Assembly: GCA_002746215.1 (NCBI GenBank)
Contig: NVWI01000001.1
Span: 570,376 to 616,276 of the forward strand
Length of the DNA: 45,901 nucleotides
Origin: SAR86 cluster bacterium
GTDB taxonomy: Bacteria > Pseudomonadota > Gammaproteobacteria > Pseudomonadales > Pseudohongiellaceae
Reading direction: 5' to 3'
A model generated the notes under the pieces. That model saw only the letters and a list, made by a program, of their open reading frames with translations. It made no database searches and was not told where the DNA came from. The position numbers were made by a program, and so were the translations under genes. Below are positions 1 through 45,901 of this stretch, piece by piece. Position 1 is the first letter of the stretch. Each line of letters starts with the position of its first letter.

Positions 1-72
1 GCCTGGGCACCAACGGACTTCCTGGTCAGAGGTGTAGTCTTTAAGCGTCAATTTGTTGATTGCCTGGTTCAT
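1..72 (-). CDS. korB: 2-oxoglutarate:ferredoxin oxidoreductase beta subunit, N-terminal fragment
   Basis: Only the first 24 codons lie in the window, read on the minus strand from the ATG whose complement is at 70-72. The peptide begins MNQAINKLTL and reaches the DQEVRWCPG segment, a hallmark at the start of the thiamine-diphosphate-binding beta subunit of 2-oxoacid:ferredoxin oxidoreductases. It lies 58 bases downstream of korA on the same strand, the usual alpha-then-beta order, so the two are probably co-transcribed. The rest of the gene, including the ThDP motif, lies outside the window. The assignment rests on the short motif plus the neighbour. Confidence 0.85.
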   Translation of the reverse strand, partial: MNQAINKLTLKDYTSDQEVRWCPG

Positions 73-130
73 AACTATCTCCTACACTATCCTCGACTTA
101 AATCTCGCGCATTTCAGTCTCTACTAAAGC

Positions 131-1975
131 CTAACTGAGCTGGGATTTAATCGCATCCTCTATTTCACTAATTTTAAAAGGTTGTCCAGATACTTTATTC
201 AAGGCTTTGGCATCGATCAGGTATTCTGCACGTATGATTTTTACTAACTGGCCAGTATTCATTTCTGGTATCAGGATATTGTCATAGCCTGATAGCAACT
301 CCTGTAAATTCGCAGGTAAGGGCCACATATGCCGAATATGGATATGAGCGACGTCCAAGCCTTCTCTAATGCTTCTTTTAACGGCCTGATGGATAGCGCC
401 ATAAGTAGAACCCCAACCGACGACAGCCAACTTACCGCTGTCATTACCCAGATGAACGTCCTGCAAGGGAATATCAGCGGCAATATTGTCGATTTTGGCT
501 TTACGGGTATCAGTCATTTTTTGATGATTATCAGGGTCATAGCTGATATCACCGGTGTCATAACTTTTCTCAATACCACCGATACGATGTTCCAGGCCTG
601 CTGTGCCTGGTTTGGCCCAGACGCGTGCCAGGGTTTCAGCATCACGCAATGAAGGTTTAAATCCTTCAGGCTTGTCATGGAAAGACACCGGGAAAGCTTC
701 ATAGTCATCAAAGTCAGGAATTAACCAGGGCTCGGAGGCATTGGCGATATAACCATCAGATAGCAACATAACAGGCGTCATATACTTGGTGGCGAGCCTT
801 ACGGCTTCTATGGCACTGTCGAAGCAGTCGCCCGGGTGACTTGAAGCGACGACAGGAAGTGGCGTGTCGCCATGACGACCATAAATAGCCTGTAATAAAT
901 CGGATTGTTCAGTTTTGGTGGGCAAGCCTGTTGATGGGCCGCCACGTTGCGTATTAACGACGACCAAAGGTAATTCCGCCGATACGGCCAGGGAAATAGC
1001 CTCCTGTTTCAACGCTATACCAGGCCCGGCACTGGATGTGACACCTAGTGAGCCGGCAAATGATGCGCCGATAGCGGCACATACTGCTGCAATTTCGTCT
1101 TCGGCCTGAAAAGTGATGACATCGAAATCTTTACGCGCTGCCAGGGTGTGCAAGAGGTTTGAGGCTGGCGTGATCGGATACGAGGCAAATAAAATACCTA
1201 GATTTGCCAGCTGTCCGCCAGCGAGTAAACCCCAGGACAGAGCCGTGGCACCATCCACATTTCGATAAGTACCAGGTGCCTGTTTTGCCTTTGGTACTTT
1301 ATATACCGCAATACCACTGGGTAATTCGGCCGTTTCACCATAGGCGTTGCCGGCATTCAGAGCCGCAACGTTGGCATTGGCAATATCAGGCTTATTGGCG
1401 AACTTAGTTAGTAAGCTTTCAACGGTACTTTGCTTATCACGATCAAAAAGCCATAAAACTAATCCGAGAGTCCACATGTTTTTGCAGCGCAAGGCCATTT
1501 TATGGCTTAAACCAAATTCTTCGACCGCAGCAATCACCTGGGAATGGATGTCGATGGCCAATACTCTGTAGGCACCTAATGAACCATCTTCTAAAGGATT
1601 GCTTGCATATTTAGCCTTAGCCAGATTTTTTTTATTAAAAGCGCCGGTATCGACAATGACCAGACCGCCTGATACTAAATATTGCAAGTTGGTGATCAGC
1701 GCCGCAGGGTTCATCGCAACCAGCACTTCAACCTCATCGCCAGCAGTGGTGACATCTTCTGAGCCGAAATAAATCTGGAAGGCAGATACACCAAAGGTTG
1801 CGCCAATTGGGGCACGAATTTCAGCCGGAAAATCCGGGAAAGTTGAAAGATTATTGCCATGCAAAGCAGTTGCCAGCGTGAAGCTAGTGCCGGTTAACTG
1901 CATGCCGTCACCGGAGTCTCCGGCAAAACGGACAACGATATTTTGATGTTGTTCAGCTTCTACAGCCATATTCAT
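131..1975 (-). CDS. korA: 2-oxoglutarate:ferredoxin oxidoreductase, fused gamma-alpha subunit
   Basis: About 614 aa. With KorB it should oxidatively decarboxylate 2-oxoglutarate (or a related 2-oxoacid) to the acyl-CoA and reduce ferredoxin in the cytoplasm. Residues about 15-190 form the gamma domain (opening VRFAGDSGDGMQLTG). The alpha pyrimidine-binding domain follows from about 240 and contains the family motif ASYPITPAS. This gamma-alpha fusion is the form in two-subunit KORs. A longer frame would begin with TTG at 1984; the ATG at 1975 (MNMAVEAEQ) or 1969 (MAVEAEQ) is more likely. The preferred substrate cannot be fixed from sequence, and 2-oxoglutarate is the usual annotation for this subtype. 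An aerobic-type gammaproteobacterium with KOR could use it beside or instead of 2-oxoglutarate dehydrogenase; the window does not show which. Confidence 0.9.
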   Translation of the reverse strand: MNMAVEAEQHQNIVVRFAGDSGDGMQLTGTSFTLATALHGNNLSTFPDFPAEIRAPIGATFGVSAFQIYFGSEDVTTAGDEVEVLVAMNPAALITNLQYLVSGGLVIVDTGAFNKKNLAKAKYASNPLEDGSLGAYRVLAIDIHSQVIAAVEEFGLSHKMALRCKNMWTLGLVLWLFDRDKQSTVESLLTKFANKPDIANANVAALNAGNAYGETAELPSGIAVYKVPKAKQAPGTYRNVDGATALSWGLLAGGQLANLGILFASYPITPASNLLHTLAARKDFDVITFQAEDEIAAVCAAIGASFAGSLGVTSSAGPGIALKQEAISLAVSAELPLVVVNTQRGGPSTGLPTKTEQSDLLQAIYGRHGDTPLPVVASSHPGDCFDSAIEAVRLATKYMTPVMLLSDGYIANASEPWLIPDFDDYEAFPVSFHDKPEGFKPSLRDAETLARVWAKPGTAGLEHRIGGIEKSYDTGDISYDPDNHQKMTDTRKAKIDNIAADIPLQDVHLGNDSGKLAVVGWGSTYGAIHQAVKRSIREGLDVAHIHIRHMWPLPANLQELLSGYDNILIPEMNTGQLVKIIRAEYLIDAKALNKVSGQPFKISEIEDAIKSQLS

Positions 1976-2082
1976 ATATCTCAATTACTACTCTTTCAGC
2001 CAGACCAGATAGATTCTGGGAATGTAAACTGCCTATCAGCTAGCAGGAAGTCAGAAGAAGGAGCTAGAAAATCAGGGGGCGC

Positions 2083-2091
2083 ATTATAGCA
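2083..2091 (-). promoter_or_regulatory. Extended -10 promoter element for korAB
   Basis: On the minus strand this reads TGCTATAAT, a consensus extended -10 (TGn plus TATAAT), followed by a GC-rich GCGCCCCC discriminator. It lies about 110 bases upstream of the korA start and points at it. No good -35 hexamer is seen at 17 bases, as is common for extended -10 promoters. It sits in the spacer shared with the divergent DsbA-like gene. Confidence 0.5.
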
Positions 2092-2178
2092 ATCTACAAG
2101 GAAACATTGCTATAGCAGAGTTATTTTGGCATTGTTTCGCTGCTGATTAAAATTTGAATATCCAGGAATAACAGGTTC

Positions 2179-2874
2179 ATGACAAAAAGCTCAGAAAAGA
2201 AACTCAAGCGAGAAGAAAAGAAACAACAGGCTAAACGCCGTCAACAGTTACAGAAATCACTGGTTACAGCCTTTGTGGTGTTGATGATTCCGATCGCTTT
2301 GTATGTATTCTATCAAGGTCTCTTTGGTGGCGCACCGGTTTATCCGCCTGATCAAATCGCCAGTACCGATCATGTAAGAGGCGAGGCAGATGCCCCACTG
2401 ACCATCACGGTTTATGGGGATTTCCAATGCCCTAACTGTGCAAATGAAGCGACTTTGATTGCGCAGGCCTGGCAACAGATTGGGCAACGTTCACGCCTGG
2501 TATTTCGACATTACCCCCTGGATACCTATCCACACTCTTTTGAAGCAGCGCGCTACGCTGAAGCTGCGGGAAGGCAAGGAATGTTCTGGGAATTGTATAA
2601 CATGCTCTATAGCGACCAGGGTTCATGGGCAGTATTACCGGATGCAACAGTAGCCTTTGAGGATTATGCCGCTCAGCTCGGGTTGGATATTGAACAATTG
2701 CGTGCTGATGCAGGTCTGCCGGAAATCAGAGAAAAAATTCTGGCTGATCAGCGTGGTGGGAATAGGGCAGGGGTTAGGAGTACGCCGACGATGTTTTTTA
2801 ATGGGGAGATTATGGCGAATCCCAGAACCGCCAGTGAGATGATTCAGATGGTGAATGAGTTTTTATCGGAGTAG
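2179..2874 (+). CDS. Membrane-anchored DsbA-family thioredoxin-fold protein
   Basis: 231 aa. A very basic cytoplasmic N-terminus (residues 1-27, rich in Lys/Arg/Gln) is followed by one transmembrane helix at about 28-50, then a DsbA-like thioredoxin domain that should lie in the periplasm. The redox motif is CPNC (Cys84, Cys87) after VYGDFQ, and the cis-proline loop is STPT (Pro203). DsbA proteins usually carry CPHC and secreted DsbA/DsbG types have a cleaved signal, so this anchored CPNC form is more like the broad DSBA oxidoreductase family (BdbD-type) than DsbA itself. It is divergent from korA. A role in disulfide formation or isomerisation of envelope proteins is inferred; the partner is unknown. 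Confidence 0.8.
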   Translation: MTKSSEKKLKREEKKQQAKRRQQLQKSLVTAFVVLMIPIALYVFYQGLFGGAPVYPPDQIASTDHVRGEADAPLTITVYGDFQCPNCANEATLIAQAWQQIGQRSRLVFRHYPLDTYPHSFEAARYAEAAGRQGMFWELYNMLYSDQGSWAVLPDATVAFEDYAAQLGLDIEQLRADAGLPEIREKILADQRGGNRAGVRSTPTMFFNGEIMANPRTASEMIQMVNEFLSE

Positions 2875-2877
2875 TTT

Positions 2878-3000
2878 TAGGCCTGCTGCGCTCGGCTATC
2901 CTTCGTTAAAAGTTTTTCCCAAAACGGTCACTTACTGATCGTAAGCTCCCGCCTCTGGGAAAAACTTTTGCCTCGACTAGCCTTCGCTCGCTACGGCCTT
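2878..3000. repeat. Palindromic repeat, copy A, with self-complementary variable stem
   Basis: Directly follows the stop codon of the DsbA-like gene. The left stem at 2908-2921 (AAAAGTTTTTCCCA) pairs perfectly over 14 bases with 2956-2969. Between them lies a conserved centre, GTCACTTAC-5 nt-GTAAGCTCC, itself a small hairpin. Outside the stem are conserved flanks resembling CGTTAA on the left and TTGCCTCG then TTCGCTC on the right. Copies B and C (34633-34755, 34757-34877) share flanks and centre but have different stems. Confidence 0.8.
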
Positions 3001-3042
3001 GGAATATAACGTTAATTGGCGATTAGGTTTCAGGTGGAGTTT

Positions 3043-3624
3043 ATGGAATGGAATTCTTTTGGGTCATCTATCACAGGAGCTATAGTCGGTGGATTAATTA
3101 CTGGCTTATTTGCCTTGATGGCTGTTCGTCATTCTTTTGATAACCAAAGGCAGCAATCTGAAGAAAACGAAGAAAAAATTATAAAAGGGTTGCTGCAAGC
3201 TATCTATGATGAGATTGAAACAGTTTTTGATAGATACCAAGAAACAATGGGGGCTTATTTAGATAGTCTTCAGCCTGATCAGGCTCTTCTTATGTACTAT
3301 CCTATTGTAAGTGATTTTTTTACTGTTTATAACGGGAATAGTTCTTTGATTGGCCGAGTTCCTGATCATGATTTAAGAAAGCAAATTATTAAGACATATA
3401 CCTTATCTAAAGGTATGGTTGACTCCTTCAGAATGAATAATGATTTAGTTTCAAGATACGAATTTTCAGAAAAGCTATATGCAGAAACAAATCTTGAAGT
3501 GCATAAAAATCATGCTGTTGCCCATTACGCTAATCTTGTTACGTATGCTGCTTCATTAAAAGAATCTCATAAAGCCCTCCAGCAAGAAGTGAGTGTTTTA
3601 CTGCAAGAATTAAGAAGAAATTAA
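3043..3624 (+). CDS. Single-pass membrane protein with coiled-coil cytoplasmic part, unknown function
   Basis: About 193 aa from the ATG at 3043, which has a GGTGGAG ribosome site 4-10 bases upstream; a longer frame would need a TTG at 3016. Residues about 5-28 are a glycine-rich hydrophobic helix (SSITGAIVGGLITGLFALM). The rest is soluble and helical, with a charged coiled-coil-like stretch right after the membrane and another at the C-terminus. No enzymatic motif is visible and I do not recognise a named family. It opens an AT-rich stretch with a short YidC-like gene and a PaiB gene, behind palindromic repeat copy A, which suggests an accessory patch. Base use looks more AT-rich than the flanking housekeeping genes. 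Confidence 0.6.
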   Translation: MEWNSFGSSITGAIVGGLITGLFALMAVRHSFDNQRQQSEENEEKIIKGLLQAIYDEIETVFDRYQETMGAYLDSLQPDQALLMYYPIVSDFFTVYNGNSSLIGRVPDHDLRKQIIKTYTLSKGMVDSFRMNNDLVSRYEFSEKLYAETNLEVHKNHAVAHYANLVTYAASLKESHKALQQEVSVLLQELRRN

Positions 3625-3706
3625 AAGCGTCAAAGTAAATCACAGAAATGAAACCAAAAGGGTCAGAGTAACCTGATCATAAGTTTTTTAAAATTTGGAG
3701 ATAAAT

Positions 3707-4360
3707 ATGGAACTTTGGGCAATATGGACAAATTTTTTAGCGAGTTGTATTGATTTCTTTGCTTTGCAATTTGGGCTTACTGAAGCAGTCTCAATAATAC
3801 TGTTGACCTTGGTTATAAGAATTCTGCTTTTTCCACTTTCCTACAACACGGCATACAACTCACAGAAAAATAAAATTGCTATGGAAAAGCTAAAGCCTGA
3901 ACTAGACGTAATTAAAGAGAAATATGCTGATCAGCCAAGTGAAGTAATGCAGAAAACTATGTCTCTTTATAAGGAAAATGGTATTAAGATATTTTCTAAA
4001 TTTACGGCTCTTAACTTGGTATTTCAAATCTTCTTTGGGCTAGGGACTTACCAAGCTATAAGAAATACAACATTAAATTCTAAATTTTTGTGGATTTCTA
4101 ATATTGCGAACCCGGATCTATTGCTTGCGATACTTGTTGGGGTATTAACGTATATAAGCATGGCGATGTTGCCAACTAACGCAGATCAAAATATGGAAAT
4201 ACTTTATTTGGTCCCGGTATTAATTGCAGTCTTTATGCTTATAAGTTTCCCATCAGCTCTTGGGCTGTACTGGGGAACCTCAACATTAGTCACTATAAGT
4301 CAGCAGGCAATTCTAAGATTTGTTTTTCTAAAGCAATCCCGCGAGCAGTCAAAAATATAG
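3707..4360 (+). CDS. Short YidC/Oxa1-family membrane insertase-like protein
   Basis: About 217 aa from the ATG at 3707, preceded by TTGGAG; a TTG at 3695 gives a slightly longer frame. The protein matches the 60KD_IMP/YidC core: a first transmembrane helix with the buried arginine (VIRILLFPLSY), a charged cytoplasmic hairpin (SQKNKIAMEKLKPELDVIKEKYAD), then several membrane helices with the late motif SALGLYWGTS. Canonical gammaproteobacterial YidC is about 550 aa, has a large periplasmic domain, and sits with rnpA/rpmH/mnmE. This one lacks that domain and locus, so it is a stand-alone paralogue resembling short Gram-positive or organellar forms. The family inserts and folds membrane proteins; its client here is unknown, and the small membrane protein just upstream is one possibility. 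Confidence 0.82.
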   Translation: MELWAIWTNFLASCIDFFALQFGLTEAVSIILLTLVIRILLFPLSYNTAYNSQKNKIAMEKLKPELDVIKEKYADQPSEVMQKTMSLYKENGIKIFSKFTALNLVFQIFFGLGTYQAIRNTTLNSKFLWISNIANPDLLLAILVGVLTYISMAMLPTNADQNMEILYLVPVLIAVFMLISFPSALGLYWGTSTLVTISQQAILRFVFLKQSREQSKI

Positions 4361-4470
4361 CTTATGCTCGGTGTCGGAGCCATGACTTCGACACCCTAAG
4401 GTTCGCTATCAGGTCAGTTTTAGAGCCGCACCAAATTACTTTGTATATTTTCAATGCCTCAAGGTAAAAC

Positions 4471-5064
4471 ATGTATATCCCGAAACACTTTGAAGTGACC
4501 GATAAAAATAAAGTTCTCTCATTTTTGAGAAAAAACGCTTTCGGTCAGTTAACTTCTATACTGGATGGAAAACTGTTTGCTTCACATATACCTTTTCTTA
4601 CCAGCACTGATGGCTCCATTCTTTTGGGTCATTTAGCCAAATCTAATCCGCAATGGGGAAGCATAGAGAATCAAGAAGTGCTAATCACTTTTCAAGGTTC
4701 GCATGATTATATTTCTCCTTCATGGTACAGCTCTCCAGGAGTGCCAACATGGAGCTATCAAACAGTTCATGTCTATGGAAATTGCACTGTAATTCATGAT
4801 TTAAAAGAATTAAAAAATATAGTGGATGAGCTGACTTCAACTTATGAATCACAATTTTATCAGCCTTGGATTCCTCAATATGATGAGAGAATGCTAAGAG
4901 GAATTGTAGGCATAAAAGTGCAAGTCACAGAGATACAATGCCAGTTTAAGTTAAATCAAAATTGTTCAGAAGCAGATCGAAAAGAAGTGATAAATCAGTT
5001 AGACGCAAAAGGGTCGGTTTCATTAGCTTCAGCAATGAAAGAAAATGAGTTTAACGAAGAGTAA
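4471..5064 (+). CDS. PaiB-family FMN-binding split-barrel protein / putative transcriptional regulator
   Basis: 197 aa. The start MYIPKHFEV, the segments ASHIPFL and HLAKSNPQW, and the central YISPSWYSSPGVPTW motif are typical of the PaiB family (FMN-binding split barrel, annotated as a negative regulator after Bacillus subtilis PaiB). The length is close to the family's usual 200-210 aa. PaiB-like proteins may bind FMN or haem; the actual activity in Gram-negatives is not established. The ATG at 4471 is preceded by AAGGTAAA. It is the last gene of the AT-rich accessory patch and converges on the lytic transglycosylase gene with only 32 bases between stops. Confidence 0.85.
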   Translation: MYIPKHFEVTDKNKVLSFLRKNAFGQLTSILDGKLFASHIPFLTSTDGSILLGHLAKSNPQWGSIENQEVLITFQGSHDYISPSWYSSPGVPTWSYQTVHVYGNCTVIHDLKELKNIVDELTSTYESQFYQPWIPQYDERMLRGIVGIKVQVTEIQCQFKLNQNCSEADRKEVINQLDAKGSVSLASAMKENEFNEE

Positions 5065-5096
5065 GCAAGCGCAGTAAGCAGGCTTAACCAAATAAA

Positions 5097-6347
5097 CTAT
5101 TCAGATATGGCCATGATTCGCATCATGTCTAACAGGTCGTAGGAAGCATAGCCGTCTGTCGGCAAGCCACTTTCTTCCTGGAAGGTTCTAATAGCGCCTC
5201 TGGTTCTTGAACCTAAGATGCCGTCGGGGCTGCCGACATCAATACCCATAGAATTTAGGATTTCCTGTAATTCGATGACTTCAATGCGGCTTAAGGCACG
5301 TTCTTCAGTATCTGGCCAGTGTTGAATTTCTCCTCCACCAACAAAACGGTCTGCGAGGTGTCCAACGGAGATTGCGTAATAAGTCGAGCGGTTCCAGACC
5401 ATGGTTGTTCTAAAATTATTGTAGGCTAAAAAGACCGGGCCAGAGGCACCAGCGGGCAAGACGATAGAGCCTTGTATGGAGGAGTTGCCGAGGGGGTTGC
5501 CATTAGCGCGCATGACACCCAGGGCATTCCATTCACTGACTGTTTTACGGTTAGCAGTGCCTGATTGAGTAAAATCAAATTCTTGTGGAAGAGTGACTTC
5601 ACGCCCCCAACGTTCATCGGAGCGCCAGCCTGATTCAGATAGGAAGTTGGCAGCAGATGCAAAGACATCCGGCAAACTGTTCCAGATGTCTATACGCCCA
5701 TCATTGTCGCCATCTACGGCATAGTGCTCAAAGGTTGAAGGCATAAACTGGCATTGGCCCATTGCTCCAGCCCATGATCCAGACATGTCTTCCACGCTAA
5801 TATGTCCTGCATCCAGAATTTTCAGTGCGGTTAATAATTCATTACGAAAAAAGCCACTGCGGCGTGGGTCATAGGCCAGGGTCGCAAGTGCATTTAGCAC
5901 TGAAAAGCCGCCGGTGTAATCGCCAAAGTTACTTTCTAATGCCCAAAATGAGACTAGGTAGTGAGGTTGTACGCCGTATTCGCGATAAATGCGGCTAAAT
6001 AGCTCGCTGTGTTCCTGTAGAAGCGCCTGTCCCCTTTCTATGCGAGCCTGGCTAAGCCGGTTATTCATGTAATTTGAGAATGTTTGTACAAACTCAGGTT
6101 GGCTTTTGTCCAGTTCAATGACTCTGGGAATGGGTTCTTCAATGACACTCAATGCTTCATCTAAAAGGCTTTCACTAATGCCTTCTGCAAGTGCTTCATT
6201 GCGTAAATCGGCTAACCAATCGGCAAAAGGCTGTTGTTCTTGAGCATAGCTGCTGGTGCTCAGCAAGGTGCCTAGAATCAGGCAAGAAGCCAGTGTGAAG
6301 CTCTGTAAAGACTTAATTAGCAAGCTCGGTAAATTAGTTCCACTCAA
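5097..6347 (-). CDS. Lytic murein transglycosylase (MltB/SLT_2 type) with C-terminal peptidoglycan-binding domain
   Basis: 416 aa. A signal-like N-terminus (hydrophobic to about residue 35, ending SSYAQ) precedes an SLT_2 catalytic domain with the catalytic Glu138 in FWALESNFG and the downstream LATLAYDPRRSGFFRNELL segment typical of MltB-like enzymes. A PG_binding_1 domain occupies about 350-410 (LQEILNSMG...DGILGSRTRGAI). It should cleave peptidoglycan glycan strands in the periplasm, forming 1,6-anhydro ends. The start is a TTG at 6347 inside the end of the response-regulator gene (14-base overlap); another in-frame TTG lies 7 codons later. The overlap implies co-expression with the BaeSR-like system. 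No lipobox is clear, so it may be soluble. Confidence 0.88.
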   Translation of the reverse strand: MSGTNLPSLLIKSLQSFTLASCLILGTLLSTSSYAQEQQPFADWLADLRNEALAEGISESLLDEALSVIEEPIPRVIELDKSQPEFVQTFSNYMNNRLSQARIERGQALLQEHSELFSRIYREYGVQPHYLVSFWALESNFGDYTGGFSVLNALATLAYDPRRSGFFRNELLTALKILDAGHISVEDMSGSWAGAMGQCQFMPSTFEHYAVDGDNDGRIDIWNSLPDVFASAANFLSESGWRSDERWGREVTLPQEFDFTQSGTANRKTVSEWNALGVMRANGNPLGNSSIQGSIVLPAGASGPVFLAYNNFRTTMVWNRSTYYAISVGHLADRFVGGGEIQHWPDTEERALSRIEVIELQEILNSMGIDVGSPDGILGSRTRGAIRTFQEESGLPTDGYASYDLLDMMRIMAISE

Positions 6348-7002
6348 ATTTGTATCCCACCGCGTAAAGAGAATGAATTAACTCTGTATCAGGCAGCTCC
6401 GTTGCAATTTTTTTACGTAATTTTTTAATATGGCTGTCGATAGTGCGGTCACTCACTATACGTCCATCGGAGTATATTTTATCGACCAGAACCGCACGAG
6501 AAAATATGCGACCGGGGTGATCCGATAAAACTTTTAATAACTGAAATTCCACAGCTGTCAGACCAAGGTCATTACCGTTGATGCTTACTTTATAAGTATC
6601 AGTATCCAGATTCAGACCTTTTTCTTCAAGCTTGTCTGAACCTTCACTGCGACGCAGTACCGCTTTAACACGAGCAACGACTTCCCGCGGACTAAAAGGT
6701 TTGCAGATATAATCATCAGCACCGAGTTCGAGTCCAAGTAAACGGTCAATTTCTTCGACTTTTGCTGTCACCATAATCACAGGTAGTTGAGAATTACGGC
6801 GAATATCCTTGCAGATATCCATGCCATCAACACCCGGCAGCATTAAATCTAGCAAAACCAAGTCTGGTTGATGGTTTTCAAGCCAGGGCATTACTTCATT
6901 GCCATTATGCAGCATAGATGTTTTAAAACCGTTACGGTCGAGATAATCCTTTAGCAGAGTTGCCAGTTTTACTTCGTCTTCAACGATCAAAACATGCTGC
7001 AT
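6334..7002 (-). CDS. OmpR-family response regulator, BaeR-like
   Basis: 222 aa. The receiver domain carries acidic residues Glu8-Asp9, the phospho-acceptor Asp52 (LLDLMLPG), Thr79 and Lys101 (CKPFSPREVVARVK). The C-terminal winged helix has FSRAVLVDKIY and VSDRTIDSHIKKLRKK. The stretches MVTAKVEEIDRLLGLELGAD and DRTIDSHIK closely resemble BaeR of enterics, which responds to envelope stress and controls efflux genes. It lies 74 bases after the sensor kinase gene and overlaps the transglycosylase gene, so it probably regulates cell-wall turnover or envelope stress in this organism. No mdtABC-type efflux operon is present here, so the symbol baeR is withheld although the family is clear. Confidence 0.9.
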   Translation of the reverse strand: MQHVLIVEDEVKLATLLKDYLDRNGFKTSMLHNGNEVMPWLENHQPDLVLLDLMLPGVDGMDICKDIRRNSQLPVIMVTAKVEEIDRLLGLELGADDYICKPFSPREVVARVKAVLRRSEGSDKLEEKGLNLDTDTYKVSINGNDLGLTAVEFQLLKVLSDHPGRIFSRAVLVDKIYSDGRIVSDRTIDSHIKKLRKKIATELPDTELIHSLYAVGYKFEWN

Positions 7003-7076
7003 ATTTATCTTTCCAGGCTACTATTGAATTGAAGCAGTTTAAGTCCTCATGGGCCAAGGGGCAAATATTTCCGTGC

Positions 7077-8609
7077 TTAAGATTTTTGCCGTTTGGGTAA
7101 TTCGATCCTGAGCTTCAAACCGCCAAGTTCAGAGTGCTCTGCCGTAATGCAACCTTCATGGGCTTCAACAATGTTTTTGCAAATAGCCAGGCCCAGGCCA
7201 GAACCGCCTTTCTCACGATTGCGAGAAGATTCTACGCGGTAAAGGCGATCAAATAATTTGTGTAGGTCTTCATCGCTGACACCGGGTTCTGAATCTATCC
7301 AGTCTATAGCAACCTTGTCGGGATATTCTTTAAGGGTGATTTTGAGCTCACCACCCTCATCAGTATAGCGACAGGTGTTTTGCAGCAGGTTATCGAAAAG
7401 TTGTTTGAGACGTTTTGGGTCGCCAAATATATTGATGGCCTTCTTATTTTTACGCCTGGATCCAGATATAACGGTTGATACTTTTATATTGTTTTGTGCG
7501 ATTAAATTTTGATGCAGTTCCAGAGTTTGTTCTAACAAAGGTTTCACATCAATTTTTTCTTTTTCATAAACTAACGCACCGTTATCTGACATGGATAACT
7601 CATGCAAATCATTTACCAGGGTGTTCAAATGCACCACTTCGTGGTGCCAGGAATTGAGACTCGCGGGATCAAGTGGCCTTATGCCATCCTGTGCAGCTTC
7701 AAGTTCACCGCGTAATATCGCAAGGGGGGTTCTGAGCTCGTGTGAAATATCCGCAATCCATTGCCTTCTGGCTGTTTGATTTTGATCCAGTGTATTGGCC
7801 AAGGTGTTGAAATCTTCGGACAATAGGCCTAATTCATCAGAGCTTCTGACTTTTATTCTTGAGTTGTAATCGCCCGCAGTCAGGGCACGAGTTCCATTGA
7901 CTAAATCTCGAATGGGGCGAACCAGATAGCTTGCCGCCGGAATGGCAACCAGTATCGAGATGACAACCAGTACAATGCCAATGAGAAAGAACGAATTAAT
8001 TTGGCTTTCAACAAAAAGTTGATCAGCGCGTTCAGATAATTCCTGTCTGCTGGTGACGGCCAAATAACCAACGGTTTCTCCCATGAAATTCAGGGGATAA
8101 AGGTTCGCTAGTGGTAAGGCTTCAGGGTCGCCGAACATAATGTCATGATCAGCATCCAATAAAAGTAAGTGAGGCCTGGCAGGGCTGTATTCAGAAGAAA
8201 AATACCAGTCATCATCCGCCAATAAGGCTGGGCGGCGGAATGCGTCAATAGCACTGGTGTTATTAGTCAGAATATTCCTGTCTTCGACTGCCGACTCAAT
8301 TAAACGAAAATTGGTCACTTGCCGAATTTCGAGCAACTGACCGGGTTCTGCTGTACGGGCAACACTGTCTCTTATAATGATATTCCAGAGACTGACATTG
8401 TCCCGAAGTAGATCCCAACGGTCTCGAGCTTCATACCAGGACTCTAATCCATCAATTAATGCAGGGACCTGCTGCTCTTCAATACGGCTGATATAGTCGA
8501 TAAAGCCATCGTTAAATTGTGCGCGACCGAGGCTGTACATTGAAATATAAACAATGATGTGTCCCGAAAGGATCGCCAGTAGCAGTTTGTATTTAATTGT
8601 TAACTTCAT
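7077..8609 (-). CDS. Sensor histidine kinase, BaeS-like
   Basis: 510 aa. TM1 lies at about 7-24, followed by a periplasmic sensor of about 180 residues, TM2 at about 206-229, and HAMP at about 230-280. HisKA carries His290 in WIADISHELRTPLAILRGE. The HATPase domain has an N box (LLQNTCRYTDEGG), G1 (DSEPGVSDED) and G2 (GGSGLGLAICKNIVEAHEG). The H-box neighbourhood and the D-S-x-P-G-V G1 box resemble BaeS. The periplasmic part is longer than the roughly 140 residues expected from the 467-aa E. coli BaeS, so the signal may differ. It is first in a minus-strand kinase-regulator-transglycosylase operon and is divergent from a diguanylate cyclase gene. Confidence 0.92.
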   Translation of the reverse strand: MKLTIKYKLLLAILSGHIIVYISMYSLGRAQFNDGFIDYISRIEEQQVPALIDGLESWYEARDRWDLLRDNVSLWNIIIRDSVARTAEPGQLLEIRQVTNFRLIESAVEDRNILTNNTSAIDAFRRPALLADDDWYFSSEYSPARPHLLLLDADHDIMFGDPEALPLANLYPLNFMGETVGYLAVTSRQELSERADQLFVESQINSFFLIGIVLVVISILVAIPAASYLVRPIRDLVNGTRALTAGDYNSRIKVRSSDELGLLSEDFNTLANTLDQNQTARRQWIADISHELRTPLAILRGELEAAQDGIRPLDPASLNSWHHEVVHLNTLVNDLHELSMSDNGALVYEKEKIDVKPLLEQTLELHQNLIAQNNIKVSTVISGSRRKNKKAINIFGDPKRLKQLFDNLLQNTCRYTDEGGELKITLKEYPDKVAIDWIDSEPGVSDEDLHKLFDRLYRVESSRNREKGGSGLGLAICKNIVEAHEGCITAEHSELGGLKLRIELPKRQKS

Positions 8610-8911
8610 CTTTCTCTGTGTTTTTTACTATATATACCTAACTATACTGCGGCTTTTTATAATATCAGAGCGGCTTAGTGCGATATACGGCACGTTTCAT
8701 AATATTTGCACATTGAGCAAAGGTAAATATTTTTGACTAAAAGTTAAGTACTGCAACAATGTCGTGATAGTTGCTTGCTATGCTAAGCTACGAAATTATG
8801 GGAGTAGGATATCTCTATATTTACCTAAGTAGTTGCAAGAAGCCCTTCTAGCATCTGGTTTGAGAGGTTTCTGGGTATAGAGCACAGTGACGGATAAAGC
8901 AGGAGCGCACA
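8610..8911. other. Divergent intergenic region, kinase operon / diguanylate cyclase
   Basis: About 300 bases without a gene. It is AT-rich next to the kinase start, with TATATA and TATAAT-like strings near 8626-8663 on either strand, but no -35/-10 pair I would defend. Near 8903 a good ribosome site (AGGAG) precedes the GTG start of the cyclase. No RNA gene or clear terminator is seen. Confidence 0.4.
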
Positions 8912-10042
8912 GTGAAAAAGAATGACATTCAATTATTTGATGATCTGGATATAGACCAGGTCGAGCTAAAGGGATTTGCACGCAGTATTGCGGAGATTGA
9001 ATGGCTGCTCTTATTGATCGTGTTGCTTTATTACATGTCGCCAGATGCGCAAATTGCTAGTCCAGCAGGATTATTGATTTGTATGGAGCTTTTTGGGGCT
9101 TTTATTCTGGGTTTTCATTATGTGAATTTTAATCTGCCGCACTTCAAATGGAAGTTAGCGGTTGAAACCTGGGTAATGATTCTTTTTATTACGCTGGCAG
9201 TCTGGAATACAGGCAATGTTGACAGCCCCTTACTTAATCTTTATTTATTGGTCATTATCTCCAGCTCTATAACACTAGGAAAAGCGATCACCATTGCTGA
9301 AATTGTTTTAATTTCAGCAGTATATGTTCTTCTGGCGTCCCGCAGTGGGGTTGAATATTCATTAGTTGAATACACAGAATTTCTTATTTTCTTTTTACCT
9401 TTTATGTTGGTTGCCTATATCACCACGATGCTTGCTGCTGATGTCAATTATGGTAAGAAGGTGTTTAAGGTTCTTTCTGAAACAGATGAAATGACAGGCT
9501 TGCTAAATAAGCGCTCATTTAGCCCTATGCTACATAAGGCAACTGAGGTAGCGATACAGTATTCACAACCCCTATCGGCCATGATGATCGATGCTGATAA
9601 TTTAAAAAAGGTCAATGACACCTATGGCCATAAGGCTGGAGATAAACTGATTTTAACAATCGCCAGCACAATTCAGGATTGCTTACGTACTTCAGACATT
9701 ATTTGCCGTTATGGGGGAGACGAATTTGTTGCCTTGTTACCCCAGCTGCCATCTGATAGAGCTATTGAAACTGCTGAGCGTTTACGCAGCGCTGTTGAAA
9801 ATACGTCTTTTGATGTGGATGGGCAAAGAATTTCAACAACCGTCAGCATTGGTATAGCAACCTATCCTGATGATGTGCTTATTGCAGAAGAGCTATTAGA
9901 AAAAGCTGATGAAACGCTTTACGAAAGTAAAAAAGCTGGCCGTAATACTGTTATCAGTTATGGCAAAATCAAAGCAGAGAGTCCCGATAAGGACATTATT
10001 GAGCAGCAGGAGTTTGGTTTGCGCAGTAGTGATTTGTCGTAA
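8912..10042 (+). CDS. Membrane diguanylate cyclase (GGDEF)
   Basis: 376 aa with a GTG start preceded by AGGAG. Residues about 28-175 hold several hydrophobic helices (about six) forming an integral membrane sensor I do not assign to a named MASE family. The GGDEF domain runs from about 188 (TDEMTGLLNKRSF) to 355. The active loop is intact (GGDEF at 268-272), metal and substrate residues in DADNLKKVNDTYGH are present, and an inhibitory I-site RTSD (259-262) sits five residues before GGDEF. It should therefore synthesise c-di-GMP from GTP at the membrane and be product-inhibited. It is divergent from the BaeS-like kinase and is followed 30 bases later by the lambda-P-like gene, likely as one transcript ending at the terminator at 10776-10812. 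Confidence 0.93.
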   Translation: MKKNDIQLFDDLDIDQVELKGFARSIAEIEWLLLLIVLLYYMSPDAQIASPAGLLICMELFGAFILGFHYVNFNLPHFKWKLAVETWVMILFITLAVWNTGNVDSPLLNLYLLVIISSSITLGKAITIAEIVLISAVYVLLASRSGVEYSLVEYTEFLIFFLPFMLVAYITTMLAADVNYGKKVFKVLSETDEMTGLLNKRSFSPMLHKATEVAIQYSQPLSAMMIDADNLKKVNDTYGHKAGDKLILTIASTIQDCLRTSDIICRYGGDEFVALLPQLPSDRAIETAERLRSAVENTSFDVDGQRISTTVSIGIATYPDDVLIAEELLEKADETLYESKKAGRNTVISYGKIKAESPDKDIIEQQEFGLRSSDLS

Positions 10043-10072
10043 TTAATTAATCTTGTTGGAAAAGAAGTGACC

Positions 10073-10762
10073 ATGAAAAAAATTGATCAGCTTGTTGTGC
10101 CCGATCATATTAAGCGGGGGATAGAGGCTGGAGAAGGTAGTGGGGGAGATAGTGCTTATAACGCTAACTCCAGGTCTAGTTCTAAAGCAAAGTTTTCCAA
10201 AGATCACGTTGATGTCATCAATCAAATGTTCGCCGAATTTGAATTGGCGTACCATAATCAGTATCACAAGGCTTTTCCTGATGAAGGCACCCTAAATCTT
10301 GCCAAGAAGTACTGGTTAACCAGTCTTGCTGCTTTTTTGCCTGAACTAGTTTTAGCCGCTACTCGTGAGCTTGTGCACAAGCAACCATTTTTACCAACTA
10401 TTGCCAATGTTGTGGACTCCTGTAAATCAGGCGTGGCTTTATTTGGGTTGCCGAGCGCACATGATGCCTACCTTGAAGCTTGCCGTATGCCAGCACCAAA
10501 AGCGGTTCAGAACTGGAGCCACTCTGCCGTGTATATGGCAGGAAAGGCAACTGGCTGGTTTGAATTGGCCAATCAAGCAGAAGGAAAAATTTTTCCCTTA
10601 TTTGAATATCATTATGCACAGTTGGTGCAGCGTGTTTTGCACGGTGAAGAATTAACGGTGAATATACCCACACCCCTGCCTGAAACGGTGGATATACCGC
10701 TAAGCGCAAAAGAAAACCAGTCTCACCTGCAAGCGTTAAAAGATAGTTTAAAAATAGTTTAA
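10073..10762 (+). CDS. Lambda replication protein P-like protein (putative helicase-loader relative)
   Basis: About 229 aa from the ATG at 10073; a GTG two codons earlier (10067) is also possible. The first 45 residues are low-complexity and polar. The central part (FPDEGTLNLAKKYW, then LPELVLAATRELVHKQPFLPTIANVVDSC) resembles the Phage lambda P family, whose phage members deliver DnaB helicase to the origin. Chromosomal copies in gammaproteobacteria exist as uncharacterised proteins. No Walker A motif is present, as expected for lambda P and unlike DnaC. There are no phage genes nearby, so this is not an evident prophage remnant. The family call is by pattern memory only, and a helicase-loading role is inference. 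Confidence 0.5.
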   Translation: MKKIDQLVVPDHIKRGIEAGEGSGGDSAYNANSRSSSKAKFSKDHVDVINQMFAEFELAYHNQYHKAFPDEGTLNLAKKYWLTSLAAFLPELVLAATRELVHKQPFLPTIANVVDSCKSGVALFGLPSAHDAYLEACRMPAPKAVQNWSHSAVYMAGKATGWFELANQAEGKIFPLFEYHYAQLVQRVLHGEELTVNIPTPLPETVDIPLSAKENQSHLQALKDSLKIV

Positions 10763-10775
10763 AAATTCAAGAAAG

Positions 10776-10812
10776 TTGGTTTGGGAAAATGAGTTTCCCC
10801 AAACCAATTTTT
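10776..10812. terminator. Bidirectional rho-independent terminator
   Basis: The arm TTGGTTTGGGAAA at 10776-10788 pairs with TTTCCCCAAACCAA ending at 10807, allowing one mismatch, and a T-run follows at 10808-10812. On the other strand an A-run mirror gives T-residues too, so it can end both the lambda-P-like transcript and ettA, which converge here. Confidence 0.85.
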
Positions 10813-10840
10813 AACGAAGTCTTGTCAAGTGTCGTAGTTT

Positions 10841-12505
10841 TTAACCGAGTTTCTTGTATTTGACACGAGTAGGTTCCCCATCCCCTTTACGCTTCTTTCG
10901 ATCTTCTTCGTAATCTGAATAATTGCCTTCGTGAAAAACTACTTCACTGTCGCCTTCAAAAGCCAGAATGTGTGTGGAAATTCTGTCAAGAAACCAGCGG
11001 TCATGTGAAACCACGATCACTGTGCCGGGGAAAGCCAGTAAGCCTTCATCTAATGCGCGCAGGGTTTCGATATCAAGATCATTTGTCGGTTCATCTAATA
11101 AGAGAACATTGGCGCCGCGTTTTAAGAGCTTGGCTAGATGTAGTCGATTACGTTCACCACCCGATAAGTGTTTAACAATTTTTTGTTGATCACTGCCTTT
11201 GAAATTGAAGCGGCTGACATAAGCGCGAGAAGAAATTTCATAGTTGCCAATTTTCAGCGTATCAAGGCCGCCGGAAACTTCCTGCCACACTGTATTGTCA
11301 CCATTCAGTTCATCCCGGCTTTGATCAACGTAAGCCATATCGACTGTTTCGCCGATACGGATAGAGCCTGAATCAGGTTGTTCTTGATCCATAAGCATCT
11401 TCAGAAAAGTCGTCTTACCAGCACCGTTGCCGCCGATTATGCCGACAATGCTGCCTCGAGGGATAGTCAGGCTGAGGTTTTCAATCAGCGCTTTATCGCC
11501 AAAACTTTTGCTGACCTTATTAACTTCTATAACCAGTTCTCCCAAACGGGGGCCGGGGGGGATATAGAGTTCCAGCGTTTCGTTGCGCGTCTGGAATTCC
11601 TTGGAGGATAATTCTTCGAAGCGAGCGAGGCGGGCTTTGCTTTTGGATTGACGTCCTTTTTGGTTGGTTCTAACCCATTCCAGTTCGTTTTTAATGGTTT
11701 TTGCTATTGACGACTGTTGCTTTTCTTCAATTTCCAGGCGCTTTTCTTTTGCTTCAAGCCAGTCGCTGTAATTTCCTTCATAGGGAATGCCGTACCCGCG
11801 ATCGAGCTCCAGAATCCAGTTAGCGGCCTGATCCAGAAAATAGCGATCATGCGTAATTGCGACAACAGTGCCAGGATAATCCTGTAAGAATTTTTCCATC
11901 CAGGCGACTGAGCCTGCATCCAGATGGTTGGTTGGTTCGTCTAATAAGAGCATGTCAGGCTTAGACAATAATAAGCGGCAAAGCGCGACTCTACGTTTTT
12001 CTCCACCAGATAGTTTGGTGACATCGGCATCCCAGGGCGGGAGACGCAACGCATCAGCAGCAATTTCAAGCGTGCGGTCAAGATCCCAGCCACCAGTTGC
12101 ATCAATTTGTGTCTGCAATTCACCTTGCTTTTCCAATAAAGCATTCATTGCATCATCACTCATGGGTTCGGCGAATTTATCACTGATGCTATTGAATTCA
12201 TCTACTAAGTCTTTAATTTCTCGAACGCCGTCTTCAACATTGCCTTTAACATCTTTGCTGGCATCAAGTTCCGGTTCCTGAGGCAAATAACCCACTTTAA
12301 GATCCGGCTGTGGCCTGGCTTCACCATGGAACTCTTTGTCCACACCCGCCATGATTCGAAGTAAGGTCGATTTACCAGAACCGTTCAATCCCAGCACCCC
12401 AATTTTGGCGCCAGGAAAGAAAGATAGGGAGATGTCTTTGAGAATTTCACGCTTGGGCGGCACGACTTTACCAACCCGGTTCATGGTATAAACAAATTGA
12501 GCCAT
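10841..12505 (-). CDS. ettA: Energy-dependent translational throttle protein EttA (ABC-F)
   Basis: 554 aa, the usual EttA length, and the MAQFVYTMNRVGKVVPPKREIL start is highly typical. It has two ABC modules: Walker A GLNGSGKST, signature LSGGEKRRVALC and LLLDEPTNHLD in the first; GGNGAGKTT, LSGGERNRLHLA and LLLDEPTNDLD in the second. The charged linker (P-site tRNA interaction motif region) lies between them, around the RTNQKGRQSKSKARL stretch. EttA binds the ribosomal E site and gates entry into elongation according to the ATP/ADP ratio. It is cytoplasmic with no transmembrane part. It is divergent from glyA and converges on the lambda-P-like gene. Confidence 0.97.
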   Translation of the reverse strand: MAQFVYTMNRVGKVVPPKREILKDISLSFFPGAKIGVLGLNGSGKSTLLRIMAGVDKEFHGEARPQPDLKVGYLPQEPELDASKDVKGNVEDGVREIKDLVDEFNSISDKFAEPMSDDAMNALLEKQGELQTQIDATGGWDLDRTLEIAADALRLPPWDADVTKLSGGEKRRVALCRLLLSKPDMLLLDEPTNHLDAGSVAWMEKFLQDYPGTVVAITHDRYFLDQAANWILELDRGYGIPYEGNYSDWLEAKEKRLEIEEKQQSSIAKTIKNELEWVRTNQKGRQSKSKARLARFEELSSKEFQTRNETLELYIPPGPRLGELVIEVNKVSKSFGDKALIENLSLTIPRGSIVGIIGGNGAGKTTFLKMLMDQEQPDSGSIRIGETVDMAYVDQSRDELNGDNTVWQEVSGGLDTLKIGNYEISSRAYVSRFNFKGSDQQKIVKHLSGGERNRLHLAKLLKRGANVLLLDEPTNDLDIETLRALDEGLLAFPGTVIVVSHDRWFLDRISTHILAFEGDSEVVFHEGNYSDYEEDRKKRKGDGEPTRVKYKKLG

Positions 12506-12544
12506 TAATTTACAACCTGCTGCTTTATGGGAATATTTAGCTGA

Positions 12545-12593
12545 CTATTCTATTCTTACCGAGGAGGAAAGTAAGGTAGAATAGCGCTTTTTT
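12545..12593 (+). promoter_or_regulatory. Hairpin with T-run overlapping a candidate -10 box in the glyA leader
   Basis: CTATTCTA (12545-12552) pairs with TAGAATAG (12577-12584), and CTTAC (12555-12559) pairs with GTAAG (12571-12575), giving a 13-bp stem with a small bulge. TTTTTT follows at 12588-12593, so it looks like an intrinsic terminator reading towards glyA. The same right arm contains TAGAAT followed by AGCGC, a plausible -10 box with TTCTTA at 12553-12558 as a weak -35. If it is the promoter, the hairpin is not in the transcript; if transcription starts upstream, it would be an attenuator. The sequence does not decide. Confidence 0.4.
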
Positions 12594-12654
12594 ACACAGC
12601 CCAGCTTACGCTTCTTAATTCGTCCGACTAATTTACACAAGCCTGAGGGAAAAA

Positions 12655-13911
12655 ATGTTAACTAAAGATATGACTATCGCTGGTTTTGATGATGAACTGG
12701 AAGCAGCGATGGCTGCAGAATCCCTACGTCAACAGGAACATATAGAACTGATTGCCTCTGAAAACTATGCCAGTCCTCGTGTACAGGAGGCGCAGGGTTC
12801 TGTACTAACCAATAAATACGCAGAAGGTTATCCGGGTAAGCGTTATTACGGCGGCTGCGAGCATGTGGATGTGGTCGAAACCCTGGCAATCGACAGAGCC
12901 AAGACGCTTTTTAATGCTGGCTATGCCAATGTGCAAGCACATTCAGGATCACAGGCTAATGCAGCTGTATTTATGGCATTGTTAAAGCCTGGCGATACTT
13001 TGCTGGGTATGAGCCTGGCAGATGGGGGGCACCTTACTCATGGTGCTGCGGTGTCTTTTTCTGGACGCATTTATAATGCGGTTCAGTACGGTCTTCATAG
13101 TGAGACGGGTGAAATTGATTATGAACAAGTAGAAGCACTGGCACTACAACATAAGCCTAAATTAATTATTGCGGGTTTTTCAGCGTATTCAAGAATAGTC
13201 AATTGGCAACTGATGCGTGATATCGCCGATAAGATAGGTGCTTACCTGATGGTAGATATGGCGCACGTAGCAGGTCTTGTTGCAGCAGGTGTTTATCCAA
13301 GTCCGGTCAACATTGCGCATGTAACAACATCTACTACCCATAAAACCTTAAGAGGTCCGCGTGGCGGCTTGATACTGACACCGGGTGATGATGCAGAACT
13401 TAATAAACGGCTGAACTTTGCTATTTTCCCTGAAAGCCAGGGTGGGCCTTTAATGCATGTCATAGCGGCAAAAGCAGTAGCCTTTAAGGAAGCAATGTCT
13501 GACGAATTTAAATCTTATCAACAACAGGTTGTTAAAAATGCTCAAGCCATGGCTGAAGTCTTTATGTCTCGTGGTTTTGAAATAGTTTCTGGAGGTACTG
13601 ATGACCATCTTTTCCTCTTGAGTCTTGTTGGTAGAGACGTCACGGGTAAGGATGCTGAAGCAATTTTAGGTCGGGCAAACATTACTGTTAATAAAAATGC
13701 GGTGCCAAATGATCCGCGTTCACCATTTATTACCAGTGGCTTACGTTTAGGTTCTCCTGCGGTGACGACTCGGGGTTTTGGTGAGGCTGAAGTCAGTGAT
13801 ATGTCGAATTGGATATGCGATATACTGGATGACATTAATAACGAAGAACTTATCCAATCGACAAAAGAGAAAGTTCTAGCCTTATGCGCAAATTTTCCAG
13901 TTTATAAATAA
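12655..13911 (+). CDS. glyA: Serine hydroxymethyltransferase
   Basis: 418 aa, full length. It interconverts serine plus tetrahydrofolate with glycine plus 5,10-methylene-THF, using PLP in the cytoplasm. PLP Lys230 lies in [13 protein letters not shown]; Asp201 and His204 (VDMAHVAGL) and the substrate-site segment [10 protein letters not shown] (31-40) are present. The GGCEHVD and GGHLTHG motifs are intact. The ribosome site GAGGG sits just before the ATG. It is followed 23 bases later by nrdR and then the riboflavin genes, a common gammaproteobacterial order. As the one-carbon donor it connects functionally to metK/ahcY further along the window. Confidence 0.98.
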
Positions 13912-13934
13912 GTGAAATCAAGGGTTATTGGCTG

Positions 13935-14402
13935 ATGCATTGTCCTTTTTGTCATGCTACAGATACTAAGGTAATCGATTCGCGCTTGGTCACCGAAGGT
14001 AATCAGGTGCGTCGGCGGCGTGAGTGCTTAACATGTAATGAGCGCTTCACGACCTTTGAAGGCGCTGAATTATTAATGCCACGAGTGATCAAACAAAATG
14101 GTGACAGGGAACCATTTAATGAAGATAAGTTGCGTAAAGGCATTTTAAAAGCGCTGGAAAAAAGACCCGTGAGTATGGATCAGGTTGAAGAAGCATTAAC
14201 GCATATTAATCATGCGTTACGTGCTTTAGGTGAACGAGAAGTTTCCAGTAATTTAGTCGGAGAGAAGGTAATGCAGGAATTACGTAAGCTGGATGAAGTT
14301 GCTTATGTACGTTTCGCTTCTGTCTATAGAAGCTTTAAAGATTTAAATGAGTTTAGAGAAGCAATTGATAGCATCGAAAAAACACCAAAAGATAAAGCCT
14401 AG
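13935..14402 (+). CDS. nrdR: Transcriptional repressor NrdR
   Basis: 155 aa, the usual length. The N-terminal zinc ribbon has Cys3, Cys6, Cys31 and Cys34 ([14 protein letters not shown]), and an ATP-cone follows at about 49-139. NrdR senses dATP/ATP and represses ribonucleotide reductase genes by binding NrdR boxes. It lies between glyA and ribD, the conserved location. No NrdR box was recognised in the window, so its targets are elsewhere. Confidence 0.97.
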
Positions 14403-14541
14403 AGCTACTGCGTACACCTAAACGTTATTAAGAAATTAAATTCGCTTATTAACATTCATGAAAACGCTTTCTTAATTTTATTTTTATCATATCGTAATTG
14501 CGTTTGCCAAAACCAAGCCAGAAAAATAATTATATAGATCA

Positions 14542-15660
14542 ATGAAAATGAACACTGACACTACCTACATGCAGCGTTGTATAGAGCTTGCTTTAAAAGG
14601 GGAATACAGCAGCAAGCCAAACCCCCGTGTAGGCTGCGTAATTGTGAAAGACGAGCAAGTGATCGCTGAAGGCTGGCATCAATTTGCTGGTGAAGTGCAC
14701 GCGGAAGTTCATGCCCTGGAAAAAGCAAAAAGTAATCAAGTAAAAGCAAAGGTTGCTGGTGCAAATTTATATGTGACACTTGAGCCTTGTTCGCACCATG
14801 GCAAAACGGCGCCTTGCTGTGATGCCATTATTGCCGCAGGCATCAGTAAAGTTGTGTATGGCATGATTGATCCAAACCCAGCAGTCGCGGGCAAGGGTAT
14901 TAATAAATTAAAAGCAGCTGGCATTGAAGTCGTCGGGCCTTTGTTAGCCGATAAATGCGCTGAACTTAATCCTGGTTTTATCAAAAGAATGACAACTGGC
15001 TTACCTTATGTTCGTTGTAAGATGGCGATGAGTTCAGATGGTAGAACGGCTATGGCCAATGGGGAAAGCAAATGGATAACCGGCGAAGAATCCAGGCAGG
15101 ATGTGCAGCAGTGGCGAGCTAGAAGTAGCGCCTTAATCACTGGAATAGAAACGATATTAGCAGATGATCCATCTTTAAATGTCAGGTTGGAGGAGGTAGA
15201 AGTTTTACAACCTTTACGGGTTATTTGTGATTCAAACTTACGTCTGCCTACTGATGCTAAAACCTTACAAACACCTGGCGAAATATTACTGGTGTCTGCC
15301 ATAGAGAAAGAATTCAATACGGCTGAATCTACAATAACGACGCTTGAACAAGTTTGCTTGCCGAACAATGATAATCAAATTTATTTACATGCCTTGTTGC
15401 AATATTTGGCTAAAGAAAAAGAATGTAATGAAGTGCTAATTGAAGCTGGATCAACCTTGGCGGGTGCATTTATTAAGGCGGGTTTGGTGGATGAAATAAT
15501 TCTTTATATGGCGCCTAAACTTTTAGGTCATAAGGCCTTGCCCTTATTTACTATTCCAGGCCTGGAAAGTATGGCAGATCAAATCAATCTTGAATATTCA
15601 GATGTGTCTTTGCTGGGTAAAGACTGTAGAATGCGCGTCCGCGTTTTAAAAAGTCAGTAA
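14542..15660 (+). CDS. ribD: Bifunctional diaminohydroxyphosphoribosylaminopyrimidine deaminase / reductase
   Basis: 372 aa. The N-terminal cytidine-deaminase-like domain carries the zinc ligands His53 (HAE with Glu55), Cys83 and Cys92 (EPCSHHGKTAPC). The C-terminal RibD_C reductase domain begins near 150 (YVRCKMAMSSDGRTA). It performs the second and third steps of the pyrimidine branch of riboflavin synthesis. It heads the rib block after a 139-base spacer from nrdR, in which TTAAGAAA and TTTCTTAA form a loose inverted repeat but no FMN riboswitch is seen. The ATG at 14542 has another ATG two codons on; the exact start is uncertain by that amount. Confidence 0.97.
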   Translation: MKMNTDTTYMQRCIELALKGEYSSKPNPRVGCVIVKDEQVIAEGWHQFAGEVHAEVHALEKAKSNQVKAKVAGANLYVTLEPCSHHGKTAPCCDAIIAAGISKVVYGMIDPNPAVAGKGINKLKAAGIEVVGPLLADKCAELNPGFIKRMTTGLPYVRCKMAMSSDGRTAMANGESKWITGEESRQDVQQWRARSSALITGIETILADDPSLNVRLEEVEVLQPLRVICDSNLRLPTDAKTLQTPGEILLVSAIEKEFNTAESTITTLEQVCLPNNDNQIYLHALLQYLAKEKECNEVLIEAGSTLAGAFIKAGLVDEIILYMAPKLLGHKALPLFTIPGLESMADQINLEYSDVSLLGKDCRMRVRVLKSQ

Positions 15661-15691
15661 GAAAAAATTCTCACTACTTTTACAGGAATAT

Positions 15692-16375
15692 ATGTTTACA
15701 GGAATAATTGAAGCGACAGGTACGATTAAATCGCTCACCAAGGGTGAGGGTGATTGTCGCTTAAGTATAAGTTCAAAAAAACTGAATTTCAGTGATGTTG
15801 TTATAGGCGACAGCATTGCAGTCAGTGGCGTTTGCCTTACGGTAATCGAATTAGACGATGCGACATTCAGTGCGGATGTTTCAAATGAAACTTTACAGTG
15901 TACTAATTTGGGAAGTCTGGAAGAAGGAGCTTTAGTCAATCTGGAAAAGTCTTTAAAACCCGAAAGCTCATTAGGCGGACATATAGTAAGTGGTCATGTC
16001 GATGGCTTGGCAACTCTCCATAGCAAAAAGGTTGATGGTGAAAGCCTGCAATTAGTTTTTACAGCCCCCCTTGAACTTGCTCACTATATTGCTCGAAAAG
16101 GCTCAGCTTGTATCGATGGTATAAGTCTGACCGTTAACGAAGTAGAAGGTATTAACTTTTCAGTTAATATTATTCCTCATACAGCAGTTGAAACCACCAT
16201 GCATGAATTTGAAGTGGGCCGGCAAGTGAATCTGGAAGTTGACTTGATTAGTCGTTACCTGGAACGTTTATTACAGAAAAATGAACTTGCAGCAAATTAC
16301 TCTATTGCTGGTGTTGAAAGCAATAATGAAGGATTAAGTATTGAAAAATTACAGGCGAGTGGTTTTATAAAATAA
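15692..16375 (+). CDS. ribE: Riboflavin synthase alpha chain
   Basis: 227 aa. It begins with the family's MFTGIIEATG and contains two lumazine-binding repeats (first about 1-97, second about 98-200, with GHIVSGHVDG at the boundary). It dismutates two 6,7-dimethyl-8-ribityllumazine molecules to riboflavin. The C-terminal tail of about 20 residues past the second repeat is somewhat longer than the E. coli enzyme. TACAGGAAT precedes the ATG. The TAA shares its last base with the next gene's ATG (TAATG), indicating translational coupling. Also known as ribC in enterics. Confidence 0.96.
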   Translation: MFTGIIEATGTIKSLTKGEGDCRLSISSKKLNFSDVVIGDSIAVSGVCLTVIELDDATFSADVSNETLQCTNLGSLEEGALVNLEKSLKPESSLGGHIVSGHVDGLATLHSKKVDGESLQLVFTAPLELAHYIARKGSACIDGISLTVNEVEGINFSVNIIPHTAVETTMHEFEVGRQVNLEVDLISRYLERLLQKNELAANYSIAGVESNNEGLSIEKLQASGFIK

Positions 16376-17493
16376 TGCAATTAAATACTGCTCAAGAACT
16401 GATTGAAGATATTCGCCAGGGAAAAATGGTCATCCTGATGGATGATGAGGACAGGGAGAATGAAGGTGATATTGTTGTCGCTGCTGATAAAGTTACTGCA
16501 GCAGAAATCAATTTCATGGCGACACATGCACGCGGTTTAATTTGTTTGACGTTGACAGAAGAAAGTTGCCAGTTCTTACAACTTCCCTTAATGGTGAGTG
16601 CTAACCAGACCTCTTTCGGTACCAACTTTACGGTTTCTATTGAAGCCGCTGAAGGTGTCACGACAGGTATTTCTGCCGCTGATAGGGCGCGCACTATTCA
16701 AGCCGCTGTTGCGCCAGGTGCTGTGCCCGCTGATATTGTTCAACCTGGGCATATATTCCCCTTGATGGCTAAAGAAGGCGGTGTTCTGCGTAGGGCTGGT
16801 CATACTGAAGCCGGTTGTGATTTGGCCAGGATGGCAGGTTTAACACCGGCAGCGGCAATTTGTGAAGTCATGAATGCTGATGGCTCCATGGCCCGAAGAG
16901 CTGATCTGGAAAAATTTGCGCAAGAGCATGGATTAAAAATCGGCACCATTATGGATCTGGTGCATTATCGAATTGCTAATGAGCAAACGGTTGAACGTAT
17001 TCAGCAATATTCTTTGTTAACTGAATATGGAGATTTTGAAATTTATTGCTACCGCGACAGCATAAAGGAAGGTGAGCCCACTCATCTGGCTTTAGTGAAA
17101 GGTGATATCAAAGCAGAGGAGCCTGTTTTGGTGCGGGTTTTAGTCACTAATACTGTAAGAGACCTGCTCGGCGTAAAAAACTCAAAACGCTCAAGCTGGT
17201 CATTACATCAAGCAATGGAAAAAATTAGTGAAGAAGGTAAAGGCGTAGTGGTTATATTGGCGGGTGAGCAAGGCAACTCCGACCTTTTGCAGCAGCTGGC
17301 CAGAATTAGTGAACTAGAGGAAACCAGAGCGCCTGCAAAAACGTCTCAGGGTATGTTCTTGAATGTAGGTACTGGCTCTCAGATTCTCAGAGATCTGGGT
17401 GTCGGGAAAATGCGACTCATGAGTTACCCAACAAAATATGCTATTTCAGGTTTTGATTTGGAAGTTGTGGAATATATCCCTTGTGAAGAATAA
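16375..17493 (+). CDS. ribBX: RibBX-type protein: DHBP synthase fused to degenerate GTP cyclohydrolase II-like domain
   Basis: 372 aa. Residues 1-200 are a complete 3,4-dihydroxy-2-butanone-4-phosphate synthase, with [10 protein letters not shown], the [10 protein letters not shown] region and [15 protein letters not shown]. Residues about 208-372 align with GTP cyclohydrolase II but lack its zinc cysteines: where RibA has a C-x10-C-x-C cluster, this protein reads [15 protein letters not shown] with no cysteine. This is the RibBX architecture known from many proteobacteria, in which the X domain has no cyclohydrolase activity. It therefore supplies the four-carbon unit for lumazine, and a separate RibA is expected elsewhere in the genome. 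It starts one base inside the ribE stop and is 50 bases before ribH. Confidence 0.92.
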
Positions 17494-17543
17494 GCTAATC
17501 TACTAAAAAAGCACTAAATAAGCAGACAGAGTCAGAGAATATT

Positions 17544-18014
17544 ATGAGTGATATAAAAACAATTGAAGGCGAGTTTGGTGGCGCAAGTGCGAATTACGCG
17601 ATTGTTGTTAGCCGTTTTAATGAGTTTATTGTTAATAGTCTGCAAGATGGGGCTATCTCTTGCTTAAAACGTCATGGTGTATCTGACAGCGCAATTACCG
17701 TAATAAAGGTGCCAGGTGCCTTTGAATTACCGTTGGCGGCTCAAAAAATAGCTCAGACAGAACAGTATGACGCTATCATTGCGCTGGGTGCCGTCATCAA
17801 AGGTAGTACGCCTCATTTTGATTATGTTTGTACGCAATGTAGCCGTGGGCTTAATCAAGTCAGTTTGGAATTTGATATACCTGTCGCTTTCGGCGTGCTC
17901 ACGGTTGATACTATTGAGCAGGCTATTGAGCGGGCAGGAACAAAGGCCGGGAATAAAGGTGCTGATGTTGCGATGACCGCGATGGAAATGGTCAGCCTGT
18001 TACGTAAGCTTTAA
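17544..18014 (+). CDS. ribH: 6,7-dimethyl-8-ribityllumazine synthase
   Basis: 156 aa, full length. Typical segments are [38 protein letters not shown] (with the catalytic-loop region) and [17 protein letters not shown]. It condenses the ribitylaminopyrimidine made through RibD with the four-carbon unit from RibBX. It probably forms an icosahedral or decameric shell as in the family. It is followed 4 bases after its stop by nusB, the widely conserved ribH-nusB pair. Confidence 0.97.
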
Positions 18015-18018
18015 CGCT

Positions 18019-18474
18019 ATGTCTGAAGATTCATCACAGCCTAAGATTTCGCATCGAAAAAAAGCCAGAAATTTATTGGTTCAAGCGCTTTACCAATGGC
18101 AACTGGCCGATGGTTCAAGCAGCGATATAGAAGCACAATTTCGTGCAGATAATGCCGCTAAAATTGATTGGGACTTTTTTCACCAGGCGCTGGTTCATAT
18201 CATCACTAATACTGAGAAAGTTGATCAGACTTTTGCAGATAAGCTTGATCGTAAGTTAAATCAAATTGATCCTATTGAGCTGGCCCTTTTACGCTTAGGT
18301 AGTTTTGAATTTTCAGAACGTATTGATGTGCCTTATAAGGTCGTGATCAATGAATATGTTGATCTGGCAAAAAAATATGGTGCTACTGATAGCTATAAAT
18401 ATATCAATGGCGTCTTAGATAAACTTGCCAGAGATTTGCGGGCTTTGGAAATAAATAGAACCAGCGAGAGTTAG
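18019..18474 (+). CDS. nusB: Transcription antitermination protein NusB
   Basis: 151 aa, all-helical NusB fold. Recognisable parts are RKKARNLLVQALYQWQL at the start (RNA/boxA-binding arginine-rich region) and the C-terminal DVPYKVVINEYVDLAKKYG and YINGVLDKLARDLR. With NusE (S10) it binds boxA in rRNA leaders to form the antitermination complex. The ATG follows the ribH stop by 4 bases, so the genes are coupled. It is followed by a 105-base spacer in which no promoter is clear, then thiL. Confidence 0.96.
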   Translation: MSEDSSQPKISHRKKARNLLVQALYQWQLADGSSSDIEAQFRADNAAKIDWDFFHQALVHIITNTEKVDQTFADKLDRKLNQIDPIELALLRLGSFEFSERIDVPYKVVINEYVDLAKKYGATDSYKYINGVLDKLARDLRALEINRTSES

Positions 18475-18579
18475 CCGTTATTTCGGAACAGGCCGTAAAG
18501 ACATCCTTGGTGATTATGCTGAAGACGGTTCCTCAATAATCGCTAACTCCCGCTTCAATGAAGTGTTGAGGTAGGAATC

Positions 18580-19575
18580 TTGGCCATTTCAGAATTTGAT
18601 CTTATCAAGGACTATTTTAATAAGTCCGGTTTAATCCCAACAACGGAGCAGTCTGCAAGAATCCCTTTGGGAATAGGCGATGACTGCGCTGTGATTGACC
18701 TCCCTCCAGAAAGACTTTTAGCCGTATCCATGGACACTTTAGTCGCTGATGTGCATTTCCCAGCCAAGGCTGATTCTGGCTTAATTGCTCAACGCGCTTT
18801 GGCCGTTAATTTAAGTGATTTAGCTGCCATGGGGGCTGAGCCTTTAGCATTTACTCTTGCATTGAGTTTGCCGAAAGTAGAAGAGGCATGGCTACAAGGC
18901 TTTAGCTTGGGTCTGGAGCAAATGATTCAAAAGTATCGTTGCCCGCTTATCGGGGGGGATATTACGAAAGGGCCTTTAAGTATTACGATACAGGTCCATG
19001 GCTTGCTTGAGAGAGGCAAAATACTCAGGCGAGACAGCGCCAGGCCCGGCGAACTGGTTTATGTATCGGGTGAGTTAGGTGCAGCAGGTTTAGCTGTGAG
19101 TCTACTGGGCAATGGTATGTCTTTGGACAAGCCTGATACCAAAGAGCTTCACAGCGCATACTACCAGCCTGTTCCGCGAGTGATTCTGGGGCAAAGTATT
19201 GCAGGGATAGCCTCAGCCGCTATCGATATTTCTGATGGTTTAATGGCTGATCTCGGGCATATTGCTGAACAAAGTGGTGTTGGCATTGTACTAAATGCAA
19301 AGGCTATTCCTATTTCGAAGGCAGTGAAAAATTTCATGGGTGCAATGGGTGATAAAAGTAAGGGTTTGAATTTAGCTTTAACGGCGGGTGATGAATATGA
19401 ATTAGCCCTAACCGTTGCCGAGGATCAACAAGAAGAATTGCAACAAAAAGCGGCAGAAATTAATGTACCATTGACGCTAATAGGTCGAGTTGTAAAGGGT
19501 AGCAGGGTTAAGTGCCTGGATAGTGATGGGCGTGAAATTGACATAAAGAATTCAGGCTATCGGCATTTTAGTTAA
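18580..19575 (+). CDS. thiL: Thiamine-monophosphate kinase
   Basis: 331 aa. Typical motifs are EFDLIKDYF at the start, GIGDDCAV, SMDTLVADVHF, LSDLAAMGAEPLAF, GGDITKG (metal/ATP residues), SGELGAAG, and DISDGLMADLGH. It phosphorylates thiamine monophosphate to thiamine diphosphate, the cofactor of KorAB and transketolase encoded in this window. The start is TTG at 18580 with TGAGGTAGG upstream; no ATG exists near the family N-terminus. In many gammaproteobacteria pgpA follows directly, but here four transport and lipid genes intervene. Confidence 0.95.
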   Translation: MAISEFDLIKDYFNKSGLIPTTEQSARIPLGIGDDCAVIDLPPERLLAVSMDTLVADVHFPAKADSGLIAQRALAVNLSDLAAMGAEPLAFTLALSLPKVEEAWLQGFSLGLEQMIQKYRCPLIGGDITKGPLSITIQVHGLLERGKILRRDSARPGELVYVSGELGAAGLAVSLLGNGMSLDKPDTKELHSAYYQPVPRVILGQSIAGIASAAIDISDGLMADLGHIAEQSGVGIVLNAKAIPISKAVKNFMGAMGDKSKGLNLALTAGDEYELALTVAEDQQEELQQKAAEINVPLTLIGRVVKGSRVKCLDSDGREIDIKNSGYRHFS

Positions 19576-19639
19576 TTATTTTCATAGCAATAGCTTGAAT
19601 AGTTAGTTGGGTAGTTAAACAACAGGATAGGAAGTGCTT

Positions 19640-20572
19640 ATGCATAAAAGCATGCTTTTACCCATAGTCATTTTTCTGGTGGCTTGTGAAGAAATGGTAC
19701 CTGTTGCCGTTGGTTTGCTTGAATCAGACCGTGTCGAAATTTCAGTTGAAAGTTTTGAGCCCATTATTGCAATAAATGTTATTGAAGGTCAGACAGTCAG
19801 CGCTGGAGAGGTCTTACTGGCGCAAGATAATGTCCGCATCCTTGCCAGAGAAGCAGAAGCCAGGGCGTCGATTGCTAATCTGGAAGCGGTACTTGCCGAG
19901 CAGATAGCGGGCCCGCGTAATGAAGTTATTGAAGCAGCTCAGGCAACGCTCCGAGCTGTACAGGTTCAATACGAAATTAACCTCTTGGAATTAGGCAGAC
20001 TCGAACGCCTGGGAGCAGATGTTGCGACTCAGGAAAGAATCGATATTGCACGTTCGCAGCGCGACGCTTCACAAGCTAATATAGAACAGGCCAGTGCCAG
20101 ATTAAGAGAACTGGAAGCGGGAACCAGGCTTGAAAAAATAGAACAAACTCGCCAGCTCTTAGTCGGCGCAAATGCCAGACTTGACGTAATTTCAATAGAT
20201 AAAGCACGTTTAATCAGTCTAGCTCCAGTCGCTGCAATTATAGATTCTTTGCCTTTTGAGATTGGAGAACGCCCTCCCGTGGGCAGTGTTGTTGCCGTTC
20301 TTCTAACAGGGGAACAACCCTACGCCCGTGTTTATGTGCCTGAAGCTTTGCGTATTAATGTGAGACCTGGTACTCAGGTCAGTATTAAGGTTGATGGTAT
20401 AGAAACACCATTCGCTGGAACAGTGCGAAGAATTGCCAGTGAAGCTTCTTTTACCCCGTATTACTCCCTGACAGAAAGTGATCGTGGCAGGCTGAGTTAC
20501 CTTGCCGAGATAACACTTGAGACGCAAAGGGAAAGGTTGCCCGACGGCGTGCCAGTAGAAGTTATTTTTTAA
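19640..20572 (+). CDS. HlyD-family periplasmic adaptor, probable lipoprotein
   Basis: About 310 aa from the ATG at 19640 (GTG at 19634 is an alternative), with AGGATAGGAAG upstream. The N-terminus is a lipoprotein signal with lipobox LVAC. A biotinyl-lipoyl-like half (EPIIAINVIEGQTVSAGEVLLAQD) follows, then a long alpha-helical hairpin rich in Ala/Glu/Gln at about 60-175, then the barrel domain with PYARVYVPEALRINVRPG. This is the YbhG type of adaptor that works with ABC-2 exporters. The ATPase and permease genes follow at once, so it should bridge inner and outer membrane for efflux; no outer-membrane TolC-type gene is in the window, so a shared TolC is inferred. Confidence 0.87.
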   Translation: MHKSMLLPIVIFLVACEEMVPVAVGLLESDRVEISVESFEPIIAINVIEGQTVSAGEVLLAQDNVRILAREAEARASIANLEAVLAEQIAGPRNEVIEAAQATLRAVQVQYEINLLELGRLERLGADVATQERIDIARSQRDASQANIEQASARLRELEAGTRLEKIEQTRQLLVGANARLDVISIDKARLISLAPVAAIIDSLPFEIGERPPVGSVVAVLLTGEQPYARVYVPEALRINVRPGTQVSIKVDGIETPFAGTVRRIASEASFTPYYSLTESDRGRLSYLAEITLETQRERLPDGVPVEVIF

Positions 20573-20583
20573 ACGGTTTTATT

Positions 20584-21573
20584 TTGAATCCCTCACAAGA
20601 AAACTATGCAATCACGGCAACAGGGCTTAGCCGCCGTTTTGGCTCCTTGCTTGCCGTCAATAATATTAATTTAAAAATTCCGACAGGTTCTATTTATGGC
20701 TTTCTTGGGCCTAATGGTTCGGGAAAATCGACGACCATTCGAATGTTGTGTGGCTTGCTAACACCGTCTTCAGGCACGGTAGAGGTACTGGGTTTACAAA
20801 TTCCCAGACAAGCAGAAATTTTAAAACATCAGATTGGCTATATGACTCAGAAGTTCTCACTTTATGATGATTTAACGGTTAAAGAGAATCTGGCATTTGT
20901 TGGCGAGATATATGCCATCCCGCGGAAACAGAGAAAACAACGCGTCAATGAATTGCTCGAAGAGTTTGAGCTTTCATCTCAAGCGAAGCAACGTGCAGGA
21001 ACACTTAGTGGCGGTCAGCGTCAGCGTTTAGCTTTGGCCGCTGCAATTTTACATAAGCCGAGTTTACTGCTATTGGACGAGCCAACCAGTGCCGTTGATC
21101 CACAAAACCGGCGTGATTTCTGGGTGACCTTATTTTCCCTTGCCGAGCAAGGAACAACTATTCTGGTTTCTACTCATTACATGGATGAGGCTGAGCGTTG
21201 TCATCGTCTGGCAATTTTGGATGAAGGCGTCATTGTTGCTGATGACACACCAAAAAACCTGGGTGAAAACATTGATATGAATGTTTATGAGGTCATCACT
21301 GAAAAGGCCAATGAAGCCAGAATCGCCTTATTAAAATTAGCTGAAGTATTCAGTGTGACTCAGGTGGGGCTACATTTACGTGTGTTGATGCCAAAATCAG
21401 TTGCTGATTCCTTACAAAAAGTGGAAGCAATCTTACACCGTAATGGATTAACCGGAACTGTTGCTGAAATTGAACCAAATCTGGAAGATGTTTTTGTAGC
21501 AGTAACGGAAAAACACAGAAAAGAACAGAGGCAGGAACGTACAAAAGGCAAAGGGCAGGAAGTCGTCTCATGA
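20584..21573 (+). CDS. ABC transporter ATP-binding protein (ABC-2 exporter)
   Basis: 329 aa. One nucleotide-binding domain: Walker A GPNGSGKST, Q-loop YMTQKFSLYDDLTV, signature LSGGQRQRLALAAA, Walker B LLLLDEPTSAVDP, and His-loop STHYMDEAERC. Its length and C-terminal extension resemble the DrrA/CcmA/YbhF-half ATPases of drug or lipid-type exporters. The start is TTG at 20584, 11 bases after the adaptor stop, and there is no closer in-frame ATG before the fold begins. The stop overlaps the permease ATG (ATGA). The C-terminus is very Lys/Glu/Arg rich. Substrate unknown. Confidence 0.93.
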   Translation: MNPSQENYAITATGLSRRFGSLLAVNNINLKIPTGSIYGFLGPNGSGKSTTIRMLCGLLTPSSGTVEVLGLQIPRQAEILKHQIGYMTQKFSLYDDLTVKENLAFVGEIYAIPRKQRKQRVNELLEEFELSSQAKQRAGTLSGGQRQRLALAAAILHKPSLLLLDEPTSAVDPQNRRDFWVTLFSLAEQGTTILVSTHYMDEAERCHRLAILDEGVIVADDTPKNLGENIDMNVYEVITEKANEARIALLKLAEVFSVTQVGLHLRVLMPKSVADSLQKVEAILHRNGLTGTVAEIEPNLEDVFVAVTEKHRKEQRQERTKGKGQEVVS

Positions 21574-22688
21574 AATCTTTGCTGCGACTCTACGCTATTT
21601 TTCATAAGGAATTTACTCAGCTACTAAGAGACAGGCTGACTTTTGGCATGATCGTCGGCATCCCCCTGATTCAATTAGTGCTCTTTGGTTTTGCAATAAA
21701 TACAGATGTGCGCAATTTAACGGCAGCGCTTGTTGACCAGGCTGATACATCACTTTCGCGCCAAATGGTGAGTGATATGACGGCATCACAGGTTGTTGAT
21801 TTTCAGTATCGAGTCGCGACAATTGAAGAGTTAACTACATTGATGGATCAAGGGAGTATCTCCATTGGTTTGTATATACCACCAGATTTTGATCGGCGTA
21901 TTTTAGATAGAAACAGAGTCGGAGCCGGCGGCAACAGAGCGGCAGCGCAGATTTTGGTAGATGGTACTGATCCCATCATCCTTGGCGTTGGTCGACAGTT
22001 AGCGAATATTCCTGTGAGCTTTGACAGCACAAGACGATTACAAGGTTCGGTCGGTTTAGAGGTCAGAAATTTTTATAATCCAGAGCGACGTTCAGCCGTC
22101 AATATTGTGCCGGGTTTGATAGGCGTTATATTAACCATGACAATGGTGCTGTTTACAGCTGTCGCTATAGTAAGAGAGAAAGAGCGCGGCAATATGGAGT
22201 TTTTAATCAATACGCCGGTTAAATCTCTGGAATTGATGCTAGGAAAAATACTGCCTTATGTCGTAATTGGCTTTATCCAGGTTAGCCTAATTTTAATATT
22301 AGGCTGGTTTTTGTTCAGGGTGCCGGTGCAAGGCAGTCTAATTGATGTGTATCTAGCTACCATGGTCTTTATTGCAGCAAATCTCGCGCTGGGCTTATTG
22401 ATTTCAACGTCAGCACAAACCCAGTTTCAGGCAATGCAAATGACTTTTTTCTTTTTTCTGCCTTCCATCTTGCTCTCTGGTTTTATGTTCCCCTTTGATG
22501 GCATGCCAAAAGCGGCTCAAGCTATAGCTGAAGTACTGCCTTTAACGCATTTTAATCGTATTATTCGAAATATAATGTTGCGCGGGGCAGAGATTGATTT
22601 TTTGAGTTCAGATATACTGGCGCTTTTAGCGTTCGCCTTCATAGCATTGAGTATTGCTATAATGCGTTTTAATAAACGGCTGGATTGA
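21570..22688 (+). CDS. ABC-2 type transporter permease
   Basis: 372 aa. It starts with the family's AIFHKEFTQLLRDRLTFGMI, TM1 at about 25-45, then a large extracytoplasmic domain of about 130 residues, then five or so helices in the C-terminal half (from about 178) with the MVLFTAVAIVREKERGNMEFLINTPV loop diagnostic of YhhJ/YbhS/YbhR permeases. It overlaps the ATPase gene by 4 bases. Together with the adaptor and ATPase it forms a complete inner-membrane exporter of the kind linked with drug or amphiphile efflux; a homodimer is likely because only one permease is encoded. Confidence 0.92.
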   Translation: MKSLLRLYAIFHKEFTQLLRDRLTFGMIVGIPLIQLVLFGFAINTDVRNLTAALVDQADTSLSRQMVSDMTASQVVDFQYRVATIEELTTLMDQGSISIGLYIPPDFDRRILDRNRVGAGGNRAAAQILVDGTDPIILGVGRQLANIPVSFDSTRRLQGSVGLEVRNFYNPERRSAVNIVPGLIGVILTMTMVLFTAVAIVREKERGNMEFLINTPVKSLELMLGKILPYVVIGFIQVSLILILGWFLFRVPVQGSLIDVYLATMVFIAANLALGLLISTSAQTQFQAMQMTFFFFLPSILLSGFMFPFDGMPKAAQAIAEVLPLTHFNRIIRNIMLRGAEIDFLSSDILALLAFAFIALSIAIMRFNKRLD

Positions 22689-22706
22689 TGATAAGTATTA
22701 ACAGAG

Positions 22707-22766
22707 GGTGTCAGAGTGATTTAGCAATCAAGCAACCTGACCCCTTGATTTATGACCCCTTGATTT
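22707..22766. repeat. GGTGTCAGAGT-family repeat with tandem 14-bp duplicate
   Basis: The motif GGTGTCAGAGTGATT at 22707-22721 is followed by an exact direct repeat, TGACCCCTTGATTT, at 22738-22751 and 22753-22766. GGGTGTCAG and CTGACCCC also form a loose inverted repeat. The block lies between the permease and the desaturase genes and belongs with the similar motifs at 3660, 24486, 27173, 39863, 41391 and 41460. Confidence 0.6.
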
Positions 22767-22784
22767 TATAGGCTCACGTTTTTT

Positions 22785-23564
22785 ATGTTTAGATTTCCCC
22801 CTGACAGACTCCCGGTTTTTCTTGTCCTGGCATTTAGTATGATCGATTTCAGCGTCTATTTTCTGGTCGATAATATGGTCTGGCTGATCGGCTATTTGCT
22901 GCTCATGATTATTCCACGTAGCTTAATTTGTGCCTGGAATCATCATCACCAGCATACTCCCACCTTTTATGCTAAACCGCTCAATCACATCCTTGAATTT
23001 TTCTACGCGCTACATACTGGCGCGACCACCAACCTCTGGGTATTGCATCATGTACTCGGGCATCATAGACATTTTCTGGATCAATCCCTCGATGAAAGTG
23101 CCTGGCAGTCTAAGGACGGAAAAATAATGAGCGCTCTAAAATACACCCTGGTAATTGCCGCTACGGCATATTTCCGAGGATTCCAGGTTGGCAAGAAATT
23201 TACCCGAGTACAACGCAATTTTGTATTTTATTCACTACTGACCTTATTGGGCATTATCCTGCTGTGTTGGTTCCGACTGGTTCCGGCTCTTCTAGTGTTT
23301 GTAGTGCCGATGATTATTAGCCTGCTGTTTACCGCTTGGGTAACTTACGATCATCATGCTGGTCTTGATACGGATGATCAGTTTCAAGCGTCTTATAACA
23401 ATACTAATCGCTTCTTTAACCTGATGACCGGCAATCTGGGTTATCACACTGCGCATCACTACCAACAAGGCTTGCATTGGTCGAAACTTCCCGCGTTACA
23501 TGAAAAGATCAAACATCAAATTCCTGAAAAACTAATGAGGGATGCTCTGTTCGTTATTGCATAA
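22785..23564 (+). CDS. Membrane fatty acid desaturase-family protein
   Basis: 259 aa. It is hydrophobic, with several membrane helices and the three histidine boxes of the di-iron desaturase/hydroxylase family: HHHQH near 47-51, HHVLGHHRH near 87-95, and HTAHHYQQGLHW near 220-231. It should act on lipid acyl chains or other hydrophobic substrates at the inner membrane, needing electrons from a ferredoxin-like donor. It is shorter than the usual DesA (about 300-400 aa). It sits between the exporter operon and pgpA with repeat sequence before it, so its own promoter is likely. The exact substrate (fatty acid, carotenoid, alkane) cannot be told. Confidence 0.8.
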   Translation: MFRFPPDRLPVFLVLAFSMIDFSVYFLVDNMVWLIGYLLLMIIPRSLICAWNHHHQHTPTFYAKPLNHILEFFYALHTGATTNLWVLHHVLGHHRHFLDQSLDESAWQSKDGKIMSALKYTLVIAATAYFRGFQVGKKFTRVQRNFVFYSLLTLLGIILLCWFRLVPALLVFVVPMIISLLFTAWVTYDHHAGLDTDDQFQASYNNTNRFFNLMTGNLGYHTAHHYQQGLHWSKLPALHEKIKHQIPEKLMRDALFVIA

Positions 23565-23574
23565 ATTCCATCTC

Positions 23575-24054
23575 ATGCCCTCCTTGAAAAAAACGGTTTT
23601 TACTCATCCGGTGCATTTCCTGGCATTCGGCTTTGGTAGTGGCTTATCGCCCAAAGCACCAGGTACGGCAGGCACTGTTGTTGCGGTTATTCTCTATCTG
23701 TTGCTAGCCCAATTGCCGCTGTTAGCTTATTTGGGGATGTTACTTGTCACTTTTGCAGTGGGAATCTATATCTGTGGCCGTAGCTCAAAATTACTCGGTG
23801 TGCATGATCATGGCGGCATAGTCTGGGATGAGTTTGTTGGTTACTGGATTACCATGCTGGTGGCTCCCAGCGGCTGGGAATGGATAATTATTGGTTTTAT
23901 TTTGTTTCGTCTTTTCGATATTTTGAAACCCTTTCCGATTAATGTGTTTGATAAACATGTGCACGGAGGCCTGGGAATTATGCTCGATGATGCCATTGCA
24001 GGTAGCTTTGCCTGGTTGTGTTTGCAGTTAATCGCTATTGGGGTTGCTGCTTGA
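23575..24054 (+). CDS. pgpA: Phosphatidylglycerophosphatase A
   Basis: About 159 aa from the ATG at 23575 (MPSLKKTVF); an ATG at 23542 would add 11 residues and overlap the desaturase gene. The motif [17 protein letters not shown] and the metal-site segment [11 protein letters not shown] are characteristic, as is [13 protein letters not shown]. It dephosphorylates phosphatidylglycerol phosphate to phosphatidylglycerol at the inner membrane. The family normally follows thiL; here four genes separate them. Its TGA overlaps the TTG of the next gene. Confidence 0.94.
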
Positions 24055-24506
24055 AAATCTGGATTGATGCAGATGCCTGTCCCATAGTAATCAAAGATAT
24101 CTTATTTAAGGCAGCTGAAAGAACTCAGACGGAATTAACCCTGGTCGCGAATCAGTCAATCCGTGTATCTGGTTCTCGTTATATCAATGCCATTCAAGTG
24201 AAAGCAGGTTTTGATGTGGCAGATGATGAAATTGTTAAATTGCTACAAGAGGGTGATCTGGTTATTACTTCTGACATTCCATTAGCAGACGAAGTAATAG
24301 AAAAAGGTGGACAGGCCTTGAGTCCTCGTGGAGAACTCTATACTTCCAGCAATATAAAAAGTCGCCTAAATATGCGTGATTTTATGGATACTATGCGGGC
24401 CAGTGGTGAGCACACAGGAGGGCCGGCGCCTCTTAATCAAAATGATCGACAACAATTTGCGAACCACCTTGACAGAATATTGCAAAAACATAAGGTGTCA
24501 GAGTAA
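24051..24506 (+). CDS. YaiI/YqxD family (DUF188) protein
   Basis: About 151 aa from a TTG at 24051, which overlaps the pgpA stop as TTGA; a frame starting at an ATG at 24018 would overlap pgpA by 37 bases and add residues absent from relatives. The sequence closely tracks E. coli Yai[53 protein letters not shown] and [12 protein letters not shown]. This is a NYN/PIN-like fold of unknown function, with conserved aspartates suggesting a metal-dependent nuclease site. The last codons (GTGTCAGAGTAA, giving VSE and stop) fall inside a repeat motif, so the C-terminus is supplied by the repeat. Confidence 0.88.
24486..24506 (+). repeat. Left arm of 21-bp inverted repeat flanking the GGDEF-EAL gene
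   Basis: AAACATAAGGTGTCAGAGTAA; its reverse complement occurs at 27173-27193 with one mismatch (20 of 21, the inner 15 bases exact). It includes the stop codon of the YaiI-family gene. Confidence 0.85.
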
Positions 24507-24638
24507 ATTGATGGTAGAAATAATTTCTTTAGTGGAAAGCTTGTATAAAAGCTCATCATTTTAAAACTAATAGATTCTCTAGACCTTGCCCAGAAAAAAC
24601 GCTAAAACGACGACTTCCCAAATAGTGGATATGTAGAT

Positions 24639-27068
24639 ATGCTTTTAGGAAATAAAATTATTGTAGTCATCTTTTTTGTTTTTGGCGCATACATAACGCT
24701 TGATTACTTTTCTCTGATACGAACTATTACTCCCGCATTTGATAACCTGGAAGTTGAGGACGCCCGCCGCAATAATACCCGACTGATTAATACTATTGAT
24801 AATGAGATAGAGGCGCTTGTCACTTTTACAATCGACTGGGGAGAATGGAATCTAACTTACAAGTATATGGATGACCGCAACGAAGACTATATTCAGGATA
24901 ATTATCTACCTGCCTTGAGTCTCTTTCAAGACGAAAAATTAGAGTTAATTTTTCTTGTTGATATGGATGGCAACCTTGCTTGGGGAAGAGTATATGACCC
25001 AGCGACGGAATCAATGGTCGATTTGTCCTATTTCTTCTCTTCAATTGATACATTACTTCAGTCTTTCTTATCACGAACCAGCCTTGACCATAATGAAAAT
25101 GGAATTATTTCAACTAATTTAGGCCCTATGCTTATTGCTTCAAATGCCATTTCGACCAATGATGGCGAAAGCACGATGAGAGGTGCTCTTTTGATGGGGC
25201 GGCTGTTAAATGATTCGATGCTCGAAACTCTGATGAAGCAAACCCAATTGGATATAACGTACTGGCCTTTGCAAGGTTCTGATAGTGCAGTATTGGGTAT
25301 TGAAGGCTTGGCTACTCTGCCAGGTGAAGGTGAAATTATCACTAATGTCAGCGATGAAAATATTCTTTTGACATATTCATACCTTCCTTATCTTTACGGA
25401 GGAGGGCTGCTGTTTCGAGTAGAGACACCAAGGTTGATAAGTAGTATAGGTAACGCGACTGTTCGACTTATGCTGACCTCGAATATCATTTTTTTCACCA
25501 TCATAATGATAATTTTATTTTTGTTGTTACGTCATATAGTGACCAAGCCATTAACCAATCTTCGCGAAAAAATTGCTGAAATTGAAATTGAACCACATCT
25601 AGATGCCTTGTCTTTTAAAAGATTATTCACCGATCGTAATGATGAAATTGGTGACCTCGAAACAGAATTTGACCTCTTATTGGGAAATCTAGCGAAGAAG
25701 AATAGTAAGCTGCAAATTGAAATTGATGAGCGGAGGAAAATGGAAGCTCAACTTTTATATTATGCTAGCCATGATCCTCTGACAGGGTTAATGAATCGAA
25801 GAGGAATAGAAGAGCGTCTTGAACAAGTACTTTCAATGCTTCAGGTACATGCAGATGAACACGTCTTGTGTTTTTTGGATCTGGATCAATTCAAGGTGGT
25901 TAATGATAGTTGTGGCCATATTGCTGGCGATAAATTGTTAAAAAAATTGAGTGTCGAACTGCAAGCTGTAATAAGAAACAATGATGTCCTGGTTCGATTT
26001 GGCGGAGATGAATTTGCCGTATTAATGGAAGATTGCTCAATTGATCAAGCTTATGCTGTTGCCAGTTCGATGTTGAAGGCTGTTCAGGATTATCAATTTA
26101 TTTGGGAAAGTTATTCTTTTAGGGTTGGGGCTAGTATTGGTCTGGTTGCGATTACGCATGCGACACCAATAGATCTTATCGAAATATTTAAGCAAGCAGA
26201 TACCGCTTGTTATATCGCTAAGGATCAAGGTAGAAACCGTATTCATATTTATCATAGTGAGGACATTGAAACGGCTCATCGTCATGGCCACATGCAATGG
26301 GTCAACCGTATTAATAAAGCCTTGGAGAAAGACCTGTTTTGTCTTTACGCCCAGCCGATAGCATTGTTACGAGATAATTCCATGAATCACTATGAATTCC
26401 TGATCAGAATGAAGAGTGAGACAGGTGGAATTTTCACACCTGATAATTTTTTACCCATAGCTGAACGTTATAGGCTTATTTCAAAAATTGATTACTGGGT
26501 TGTTGAGAATGTGTTTCGCCTGCTATCTGAAAATCCTCAATTTATGGGAGAAGTGGATTTTTGTTCTTTTAATATTTCTGGGCAATCTATTACGAAGGCT
26601 GATTTCCTTGCTTTTATTCTCGTCCAGCTTGAAAAATTTGGAATCGAAGGGAATAAAATTTGTTTTGAAATCACCGAGACCTCAGTAATTTCGAACTTTG
26701 ACTCCGCAAAAGAGTTTATTACAACACTTAAGGAAGTAGGCTGTCGATTTGCTCTGGATGATTTTGGTAGCGGCTTATCTTCTTTTGCTTATTTAAAGAA
26801 CCTTGATGTGGATTATTTAAAAATTGATGGTGTTTTTGTTAAAGACATTGCGAATGATCCAATTGACCTTGCGATGGTTAAATCAATAAATGAAGTAGGT
26901 CATATTATAGGGTTAGAGACCATTGCAGAATTTGTTGAGGATGATAAATCTATCGCCATTCTAAAGGAGATAGGCATTGATTTTGTGCAGGGCAATGCGA
27001 TTGGGGAAGCTCAGGCTATTGAAGGAATACTTGCGGCAATTTCCAGGCCAACCTCATCCCTTTCCTGA
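24639..27068 (+). CDS. CHASE4-HAMP-GGDEF-EAL dual c-di-GMP enzyme
   Basis: 809 aa. TM1 lies at about 5-27. A CHASE4-like periplasmic sensor follows at about 45-270 (FTIDWGEWNLTYKYMDDRNEDY), then TM2 at about 280-302 and HAMP at about 303-365. The GGDEF domain (about 375-545) has SHDPLTGLMNRRG, FLDLDQFKVVNDSCGH and intact GGDEF after VRFG. The EAL domain (about 550-800) has EFLIR in place of EALLR but keeps the essential Glu, Leu and Arg, plus FNISGQS, EITET, DDFGSG, KIDGVFVKD and ETIAEFVE. Both synthesis and hydrolysis residues appear present; which activity dominates cannot be told. No clear I-site is seen (residues before GGDEF read NNDVLVRF). It is bracketed by an inverted repeat and converges on the cyclase-FHA gene. 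Confidence 0.92.
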   Translation: MLLGNKIIVVIFFVFGAYITLDYFSLIRTITPAFDNLEVEDARRNNTRLINTIDNEIEALVTFTIDWGEWNLTYKYMDDRNEDYIQDNYLPALSLFQDEKLELIFLVDMDGNLAWGRVYDPATESMVDLSYFFSSIDTLLQSFLSRTSLDHNENGIISTNLGPMLIASNAISTNDGESTMRGALLMGRLLNDSMLETLMKQTQLDITYWPLQGSDSAVLGIEGLATLPGEGEIITNVSDENILLTYSYLPYLYGGGLLFRVETPRLISSIGNATVRLMLTSNIIFFTIIMIILFLLLRHIVTKPLTNLREKIAEIEIEPHLDALSFKRLFTDRNDEIGDLETEFDLLLGNLAKKNSKLQIEIDERRKMEAQLLYYASHDPLTGLMNRRGIEERLEQVLSMLQVHADEHVLCFLDLDQFKVVNDSCGHIAGDKLLKKLSVELQAVIRNNDVLVRFGGDEFAVLMEDCSIDQAYAVASSMLKAVQDYQFIWESYSFRVGASIGLVAITHATPIDLIEIFKQADTACYIAKDQGRNRIHIYHSEDIETAHRHGHMQWVNRINKALEKDLFCLYAQPIALLRDNSMNHYEFLIRMKSETGGIFTPDNFLPIAERYRLISKIDYWVVENVFRLLSENPQFMGEVDFCSFNISGQSITKADFLAFILVQLEKFGIEGNKICFEITETSVISNFDSAKEFITTLKEVGCRFALDDFGSGLSSFAYLKNLDVDYLKIDGVFVKDIANDPIDLAMVKSINEVGHIIGLETIAEFVEDDKSIAILKEIGIDFVQGNAIGEAQAIEGILAAISRPTSSLS

Positions 27069-27172
27069 GGTGCTGGCTCTTCTTTTTTTAAGTCTAAGAG
27101 TAGACATCAATCCAGCCAATGGTGATTTTTATTCACTTTTTTATAAGGTTTACTACGAGCTGCGGCATAAAG

Positions 27173-27193
27173 TTACTCTGACACCTTGTGTTT
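27173..27193 (-). repeat. Right arm of 21-bp inverted repeat flanking the GGDEF-EAL gene
   Basis: TTACTCTGACACCTTGTGTTT, the near-exact reverse complement of 24486-24506. It lies between the convergent GGDEF-EAL and cyclase-FHA genes, 105 bases after the former's stop. Confidence 0.85.
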
Positions 27194-27214
27194 AATCGGG
27201 TGCGGATTATCAGT

Positions 27215-28123
27215 TTATACTTTTAAAGTATATCCAAGCACATCATCACCAGCCCGCCGGACTGATTGGCCGATAGAAACTATACCTTGACCTGTCAGTG
27301 GTAATTCTTCGCGCCTTAAATATATCTCTCTTTGATTATTTTGAGTGACGTAAGTACCGTTGGTGCTTGTATCGCACAGTATAAATTTCCCACGTCTGAA
27401 AATAATCTGGCAATGATCTCTGGATACAAATGAATTGCTTATAAAAAGTGAAGAAATTCCAGTATTTCTGCCAATAGTAAAGGGTTCCATATCAGTTGTT
27501 AGAATATATTTTTGGCTTTGATATGTTAACTCTAATCTATTTAATTTTGCTGCTCGGGTAAAACTCTGAATGCCCATATGCACAGTAGCATCGTTAAAGT
27601 TTTCATCTGTTTTCTGTTCCCAGTGCATACGGAAAATTTTTGTTTTAAGCGTGTGTCCTTTCAAAACAACATTGTCATATTCATAACATAATTTTTGAGC
27701 CTTAAGGTTTAAGGAGTTGAATGCATTTTTAGAGAGCAATATTTTCCCGCTTTTTGCAATTCCCGTCAGGTAGGCAGCATTATTTACGGTTTCTCCAAAG
27801 AGGTCATTGTGTTCACAAATAATGCCACCCGTATCGATACCGATACGTAATTTAAGTGCCATGTTTGATTGAAATTTTCTGCATGAGTCTTGCATTTCAC
27901 GTGCAGCCTCCGTAGCGCTGTCAGTTTTATCAAAACAAGTCATAACTTCATCGCCGATGGTCTTGATGACTTTGCCATGATGCTTGGTAGTAATATTTGT
28001 CATCATAGAAAGCAGCTTTTGTATAAGAAAATTAGCTTTGTTGTCGCCCAATTGTTTATAAAGCGGGGAGCTGCCTGAAATGTCAGCAAACATGACAGTG
28101 CTGATAATTTTTTCAGAGGACAT
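27215..28123 (-). CDS. Class III nucleotidyl cyclase domain fused to FHA domain
   Basis: 302 aa, no membrane segment. The cyclase domain (about 5-170) has the first metal Asp in VMFADISGSS, the second in KTIGDEVM together with the purine-reading Lys (GKVIK), and the Asp of NDLFGETVN. The position of the transition-state arginine (N-x-A-A-R in active enzymes) reads NNAAYL, so Tyr replaces Arg. The FHA domain (about 205-295) has FTIGRNTG, SRDHCQI and DTSTNGTYV, expected to bind phosphothreonine. The cyclase may thus be slow, altered or a pseudo-enzyme controlled by phospho-protein binding. No Ser/Thr kinase is seen nearby. It converges on the dual c-di-GMP gene, making a local second-messenger group. 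Confidence 0.88.
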   Translation of the reverse strand: MSSEKIISTVMFADISGSSPLYKQLGDNKANFLIQKLLSMMTNITTKHHGKVIKTIGDEVMTCFDKTDSATEAAREMQDSCRKFQSNMALKLRIGIDTGGIICEHNDLFGETVNNAAYLTGIAKSGKILLSKNAFNSLNLKAQKLCYEYDNVVLKGHTLKTKIFRMHWEQKTDENFNDATVHMGIQSFTRAAKLNRLELTYQSQKYILTTDMEPFTIGRNTGISSLFISNSFVSRDHCQIIFRRGKFILCDTSTNGTYVTQNNQREIYLRREELPLTGQGIVSIGQSVRRAGDDVLGYTLKV

Positions 28124-28422
28124 GAAATTTCATCAGATAATTGAGGAGTATTGGAAACATCGTATTGACTATACGATATAGAGGTTTAATGCTTCAAGTA
28201 TTTCCTTCGAGTGCTATACATATAGCATGGTCAGAACTGTCAAAGTAGCGTCTGACTATCATATGAAGTCAGACGATGGATTTTAAATAAAAACCCTGTT
28301 TTATGATGGCAGCACGCTTTTCATCAAGAAAGTGTCTGTCATTTTGAGGTTGAACTAGCTGCTAACCCAGTGGCCATGGGCTACTTTAGAAGAAAGGTAA
28401 GATATTTTTTAGAAAGCTATTG
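28124..28422. other. Gap between cyclase-FHA start and helicase stop, with small palindromes
   Basis: 299 bases with no gene. TGCTATA-CA-TATAGCA (28212-28227) is a short palindrome. CGTCTGACT at 28249-28257 pairs with AGTCAGACG at 28267-28275 around a CATATG loop, a 9-bp hairpin without a strong T-run. The latter may terminate the helicase transcript or be a regulator site for the cyclase gene; no clear promoter is seen. Confidence 0.4.
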
Positions 28423-30183
28423 TTAACTTTCTTTTTTAGTTGTTTCTCTTCTGGGTTTTCTTTTTGAATTGCTCTTAACTGGTTTTCCCTGATCTTTTTC
28501 CGGTTTATATTCAGATATTTCTATTTTTCTTCCAGAGACATAAGTGTTCTTTAAATGCTGCAAAATTTCTTTAGGCATGCCTTCAGGTAAATCAACCACA
28601 CTGTATTCTTCAAAAATATTAATACGCCCAATGTGTTTGCTTTCAATGTCTGCTTCATTGGCAATCGCGCCAACTATATTTCCGGGTTTGACTTTATGGT
28701 TATGCCCGACTTCAAGTCGGTAGCGCTGCATCCCTGGTTCAATTGATTTCATGAAGCGTTCGTCATTGGTGCGTCTCTTAGAGCGAGGTTTGTTATGTTC
28801 TCGAAATTCTTTGTCTTGTTTTCTAAAGGATTCTTTTTTCTGTTCTTTTTTTAATAGTAAGGGTTTATCGCCTCGCAATAGTTTAGCCAGGGCAGTTGCA
28901 ACATCCAACGCCGGAACATTATGTTCAAACTGATACTGCTCAAGAATATCTCGGTAGAATTGTAAATCATCATCATTAGCGAGTGTGTCGCTGATGTCTT
29001 GTTTAAATTTTGCAATGCGTTTGTTGTTGATGATCTCTGTGGATGGTAATTCCATGAGTTCGATTTTGCTGCGTGTTGCTCTTTCTATGGCTTGCAGCAT
29101 TCTTCTTTCGCGCGGAGCGACAAATAAAATAGCATCGCCTTCGCGCCCGGCTCGTCCGGTTCTGCCTATTCGATGAACATAGGCTTCGGTGTCATAAGGA
29201 ACATCATAATTAATGACATGACTGATACGTTCGACATCCAGGCCGCGGGCAGCGACATCGGTTGCGACCAGGATATCTATTTTCCCTCGTTTAAGATTCT
29301 GTATTGTACGTTCACGTTGGTTTTGTGGAATATCCCCGTTTAAAGCCGCAGCAATGTAACCACGTGCTGAGAGTTTTTCAGCAAGCTCGACTGTTGCTAT
29401 TCTGGTTCTTACAAAAATTATCACGCCATCAAAAGTTTCTGCTTCAAGAATACGAGTCAGCGCATCCAGCTTATGCAGGCCACTGACAGGCCAGTAACGT
29501 TGACGGATGGTTTCGGCAGTACTTGTTTTAACTTTAATCGTGATCTGTTTGGGGTTATTTAAATATTTTTCGGCTATGTGCCGAATTTGTTTCGGCATGG
29601 TGGCGGAAAACAAAGCCGTCTGGTGTTGTTCTGGACATTGTTCAAGTATCCATTCAACGTCATCTATAAAACCCATGCGCAGCATTTCATCAGCTTCGTC
29701 CAATACCAGTGTAGAAAGTTTATGCAGTTGGAGAGTGCCTTTACGCATATGATCCATTACTCGACCAGGCGTGCCGACAACGACATGAACACCACGCCGC
29801 AGAGCGCGGATTTGTGCTGAATAATCCTGTCCACCATAAACAGGTAAGACATGAAAACCTTTTATATAAGTAGCATAGTGTTGGAAAGCTTCTGCTACTT
29901 GTATGGCCAGTTCACGAGTAGGTGCCAGGACCAACACTTGAGGCTCTTTTTGTTTGAGGTCTAGTTTGGATAAAAGCGGTAAGGCAAAAGCCGCAGTTTT
30001 TCCCGTTCCGGTTTGTGCCTGACCCAGCACATCATGACCTTCGGCTATAAGTGGAATAGTTTCAGCCTGTATAGGGGTAGGATGCTCATAACCTAACTCA
30101 TTTAAGATTTTTAAGAGTGATGGGTTAGCTACAAGTTGCTCAAACGCTACAGTGGGCGTTTTTGTCGCGGATGTTTCTGTCAT
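28423..30183 (-). CDS. deaD: DEAD-box RNA helicase, DeaD/CsdA type
   Basis: 586 aa. Helicase core: Q motif (FEQLVANPSLLKILNELGYEHPTPIQ), AQTGTGKT, PTRELAIQ, DEAD in VLDEADEMLRMGF, SAT, and HRIGRTGRAGR. The C-terminal part includes a DbpA-like RNA-binding domain (about 480-560: YRLEVGHNHKVKPGNIVGAI) followed by a basic tail rich in Lys/Arg/Ser. This matches CsdA/DeaD, which unwinds structured RNA, helps 50S subunit assembly and acts at low temperature. It is transcribed alone on the minus strand with a candidate promoter at 30243. Confidence 0.93.
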   Translation of the reverse strand: MTETSATKTPTVAFEQLVANPSLLKILNELGYEHPTPIQAETIPLIAEGHDVLGQAQTGTGKTAAFALPLLSKLDLKQKEPQVLVLAPTRELAIQVAEAFQHYATYIKGFHVLPVYGGQDYSAQIRALRRGVHVVVGTPGRVMDHMRKGTLQLHKLSTLVLDEADEMLRMGFIDDVEWILEQCPEQHQTALFSATMPKQIRHIAEKYLNNPKQITIKVKTSTAETIRQRYWPVSGLHKLDALTRILEAETFDGVIIFVRTRIATVELAEKLSARGYIAAALNGDIPQNQRERTIQNLKRGKIDILVATDVAARGLDVERISHVINYDVPYDTEAYVHRIGRTGRAGREGDAILFVAPRERRMLQAIERATRSKIELMELPSTEIINNKRIAKFKQDISDTLANDDDLQFYRDILEQYQFEHNVPALDVATALAKLLRGDKPLLLKKEQKKESFRKQDKEFREHNKPRSKRRTNDERFMKSIEPGMQRYRLEVGHNHKVKPGNIVGAIANEADIESKHIGRINIFEEYSVVDLPEGMPKEILQHLKNTYVSGRKIEISEYKPEKDQGKPVKSNSKRKPRRETTKKES

Positions 30184-30242
30184 TGAAGGTGCCTAAATAA
30201 AATAAAGTGCCTTAGATATAGGGCTAATCTGAGGGGGCGCGC

Positions 30243-30248
30243 ATTGTA
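30243..30248 (-). promoter_or_regulatory. Candidate -10 box for deaD
   Basis: On the minus strand TACAAT is followed by GCGCGCCCCC, like the discriminator after the korA -10 box. It lies 60 bases upstream of the helicase start. The -35 region is not convincing. Confidence 0.35.
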
Positions 30249-30428
30249 ACGCTTAACAATAGAATAAGCTATGAATCTACATTGATGCTAGTGATTTAGT
30301 GTGAAAACCATACAACTTGGACCGATCAGCGTGTGAGGGGAGTTTTAGTAAGCGAACTACTTAAGGGGTTCAGGAAAATTTATATTTTTTGAATACCTGC
30401 TTTTTACTTCAGAAATATCCACATTGAC

Positions 30429-31133
30429 TTATTTTTTAAGATAGTACTTTCGTCTGCTTAGCGGAAACTTTTCTATAGCATAACGTAGCATGGTTCGAGG
30501 CATAACTTGGTAGTGCTCATTGAGAAATGATTCTTCTGTACTGCGGTCTTTATTGCCGATTTCCCGTAACATCCAACCACTAGCTTTGTGAATTAAATCT
30601 TCTTTGTCGGTCAATGTTTGGCTAATGAGCTCAAGAGCAGTTTCAAATTTTTGACGTTTAATGAAGTAGTAAGTTGTAATGATAGCTATACGTCTTTCCC
30701 AAAGTTGGTCAGATTTAACGAGTTTGAATAGTGGCTGGTGACTTTTTTCAAATAAATAAGGGCCAATAATCTTATGTGAGGAGCTATCGACAATATCCCA
30801 GTTATTAATATAAGCAGTATTATTCAAATAAAGTTGGTAGATGGCTTTTTGTGTTTTTGAATCGGCTCTTTTAAATTTTTCAGATAATAAAATTACTGCT
30901 GCGAGCCTGGCTTCATGATAAGGAGAATGCAGTAGTTTTTCGTTTTGTAAAAGAGGCATTGTTAACCAGCGTTTTACGAAACTACGAATAACTGGGACTC
31001 TTATGCCCAGGAAAATATCGTCCTCGCCATATTCCCCTTCAGCTGTTTTAAAAAACCTTGCTGAATGCTCAGCAATTTTTTTATCAGACTTTTCTTGCAG
31101 AGCGGTTAATGCTTGTTTGGCTGTAATGTCCAT
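30429..31133 (-). CDS. AlkD-like DNA alkylation repair protein (HEAT-repeat)
   Basis: 234 aa, built of helical ALK/HEAT repeats. Recognisable are GIRVPVIRSFVKRW, the segment INNWDIVDSSSHKIIGPYL that carries the Trp/Asp pair of the active face, LWERRIAIITTYYFIK, and KASGWMLREIGNKD, then a C-terminal MPRTMLRYAIEKFP. The family excises N3/N7-alkylated purines without base flipping. Its start lies 24 bases downstream of the uup stop on the same strand, so read-through from uup is likely. Activity is inferred from family. Confidence 0.88.
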   Translation of the reverse strand: MDITAKQALTALQEKSDKKIAEHSARFFKTAEGEYGEDDIFLGIRVPVIRSFVKRWLTMPLLQNEKLLHSPYHEARLAAVILLSEKFKRADSKTQKAIYQLYLNNTAYINNWDIVDSSSHKIIGPYLFEKSHQPLFKLVKSDQLWERRIAIITTYYFIKRQKFETALELISQTLTDKEDLIHKASGWMLREIGNKDRSTEESFLNEHYQVMPRTMLRYAIEKFPLSRRKYYLKK

Positions 31134-31157
31134 AGTGCTTGAATAGAGTTAAGCTTC

Positions 31158-33029
31158 TTAACTTTCCTCAATTTCAGTCCAGCGTTCGAAATGTTGTTCT
31201 AAACGTTGTTGGGTTGAGGCAAGCTGCTCCAGAATTACACTGGATTGCTCATGATCTTGCTCATAAAATGCTGGCTGGCTTATTTGTTGCTCAAGTTTTT
31301 TAATGTCTTGTTCGCATTCTTCAATCTGTATTGGTAACTGTTCCAATTCACGTTTTAACTTATAGCTCAGTTTTACGGCTGGTTTTGTGTTGTTTTCTTT
31401 GGTTTTTTTCTCCAAATTTTTGTTGGGTGTACTAACATCAAAACCGCCTCCTTGTCGGAGCCAGTCTTCATAGCCGCCGACGTATTGATTAATTTCCCCA
31501 TCACCTTCAAACGCAATACTGCTGGTGACGACATTATTCAGGAATTCACGGTCATGGCTGACGAGTAAAACTGTGCCATTGAAATTAATCAACAAGTCCT
31601 CTAATAGTTCTAGTGTTTCCATATCAAGATCATTAGTGGGTTCGTCCAGTACCAAAAGATTAGCCGGCTTGCTGAAAAGGCAGGCGAGGATCAAACGGTT
31701 TTGTTCGCCGCCAGATAAAGAGCGAACTTTTTGGCGGGCGCGATCCGGCGCAAATAGAAAGTTTCTCAAGTAAGACATGACGTGTATCGATTTGCCATTG
31801 ACCTCAACATAATCACTGCCTTCAGCGATGGTGTCATAAACATTTTGATCGGGGTCGAGTTGTAGGCGCAATTGGTCAAAATAAGCAATTTCCAGTTTGC
31901 TGCCAATTTTTACTTTGCCTGAGCTGGGTTTTAATTCGCCCAATAAAATTTTCAACAAAGTTGTTTTGCCCGCACCATTAGCGCCGATAAAGCCGATTTT
32001 ATCGCCGCGCATGATTCTACTGGAAAAATCAGCGATGATTTTTTCCTCACCAAAACTGTGCTCAATGTGTTCAGCTTCAATGACCAGCTTACCCGATGAC
32101 TCAGCTTGGTTAAGCGTGATTTTTGCTTTGCCCTGTAATTGTCTACGTTGGCTGAACTCTTCCCGTAAGGTCTTTAGAGCTCTAACTCGTCCTTCATTGC
32201 GTGTGCGTCTGGCTTTAATACCCTGCCGAATCCAGACTTCTTCTTGTGCCAGTTTTTTATCAAATTCTGCCTGTGATTTTTCTTCAGCGGCTAATTGTTG
32301 TTCTCGGAACACTAAGAAATTCTGGTAATCACATTCCCACGCGCTAATTTCGCCCCGATCAAGAATCATGATTTTATTCGCAATTTTTTGCAGAAATGCC
32401 CGGTCATGCGTAATAAGCAAAATGGCACCGGAGAATTGATTTAATTGTTTCTCTAGATACTCAATAGTTGGAATATCCAGATGATTAGTGGGTTCATCCA
32501 AGAGCAGTACGTCGGGCTCATTAATAAAAGTTTTTGCTAAAGAAACTCGACGTAACCAGCCGCCAGATAAGGTGTTCATTAAAGTCTCGCCTGAAACGCC
32601 TAATTTGCTGAGTGCACTATCGACCTTTTGTTGTAAATTCCACGCCCCAGCTGTTTCTATTTGTTTTTGTAAGTCTGCAAGTTTATCCATGTTTTGATTG
32701 TTGGCATCATCCTGTAGAAACTGATGGTAGCGTTGGATTAATTTGCCATCATCAGCCAGACCTTCCAGTATATAATCATAGACACTTCGATTATCGGCAG
32801 TCGGGAGTTCCTGGTTCAGGAAAGCTACTTTTATGCCTTGTTGTTGCCAAAGTTCTCCGGCGTCAGGTTTAAATTGTTGGCTGAGGAGTTTTAAAAATGT
32901 TGATTTGCCCGCGCCGTTGCGGCCAAGCAAACCGATGCGCTCGCCACTTTGTATGGATAGTGAAACTTTCTCAAGTAAAACCTGCGGCCCATAGGCAAGA
33001 TGAATATCAGTTAAACGAAATAAAAGCAT
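31158..33029 (-). CDS. uup: ABC-F ATPase Uup
   Basis: 623 aa. Two ABC modules: Walker A GRNGAGKST, signature LSGGWLRRVSLAK and LLLDEPTNHLD in the first; GANGAGKTT, LSGGEQNRLILA and LVLDEPTNDLD in the second. Uup hallmarks are the LAQEEVWIRQGIKARRTRNEGRVRALK linker and the C-terminal coiled-coil DNA-binding domain (KLSYKLKRELEQLPIQIEE to the end). The family is tied to ribosome function and to suppression of transposon excision and replication-linked recombination. It is divergent from the aldehyde dehydrogenase gene and upstream of the AlkD-like gene. Confidence 0.95.
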   Translation of the reverse strand: MLLFRLTDIHLAYGPQVLLEKVSLSIQSGERIGLLGRNGAGKSTFLKLLSQQFKPDAGELWQQQGIKVAFLNQELPTADNRSVYDYILEGLADDGKLIQRYHQFLQDDANNQNMDKLADLQKQIETAGAWNLQQKVDSALSKLGVSGETLMNTLSGGWLRRVSLAKTFINEPDVLLLDEPTNHLDIPTIEYLEKQLNQFSGAILLITHDRAFLQKIANKIMILDRGEISAWECDYQNFLVFREQQLAAEEKSQAEFDKKLAQEEVWIRQGIKARRTRNEGRVRALKTLREEFSQRRQLQGKAKITLNQAESSGKLVIEAEHIEHSFGEEKIIADFSSRIMRGDKIGFIGANGAGKTTLLKILLGELKPSSGKVKIGSKLEIAYFDQLRLQLDPDQNVYDTIAEGSDYVEVNGKSIHVMSYLRNFLFAPDRARQKVRSLSGGEQNRLILACLFSKPANLLVLDEPTNDLDMETLELLEDLLINFNGTVLLVSHDREFLNNVVTSSIAFEGDGEINQYVGGYEDWLRQGGGFDVSTPNKNLEKKTKENNTKPAVKLSYKLKRELEQLPIQIEECEQDIKKLEQQISQPAFYEQDHEQSSVILEQLASTQQRLEQHFERWTEIEES

Positions 33030-33100
33030 TAAGGTAATGGTCCTGCTGTGAATGTATTTTTGATTGTGTTTTCTGTACGTAATCTGTTTATAGGGCGGGG

Positions 33101-33106
33101 ATTATA
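33101..33106 (-). promoter_or_regulatory. Candidate -10 box for uup
   Basis: TATAAT on the minus strand followed by CCCCGCCC, 72 bases upstream of the uup start. On the other strand TATACT at 33148-33153 could serve the divergent dehydrogenase. No strong -35 for either. Confidence 0.4.
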
Positions 33107-33207
33107 CCTCATACCTCTTTTAAGTATTTCAACTTTGTTTCTTACGTTATACTCGGCAGCCTTAAAAAGTATTTATAAGCAAACTTTAAACAAAGCAGGA
33201 AATCGGC

Positions 33208-34635
33208 ATGAAAGAGTATTTACAGTTCTATATTAATGGTGAATGGGTTGACCCGATAACACCGCGTCTACTGGATGTTATCGATCCAGCGACAGAAGAA
33301 GTTGCTGGGCATATTAATGTTGGTAGTGAAGCCGATGTAGATAAAGCCGTTGCAGCGGCAGCAGAGGCATTCAAAACCTGGTCGCAAACCAGCAAAGAAG
33401 AACGCTTACAAGTACTGAATCGGATTGTCGAAGAATTTGAAAAACGAGTGCCTGAGCTAGGTGAAGCTATTACCGAAGAAATGGGCGCGCCGACCTGGCT
33501 AGCAGAGGGGACACAGGCAGCGGTTGGCGTGAAGCATTTCCAAACCACTGTTGCTGTCTTAGAGCGTTTTGAATTTGAAACGGATCGCGGTAGTAGTCAT
33601 ATTAGCCGTGAACCAATCGGCGTCTGTGGGTTTATTACACCCTGGAACTGGCCGATTCATCAGATCTGCGCGAAGGTAGGGCCAGCATTGGCTGTGGGTT
33701 GTACAGTGGTGCTTAAACCCTCAGAAATTGCACCATTTTCTGCCAAGATATTTGCCGATATTATTCACGCTGCAGGTGTTCCAGCCGGTGTATTTAACCT
33801 GGTGCAGGGTGAAGGCCCTGAAGTCGGGCAAGCTATCGCCAAACATCCATTAGTTGATATGGTTTCAATCACTGGCTCAACTCGTGCTGGTATTGCCGTT
33901 GCACAAGCCGCGGCCCCTACGGTGAAACGTGTGCATCAGGAGCTAGGGGGTAAAAGCCCTAATATTGTTTTGGAAGATGCCGATCTTGAAGCGGCTGTAA
34001 CAGGCGGCATTAACGGCGTAATGATGAATTCAGGGCAATCCTGCCGCGCGCCAACGCGCATGTTAGTGCCAAATAAATTAATGGATCAGGTGAGTGCGAT
34101 TGCTAAAGATGTGGCAGAAAGCTGGACGCCTGGAGATCCAAAACAAGACAGTCGAATGGGGCCGGTTATTTCTGATCAAGCTTGGGAAAAGATACAAGGA
34201 TTAATTAAAAGCGGTGTTGAAGAAGGCGCGACTCTGGTTACTGGAGGAGAAGGCAAACCGGAAGGCCTGGAACAAGGTTATTTTATAAAACCAACGGTGT
34301 TTAGCCATGTGAAAAATGATATGAAAATCGCGCGTGAAGAAATCTTTGGCCCAGTGTTAAGTATTATTGGTTATGACACAGAGGAAGAAGCAATAGAAAT
34401 TGCTAACGATACTGAATATGGCTTGGGCGGTTATGTACAAAGCCAGGATATTGAACATGCTCGAAATATAGCGTCTAAAATTCGTGCCGGCTATATCAGT
34501 ATTAATAATGCGGGGCTGGATATTAGTGTGCCGTTTGGGGGATATAAACAATCGGGTAATGGACGGGAATTTGGTGATGAGGCCTTCGGCGAATTTCTGG
34601 AATACAAATCTCTTCTCGGCTATAACCCTTCTTAG
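33208..34635 (+). CDS. NAD(P)-dependent aldehyde dehydrogenase
   Basis: 475 aa, full ALDH fold. Catalytic residues are Asn147 (PWNWP), Glu245 (HQELGGKSP) and nucleophile Cys279 (NSGQSCRAPTR); the late motif EEIFGPVLSIIGYD is intact. The sequence type (ISREPIGVCGFITPWNWP, VPFGGYKQSGNGRE) resembles the broad-specificity aldehyde dehydrogenases near the CddD-like group, so the substrate is not certain. It should oxidise an aldehyde to its acid in the cytoplasm. AAAGCAGG precedes the ATG. Its TAG stop is the first codon of palindromic repeat copy B. It is not obviously in an operon. Confidence 0.93.
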   Translation: MKEYLQFYINGEWVDPITPRLLDVIDPATEEVAGHINVGSEADVDKAVAAAAEAFKTWSQTSKEERLQVLNRIVEEFEKRVPELGEAITEEMGAPTWLAEGTQAAVGVKHFQTTVAVLERFEFETDRGSSHISREPIGVCGFITPWNWPIHQICAKVGPALAVGCTVVLKPSEIAPFSAKIFADIIHAAGVPAGVFNLVQGEGPEVGQAIAKHPLVDMVSITGSTRAGIAVAQAAAPTVKRVHQELGGKSPNIVLEDADLEAAVTGGINGVMMNSGQSCRAPTRMLVPNKLMDQVSAIAKDVAESWTPGDPKQDSRMGPVISDQAWEKIQGLIKSGVEEGATLVTGGEGKPEGLEQGYFIKPTVFSHVKNDMKIAREEIFGPVLSIIGYDTEEEAIEIANDTEYGLGGYVQSQDIEHARNIASKIRAGYISINNAGLDISVPFGGYKQSGNGREFGDEAFGEFLEYKSLLGYNPS

Positions 34636-34755
34636 CTATTGCGCTTGCTAATACGTCGTTAAGGGAATAATTTGAATCAGTCACTTACAGTTTGTAAGCT
34701 CCTTCTCCAAATTATTTCCTTGCCTCGTCTTAGCTTCGCTCATTACACTAAGTAT
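34633..34755. repeat. Palindromic repeat, copy B
   Basis: Starts with the stop codon of the aldehyde dehydrogenase. The stem AAGGGAATAATTTG (34661-34674) pairs with 34708-34721 at 13 of 14 positions. The centre is GTCACTTAC-5 nt-GTAAGCTCC. The flanks (TAGCTATTGCGCTTGCTAAT and TTGCCTCGTCTTAGCTTCGC) are nearly identical to copy C, which follows directly. Confidence 0.88.
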
Positions 34756-34756
34756 T

Positions 34757-34877
34757 TAGCTATTGCGCTTGCTAATGCGTCGTTAAAAATAAAATTTTAA
34801 TCAGTCACTTACTCTTAAGTAAGCTCCTTCTTTAAATTTTATCTTTGCCTCGTCTTAGCTGCGTTGATTACGCTAAG
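34757..34877. repeat. Palindromic repeat, copy C, in tandem with copy B
   Basis: The stem AAAAATAAAATTTTAA (34785-34800) pairs with 34831-34846 at 14 of 16 positions. The centre GTCACTTACTCTTAAGTAAGCTCC has a 6-bp mini-stem. The flanks match copy B almost base for base while the stems are unrelated in sequence. Confidence 0.88.
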
Positions 34878-34921
34878 ATGCGATGTATAAAGAAAAATTT
34901 AAAAAATAAAATTAAAAAATT

Positions 34922-35683
34922 ATGACAGCAACAATATGCTTCACCATGGACAATCTTTCAGATGCCGCTGATTTAGGCAGGGGTGTGATTGATAAACCTA
35001 GACCGCCCGGTCAGCGACCTGCTTTAGAGCAGGGCTTTCCTGCCATGCTGAATCTTTATGATAGGTACGGAGTAAAAGTTACACATTTTCTGGAAGGCTG
35101 GAATGGTGAGGCGCATCCAGACATTGTTGAAGATTTGTTAAATATGGGGCATAGCGTTGGCATGCACGGCTGGCAGCATGAAGCCTGGTCAGAGCTGAGT
35201 TTGGAGCAGGAAATTGAATTAATGGGCAGATCAACTGATGCTTTACACCAGGCATCTGGGGTTAAGCCAACAGCTTTCAGAGCGCCGGGAGGTAAGCGTA
35301 CTAAACATACAGTCAAATTACTTTCTGATTTAGGCTATACGATTGATTCAAGTATGAATGATCAGGGTGAAGATGGCGGGGAAATTCAGGCGCTTACCGA
35401 GTCGCTTTGGCATGTCCCTTATTTAGAAGCCACCATAGACGCGCGGCAGTGGCTGCAAAAAAATATACCCGCAAAAGAAGTGGAATTATCCTGGCTGAAC
35501 TTGCTTGAACAAGCCCGTGAGAGAGATGGGTTCCTGGTGTTTATCTGGCACCCCCATGTTATGGGTATGAATGCAGAATATCAAAAAGTGGGAGAAAGTA
35601 TTCTGCAAAAAGTAACGAAAGAAAAAGATTTCCAGATTGTTACTTTGAAAGATTTAGTTTCTCATAAATTGGTAGAGCAATAA
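34922..35683 (+). CDS. Polysaccharide deacetylase (NodB) family protein
   Basis: 253 aa, no signal peptide seen, so probably cytoplasmic. NodB-type motifs: TMDN in place of TFDDG (metal Asp retained), HGWQHE for the H-x3-H metal pair, RAPGGKRTK for RxPxG, and a late HPHVMG for the LxH motif. The deviation TMDN and the missing secretion signal point to the subgroup acting on small or cytoplasmic N-acyl substrates rather than cell-wall polymer; this is inference. It follows the tandem palindromic repeats and converges on the DUF4156 lipoprotein gene with four bases between stops. Confidence 0.85.
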   Translation: MTATICFTMDNLSDAADLGRGVIDKPRPPGQRPALEQGFPAMLNLYDRYGVKVTHFLEGWNGEAHPDIVEDLLNMGHSVGMHGWQHEAWSELSLEQEIELMGRSTDALHQASGVKPTAFRAPGGKRTKHTVKLLSDLGYTIDSSMNDQGEDGGEIQALTESLWHVPYLEATIDARQWLQKNIPAKEVELSWLNLLEQARERDGFLVFIWHPHVMGMNAEYQKVGESILQKVTKEKDFQIVTLKDLVSHKLVEQ

Positions 35684-35687
35684 AATT

Positions 35688-36002
35688 TTACTCTGGAATA
35701 CAGCGATAAAGCGCGTAATCCTGTTCCCCATCAACGACTGACGTTGTTGCAACAACAGTATCATCTCCACGCTCTGCGGCCTGGTTTCTGGCAAGTGCTT
35801 GCAGCTCAAGTAAAATATTGCTGGCGGCTCTTTCTAAAATAACTCTATTTAATACCTCAACATGCGTTGTGCCTGTTTGCACGCAACTTGAACCAAGTTG
35901 GTTTTGTGTAAGCACTCGGACATTACTGCCATCTTCACTCAGGTCTACCCAAATACAACTACAAAGAGTGAGCAAGGTCATGCTGAAAAATAAATGTTTC
36001 AT
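35688..36002 (-). CDS. DUF4156-type small lipoprotein
   Basis: 104 aa. Lipoprotein signal MKHLFFSMTLLTLCSC with the lipid-attachment Cys in LCSC. The mature part has two cysteines (SSCVQTG and YRCIPE), and the segment LQALARNQAAERGDDTVV is characteristic of DUF4156 envelope lipoproteins of unknown function. It lies 18 bases after the zinc-peptidase gene on the same strand and probably shares its transcript. Confidence 0.8.
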   Translation of the reverse strand: MKHLFFSMTLLTLCSCIWVDLSEDGSNVRVLTQNQLGSSCVQTGTTHVEVLNRVILERAASNILLELQALARNQAAERGDDTVVATTSVVDGEQDYALYRCIPE

Positions 36003-36020
36003 TCAAGTTATTCCCTAGAT

Positions 36021-36704
36021 TTAACGACGCAAAAAACGCAACCAACGCCAAAAATTTAATAAGCCAGCCAGAGAACTGGCCAGGTAAGTAAAAGCACAGG
36101 CAAGTAGTATATGTCGAACAGAGCGCATATCTCTATCACTAATGTATTGACCCTGTTTAAGAATTGGTAAGGCGCGGCCAAAGCTGGCGTCAAATTCCAC
36201 GGGCAACGTGACCAGGTGAACAATGCTACTGATAGCGATGGTGATGATCATGAGTAAGATCAATAAAGGGAGCCAGCGAATGCCGCCAGGTATCATGCTC
36301 AGTAAAGGCATTGCCATTAGCGCAATGCCGCCGATTTTTTCGGTTTTTTGGGCGAAGCCCACCATACGGGTGCGGGCAATAAGCGGTTGGTAATTTTTAG
36401 CATGCTGTAAGGCATGCCCAAATTCGTGGGCAGCAACAGCAATGGCCGTCAGTGATTGACCATTAAGATTACTTTCACTTAAGCGAATAGTTTTAGTCAT
36501 GGGATCATAATGATCACCCACGTCGCTTGGCTCCAGCTTTAGATAATCAAGATTAAATTTCTTTCTCAGGTGTTTGACGAATTGCCCCCCTGTGCCTTGG
36601 ATATCGTTACGAGGAGTGCTGTATTTATTAAGTATATACTTGGCCCATTGTTGTGGGCCAAGTATTAGAAGTGCTAACAGAGCAATCAGGATTATAAAAA
36701 TCAT
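36021..36704 (-). CDS. Membrane zinc metallopeptidase (YugP-like, Zn_peptidase_2)
   Basis: 227 aa. An N-terminal helix (1-18) is followed by a soluble catalytic stretch with HEFGH (His93, Glu94, His97) in AVAAHEFGHALQHAKNY, and then three hydrophobic segments (about 118-170, 200-220). The upstream segment GDHYDPMTKTIRLSESNLNGQSL is typical of the family. A membrane protease or chaperone-like role is assumed; no substrate is known. It precedes the DUF4156 lipoprotein gene, and the two may be one transcription unit. Confidence 0.9.
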   Translation of the reverse strand: MIFIILIALLALLILGPQQWAKYILNKYSTPRNDIQGTGGQFVKHLRKKFNLDYLKLEPSDVGDHYDPMTKTIRLSESNLNGQSLTAIAVAAHEFGHALQHAKNYQPLIARTRMVGFAQKTEKIGGIALMAMPLLSMIPGGIRWLPLLILLMIITIAISSIVHLVTLPVEFDASFGRALPILKQGQYISDRDMRSVRHILLACAFTYLASSLAGLLNFWRWLRFLRR

Positions 36705-36805
36705 AAGGATAAAATATTATAGTAAAGCGGTGTGAGTAAATAGCAGTGAAATGAAATTCTGCGCTATCTATTATCAGCAGTAGTTGTCAGTTTATTGCTG
36801 ACGCT

Positions 36806-38263
36806 TTAGATTGCCGGAATCTCGGATAGTAGATATGCCCGTCTCTCTTCAAAGAAGTGCTGAAGGCTTCCCGCGCCACCGTCCAAACTCTGCTCGAAAG
36901 AAAGTGAACTATAGAGTTTGCGGGTGTCACGATTGACATCATCCGTAATCATCTCATGGATGTCAGTGGCGACAGGGCCTATGACATCCCAGTCCATCCA
37001 GTTTTCGGCAATGTCTCGCACATAGGCGAGGTAGCGCTCACGTAGTGCAGGTACAGCGAGTAATCTGGAGCGTAATGGTTTGGTGGCGTCATTCAGCCCT
37101 ACCAGTGGATCGAGCCGGAGATTATTACCTGATCGTCGGCCTCCTTCTGCACTCATGACTTCGTTGAAGTCGTGAGGCAACACATGGAAGCGTTCATCAG
37201 CATCGAGGAATATGTAATAGTCACTGGCGCGTGTCCAATAACCGTCTGAATTTGCCAGCGCGACATCCAGTGCCAGGAAACGCAGTACACCATCTATGTT
37301 GAGTATGGGATTCAGTGCAGCTTCAAGTTGATTCAGCGGTGTTTGATCGAGCACCCTGAACAGGTTAACCAGAGCCGCCCAGTTTGCCTGATTATCCCGG
37401 TTATCAATTTCATAAGTGTCACGATAGTCATCAATGTCGTCTCCCCAATATTCCATGCCTCCTCGGGCTCTTGGGCTGCCAGGGACCTTCCAGCGTACGC
37501 CGCCTTCCGCGCTGAAAAACTCTTCAACAAAGTCTCGGTTAAACTGTTGTTGATGGGGATATATTCCCCAGTTCTCGCCATTGATCACCAGCCGGAAAAG
37601 CCCCAGTTGTGGCGTTGGTAGGTAGTTATTGGCAATCGTTGAGAACAGAATAGTTCGAAGGAAGCTTGGATCATTATTACTGTTAAGTAGGTTCAGAGTC
37701 CTGTAGCCATAGAGATTCTGCTCTTCATGCAGCAGGTCAAATTTTAGACGCAGGGGCCTCTTCATGCCACTTGGTACCATGCTGTATGAGGAATTGCCGC
37801 GGAAACGAACGCCGACATCCTGGTAGGTTTCACCATCGACTATGGCTGTGACAGGGACTTGGACATCGGTGCCATGAAAGGCTTCTAGTTCCGCCTCCCA
37901 GTCGCCATTGTCAAACTGAAGGAAAACCGTACGAATGACAGAGGTATCGTAGAGAGGGAAATTCTGAAAATTTCCCACCTCTGACTGGCTAATTTGATCA
38001 CCTGGTGAGCCATTGCCGGTTCTGTTTCTCCAGCGTCTGCCAGAACGGCTTGATGCAGGTTGTCCGGCAAGATAATTACGGGCCTGTAATCTTTCGGCAG
38101 CATTAAGCACGCCGTTGTCATCATCATCGAAGCGATCAACTAACGCTACTTGGTCATCTGACCCGCCGCCAAAAAAACCACCAAACTGAGCCAGCGCTGG
38201 AAGTGTTGCCAGCAGCATAATGGTCAGAATCAAGAGATAGACAGGCTTAATATTAAATGACAT
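36806..38263 (-). CDS. Secreted CotH-family (kinase-like) protein with EF-hand
   Basis: 485 aa. Signal peptide 1-25 (cleavage near LPALAQ). A glycine-rich stretch then precedes a textbook EF-hand loop DDDDNGVLNAAE (46-57, Asp/Asp/Asn/Gly/Leu/Glu ligand pattern), followed by a low-complexity Ser/Arg/Gly region. The CotH domain spans about 115-470: VRFRGNSSYSM, KRPLRLKFD, LFRLVINGENWGIY, WKVPGSP and the metal-site-like LPHDFNEVM. Bacillus CotH is an atypical protein kinase; activity here is inferred only. Export suggests it acts in the periplasm or on the surface and may sense calcium. The start overlaps the VTC-domain gene by 11 bases; it is the last gene of a three-gene operon. Confidence 0.9.
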   Translation of the reverse strand: MSFNIKPVYLLILTIMLLATLPALAQFGGFFGGGSDDQVALVDRFDDDDNGVLNAAERLQARNYLAGQPASSRSGRRWRNRTGNGSPGDQISQSEVGNFQNFPLYDTSVIRTVFLQFDNGDWEAELEAFHGTDVQVPVTAIVDGETYQDVGVRFRGNSSYSMVPSGMKRPLRLKFDLLHEEQNLYGYRTLNLLNSNNDPSFLRTILFSTIANNYLPTPQLGLFRLVINGENWGIYPHQQQFNRDFVEEFFSAEGGVRWKVPGSPRARGGMEYWGDDIDDYRDTYEIDNRDNQANWAALVNLFRVLDQTPLNQLEAALNPILNIDGVLRFLALDVALANSDGYWTRASDYYIFLDADERFHVLPHDFNEVMSAEGGRRSGNNLRLDPLVGLNDATKPLRSRLLAVPALRERYLAYVRDIAENWMDWDVIGPVATDIHEMITDDVNRDTRKLYSSLSFEQSLDGGAGSLQHFFEERRAYLLSEIPAI

Positions 38264-39137
38264 GAGCTTCCTCTGAAGAGTGTTTACTCTGGTTTAAAAT
38301 ACGCCCAGTGTTGGTTAATTCGAGAGGCTTTTGCGGTTGCCTCGGTGTTGGAATGAGCTGCAGTTTGCGCATGGCTTTTAGAAAACGGTTATAGCGTTTC
38401 ACCTTACCCAACACTGCCATGCCAATACAATATTTTGAACAGGCAGACACCGGATGCTGGTGCAGCCCCCTTAATATTTTCTCTGCCAGGCCATTCCTGT
38501 TGGGTGACTTAGTCTCAATAATTACCAAATCCGGGTTGACCGAAAAAGTTTCATCCTCACAACTAAACTGTATTTGAGTATCTATTGTAATGCGTTCATG
38601 CCCCTCAATCGCAGCCAGGGTGCTGCGGTAATAACTGACCTTTATTGAAGGCAGCAATTCAAAGCTGAACTTGCGCCCGTAAATAGCATAATAGGCCTTT
38701 GCAATGAATTCTCTCGAGCTGTCATCCAGCATGCCGAAGTATTCCGGGCTACAAGGAACTCTCTGTTTGATTGTTCTACCCCTAGGCCCCTTGAGTTTGA
38801 TCTCAACAAAACAGGTGTTGCTGTCTGTATAGAGGCGGGTTCTTACCTTGAAGCGAACCCGTCTATCCTGTTGGTGTTGTTGGTAACATTTAAAATCAGC
38901 ATCATCAAAATAGCAGTTGTCGTAACGAAAAGAGCGATTACCATCAATGTCGAGAATGTCAAAGTGAGGGGACCAATGTTCCAGTGCCTTGTCCAGCACT
39001 TTATTGTTGACAACATATTTCTGATCCATACGTTCAAGTAGTTCTGCCCTGGCATCAAGTTCAGATAGAGAAATAGCAGAAAAACCCTCCAGTTGAGGTT
39101 TTGCGTGCGGCCTGTTTAAGCCTGGCCTGTGACTCAT
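38253..39137 (-). CDS. VTC-domain (polyphosphate polymerase-like) protein
   Basis: 294 aa, soluble. It matches the VTC/CYTH-like tunnel fold: ERMDQKYVVN near the start, FRYDNCYFDDADFKCYQQHQ, RRVRFKVRTRLY, FVEIKLKGPRGRTIKQR and late PDLVIIETKS. The Lys/Arg/Glu pattern fits residues that line the tunnel and bind phosphate and metal in the yeast VTC4 enzyme, which makes polyphosphate from ATP. Whether this bacterial member makes polyphosphate is not known. It overlaps the upstream DUF4956 gene by 4 bases and the downstream CotH gene by 11. Its last 40 residues are basic and polar. Confidence 0.88.
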   Translation of the reverse strand: MSHRPGLNRPHAKPQLEGFSAISLSELDARAELLERMDQKYVVNNKVLDKALEHWSPHFDILDIDGNRSFRYDNCYFDDADFKCYQQHQQDRRVRFKVRTRLYTDSNTCFVEIKLKGPRGRTIKQRVPCSPEYFGMLDDSSREFIAKAYYAIYGRKFSFELLPSIKVSYYRSTLAAIEGHERITIDTQIQFSCEDETFSVNPDLVIIETKSPNRNGLAEKILRGLHQHPVSACSKYCIGMAVLGKVKRYNRFLKAMRKLQLIPTPRQPQKPLELTNTGRILNQSKHSSEEAHVI

Positions 39138-39697
39138 TCAACTTTCCTGTAAAAGACTTTGATTCTCGCCATGTCGTTAATGTAGTCGAGAGTGGTGATC
39201 TGAAAATACATGACATCTACACCCAGTCTGCTGGAAAGTTCAACACGCATCTGCTCAGGGTTAGATAGCGCTTCGGGGTCAATCCGGTCAAGTGTTACCT
39301 TAATAGCATAGACGGACTTGAGCATTTTTGGATGGTCAATCAGATAGGCGCCAAGTAGCACGAATAGTAAAATCAGTATTACAAGCGGAAGCGTTGTGCC
39401 CTGAACCGAGCAGATAAGGGCAATTGAAACACTGCCGAAAAAGTAGGTAATTTCCGTTTTGGTGATTTGTTCAGAGCGCAGGGTGAACAATGCAAAAATG
39501 GCAAAGAGTCCGAATCCAGCAGCAATGCTGAATTCGACACTGGATAAAATCGTTAACACAGCAAAGGTGAAAATATTGAACATTGCTGCAGTAATCACCA
39601 GTTCCTTGTCTTTGTAACGTTGGTAATAGAGGCCAAAAACAAGAAATGACATGGCTGCAATATCAATGCAGAAGCGCAGTAATAATTCGATTAGCAT
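39134..39697 (-). CDS. DUF4956 membrane protein
   Basis: 187 aa. About four hydrophobic helices (residues 5-22, 32-50, 55-72, 85-118) are followed by a cytoplasmic C-terminal domain of about 65 residues (KVTLDRIDPEALSNPEQMRVEL...). The FALFTLRSEQITKTEITYFF loop between helices is a DUF4956 hallmark. The family is frequently found beside VTC-domain and CotH genes. First gene of the operon, overlapping the next by ATGA. A role as membrane anchor or channel for the polymer-making partner is inference. Confidence 0.85.
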   Translation of the reverse strand: MLIELLLRFCIDIAAMSFLVFGLYYQRYKDKELVITAAMFNIFTFAVLTILSSVEFSIAAGFGLFAIFALFTLRSEQITKTEITYFFGSVSIALICSVQGTTLPLVILILLFVLLGAYLIDHPKMLKSVYAIKVTLDRIDPEALSNPEQMRVELSSRLGVDVMYFQITTLDYINDMARIKVFYRKVE

Positions 39698-39963
39698 TTA
39701 AGGGTGTTCTCCCGAATTTCAGTATGCTACAACTTAGTATAAGCTGTCTGCTATACCAAGGCTGGCTACGATCTATTATAACGTTCTGATATGGAAAAGG
39801 TTTACCCATGGGATTAAAGGCGGTATTCAGCCTTAGCCGTACATTGGTAATTTCGAGGGAGCAGGTGCCAGAGTCGTGACTCTGACACCTAATTTTACTG
39901 ACACCTAATTTTAGATAGGGTTAAACGTTAAAAAGCCAAGCTGGTTACAGCTTATACTTATAG
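39698..39963. other. Intergenic region upstream of the DUF4956 operon and after ahcY
   Basis: 266 bases without a gene. It must hold the promoter of the DUF4956-VTC-CotH operon near 39700-39790; no certain -35/-10 is seen. The right half holds the repeat block at 39863-39913. Confidence 0.4.
39863..39913. repeat. GGTGTCAGAGT-family hairpin plus exact 16-bp tandem duplicate
   Basis: AGGTGCCAGAGT and ACTCTGACACCT form a 12-bp hairpin with one mismatch (39863-39890). CTGACACCTAATTTTA occurs twice in direct tandem at 39882-39897 and 39898-39913. The block lies downstream of ahcY. Confidence 0.75.
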
Positions 39964-41367
39964 CTAGTATTTATAGCTATCCGTCTTGAATGGTCCTTCA
40001 ACAGGCAGGCCCAAATAGTCTGATTGTTCCTGTGTCATGCGGGTAATGACTCCACCGAAGCCTCTAACCATACAAGCAGCGACTTCTTCGTCCAGGTGTT
40101 TAGGTAGCACTTCTACCGTCAAGCTGGTTTTCTGAGTCGCAGTATCCTGGTCAGCATATTTACGTTCCCACAAGTGCATCTGGGCTAGAACTTGGTTAGC
40201 AAATGAGCCGTCCATGATGCGAGAAGGGTGACCAGTGGCATTGCCCAGATTGATTAAGCGGCCTTCAGAAAGTAGCAGTAAATAATCTTCGTTACCGTCA
40301 CTGTCAGTGCCGCGAATAACACGGTGTACCTGTGGTTTTACTTCTTCAAATTGCCAGTTCTTGCGCATAAAAGGCGTGTTAATTTCATTGTCAAAATGAC
40401 CAATATTGCAAACTACGGCACCAGTTTTTAAGCTGGAGAGCATATTGGCATCACAGACGTCGAGGTTGCCTGTGGTGGTGACTACCAGGTCTGTGTTTTG
40501 CATGAGTTGCTCGTTAATGCAATCGGCCTGGCCAGTGTTAATTCCATTTTTGTAAGGGGACACAACCTCAAAACCATCCATGCAGGCTTGCATGGCACAG
40601 ATAGGGTCAATTTCAGTAATTTTTACGATCATGCCTTCCTGGTTCAAACTTTGAGCCGAACCTTTACCAACATCACCGTAACCGATAACCAGGGCTTTTT
40701 TTCCGGCCAGTAACATGTCAGTTCCGCGTTTGATGCCATCATTTAAGCTGTGGCGGCAGCCGTATTTATTATCATTTTTAGATTTGGTGACAGAGTCATT
40801 CACGTTGATAGCCGGAACTTTTAAAGTGCCTTGTTCCAGCATTTCGTAGAGTCTGTGCACGCCTGTTGTAGTTTCTTCAGTAACCCCATGAATATGCTCC
40901 AGCAGCTGTGGGAATTTGTCGTGCACCATGGAGGTAAGATCACCACCGTCATCCAGCAACATATTGACTTCCCAGGGTTCTCCATCTTTTAAGATAGTTT
41001 GTTCTATACACCATTCGGACTCGTCTTCGCTTTGGCCTTTCCAGGCATAAACTGCAACACCTGCCGCTGCCATTGCTGCCGCTGCATGATCTTGCGTAGA
41101 AAAAATATTACAGGAGGACCAACGAACTTCTGCGCCCAGCACTTGTAGGGTTTCTATTAAAACAGCGGTCTGAATGGTCATATGAATACAGCCAATGATT
41201 TTGGCACCAGCCAGGGGTTGCTCTTTCGCGTATTTTGAACGCAGTGTCATCAATGCCGGCATTTCAGCTTCGGCCAGTGTAATTTCCTTGCGACCAAAAT
41301 CGGCCAGGCTGATATCAGCAACTTTATAATCATCTGAATTGGCTGATTGAGTATTTGGATTGTTCAT
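39964..41367 (-). CDS. ahcY: S-adenosylhomocysteine hydrolase
   Basis: 467 aa. It hydrolyses S-adenosylhomocysteine to adenosine and homocysteine using bound NAD. Landmarks: [61 protein letters not shown] with the catalytic Lys, and the NAD site [12 protein letters not shown]; the C-terminus ends in the usual KxDxYKY (KTDSYKY). It contains the insertion common in bacterial enzymes. It lies downstream of metK on the same strand, so the pair covers both sides of the methyl cycle. No SAH riboswitch was found in the 134-base leader, which instead holds two repeat hairpins. Confidence 0.97.
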
Positions 41368-41390
41368 CGTGTGGTGATCCTTAGAAAATT

Positions 41391-41433
41391 AGTGTCAGAG
41401 TAAAATAGCTTTAACTGTTTTTACTCTGACACT
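41391..41433. repeat. 15-bp inverted repeat in the metK-ahcY spacer
   Basis: AGTGTCAGAGTAAAA (41391-41405) is the exact reverse complement of the end of 41418-41433, with a 13-base loop. As RNA from the minus strand it would be a strong hairpin between metK and ahcY; the T-run on the arm could give partial termination. Same motif family as at 24486 and 27173. Confidence 0.85.
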
Positions 41434-41459
41434 GGTAAAAATAGTATTGGTTTATTACA

Positions 41460-41491
41460 GGGTCAGAGCTCAATAAATTGAGATCTGACCC
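41460..41491. repeat. Second inverted repeat in the metK-ahcY spacer
   Basis: GGGTCAGAGCTCAA and TTGAGATCTGACCC form an imperfect hairpin around a 4-base loop. It begins 10 bases after the metK stop on the minus strand, so it may also act as a metK mRNA 3' hairpin. The GGGTCAGA end is a variant of the GGTGTCAGAGT motif. Confidence 0.75.
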
Positions 41492-41501
41492 GTGGCCTGT
41501 T

Positions 41502-42662
41502 TCACAGGCCTGCGTCGGCTTTTAAAGCTTCAGCTTTATCAGTATTTTCCCAAGAGAATTCTTCCCGACCAAAATGGCCGTAGGCAGCAGTGTTTTGATA
41601 AATCGGCCGTAGTAAATCCAGCATCTCTGTCAGTCCACCTGGGCGCAGTTCGAAATGTTCACGCACTAATCTGGTAATCGCCAGGTCGTCAATTTTCCCG
41701 GTTCCGAAAGTCTCTATTAAGACTGAAGTTGGATCGGCAACACCAATGGCATAAGAGAGCTGGATTTCGCATTTATCAGCGATACCTGCGGCAACAATAT
41801 TTTTCGCAATATAACGCGCCAGGTATGCAGCTGAACGATCAACTTTTGAAGGATCTTTACCAGAGAAAGCACCACCACCATGACGCGCCATACCGCCATA
41901 AGTATCGACAATAATTTTACGCCCAGTCAAACCGCAATCGCCATGTGGGCCGCCGATGACAAAACGACCCGTTGGGTTGATATGATACTTGGTGTCTGCA
42001 TCCAGCCATTCTGCTGGTAAAACTGGTTTAATAATTTCTTCCATCACCCCTTCGAGCAAGTCTGCATTTGAAACATCTTCATCATGTTGAGTAGATAGCA
42101 CGACAGCATCGATAGATTGTGGCTGGCCATCAATGTAACGAAAGGTGATCTGACTTTTTGCATCGGGCCTTAAGAAAGGCAGGCCGCCATTTTTGCGAAC
42201 TTCAGCCTGACGTTTAACCAATAAATGAGAATAAATAATTGGTGCGGGCATCAGTACGTCAGTTTCACGGCAGGCATAGCCGAACATTAACCCCTGGTCA
42301 CCGGCGCCTTGTTCCTTCGGATCCCCTCGATCAACGCCCTGATTAATATCACTGGATTGCTCACCAATAGCGTTTAAGACAGCACAGCTTTTGTAATCAA
42401 AGCCCATAGCGGAATCGTCGTAACCAATTTTTTTGATGACACCGCGGACAACTCTTTCAACATCAAGATTGACATCTTTGTGCATTTTCACTTCACCGGC
42501 GACCAGAGCAAGCCCGGTTTTCACTAGTGTTTCAACGGCCACCCTGGCATTGGGATCTTGCGCAATAATGGCGTCCAGAATGGCATCTGAAATTTGGTCA
42601 GAAATTTTATCAGGATGGCCTTCAGATACAGATTCTGACGTAAATAGCGCTGCTTCAGTCAT
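41502..42662 (-). CDS. metK: S-adenosylmethionine synthetase
   Basis: 386 aa. It makes S-adenosylmethionine from methionine and ATP. Key segments: [25 protein letters not shown] (ATP site), [11 protein letters not shown] (the methionine/flexible-loop region), and [24 protein letters not shown] with [19 protein letters not shown] (triphosphate and metal site). Full length. It is divergent from transketolase across a 235-base spacer and upstream of ahcY. No SAM riboswitch is recognised upstream. Confidence 0.98.
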
Positions 42663-42897
42663 AAAATTCTCTTTGCTATGGGGCAGTAAAATAGTAGGTA
42701 ATTTTTGAGGCTGCGAAATGTACCATTACTGGGTTCTTTTCGCAATTTTTATACAAAATATCAAGGTATTAGAGACTGTTTTGGCGCTGATATTTCTGGC
42801 ATATTTTGATTGGCTGAGAGAGAATAGCGGCTCTTAAAATTCCAGCAATTAAGTCTAGTTGTTAGTGTCAAAATTAGTGCCAAAATCAGGAGTACCC

Positions 42898-44934
42898 ATG
42901 GGGAAAAATACCGAAGACAATAACGGTATCGATCGACAAGCTTCACGTAAAGCATCAAGAACAGATTGTGCTAATGCAATAAGAGCATTAAGCATGGATG
43001 CAGTCCAAAAAGCTAAATCAGGTCATCCTGGTGCGCCAATGGGAATGGCTGATATTGCGGAAGTCCTCTGGCATGACTACTTAAATCATAATCCTTTAAA
43101 CCCTGACTGGGTTAACCGTGATCGTTTTGTTTTGTCTAATGGTCATGGCTCTATGTTGGTTTATTCCTTGTTGCATTTAACCGGTTATGAATTGACGATT
43201 GACGATTTGAAAAATTTTCGACAACTACATTCGAAGACGCCTGGGCATCCTGAGTATGGGTATACGCCTGGTGTAGAAACAACGACCGGGCCGCTAGGGC
43301 AAGGCTTAGCCAACGGTGTAGGCATGGCAATTGCCGAGCGTACACTGGCCGCTCAGTTTAATCGTGATGCCATGAGTATTGTCGATCATTACACGTATGT
43401 CTTTGCTGGAGACGGCTGTTTTATGGAGGGTGTTTCTCACGAAGTTTGCTCTCTGGCAGGGACTTTAGGTTTGGGTAAACTTATTGTTTTCTATGATGAT
43501 AATGGTATTTCAATTGATGGCGCTGTAGAGGAATGGTTCGCTGATGATACCGACTTACGCTTTCAATCCTATAACTGGCAAGTTCTAACAGCAGATGGAC
43601 ATAATCCGGATGAAATTGCTGCGGCTATTGAATCTGCACAGAAAAACACCGAGCAGCCAACATTGATAATGTGCAAAACTGTTATTGGTAAAGGCTCACC
43701 CAACAAGCAGGGCAAAGAAAGCTCGCACGGAGCGCCTCTTGGAGAAGAGGAAATAGTTGCTACGCGTGCAGCACTGGGCTGGGTGCATCCACCTTTCGAC
43801 ATTCCGGATGATATTTATCAAACCTGGAATGCTCACGATTCAGGGCGCAAAAATGAAGCGGCCTGGCAGTCGTTGTTTATGCAATATGAACAGGAATACC
43901 CTGCATTAGCGATGGAGTTTATGCGTCGGGTAGGTGGTCAGTTACACGATGATTTCACCGAGCAGGCTGATAGTTTTATTCAGGCAAGTGTGGATAAGGC
44001 TGAATCTATTGCTTCCCGTAAGGCTTCGCAAAATGCTATTGCAGCTTTTGGGGAAATTTTGCCGGAATTGATCGGTGGCTCAGCGGATCTAACCGGCTCT
44101 AATTTAACCTCCTGGTCTGGCAGTAAGGCCATCTCAAAAGACCTTGATGGTAACTATATTTATTATGGTGTGCGCGAATTTGGCATGTTCGCGATTAATA
44201 ATGGCATCGCCTTACATGGCGGCTTTATTCCCTATGGTGCGACCTTCCTGATTTTCATGGAATACGCCAGAAATGCTGTGCGTATGGCTGCCCTCATGAA
44301 GCAACAAAGCATTATGGTTTTCACGCATGATTCTATTGGTCAGGGTGAAGATGGCCCAACCCATCAGGCTATTGAGCAAGTCAGTAGCTTGCGCTTAACG
44401 CCAAATATGTCGGTGTGGCGTCCTGCGGATGCCGTGGAAACGGCGGTTGCCTGGAAGGCCGCGATTCTGAAAAAAGATGGGCCTACGTCATTGATATTAT
44501 CACGGCAGGGTTTGCCTCATCTTGCCAGAACTCAGGCGCAAGTTAATGCTATTGCCAAAGGTGCTTATATACTCTGTGATTGCGAAAGTGATCCTGATGT
44601 CATTGTCATCGCGACAGGTTCAGAAGTATCAGTGAGTCTTGTTGCCGTTCAACAGGCCATGGAGAAGGGCTTAAAAGTGCGTTTGGTAAGTATGCCTTCA
44701 ACTGACTTGTTTGATGCTCAAGATGATGACTATAAAGAATCAGTATTACCTGCTGCCGTACGCAAACGTCTGGCGGTTGAAGCAGCACAACAGGACTACT
44801 GGTATAAATACGTTGGCCTTGATGGTGTAGTAATTGGCATGAGCACTTTTGGAGAGTCTGCGCCTGGCCCTGTAGTCCTGGAGCATTTTGGATTCACAGC
44901 CGAGAATATTCAGAGAGCGATTGAAAGTCTGTGA
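42898..44934 (+). CDS. tkt: Transketolase
   Basis: About 678 aa from the ATG at 42898, which has CAGGAG upstream; a TTG 13 codons earlier (42859) is less likely. ThDP enzyme of the pentose phosphate pathway: [28 protein letters not shown], the ThDP motif [18 protein letters not shown] with NGISIDG, the pyrimidine domain with [19 protein letters not shown], and the [14 protein letters not shown] loop. It transfers two-carbon units between sugar phosphates and produces or uses erythrose-4-phosphate, the substrate of the dehydrogenase whose gene overlaps its end by 4 bases (GTGA). Confidence 0.97.
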
Positions 44935-45901
44935 AAATTGCAATTAATGGATTGGGGCGCATTGGCCGCAATGTGCTCCGGGCTCATTACGAACGCTCCC
45001 CTTCAAAAGATCTGCAAATAGTTGCATTGAATGAGTTGGCAGATCTGCCAACTCTTGCCCATCTCCTCCAATACGATAGTACACATGGCCAATTTCGCGG
45101 CGACATAAAAAAAGCTGATGGGCATCTGTTAATTAATGGCGATACGATTGCTGTTAGTCAGGTTGGCGATATTAATGAGCTGAACTGGCAGGGTATCGAC
45201 TTGGTGCTGGAATGCACAGGTGCTTATGCTAAACGCAGTGATGCTGAAATACATTTGCGCAACGGGGCTAAACGCGTGTTATTTTCTCAGCCTGCTAGCC
45301 CTGATGTCGATCTCACGGTTGTTTACGGTATCAATCATGAACAGCTTAGAAAAGAACACACTATTATTTCTGCTGCTTCCTGTACGACATATAGCTCTGT
45401 ACCAATTATTAAGGTGTTAGATGATGCGCTGGGAATTGAAAACGGCATGATCACGACGATTCATTCGGCGATGAATGATCAGCCATTAATAGATGCATAC
45501 CATCATACTAATTTGCGGCTTACACGCAGTGCTTTTCAATCGATTATTCCGGTAGAGACGGGGTTGGCTAAAGGTATCGAACGTATCCTGCCTGCGATGG
45601 CGGGTAAATTTGAAGCACAGGCAATTAGAGTGCCGACTATAAATGTGTCTGCTCTCGATATGACCATTGTTGTGAAGAAAGCTTGTTCTGCAGAAGATGT
45701 TAATCAAATTATCAAAGCAGCTTCAAATTCTTTGCCGTCTGAAGTGCTGGGCTATACCGATGAGCCATTGGCTTCCTGTGACTTTAATCATGATTCACGT
45801 TCTGCCATTGTTGATTTAGGGCAAACTAAAGTGAGTGGAAGGCATCTGGTAAAAATTCTGGTGTGGTTTGATAACGAGTGGGCTTATGCTAATCGTATGC
45901 T
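44931..45901 (+). CDS. epd: Erythrose-4-phosphate dehydrogenase-like GAPDH family enzyme, 3' end cut by window
   Basis: 323 codons are visible. GTG start at 44931, overlapping the tkt stop. The Rossmann start is [13 protein letters not shown], then [24 protein letters not shown], which is Epd-like. The catalytic cysteine lies in SAASCTTY, where the family has SNASCTTN, so the two Asn are replaced. The next part ([42 protein letters not shown]) follows Epd rather than GapA, which has TVHAxTxTQ. The end reaches [15 protein letters not shown], near the C-terminus. It should oxidise erythrose-4-phosphate for pyridoxal phosphate synthesis, or act as an alternative GAPDH. Coupling to tkt fits the first role. 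Confidence 0.88.

Follow-up and report, generated by a model that had tools for sequence, protein, structure and literature searches.

The enterobacterial repetitive intergenic consensus (ERIC, 127 bp) has been used in strain typing for decades, while its origin, its mobiliser and its role have stayed open. REP, BIME and REPIN sequences, which are tied to RAYT transposases, are extragenic palindromes near gene ends; compared to them, the element that we describe here is several times as long, has arms that covary and shows no tie to Y1 transposases. The attC sites of integrons lie behind a stop codon and combine a variable stem, in which pairing is kept, with fixed extrahelical bases and a strand bias, whereas the genes upstream of the present element are housekeeping genes. 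YPAL (RU-2, the Yersinia palindromic sequence of ~168 bp) is likewise palindromic, intergenic and multicopy, and it is said to insert close behind stop codons. However, its printed sequence (PMC2759123) is without the GTCAC/GCTCC core by eye, and the excerpts of PMC2229807 give YPAL no TA termini.

In the portions of PMC2229807, PMC2759123 and PMC10969869 that deal with it, ERIC is described as a MITE with a TA duplication. Its terminal repeat is tabulated as 7 bp (PMC2229807, table entry), and the terminal helix of our element also has 7 positions. The E. coli consensus of ERIC/RU-1 (PMC2759123, Table 1a) contains the same core as our element and, outside the first stem, the motif pair CGTT / TTGCCGCC. 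The host range is given as Enterobacteriaceae/Vibrionaceae (PMC10969869, excerpts); the hosts of the present element lie outside it. We describe kin of ERIC beyond Enterobacterales, with covarying arms and a preferred orientation at stop codons; the core is that known from ERIC. Within the open-licence literature, as represented by its accessible parts (PMC2229807, PMC2759123, PMC10969869 and PMC2267715 among them) and with most subscription journals outside this scope, we saw neither Clostridia nor Campylobacterota named as hosts of ERIC-type elements, and found no papers on ERIC-like elements at stop codons in Clostridia or on covarying palindromic repeats.

Three rods in the window

We analysed a stretch of 45,901 nucleotides from a SAR86 cluster bacterium (the window), in which an earlier note had proposed a family of three palindromic repeats. 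Our analysis confirmed the repeat family. All three copies belong, at full length, to a single family of rod-shaped hairpins of 124–125 bp that has dozens of copies in the genome of this marine gammaproteobacterium. The features of the window that concern us are as follows.

2179-2874: DsbA-like thioredoxin-fold gene (named by eye; no NCBIfam match), TAG at 2872-2874; copy 1 starts 2 nt later
2877..3001, + strand: copy 1, ERIC-like rod; model match 2878-2998 (E 5.3e-27), to which the terminal helix adds 1 base on the left and 3 on the right
5050..5079, - strand: left-half remnant of an inverted copy; a full inverted copy lies at the corresponding place in congener G003 (L233, 15246-15367)
13935-14402: nrdR-like gene (named by eye)
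14400..14514, + strand: possible decayed copy, located where the nrdR-like gene has its stop codon (19 bits, E 0.0065)
33208-34635: aldehyde dehydrogenase gene (matches to aldehyde dehydrogenase families, those listed scoring below their cut-offs)
34630..34753, + strand: copy 2, ERIC-like rod; model match 34631-34750 (E 2.3e-31)
34754..34878, + strand: copy 3, ERIC-like rod; model match 34755-34875 (E 1.2e-29)

The E-values of the three copies are to be read with all three copies in the training set of the covariance model. Their approximate bounds, which include the terminal helix, differ slightly from those first given. Folding showed every strand of every copy to be more stable than shuffled versions of it (z -3.3 to -9.1); for one fold out of six, 1/200 shuffles was equally good. 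Reading the sequence confirmed that the arms of the long stems are complementary at 14/14, 13/14 and 14/16 positions, as the note had stated, and that the flanks CGTTAA and TTGCCTCG are present in 3/3 copies. On the right, copies 2 and 3 have TTAGC, whereas copy 1 has CTAGCC at this place. The centre had been described with a 5-nt spacer, which is true of two copies while the third has 6 nt; with the 5-nt spacer and up to 3 mismatches, the centre occurs 2 times in the window, compared to 0.03 expected.

Every copy had also been placed at or just after a stop codon. This holds for copies 1 and 2, but copy 3 follows copy 2 and no gene stop directly precedes it. Copy 2 itself supplies a stop, as claimed, with the TAG of the aldehyde dehydrogenase gene (34633-34635) lying inside its left terminal arm. 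Copy 3 abuts copy 2 directly and in the same orientation, and the stem sequences of the two are unrelated. The left part of the possible decayed copy at 14400..14514 is absent in congeners G003 and G004, and G001 differs there.

Rod architecture, kinship with ERIC and distribution

From the outside inwards, the rod consists of a 7-bp terminal helix, an outer loop, helix 1, a second loop, helix 2 of ~15 bp, an inner loop, a 5-bp tip helix and the tip, which measured 4 to 7 nt in the copies from a search of 57 genomes for the centre. The outer loop of the marine branch is CTATTGCGCT.. against ..TTCGCTCAT.ACG. The second loop, between helices 1 and 2, is CGTT against GCC(T)YG and has another sequence in some copies from Sulfurovum; the inner loop, between helix 2 and the tip helix, is TCA against CTC. 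The tip helix reads CTTAC/GTAAG in most copies, with CTTGC/GCAAG, CTTAT/ATAAG and CATAC/GTATG also seen. Outside Enterobacterales, sequence differs between copies in the helices, the 7-bp terminal helix among them, with their pairing kept, while the internal loops are nearly fixed; this combination of covarying arms and fixed loops specifies what has to be recognised.

The covariation of the helices was evident in each set of copies. In 28 copies picked by their centre, 90.3% of the stem cells were paired (71.6% with shuffled partners) and 157 cells carried double changes (54.7 shuffled), and no slid register came near; this alignment (A1) was made from sequence alone, yet the structure counted on it was derived from it. 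With 115 copies, 89.8% compared to 65.6% of cells were paired and double changes numbered 782 compared to 219; for 57 distinct clostridial copies the corresponding values were 86.3 versus 61.5% and 399 versus 144, both sets coming from alignments (A4-A6) that were fitted to the model structure, which favours pairing. In Clostridia the number of pair types was no higher than in shuffles (68 versus 70.2). The pairing that the earlier note had described was kept in further copies, and independent variation of the two arms was found neither among the 28 nor among the 115. When the arms of 25–27 nt beside the centre were compared between copies, a copy's own right arm was the best partner in 17/28 cases. 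Pairing in the terminal helix of the 115 copies, by position, was 0.93, 0.90, 0.90, 0.90, 0.88, 0.70 and 0.65 and then fell to chance, with a mean pairing score of 6.4 compared to at most 4.1 in 2000 permutations; the own partner was best or tied in 16/115 only, and in the top tenth in 72.

The centre of the window copies, GTCACTTAC-N-GTAAGCTCC, is the core of the classical ERIC/IRU/RU-1 repeat, whose printed consensus matches 5376/5426 complete E. coli genomes at a median of 13 places. Two covariance models were built. R1 was derived from 27 of the 28 marine copies then in hand, leaving out L017, which has odd arms and was kept in the 28-copy covariation count; R2 was derived from 29 ERICs of Enterobacterales, including one from Vibrio and one from a record titled Martelella alba (L044). 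On the window, R2 matched copy 3 (E 1.9e-4), copy 1 (E 3.6e-4) and nothing else, missing copy 2. In 48 clostridial, Arcobacter and Legionellales loci that R1 had found earlier, R2 gave 48 matches at E≤0.05, the best with E 1.6e-12. Run on 100 of the at least 119 loci, which had been picked by their core, R1 in turn gave 112 matches (E≤1). It reached up to 42 bits on enterobacterial loci, over model positions 18-105 or the full length, and on clostridial copies up to 62 bits in core-picked loci and up to 72 bits when whole genomes were scanned. R1 matches of ~20-24 bits that cover the centre only add nothing, because these loci were picked for the centre.

As the models from either side find the other and the core is common to both, we regard the kinship with ERIC, judged by these sequence models, as firm. 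The architecture is shared as well: besides the core, both have the CGTT x GCC loop, a single long stem-loop of ~125 bp and a 7-bp terminal repeat, and both are intergenic and multicopy. ERIC, however, has conserved arms (TATACCC ends, ACCCC/GGGG beside the core), whereas the arms described here are unrelated between copies and covary, and the outer loop of the marine branch is not that of ERIC. Moreover, the marine, clostridial and Campylobacterota copies lie at stop codons, mostly in one orientation, while those of Enterobacterales and Vibrio are without strong orientation. Membership in ERIC sensu stricto is not firm, because arm sequence and orientation fail, and the family is one of an ERIC superfamily, ERIC-related yet not textbook ERIC. 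The earlier note had known no named family of this design; this was right in so far as the copies are not textbook ERIC, but with the ERIC/IRU core as their centre a named relative exists. Against Rfam, the whole window gave no match at the gathering score, and positions 34600-34900 gave one chance-level match at E≤5.

In the own genome (G000; 3.13 Mb, 22 contigs) the exact centre was found at 11 places, of which 8 are distinct, the three window copies being present on contig C4 as well as on C17; the reversed control pattern was found at 0. The exact centre was present in 10/57 genomes, G000 included, and in at least 119 stretches when one genome per species was searched (84,980 species). The hosts among the matches listed were Enterobacterales, Vibrio, Pseudomonadales, Legionellales, Clostridia, Sulfurovum, Arcobacter, Oligoflexia, Bacteriovoracaceae and Planctomycetota, and a further 26 stretches with the centre came from viral contigs. 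At E≤0.01, R1 matched 16/19 genomes, with 30, 10, 25 and 28 matches in four congeners and 48 in the own genome, among which the three window copies count twice owing to their presence on two contigs; the family is thus far from confined to three copies. Three relatives (G008, G010 and G011) gave no matches, which argues for the specificity of R1. With stricter filters (E≤1e-5), it matched 31/143 Gammaproteobacteria, the own genome included and the others drawn evenly from the class, and at E≤0.001 it matched 29/29 genomes chosen for holding the centre, with 1 to 66 matches per genome. Genomes with 30 to 66 model matches are natural test beds.

Position at stop codons and age of the copies

The copies are positioned and oriented with respect to stop codons. 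Among the marine copies outside ORFs (n=113), the left neighbour was co-directional in 102 and opposed in 11 cases, and 88 of the 102 co-directional cases lay within -10 to 40 nt of the stop (median 1 nt). The stops in these 88 cases were TAA (42), TAG (32) and TGA (14), at registers mostly from -5 to +8 relative to the element. At the commonest register, -2 (18 cases), the two outermost positions in the terminal helix are occupied by the first two bases of the stop.

We then counted, in a symmetric manner, stop codons between -8 and 25 nt from either end of the element that close open frames of 100 codons or more. The ratio of left to right ends was 87:5 of 114 in the marine copies, 37:6 of 79 in Clostridia and 12:0 of 18 in Campylobacterota. 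It was 1:0 of 6 in Legionellales, where the stop rule is mostly absent, and 23:14 of 77 in Enterobacterales plus Vibrio (a group that includes the record titled Martelella alba, L044), with an orientation count of 36 versus 33. After related upstream sequences were collapsed, the ratios were 47:4 of 61 (A4) and 24:3 of 47 (A5). For Clostridia, ORF-based orientation counts (9:1; 41:18) were set aside in favour of this test because antisense ORFs of GC-rich DNA enter into them. The left:right counts bear out the link to stop codons that had been suggested from the window.

A position after genes is also what ordinary intrinsic terminators would have. In the 115 marine copies, however, the T fraction was 0.34 just past the end of the element and 0.33 further out, and TTTTT occurred 7 versus 10 times; the loops are conserved, and there was no terminator-like site in 34500-35000. 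The lack of a T-tract after the hairpin contradicts an intrinsic terminator, and we consider terminators or chance palindromes as an explanation hardly credible.

Most of the copies fetched from five congeneric genomes have resided at their sites for long: 76 of the 98 were at orthologous sites, forming 29 groups. Orthologous copies lie behind genes for dCTP deaminase, Fur, IMP dehydrogenase, uroporphyrinogen decarboxylase and IscS, and behind genes, recognised by eye, that we take to be those for AceF and SecA. Across 72 ortholog pairs, 1126 stem positions were unchanged and 369 had changed on both sides and were paired; in 92 one side had changed and pairing persisted, while 224 were one-sided breaks, 100 two-sided breaks and 105 gapped. 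Compensatory change has thus occurred in place.

Orthologous loci were inspected, as the note had suggested: at the dsbA-like and aldehyde dehydrogenase sites, congeners carry full copies whose stems differ, half copies, one inverted copy, copies with internal deletions, or nothing. One site that is occupied in G000 (a 45.9-bit copy) is empty in G003 and G004; it is the one clear empty site and is too diverged to reveal a target duplication. Matches of 30-38 bits were also found at one place in G000, G003 and G004, in a short gap between a hisB-like and a hisH-like gene (names by eye), at the hisB-like stop. As the ORF lists place these matches between genes, at the stop of the first, they are more likely to be degenerate palindromic copies without the core than coding false positives.

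Upkeep of the arms and mobility

The family provides a rare dataset in which arm-by-arm correction of palindromes in DNA may be told from selection on RNA. The fact that three groups show sense orientation at the stop codon, and the orthologous copies behind the dCTP deaminase, Fur, IMP dehydrogenase, uroporphyrinogen decarboxylase and IscS genes, fit a hairpin of the mRNA 3'-UTR that folds past the stop codon, sets transcript stability or the 3' end and is selected as RNA. ERIC in Yersinia affects the upstream mRNA in an orientation-dependent manner, according to the part of PMC2229807 that reports De Gregorio 2005. If the stems were selected in mRNA, G.U should outnumber A.C. With one conserved T.G pair excluded, the intermediates comprised 95 G.T+T.G and 108 A.C+C.A (p 0.40), so that there was no excess. 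When each group was represented by its closest ortholog pair, double changes of transversion type (42) were as frequent as those of transition type (44), and departures led to G.T in 37 and to A.C in 44 cases. A control with 33 tRNAs gave 41 G.T and 0 A.C and carries little weight, as the ARAGORN brackets probably cannot show A.C.

The strand opposite to the upstream gene folded better in 253/270 copies with RNA parameters (100/115, 56/57, 9/9 and 88/89 in the four groups) and in 257/270 with DNA parameters (105, 54, 9 and 89 by group). This strand is more stable because the inner loop forms pyrimidine-type mismatches on the gene strand and G.A-type mismatches on the other. Such better folding of the antisense strand is odd for an mRNA element and, with the wobble counts, speaks against the 3'-UTR hairpin, which we consider unlikely. 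On the wobble and strand tests, we lean towards arms that are kept up at the DNA level rather than by selection on an mRNA hairpin.

The acting molecule could instead be the opposite strand itself, either as a hairpin of the template DNA strand or as an antisense RNA, with purine loops (GAG x TGA) stacking as G.A pairs. Besides the greater stability in all four groups, the counts for helix 1 alone would agree with this, since A.C exceeds G.T there, as expected if G.U were tolerated on that strand (G.T versus A.C by helix: 18:38 for helix 1, then 55:58, 10:6 and 12:6). Over all helices, however, the wobble counts favour neither strand, a consensus scan of 34500-35000 gave no promoter-like site on either strand, and the energy difference may merely reflect the energy rules for purine loops. 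We therefore regard an acting opposite strand as improbable.

The earlier note had rightly named two candidate causes of the covariation, selection on a hairpin and a copying process that regenerates the second arm. We read the upkeep of the arms as template switching between them or as selection on a DNA hairpin, with the loops selected separately. Template switching alone would erase the loop mismatches too, and therefore something must hold the loops.

With moderate confidence, we favour an ancient gene-end element of the ERIC superfamily, in which complementarity between the arms is maintained at the level of DNA. Non-autonomous and flanked by TA, the family would first have spread by insertion and later have settled. 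Each arm may have been re-templated repeatedly from the other in replication (quasi-palindrome correction), or the DNA hairpin may have been selected; either would keep any stem sequence paired, while selection would keep the loops. In the non-enterobacterial branches, the element may play a cis role at the upstream gene's 3' end, its loops perhaps being read by a cellular factor (a ribonuclease, nucleoid or termination factor) once the ribosome leaves the stop codon. By analogy, this role might be akin to the mRNA-destabilising one reported for the Yersinia ERIC, and the enterobacterial ERIC would be a branch in which a fixed sequence was kept and the orientation rule lost.

In its widest form, which we put forward as a tentative proposal that falls somewhat short of probable, ERIC would be the orientation-free offshoot of an old gene-end device found across Pseudomonadota, Campylobacterota and Bacillota: a stop-anchored rod whose loops are fixed, and rich in purines on the template strand, and whose arms can have any sequence owing to continual mutual re-templating, acting in cis on the gene end. 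A superfamily that crosses phyla and that, outside Enterobacterales, prefers one place and direction at stop codons turns the question of how ERIC hops into a testable one about gene ends.

Finally, we considered a selfish, MITE-like element without host benefit, in which a transposase would read the loops of the rod and insert the element strand-specifically at TA within stop codons. This agrees with the view of ERIC as a MITE with TA duplication (relevant parts of PMC2229807, PMC10969869 and PMC2759123) and with the differences in presence and absence between congeners. Against it, most of the copies fetched are old and orthologous (76/98, as above), with loops and pairing preserved, the terminal repeats have no sequence common to the copies, and no partner was found among IS630-type or Y1 transposases. 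TA was found at the expected left and right ends at frequencies of 0.21 and 0.19, with similar values at some other offsets, and at both ends in 10/115 copies compared to 4.6 expected, which is at most a mild enrichment.

The IS630-type DDE_3 transposase gave 1 match in 19 genomes, below the cut-off, and thus 0/19 relatives were over it. Y1 transposase was absent from G001 (30 element matches), G012 (7) and G041 (6), and it was present in G008 and G010, both of which are without element matches. Both the IS630-type and the Y1/REP transposase were rejected as the mobiliser, as neither tracks the element. Overall, we find the selfish reading doubtful. A further point in its favour is that copies stand in same-strand tandem at five marine sites (L227, L234, L256, L262 and L314). 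Close neighbours in opposite orientation were seen as well, at L335, on contig C9 of G001 near 193,000 and on contig C23 of G005 near 16,100.

Surroundings and decay of the element in the genus

A block of about 2 kb in the window (3016-5064), which contains three ORFs, is bounded by copy 1 of the element and by the inverted-copy remnant. In the congener G003 the dsbA-like gene directly adjoins a transglycosylase-like gene (the latter named by eye), and in G004 and G001 the arrangement at this site looks like that in G003. Because the two genes are adjacent there, the three-ORF block seems to be an insertion beside or into the repeats.

The covariance model also gave weak matches (30-38 bits) in three congeners:

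L220, 9250-9357, weak match
L230, 11490-11608, weak match
L245, 3262-3381, weak match

These matches were without the ERIC core and lay in the brief intergenic stretch that separates a hisB-like from a hisH-like gene (ORF lists of L220 and L230). They are probably degenerate copies that were retained at an orthologous stop codon.

Deletion derivatives of the element were present at three intergenic sites between the aldehyde dehydrogenase and deacetylase genes (L214, L216 and L217). One form kept just the left half, another had its outer arms fused with the central hairpin gone, and in a third the central hairpin was all that was lost. These outer arms are also similar to direct repeats, which could mediate the loss.

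Two contigs of G000, the genome that contains the window, both carry the window's elements with identical spacing (C4 and C17); they are duplicated or strain-redundant contigs within the genome bin. C17 also encodes (168133-168462) a protein with a weak match to the Y1 transposase; this protein (326-361 aa) is present in four of the five genomes of the genus.

Copies in Sulfurovum and Planctomycetota

Four Sulfurovum copies (L052, L066, L114 and L125) kept the tip loop and had CATCTTT x AAATCT in place of the CGTT x GCC internal loop. On this sequence difference, they perhaps form a separate branch. Two contigs from one Planctomycetota bin (L078 and L144) both contained an exact match to the ERIC centre and shared the GC-rich sequence on its left; in one of them the centre lay near the end of the stretch.

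Variant enterobacterial ERICs

In at least 10 loci, enterobacterial-type ERICs had one or both outer arms swapped for the sequence of a different small hairpin (..GCGTTCAAATC..GATTTGTC.. or GTTACAAGG..CCTTG..). Among the matches listed, two were in viral contigs, and the arm-replaced loci were:

L037
L063
L067
L111
L122
L123
L139
L147
L158
L176

In Candidatus Pantoea formicae (L062), at least four ERICs were arranged in tandem in the same orientation, spaced by about 128 bp.
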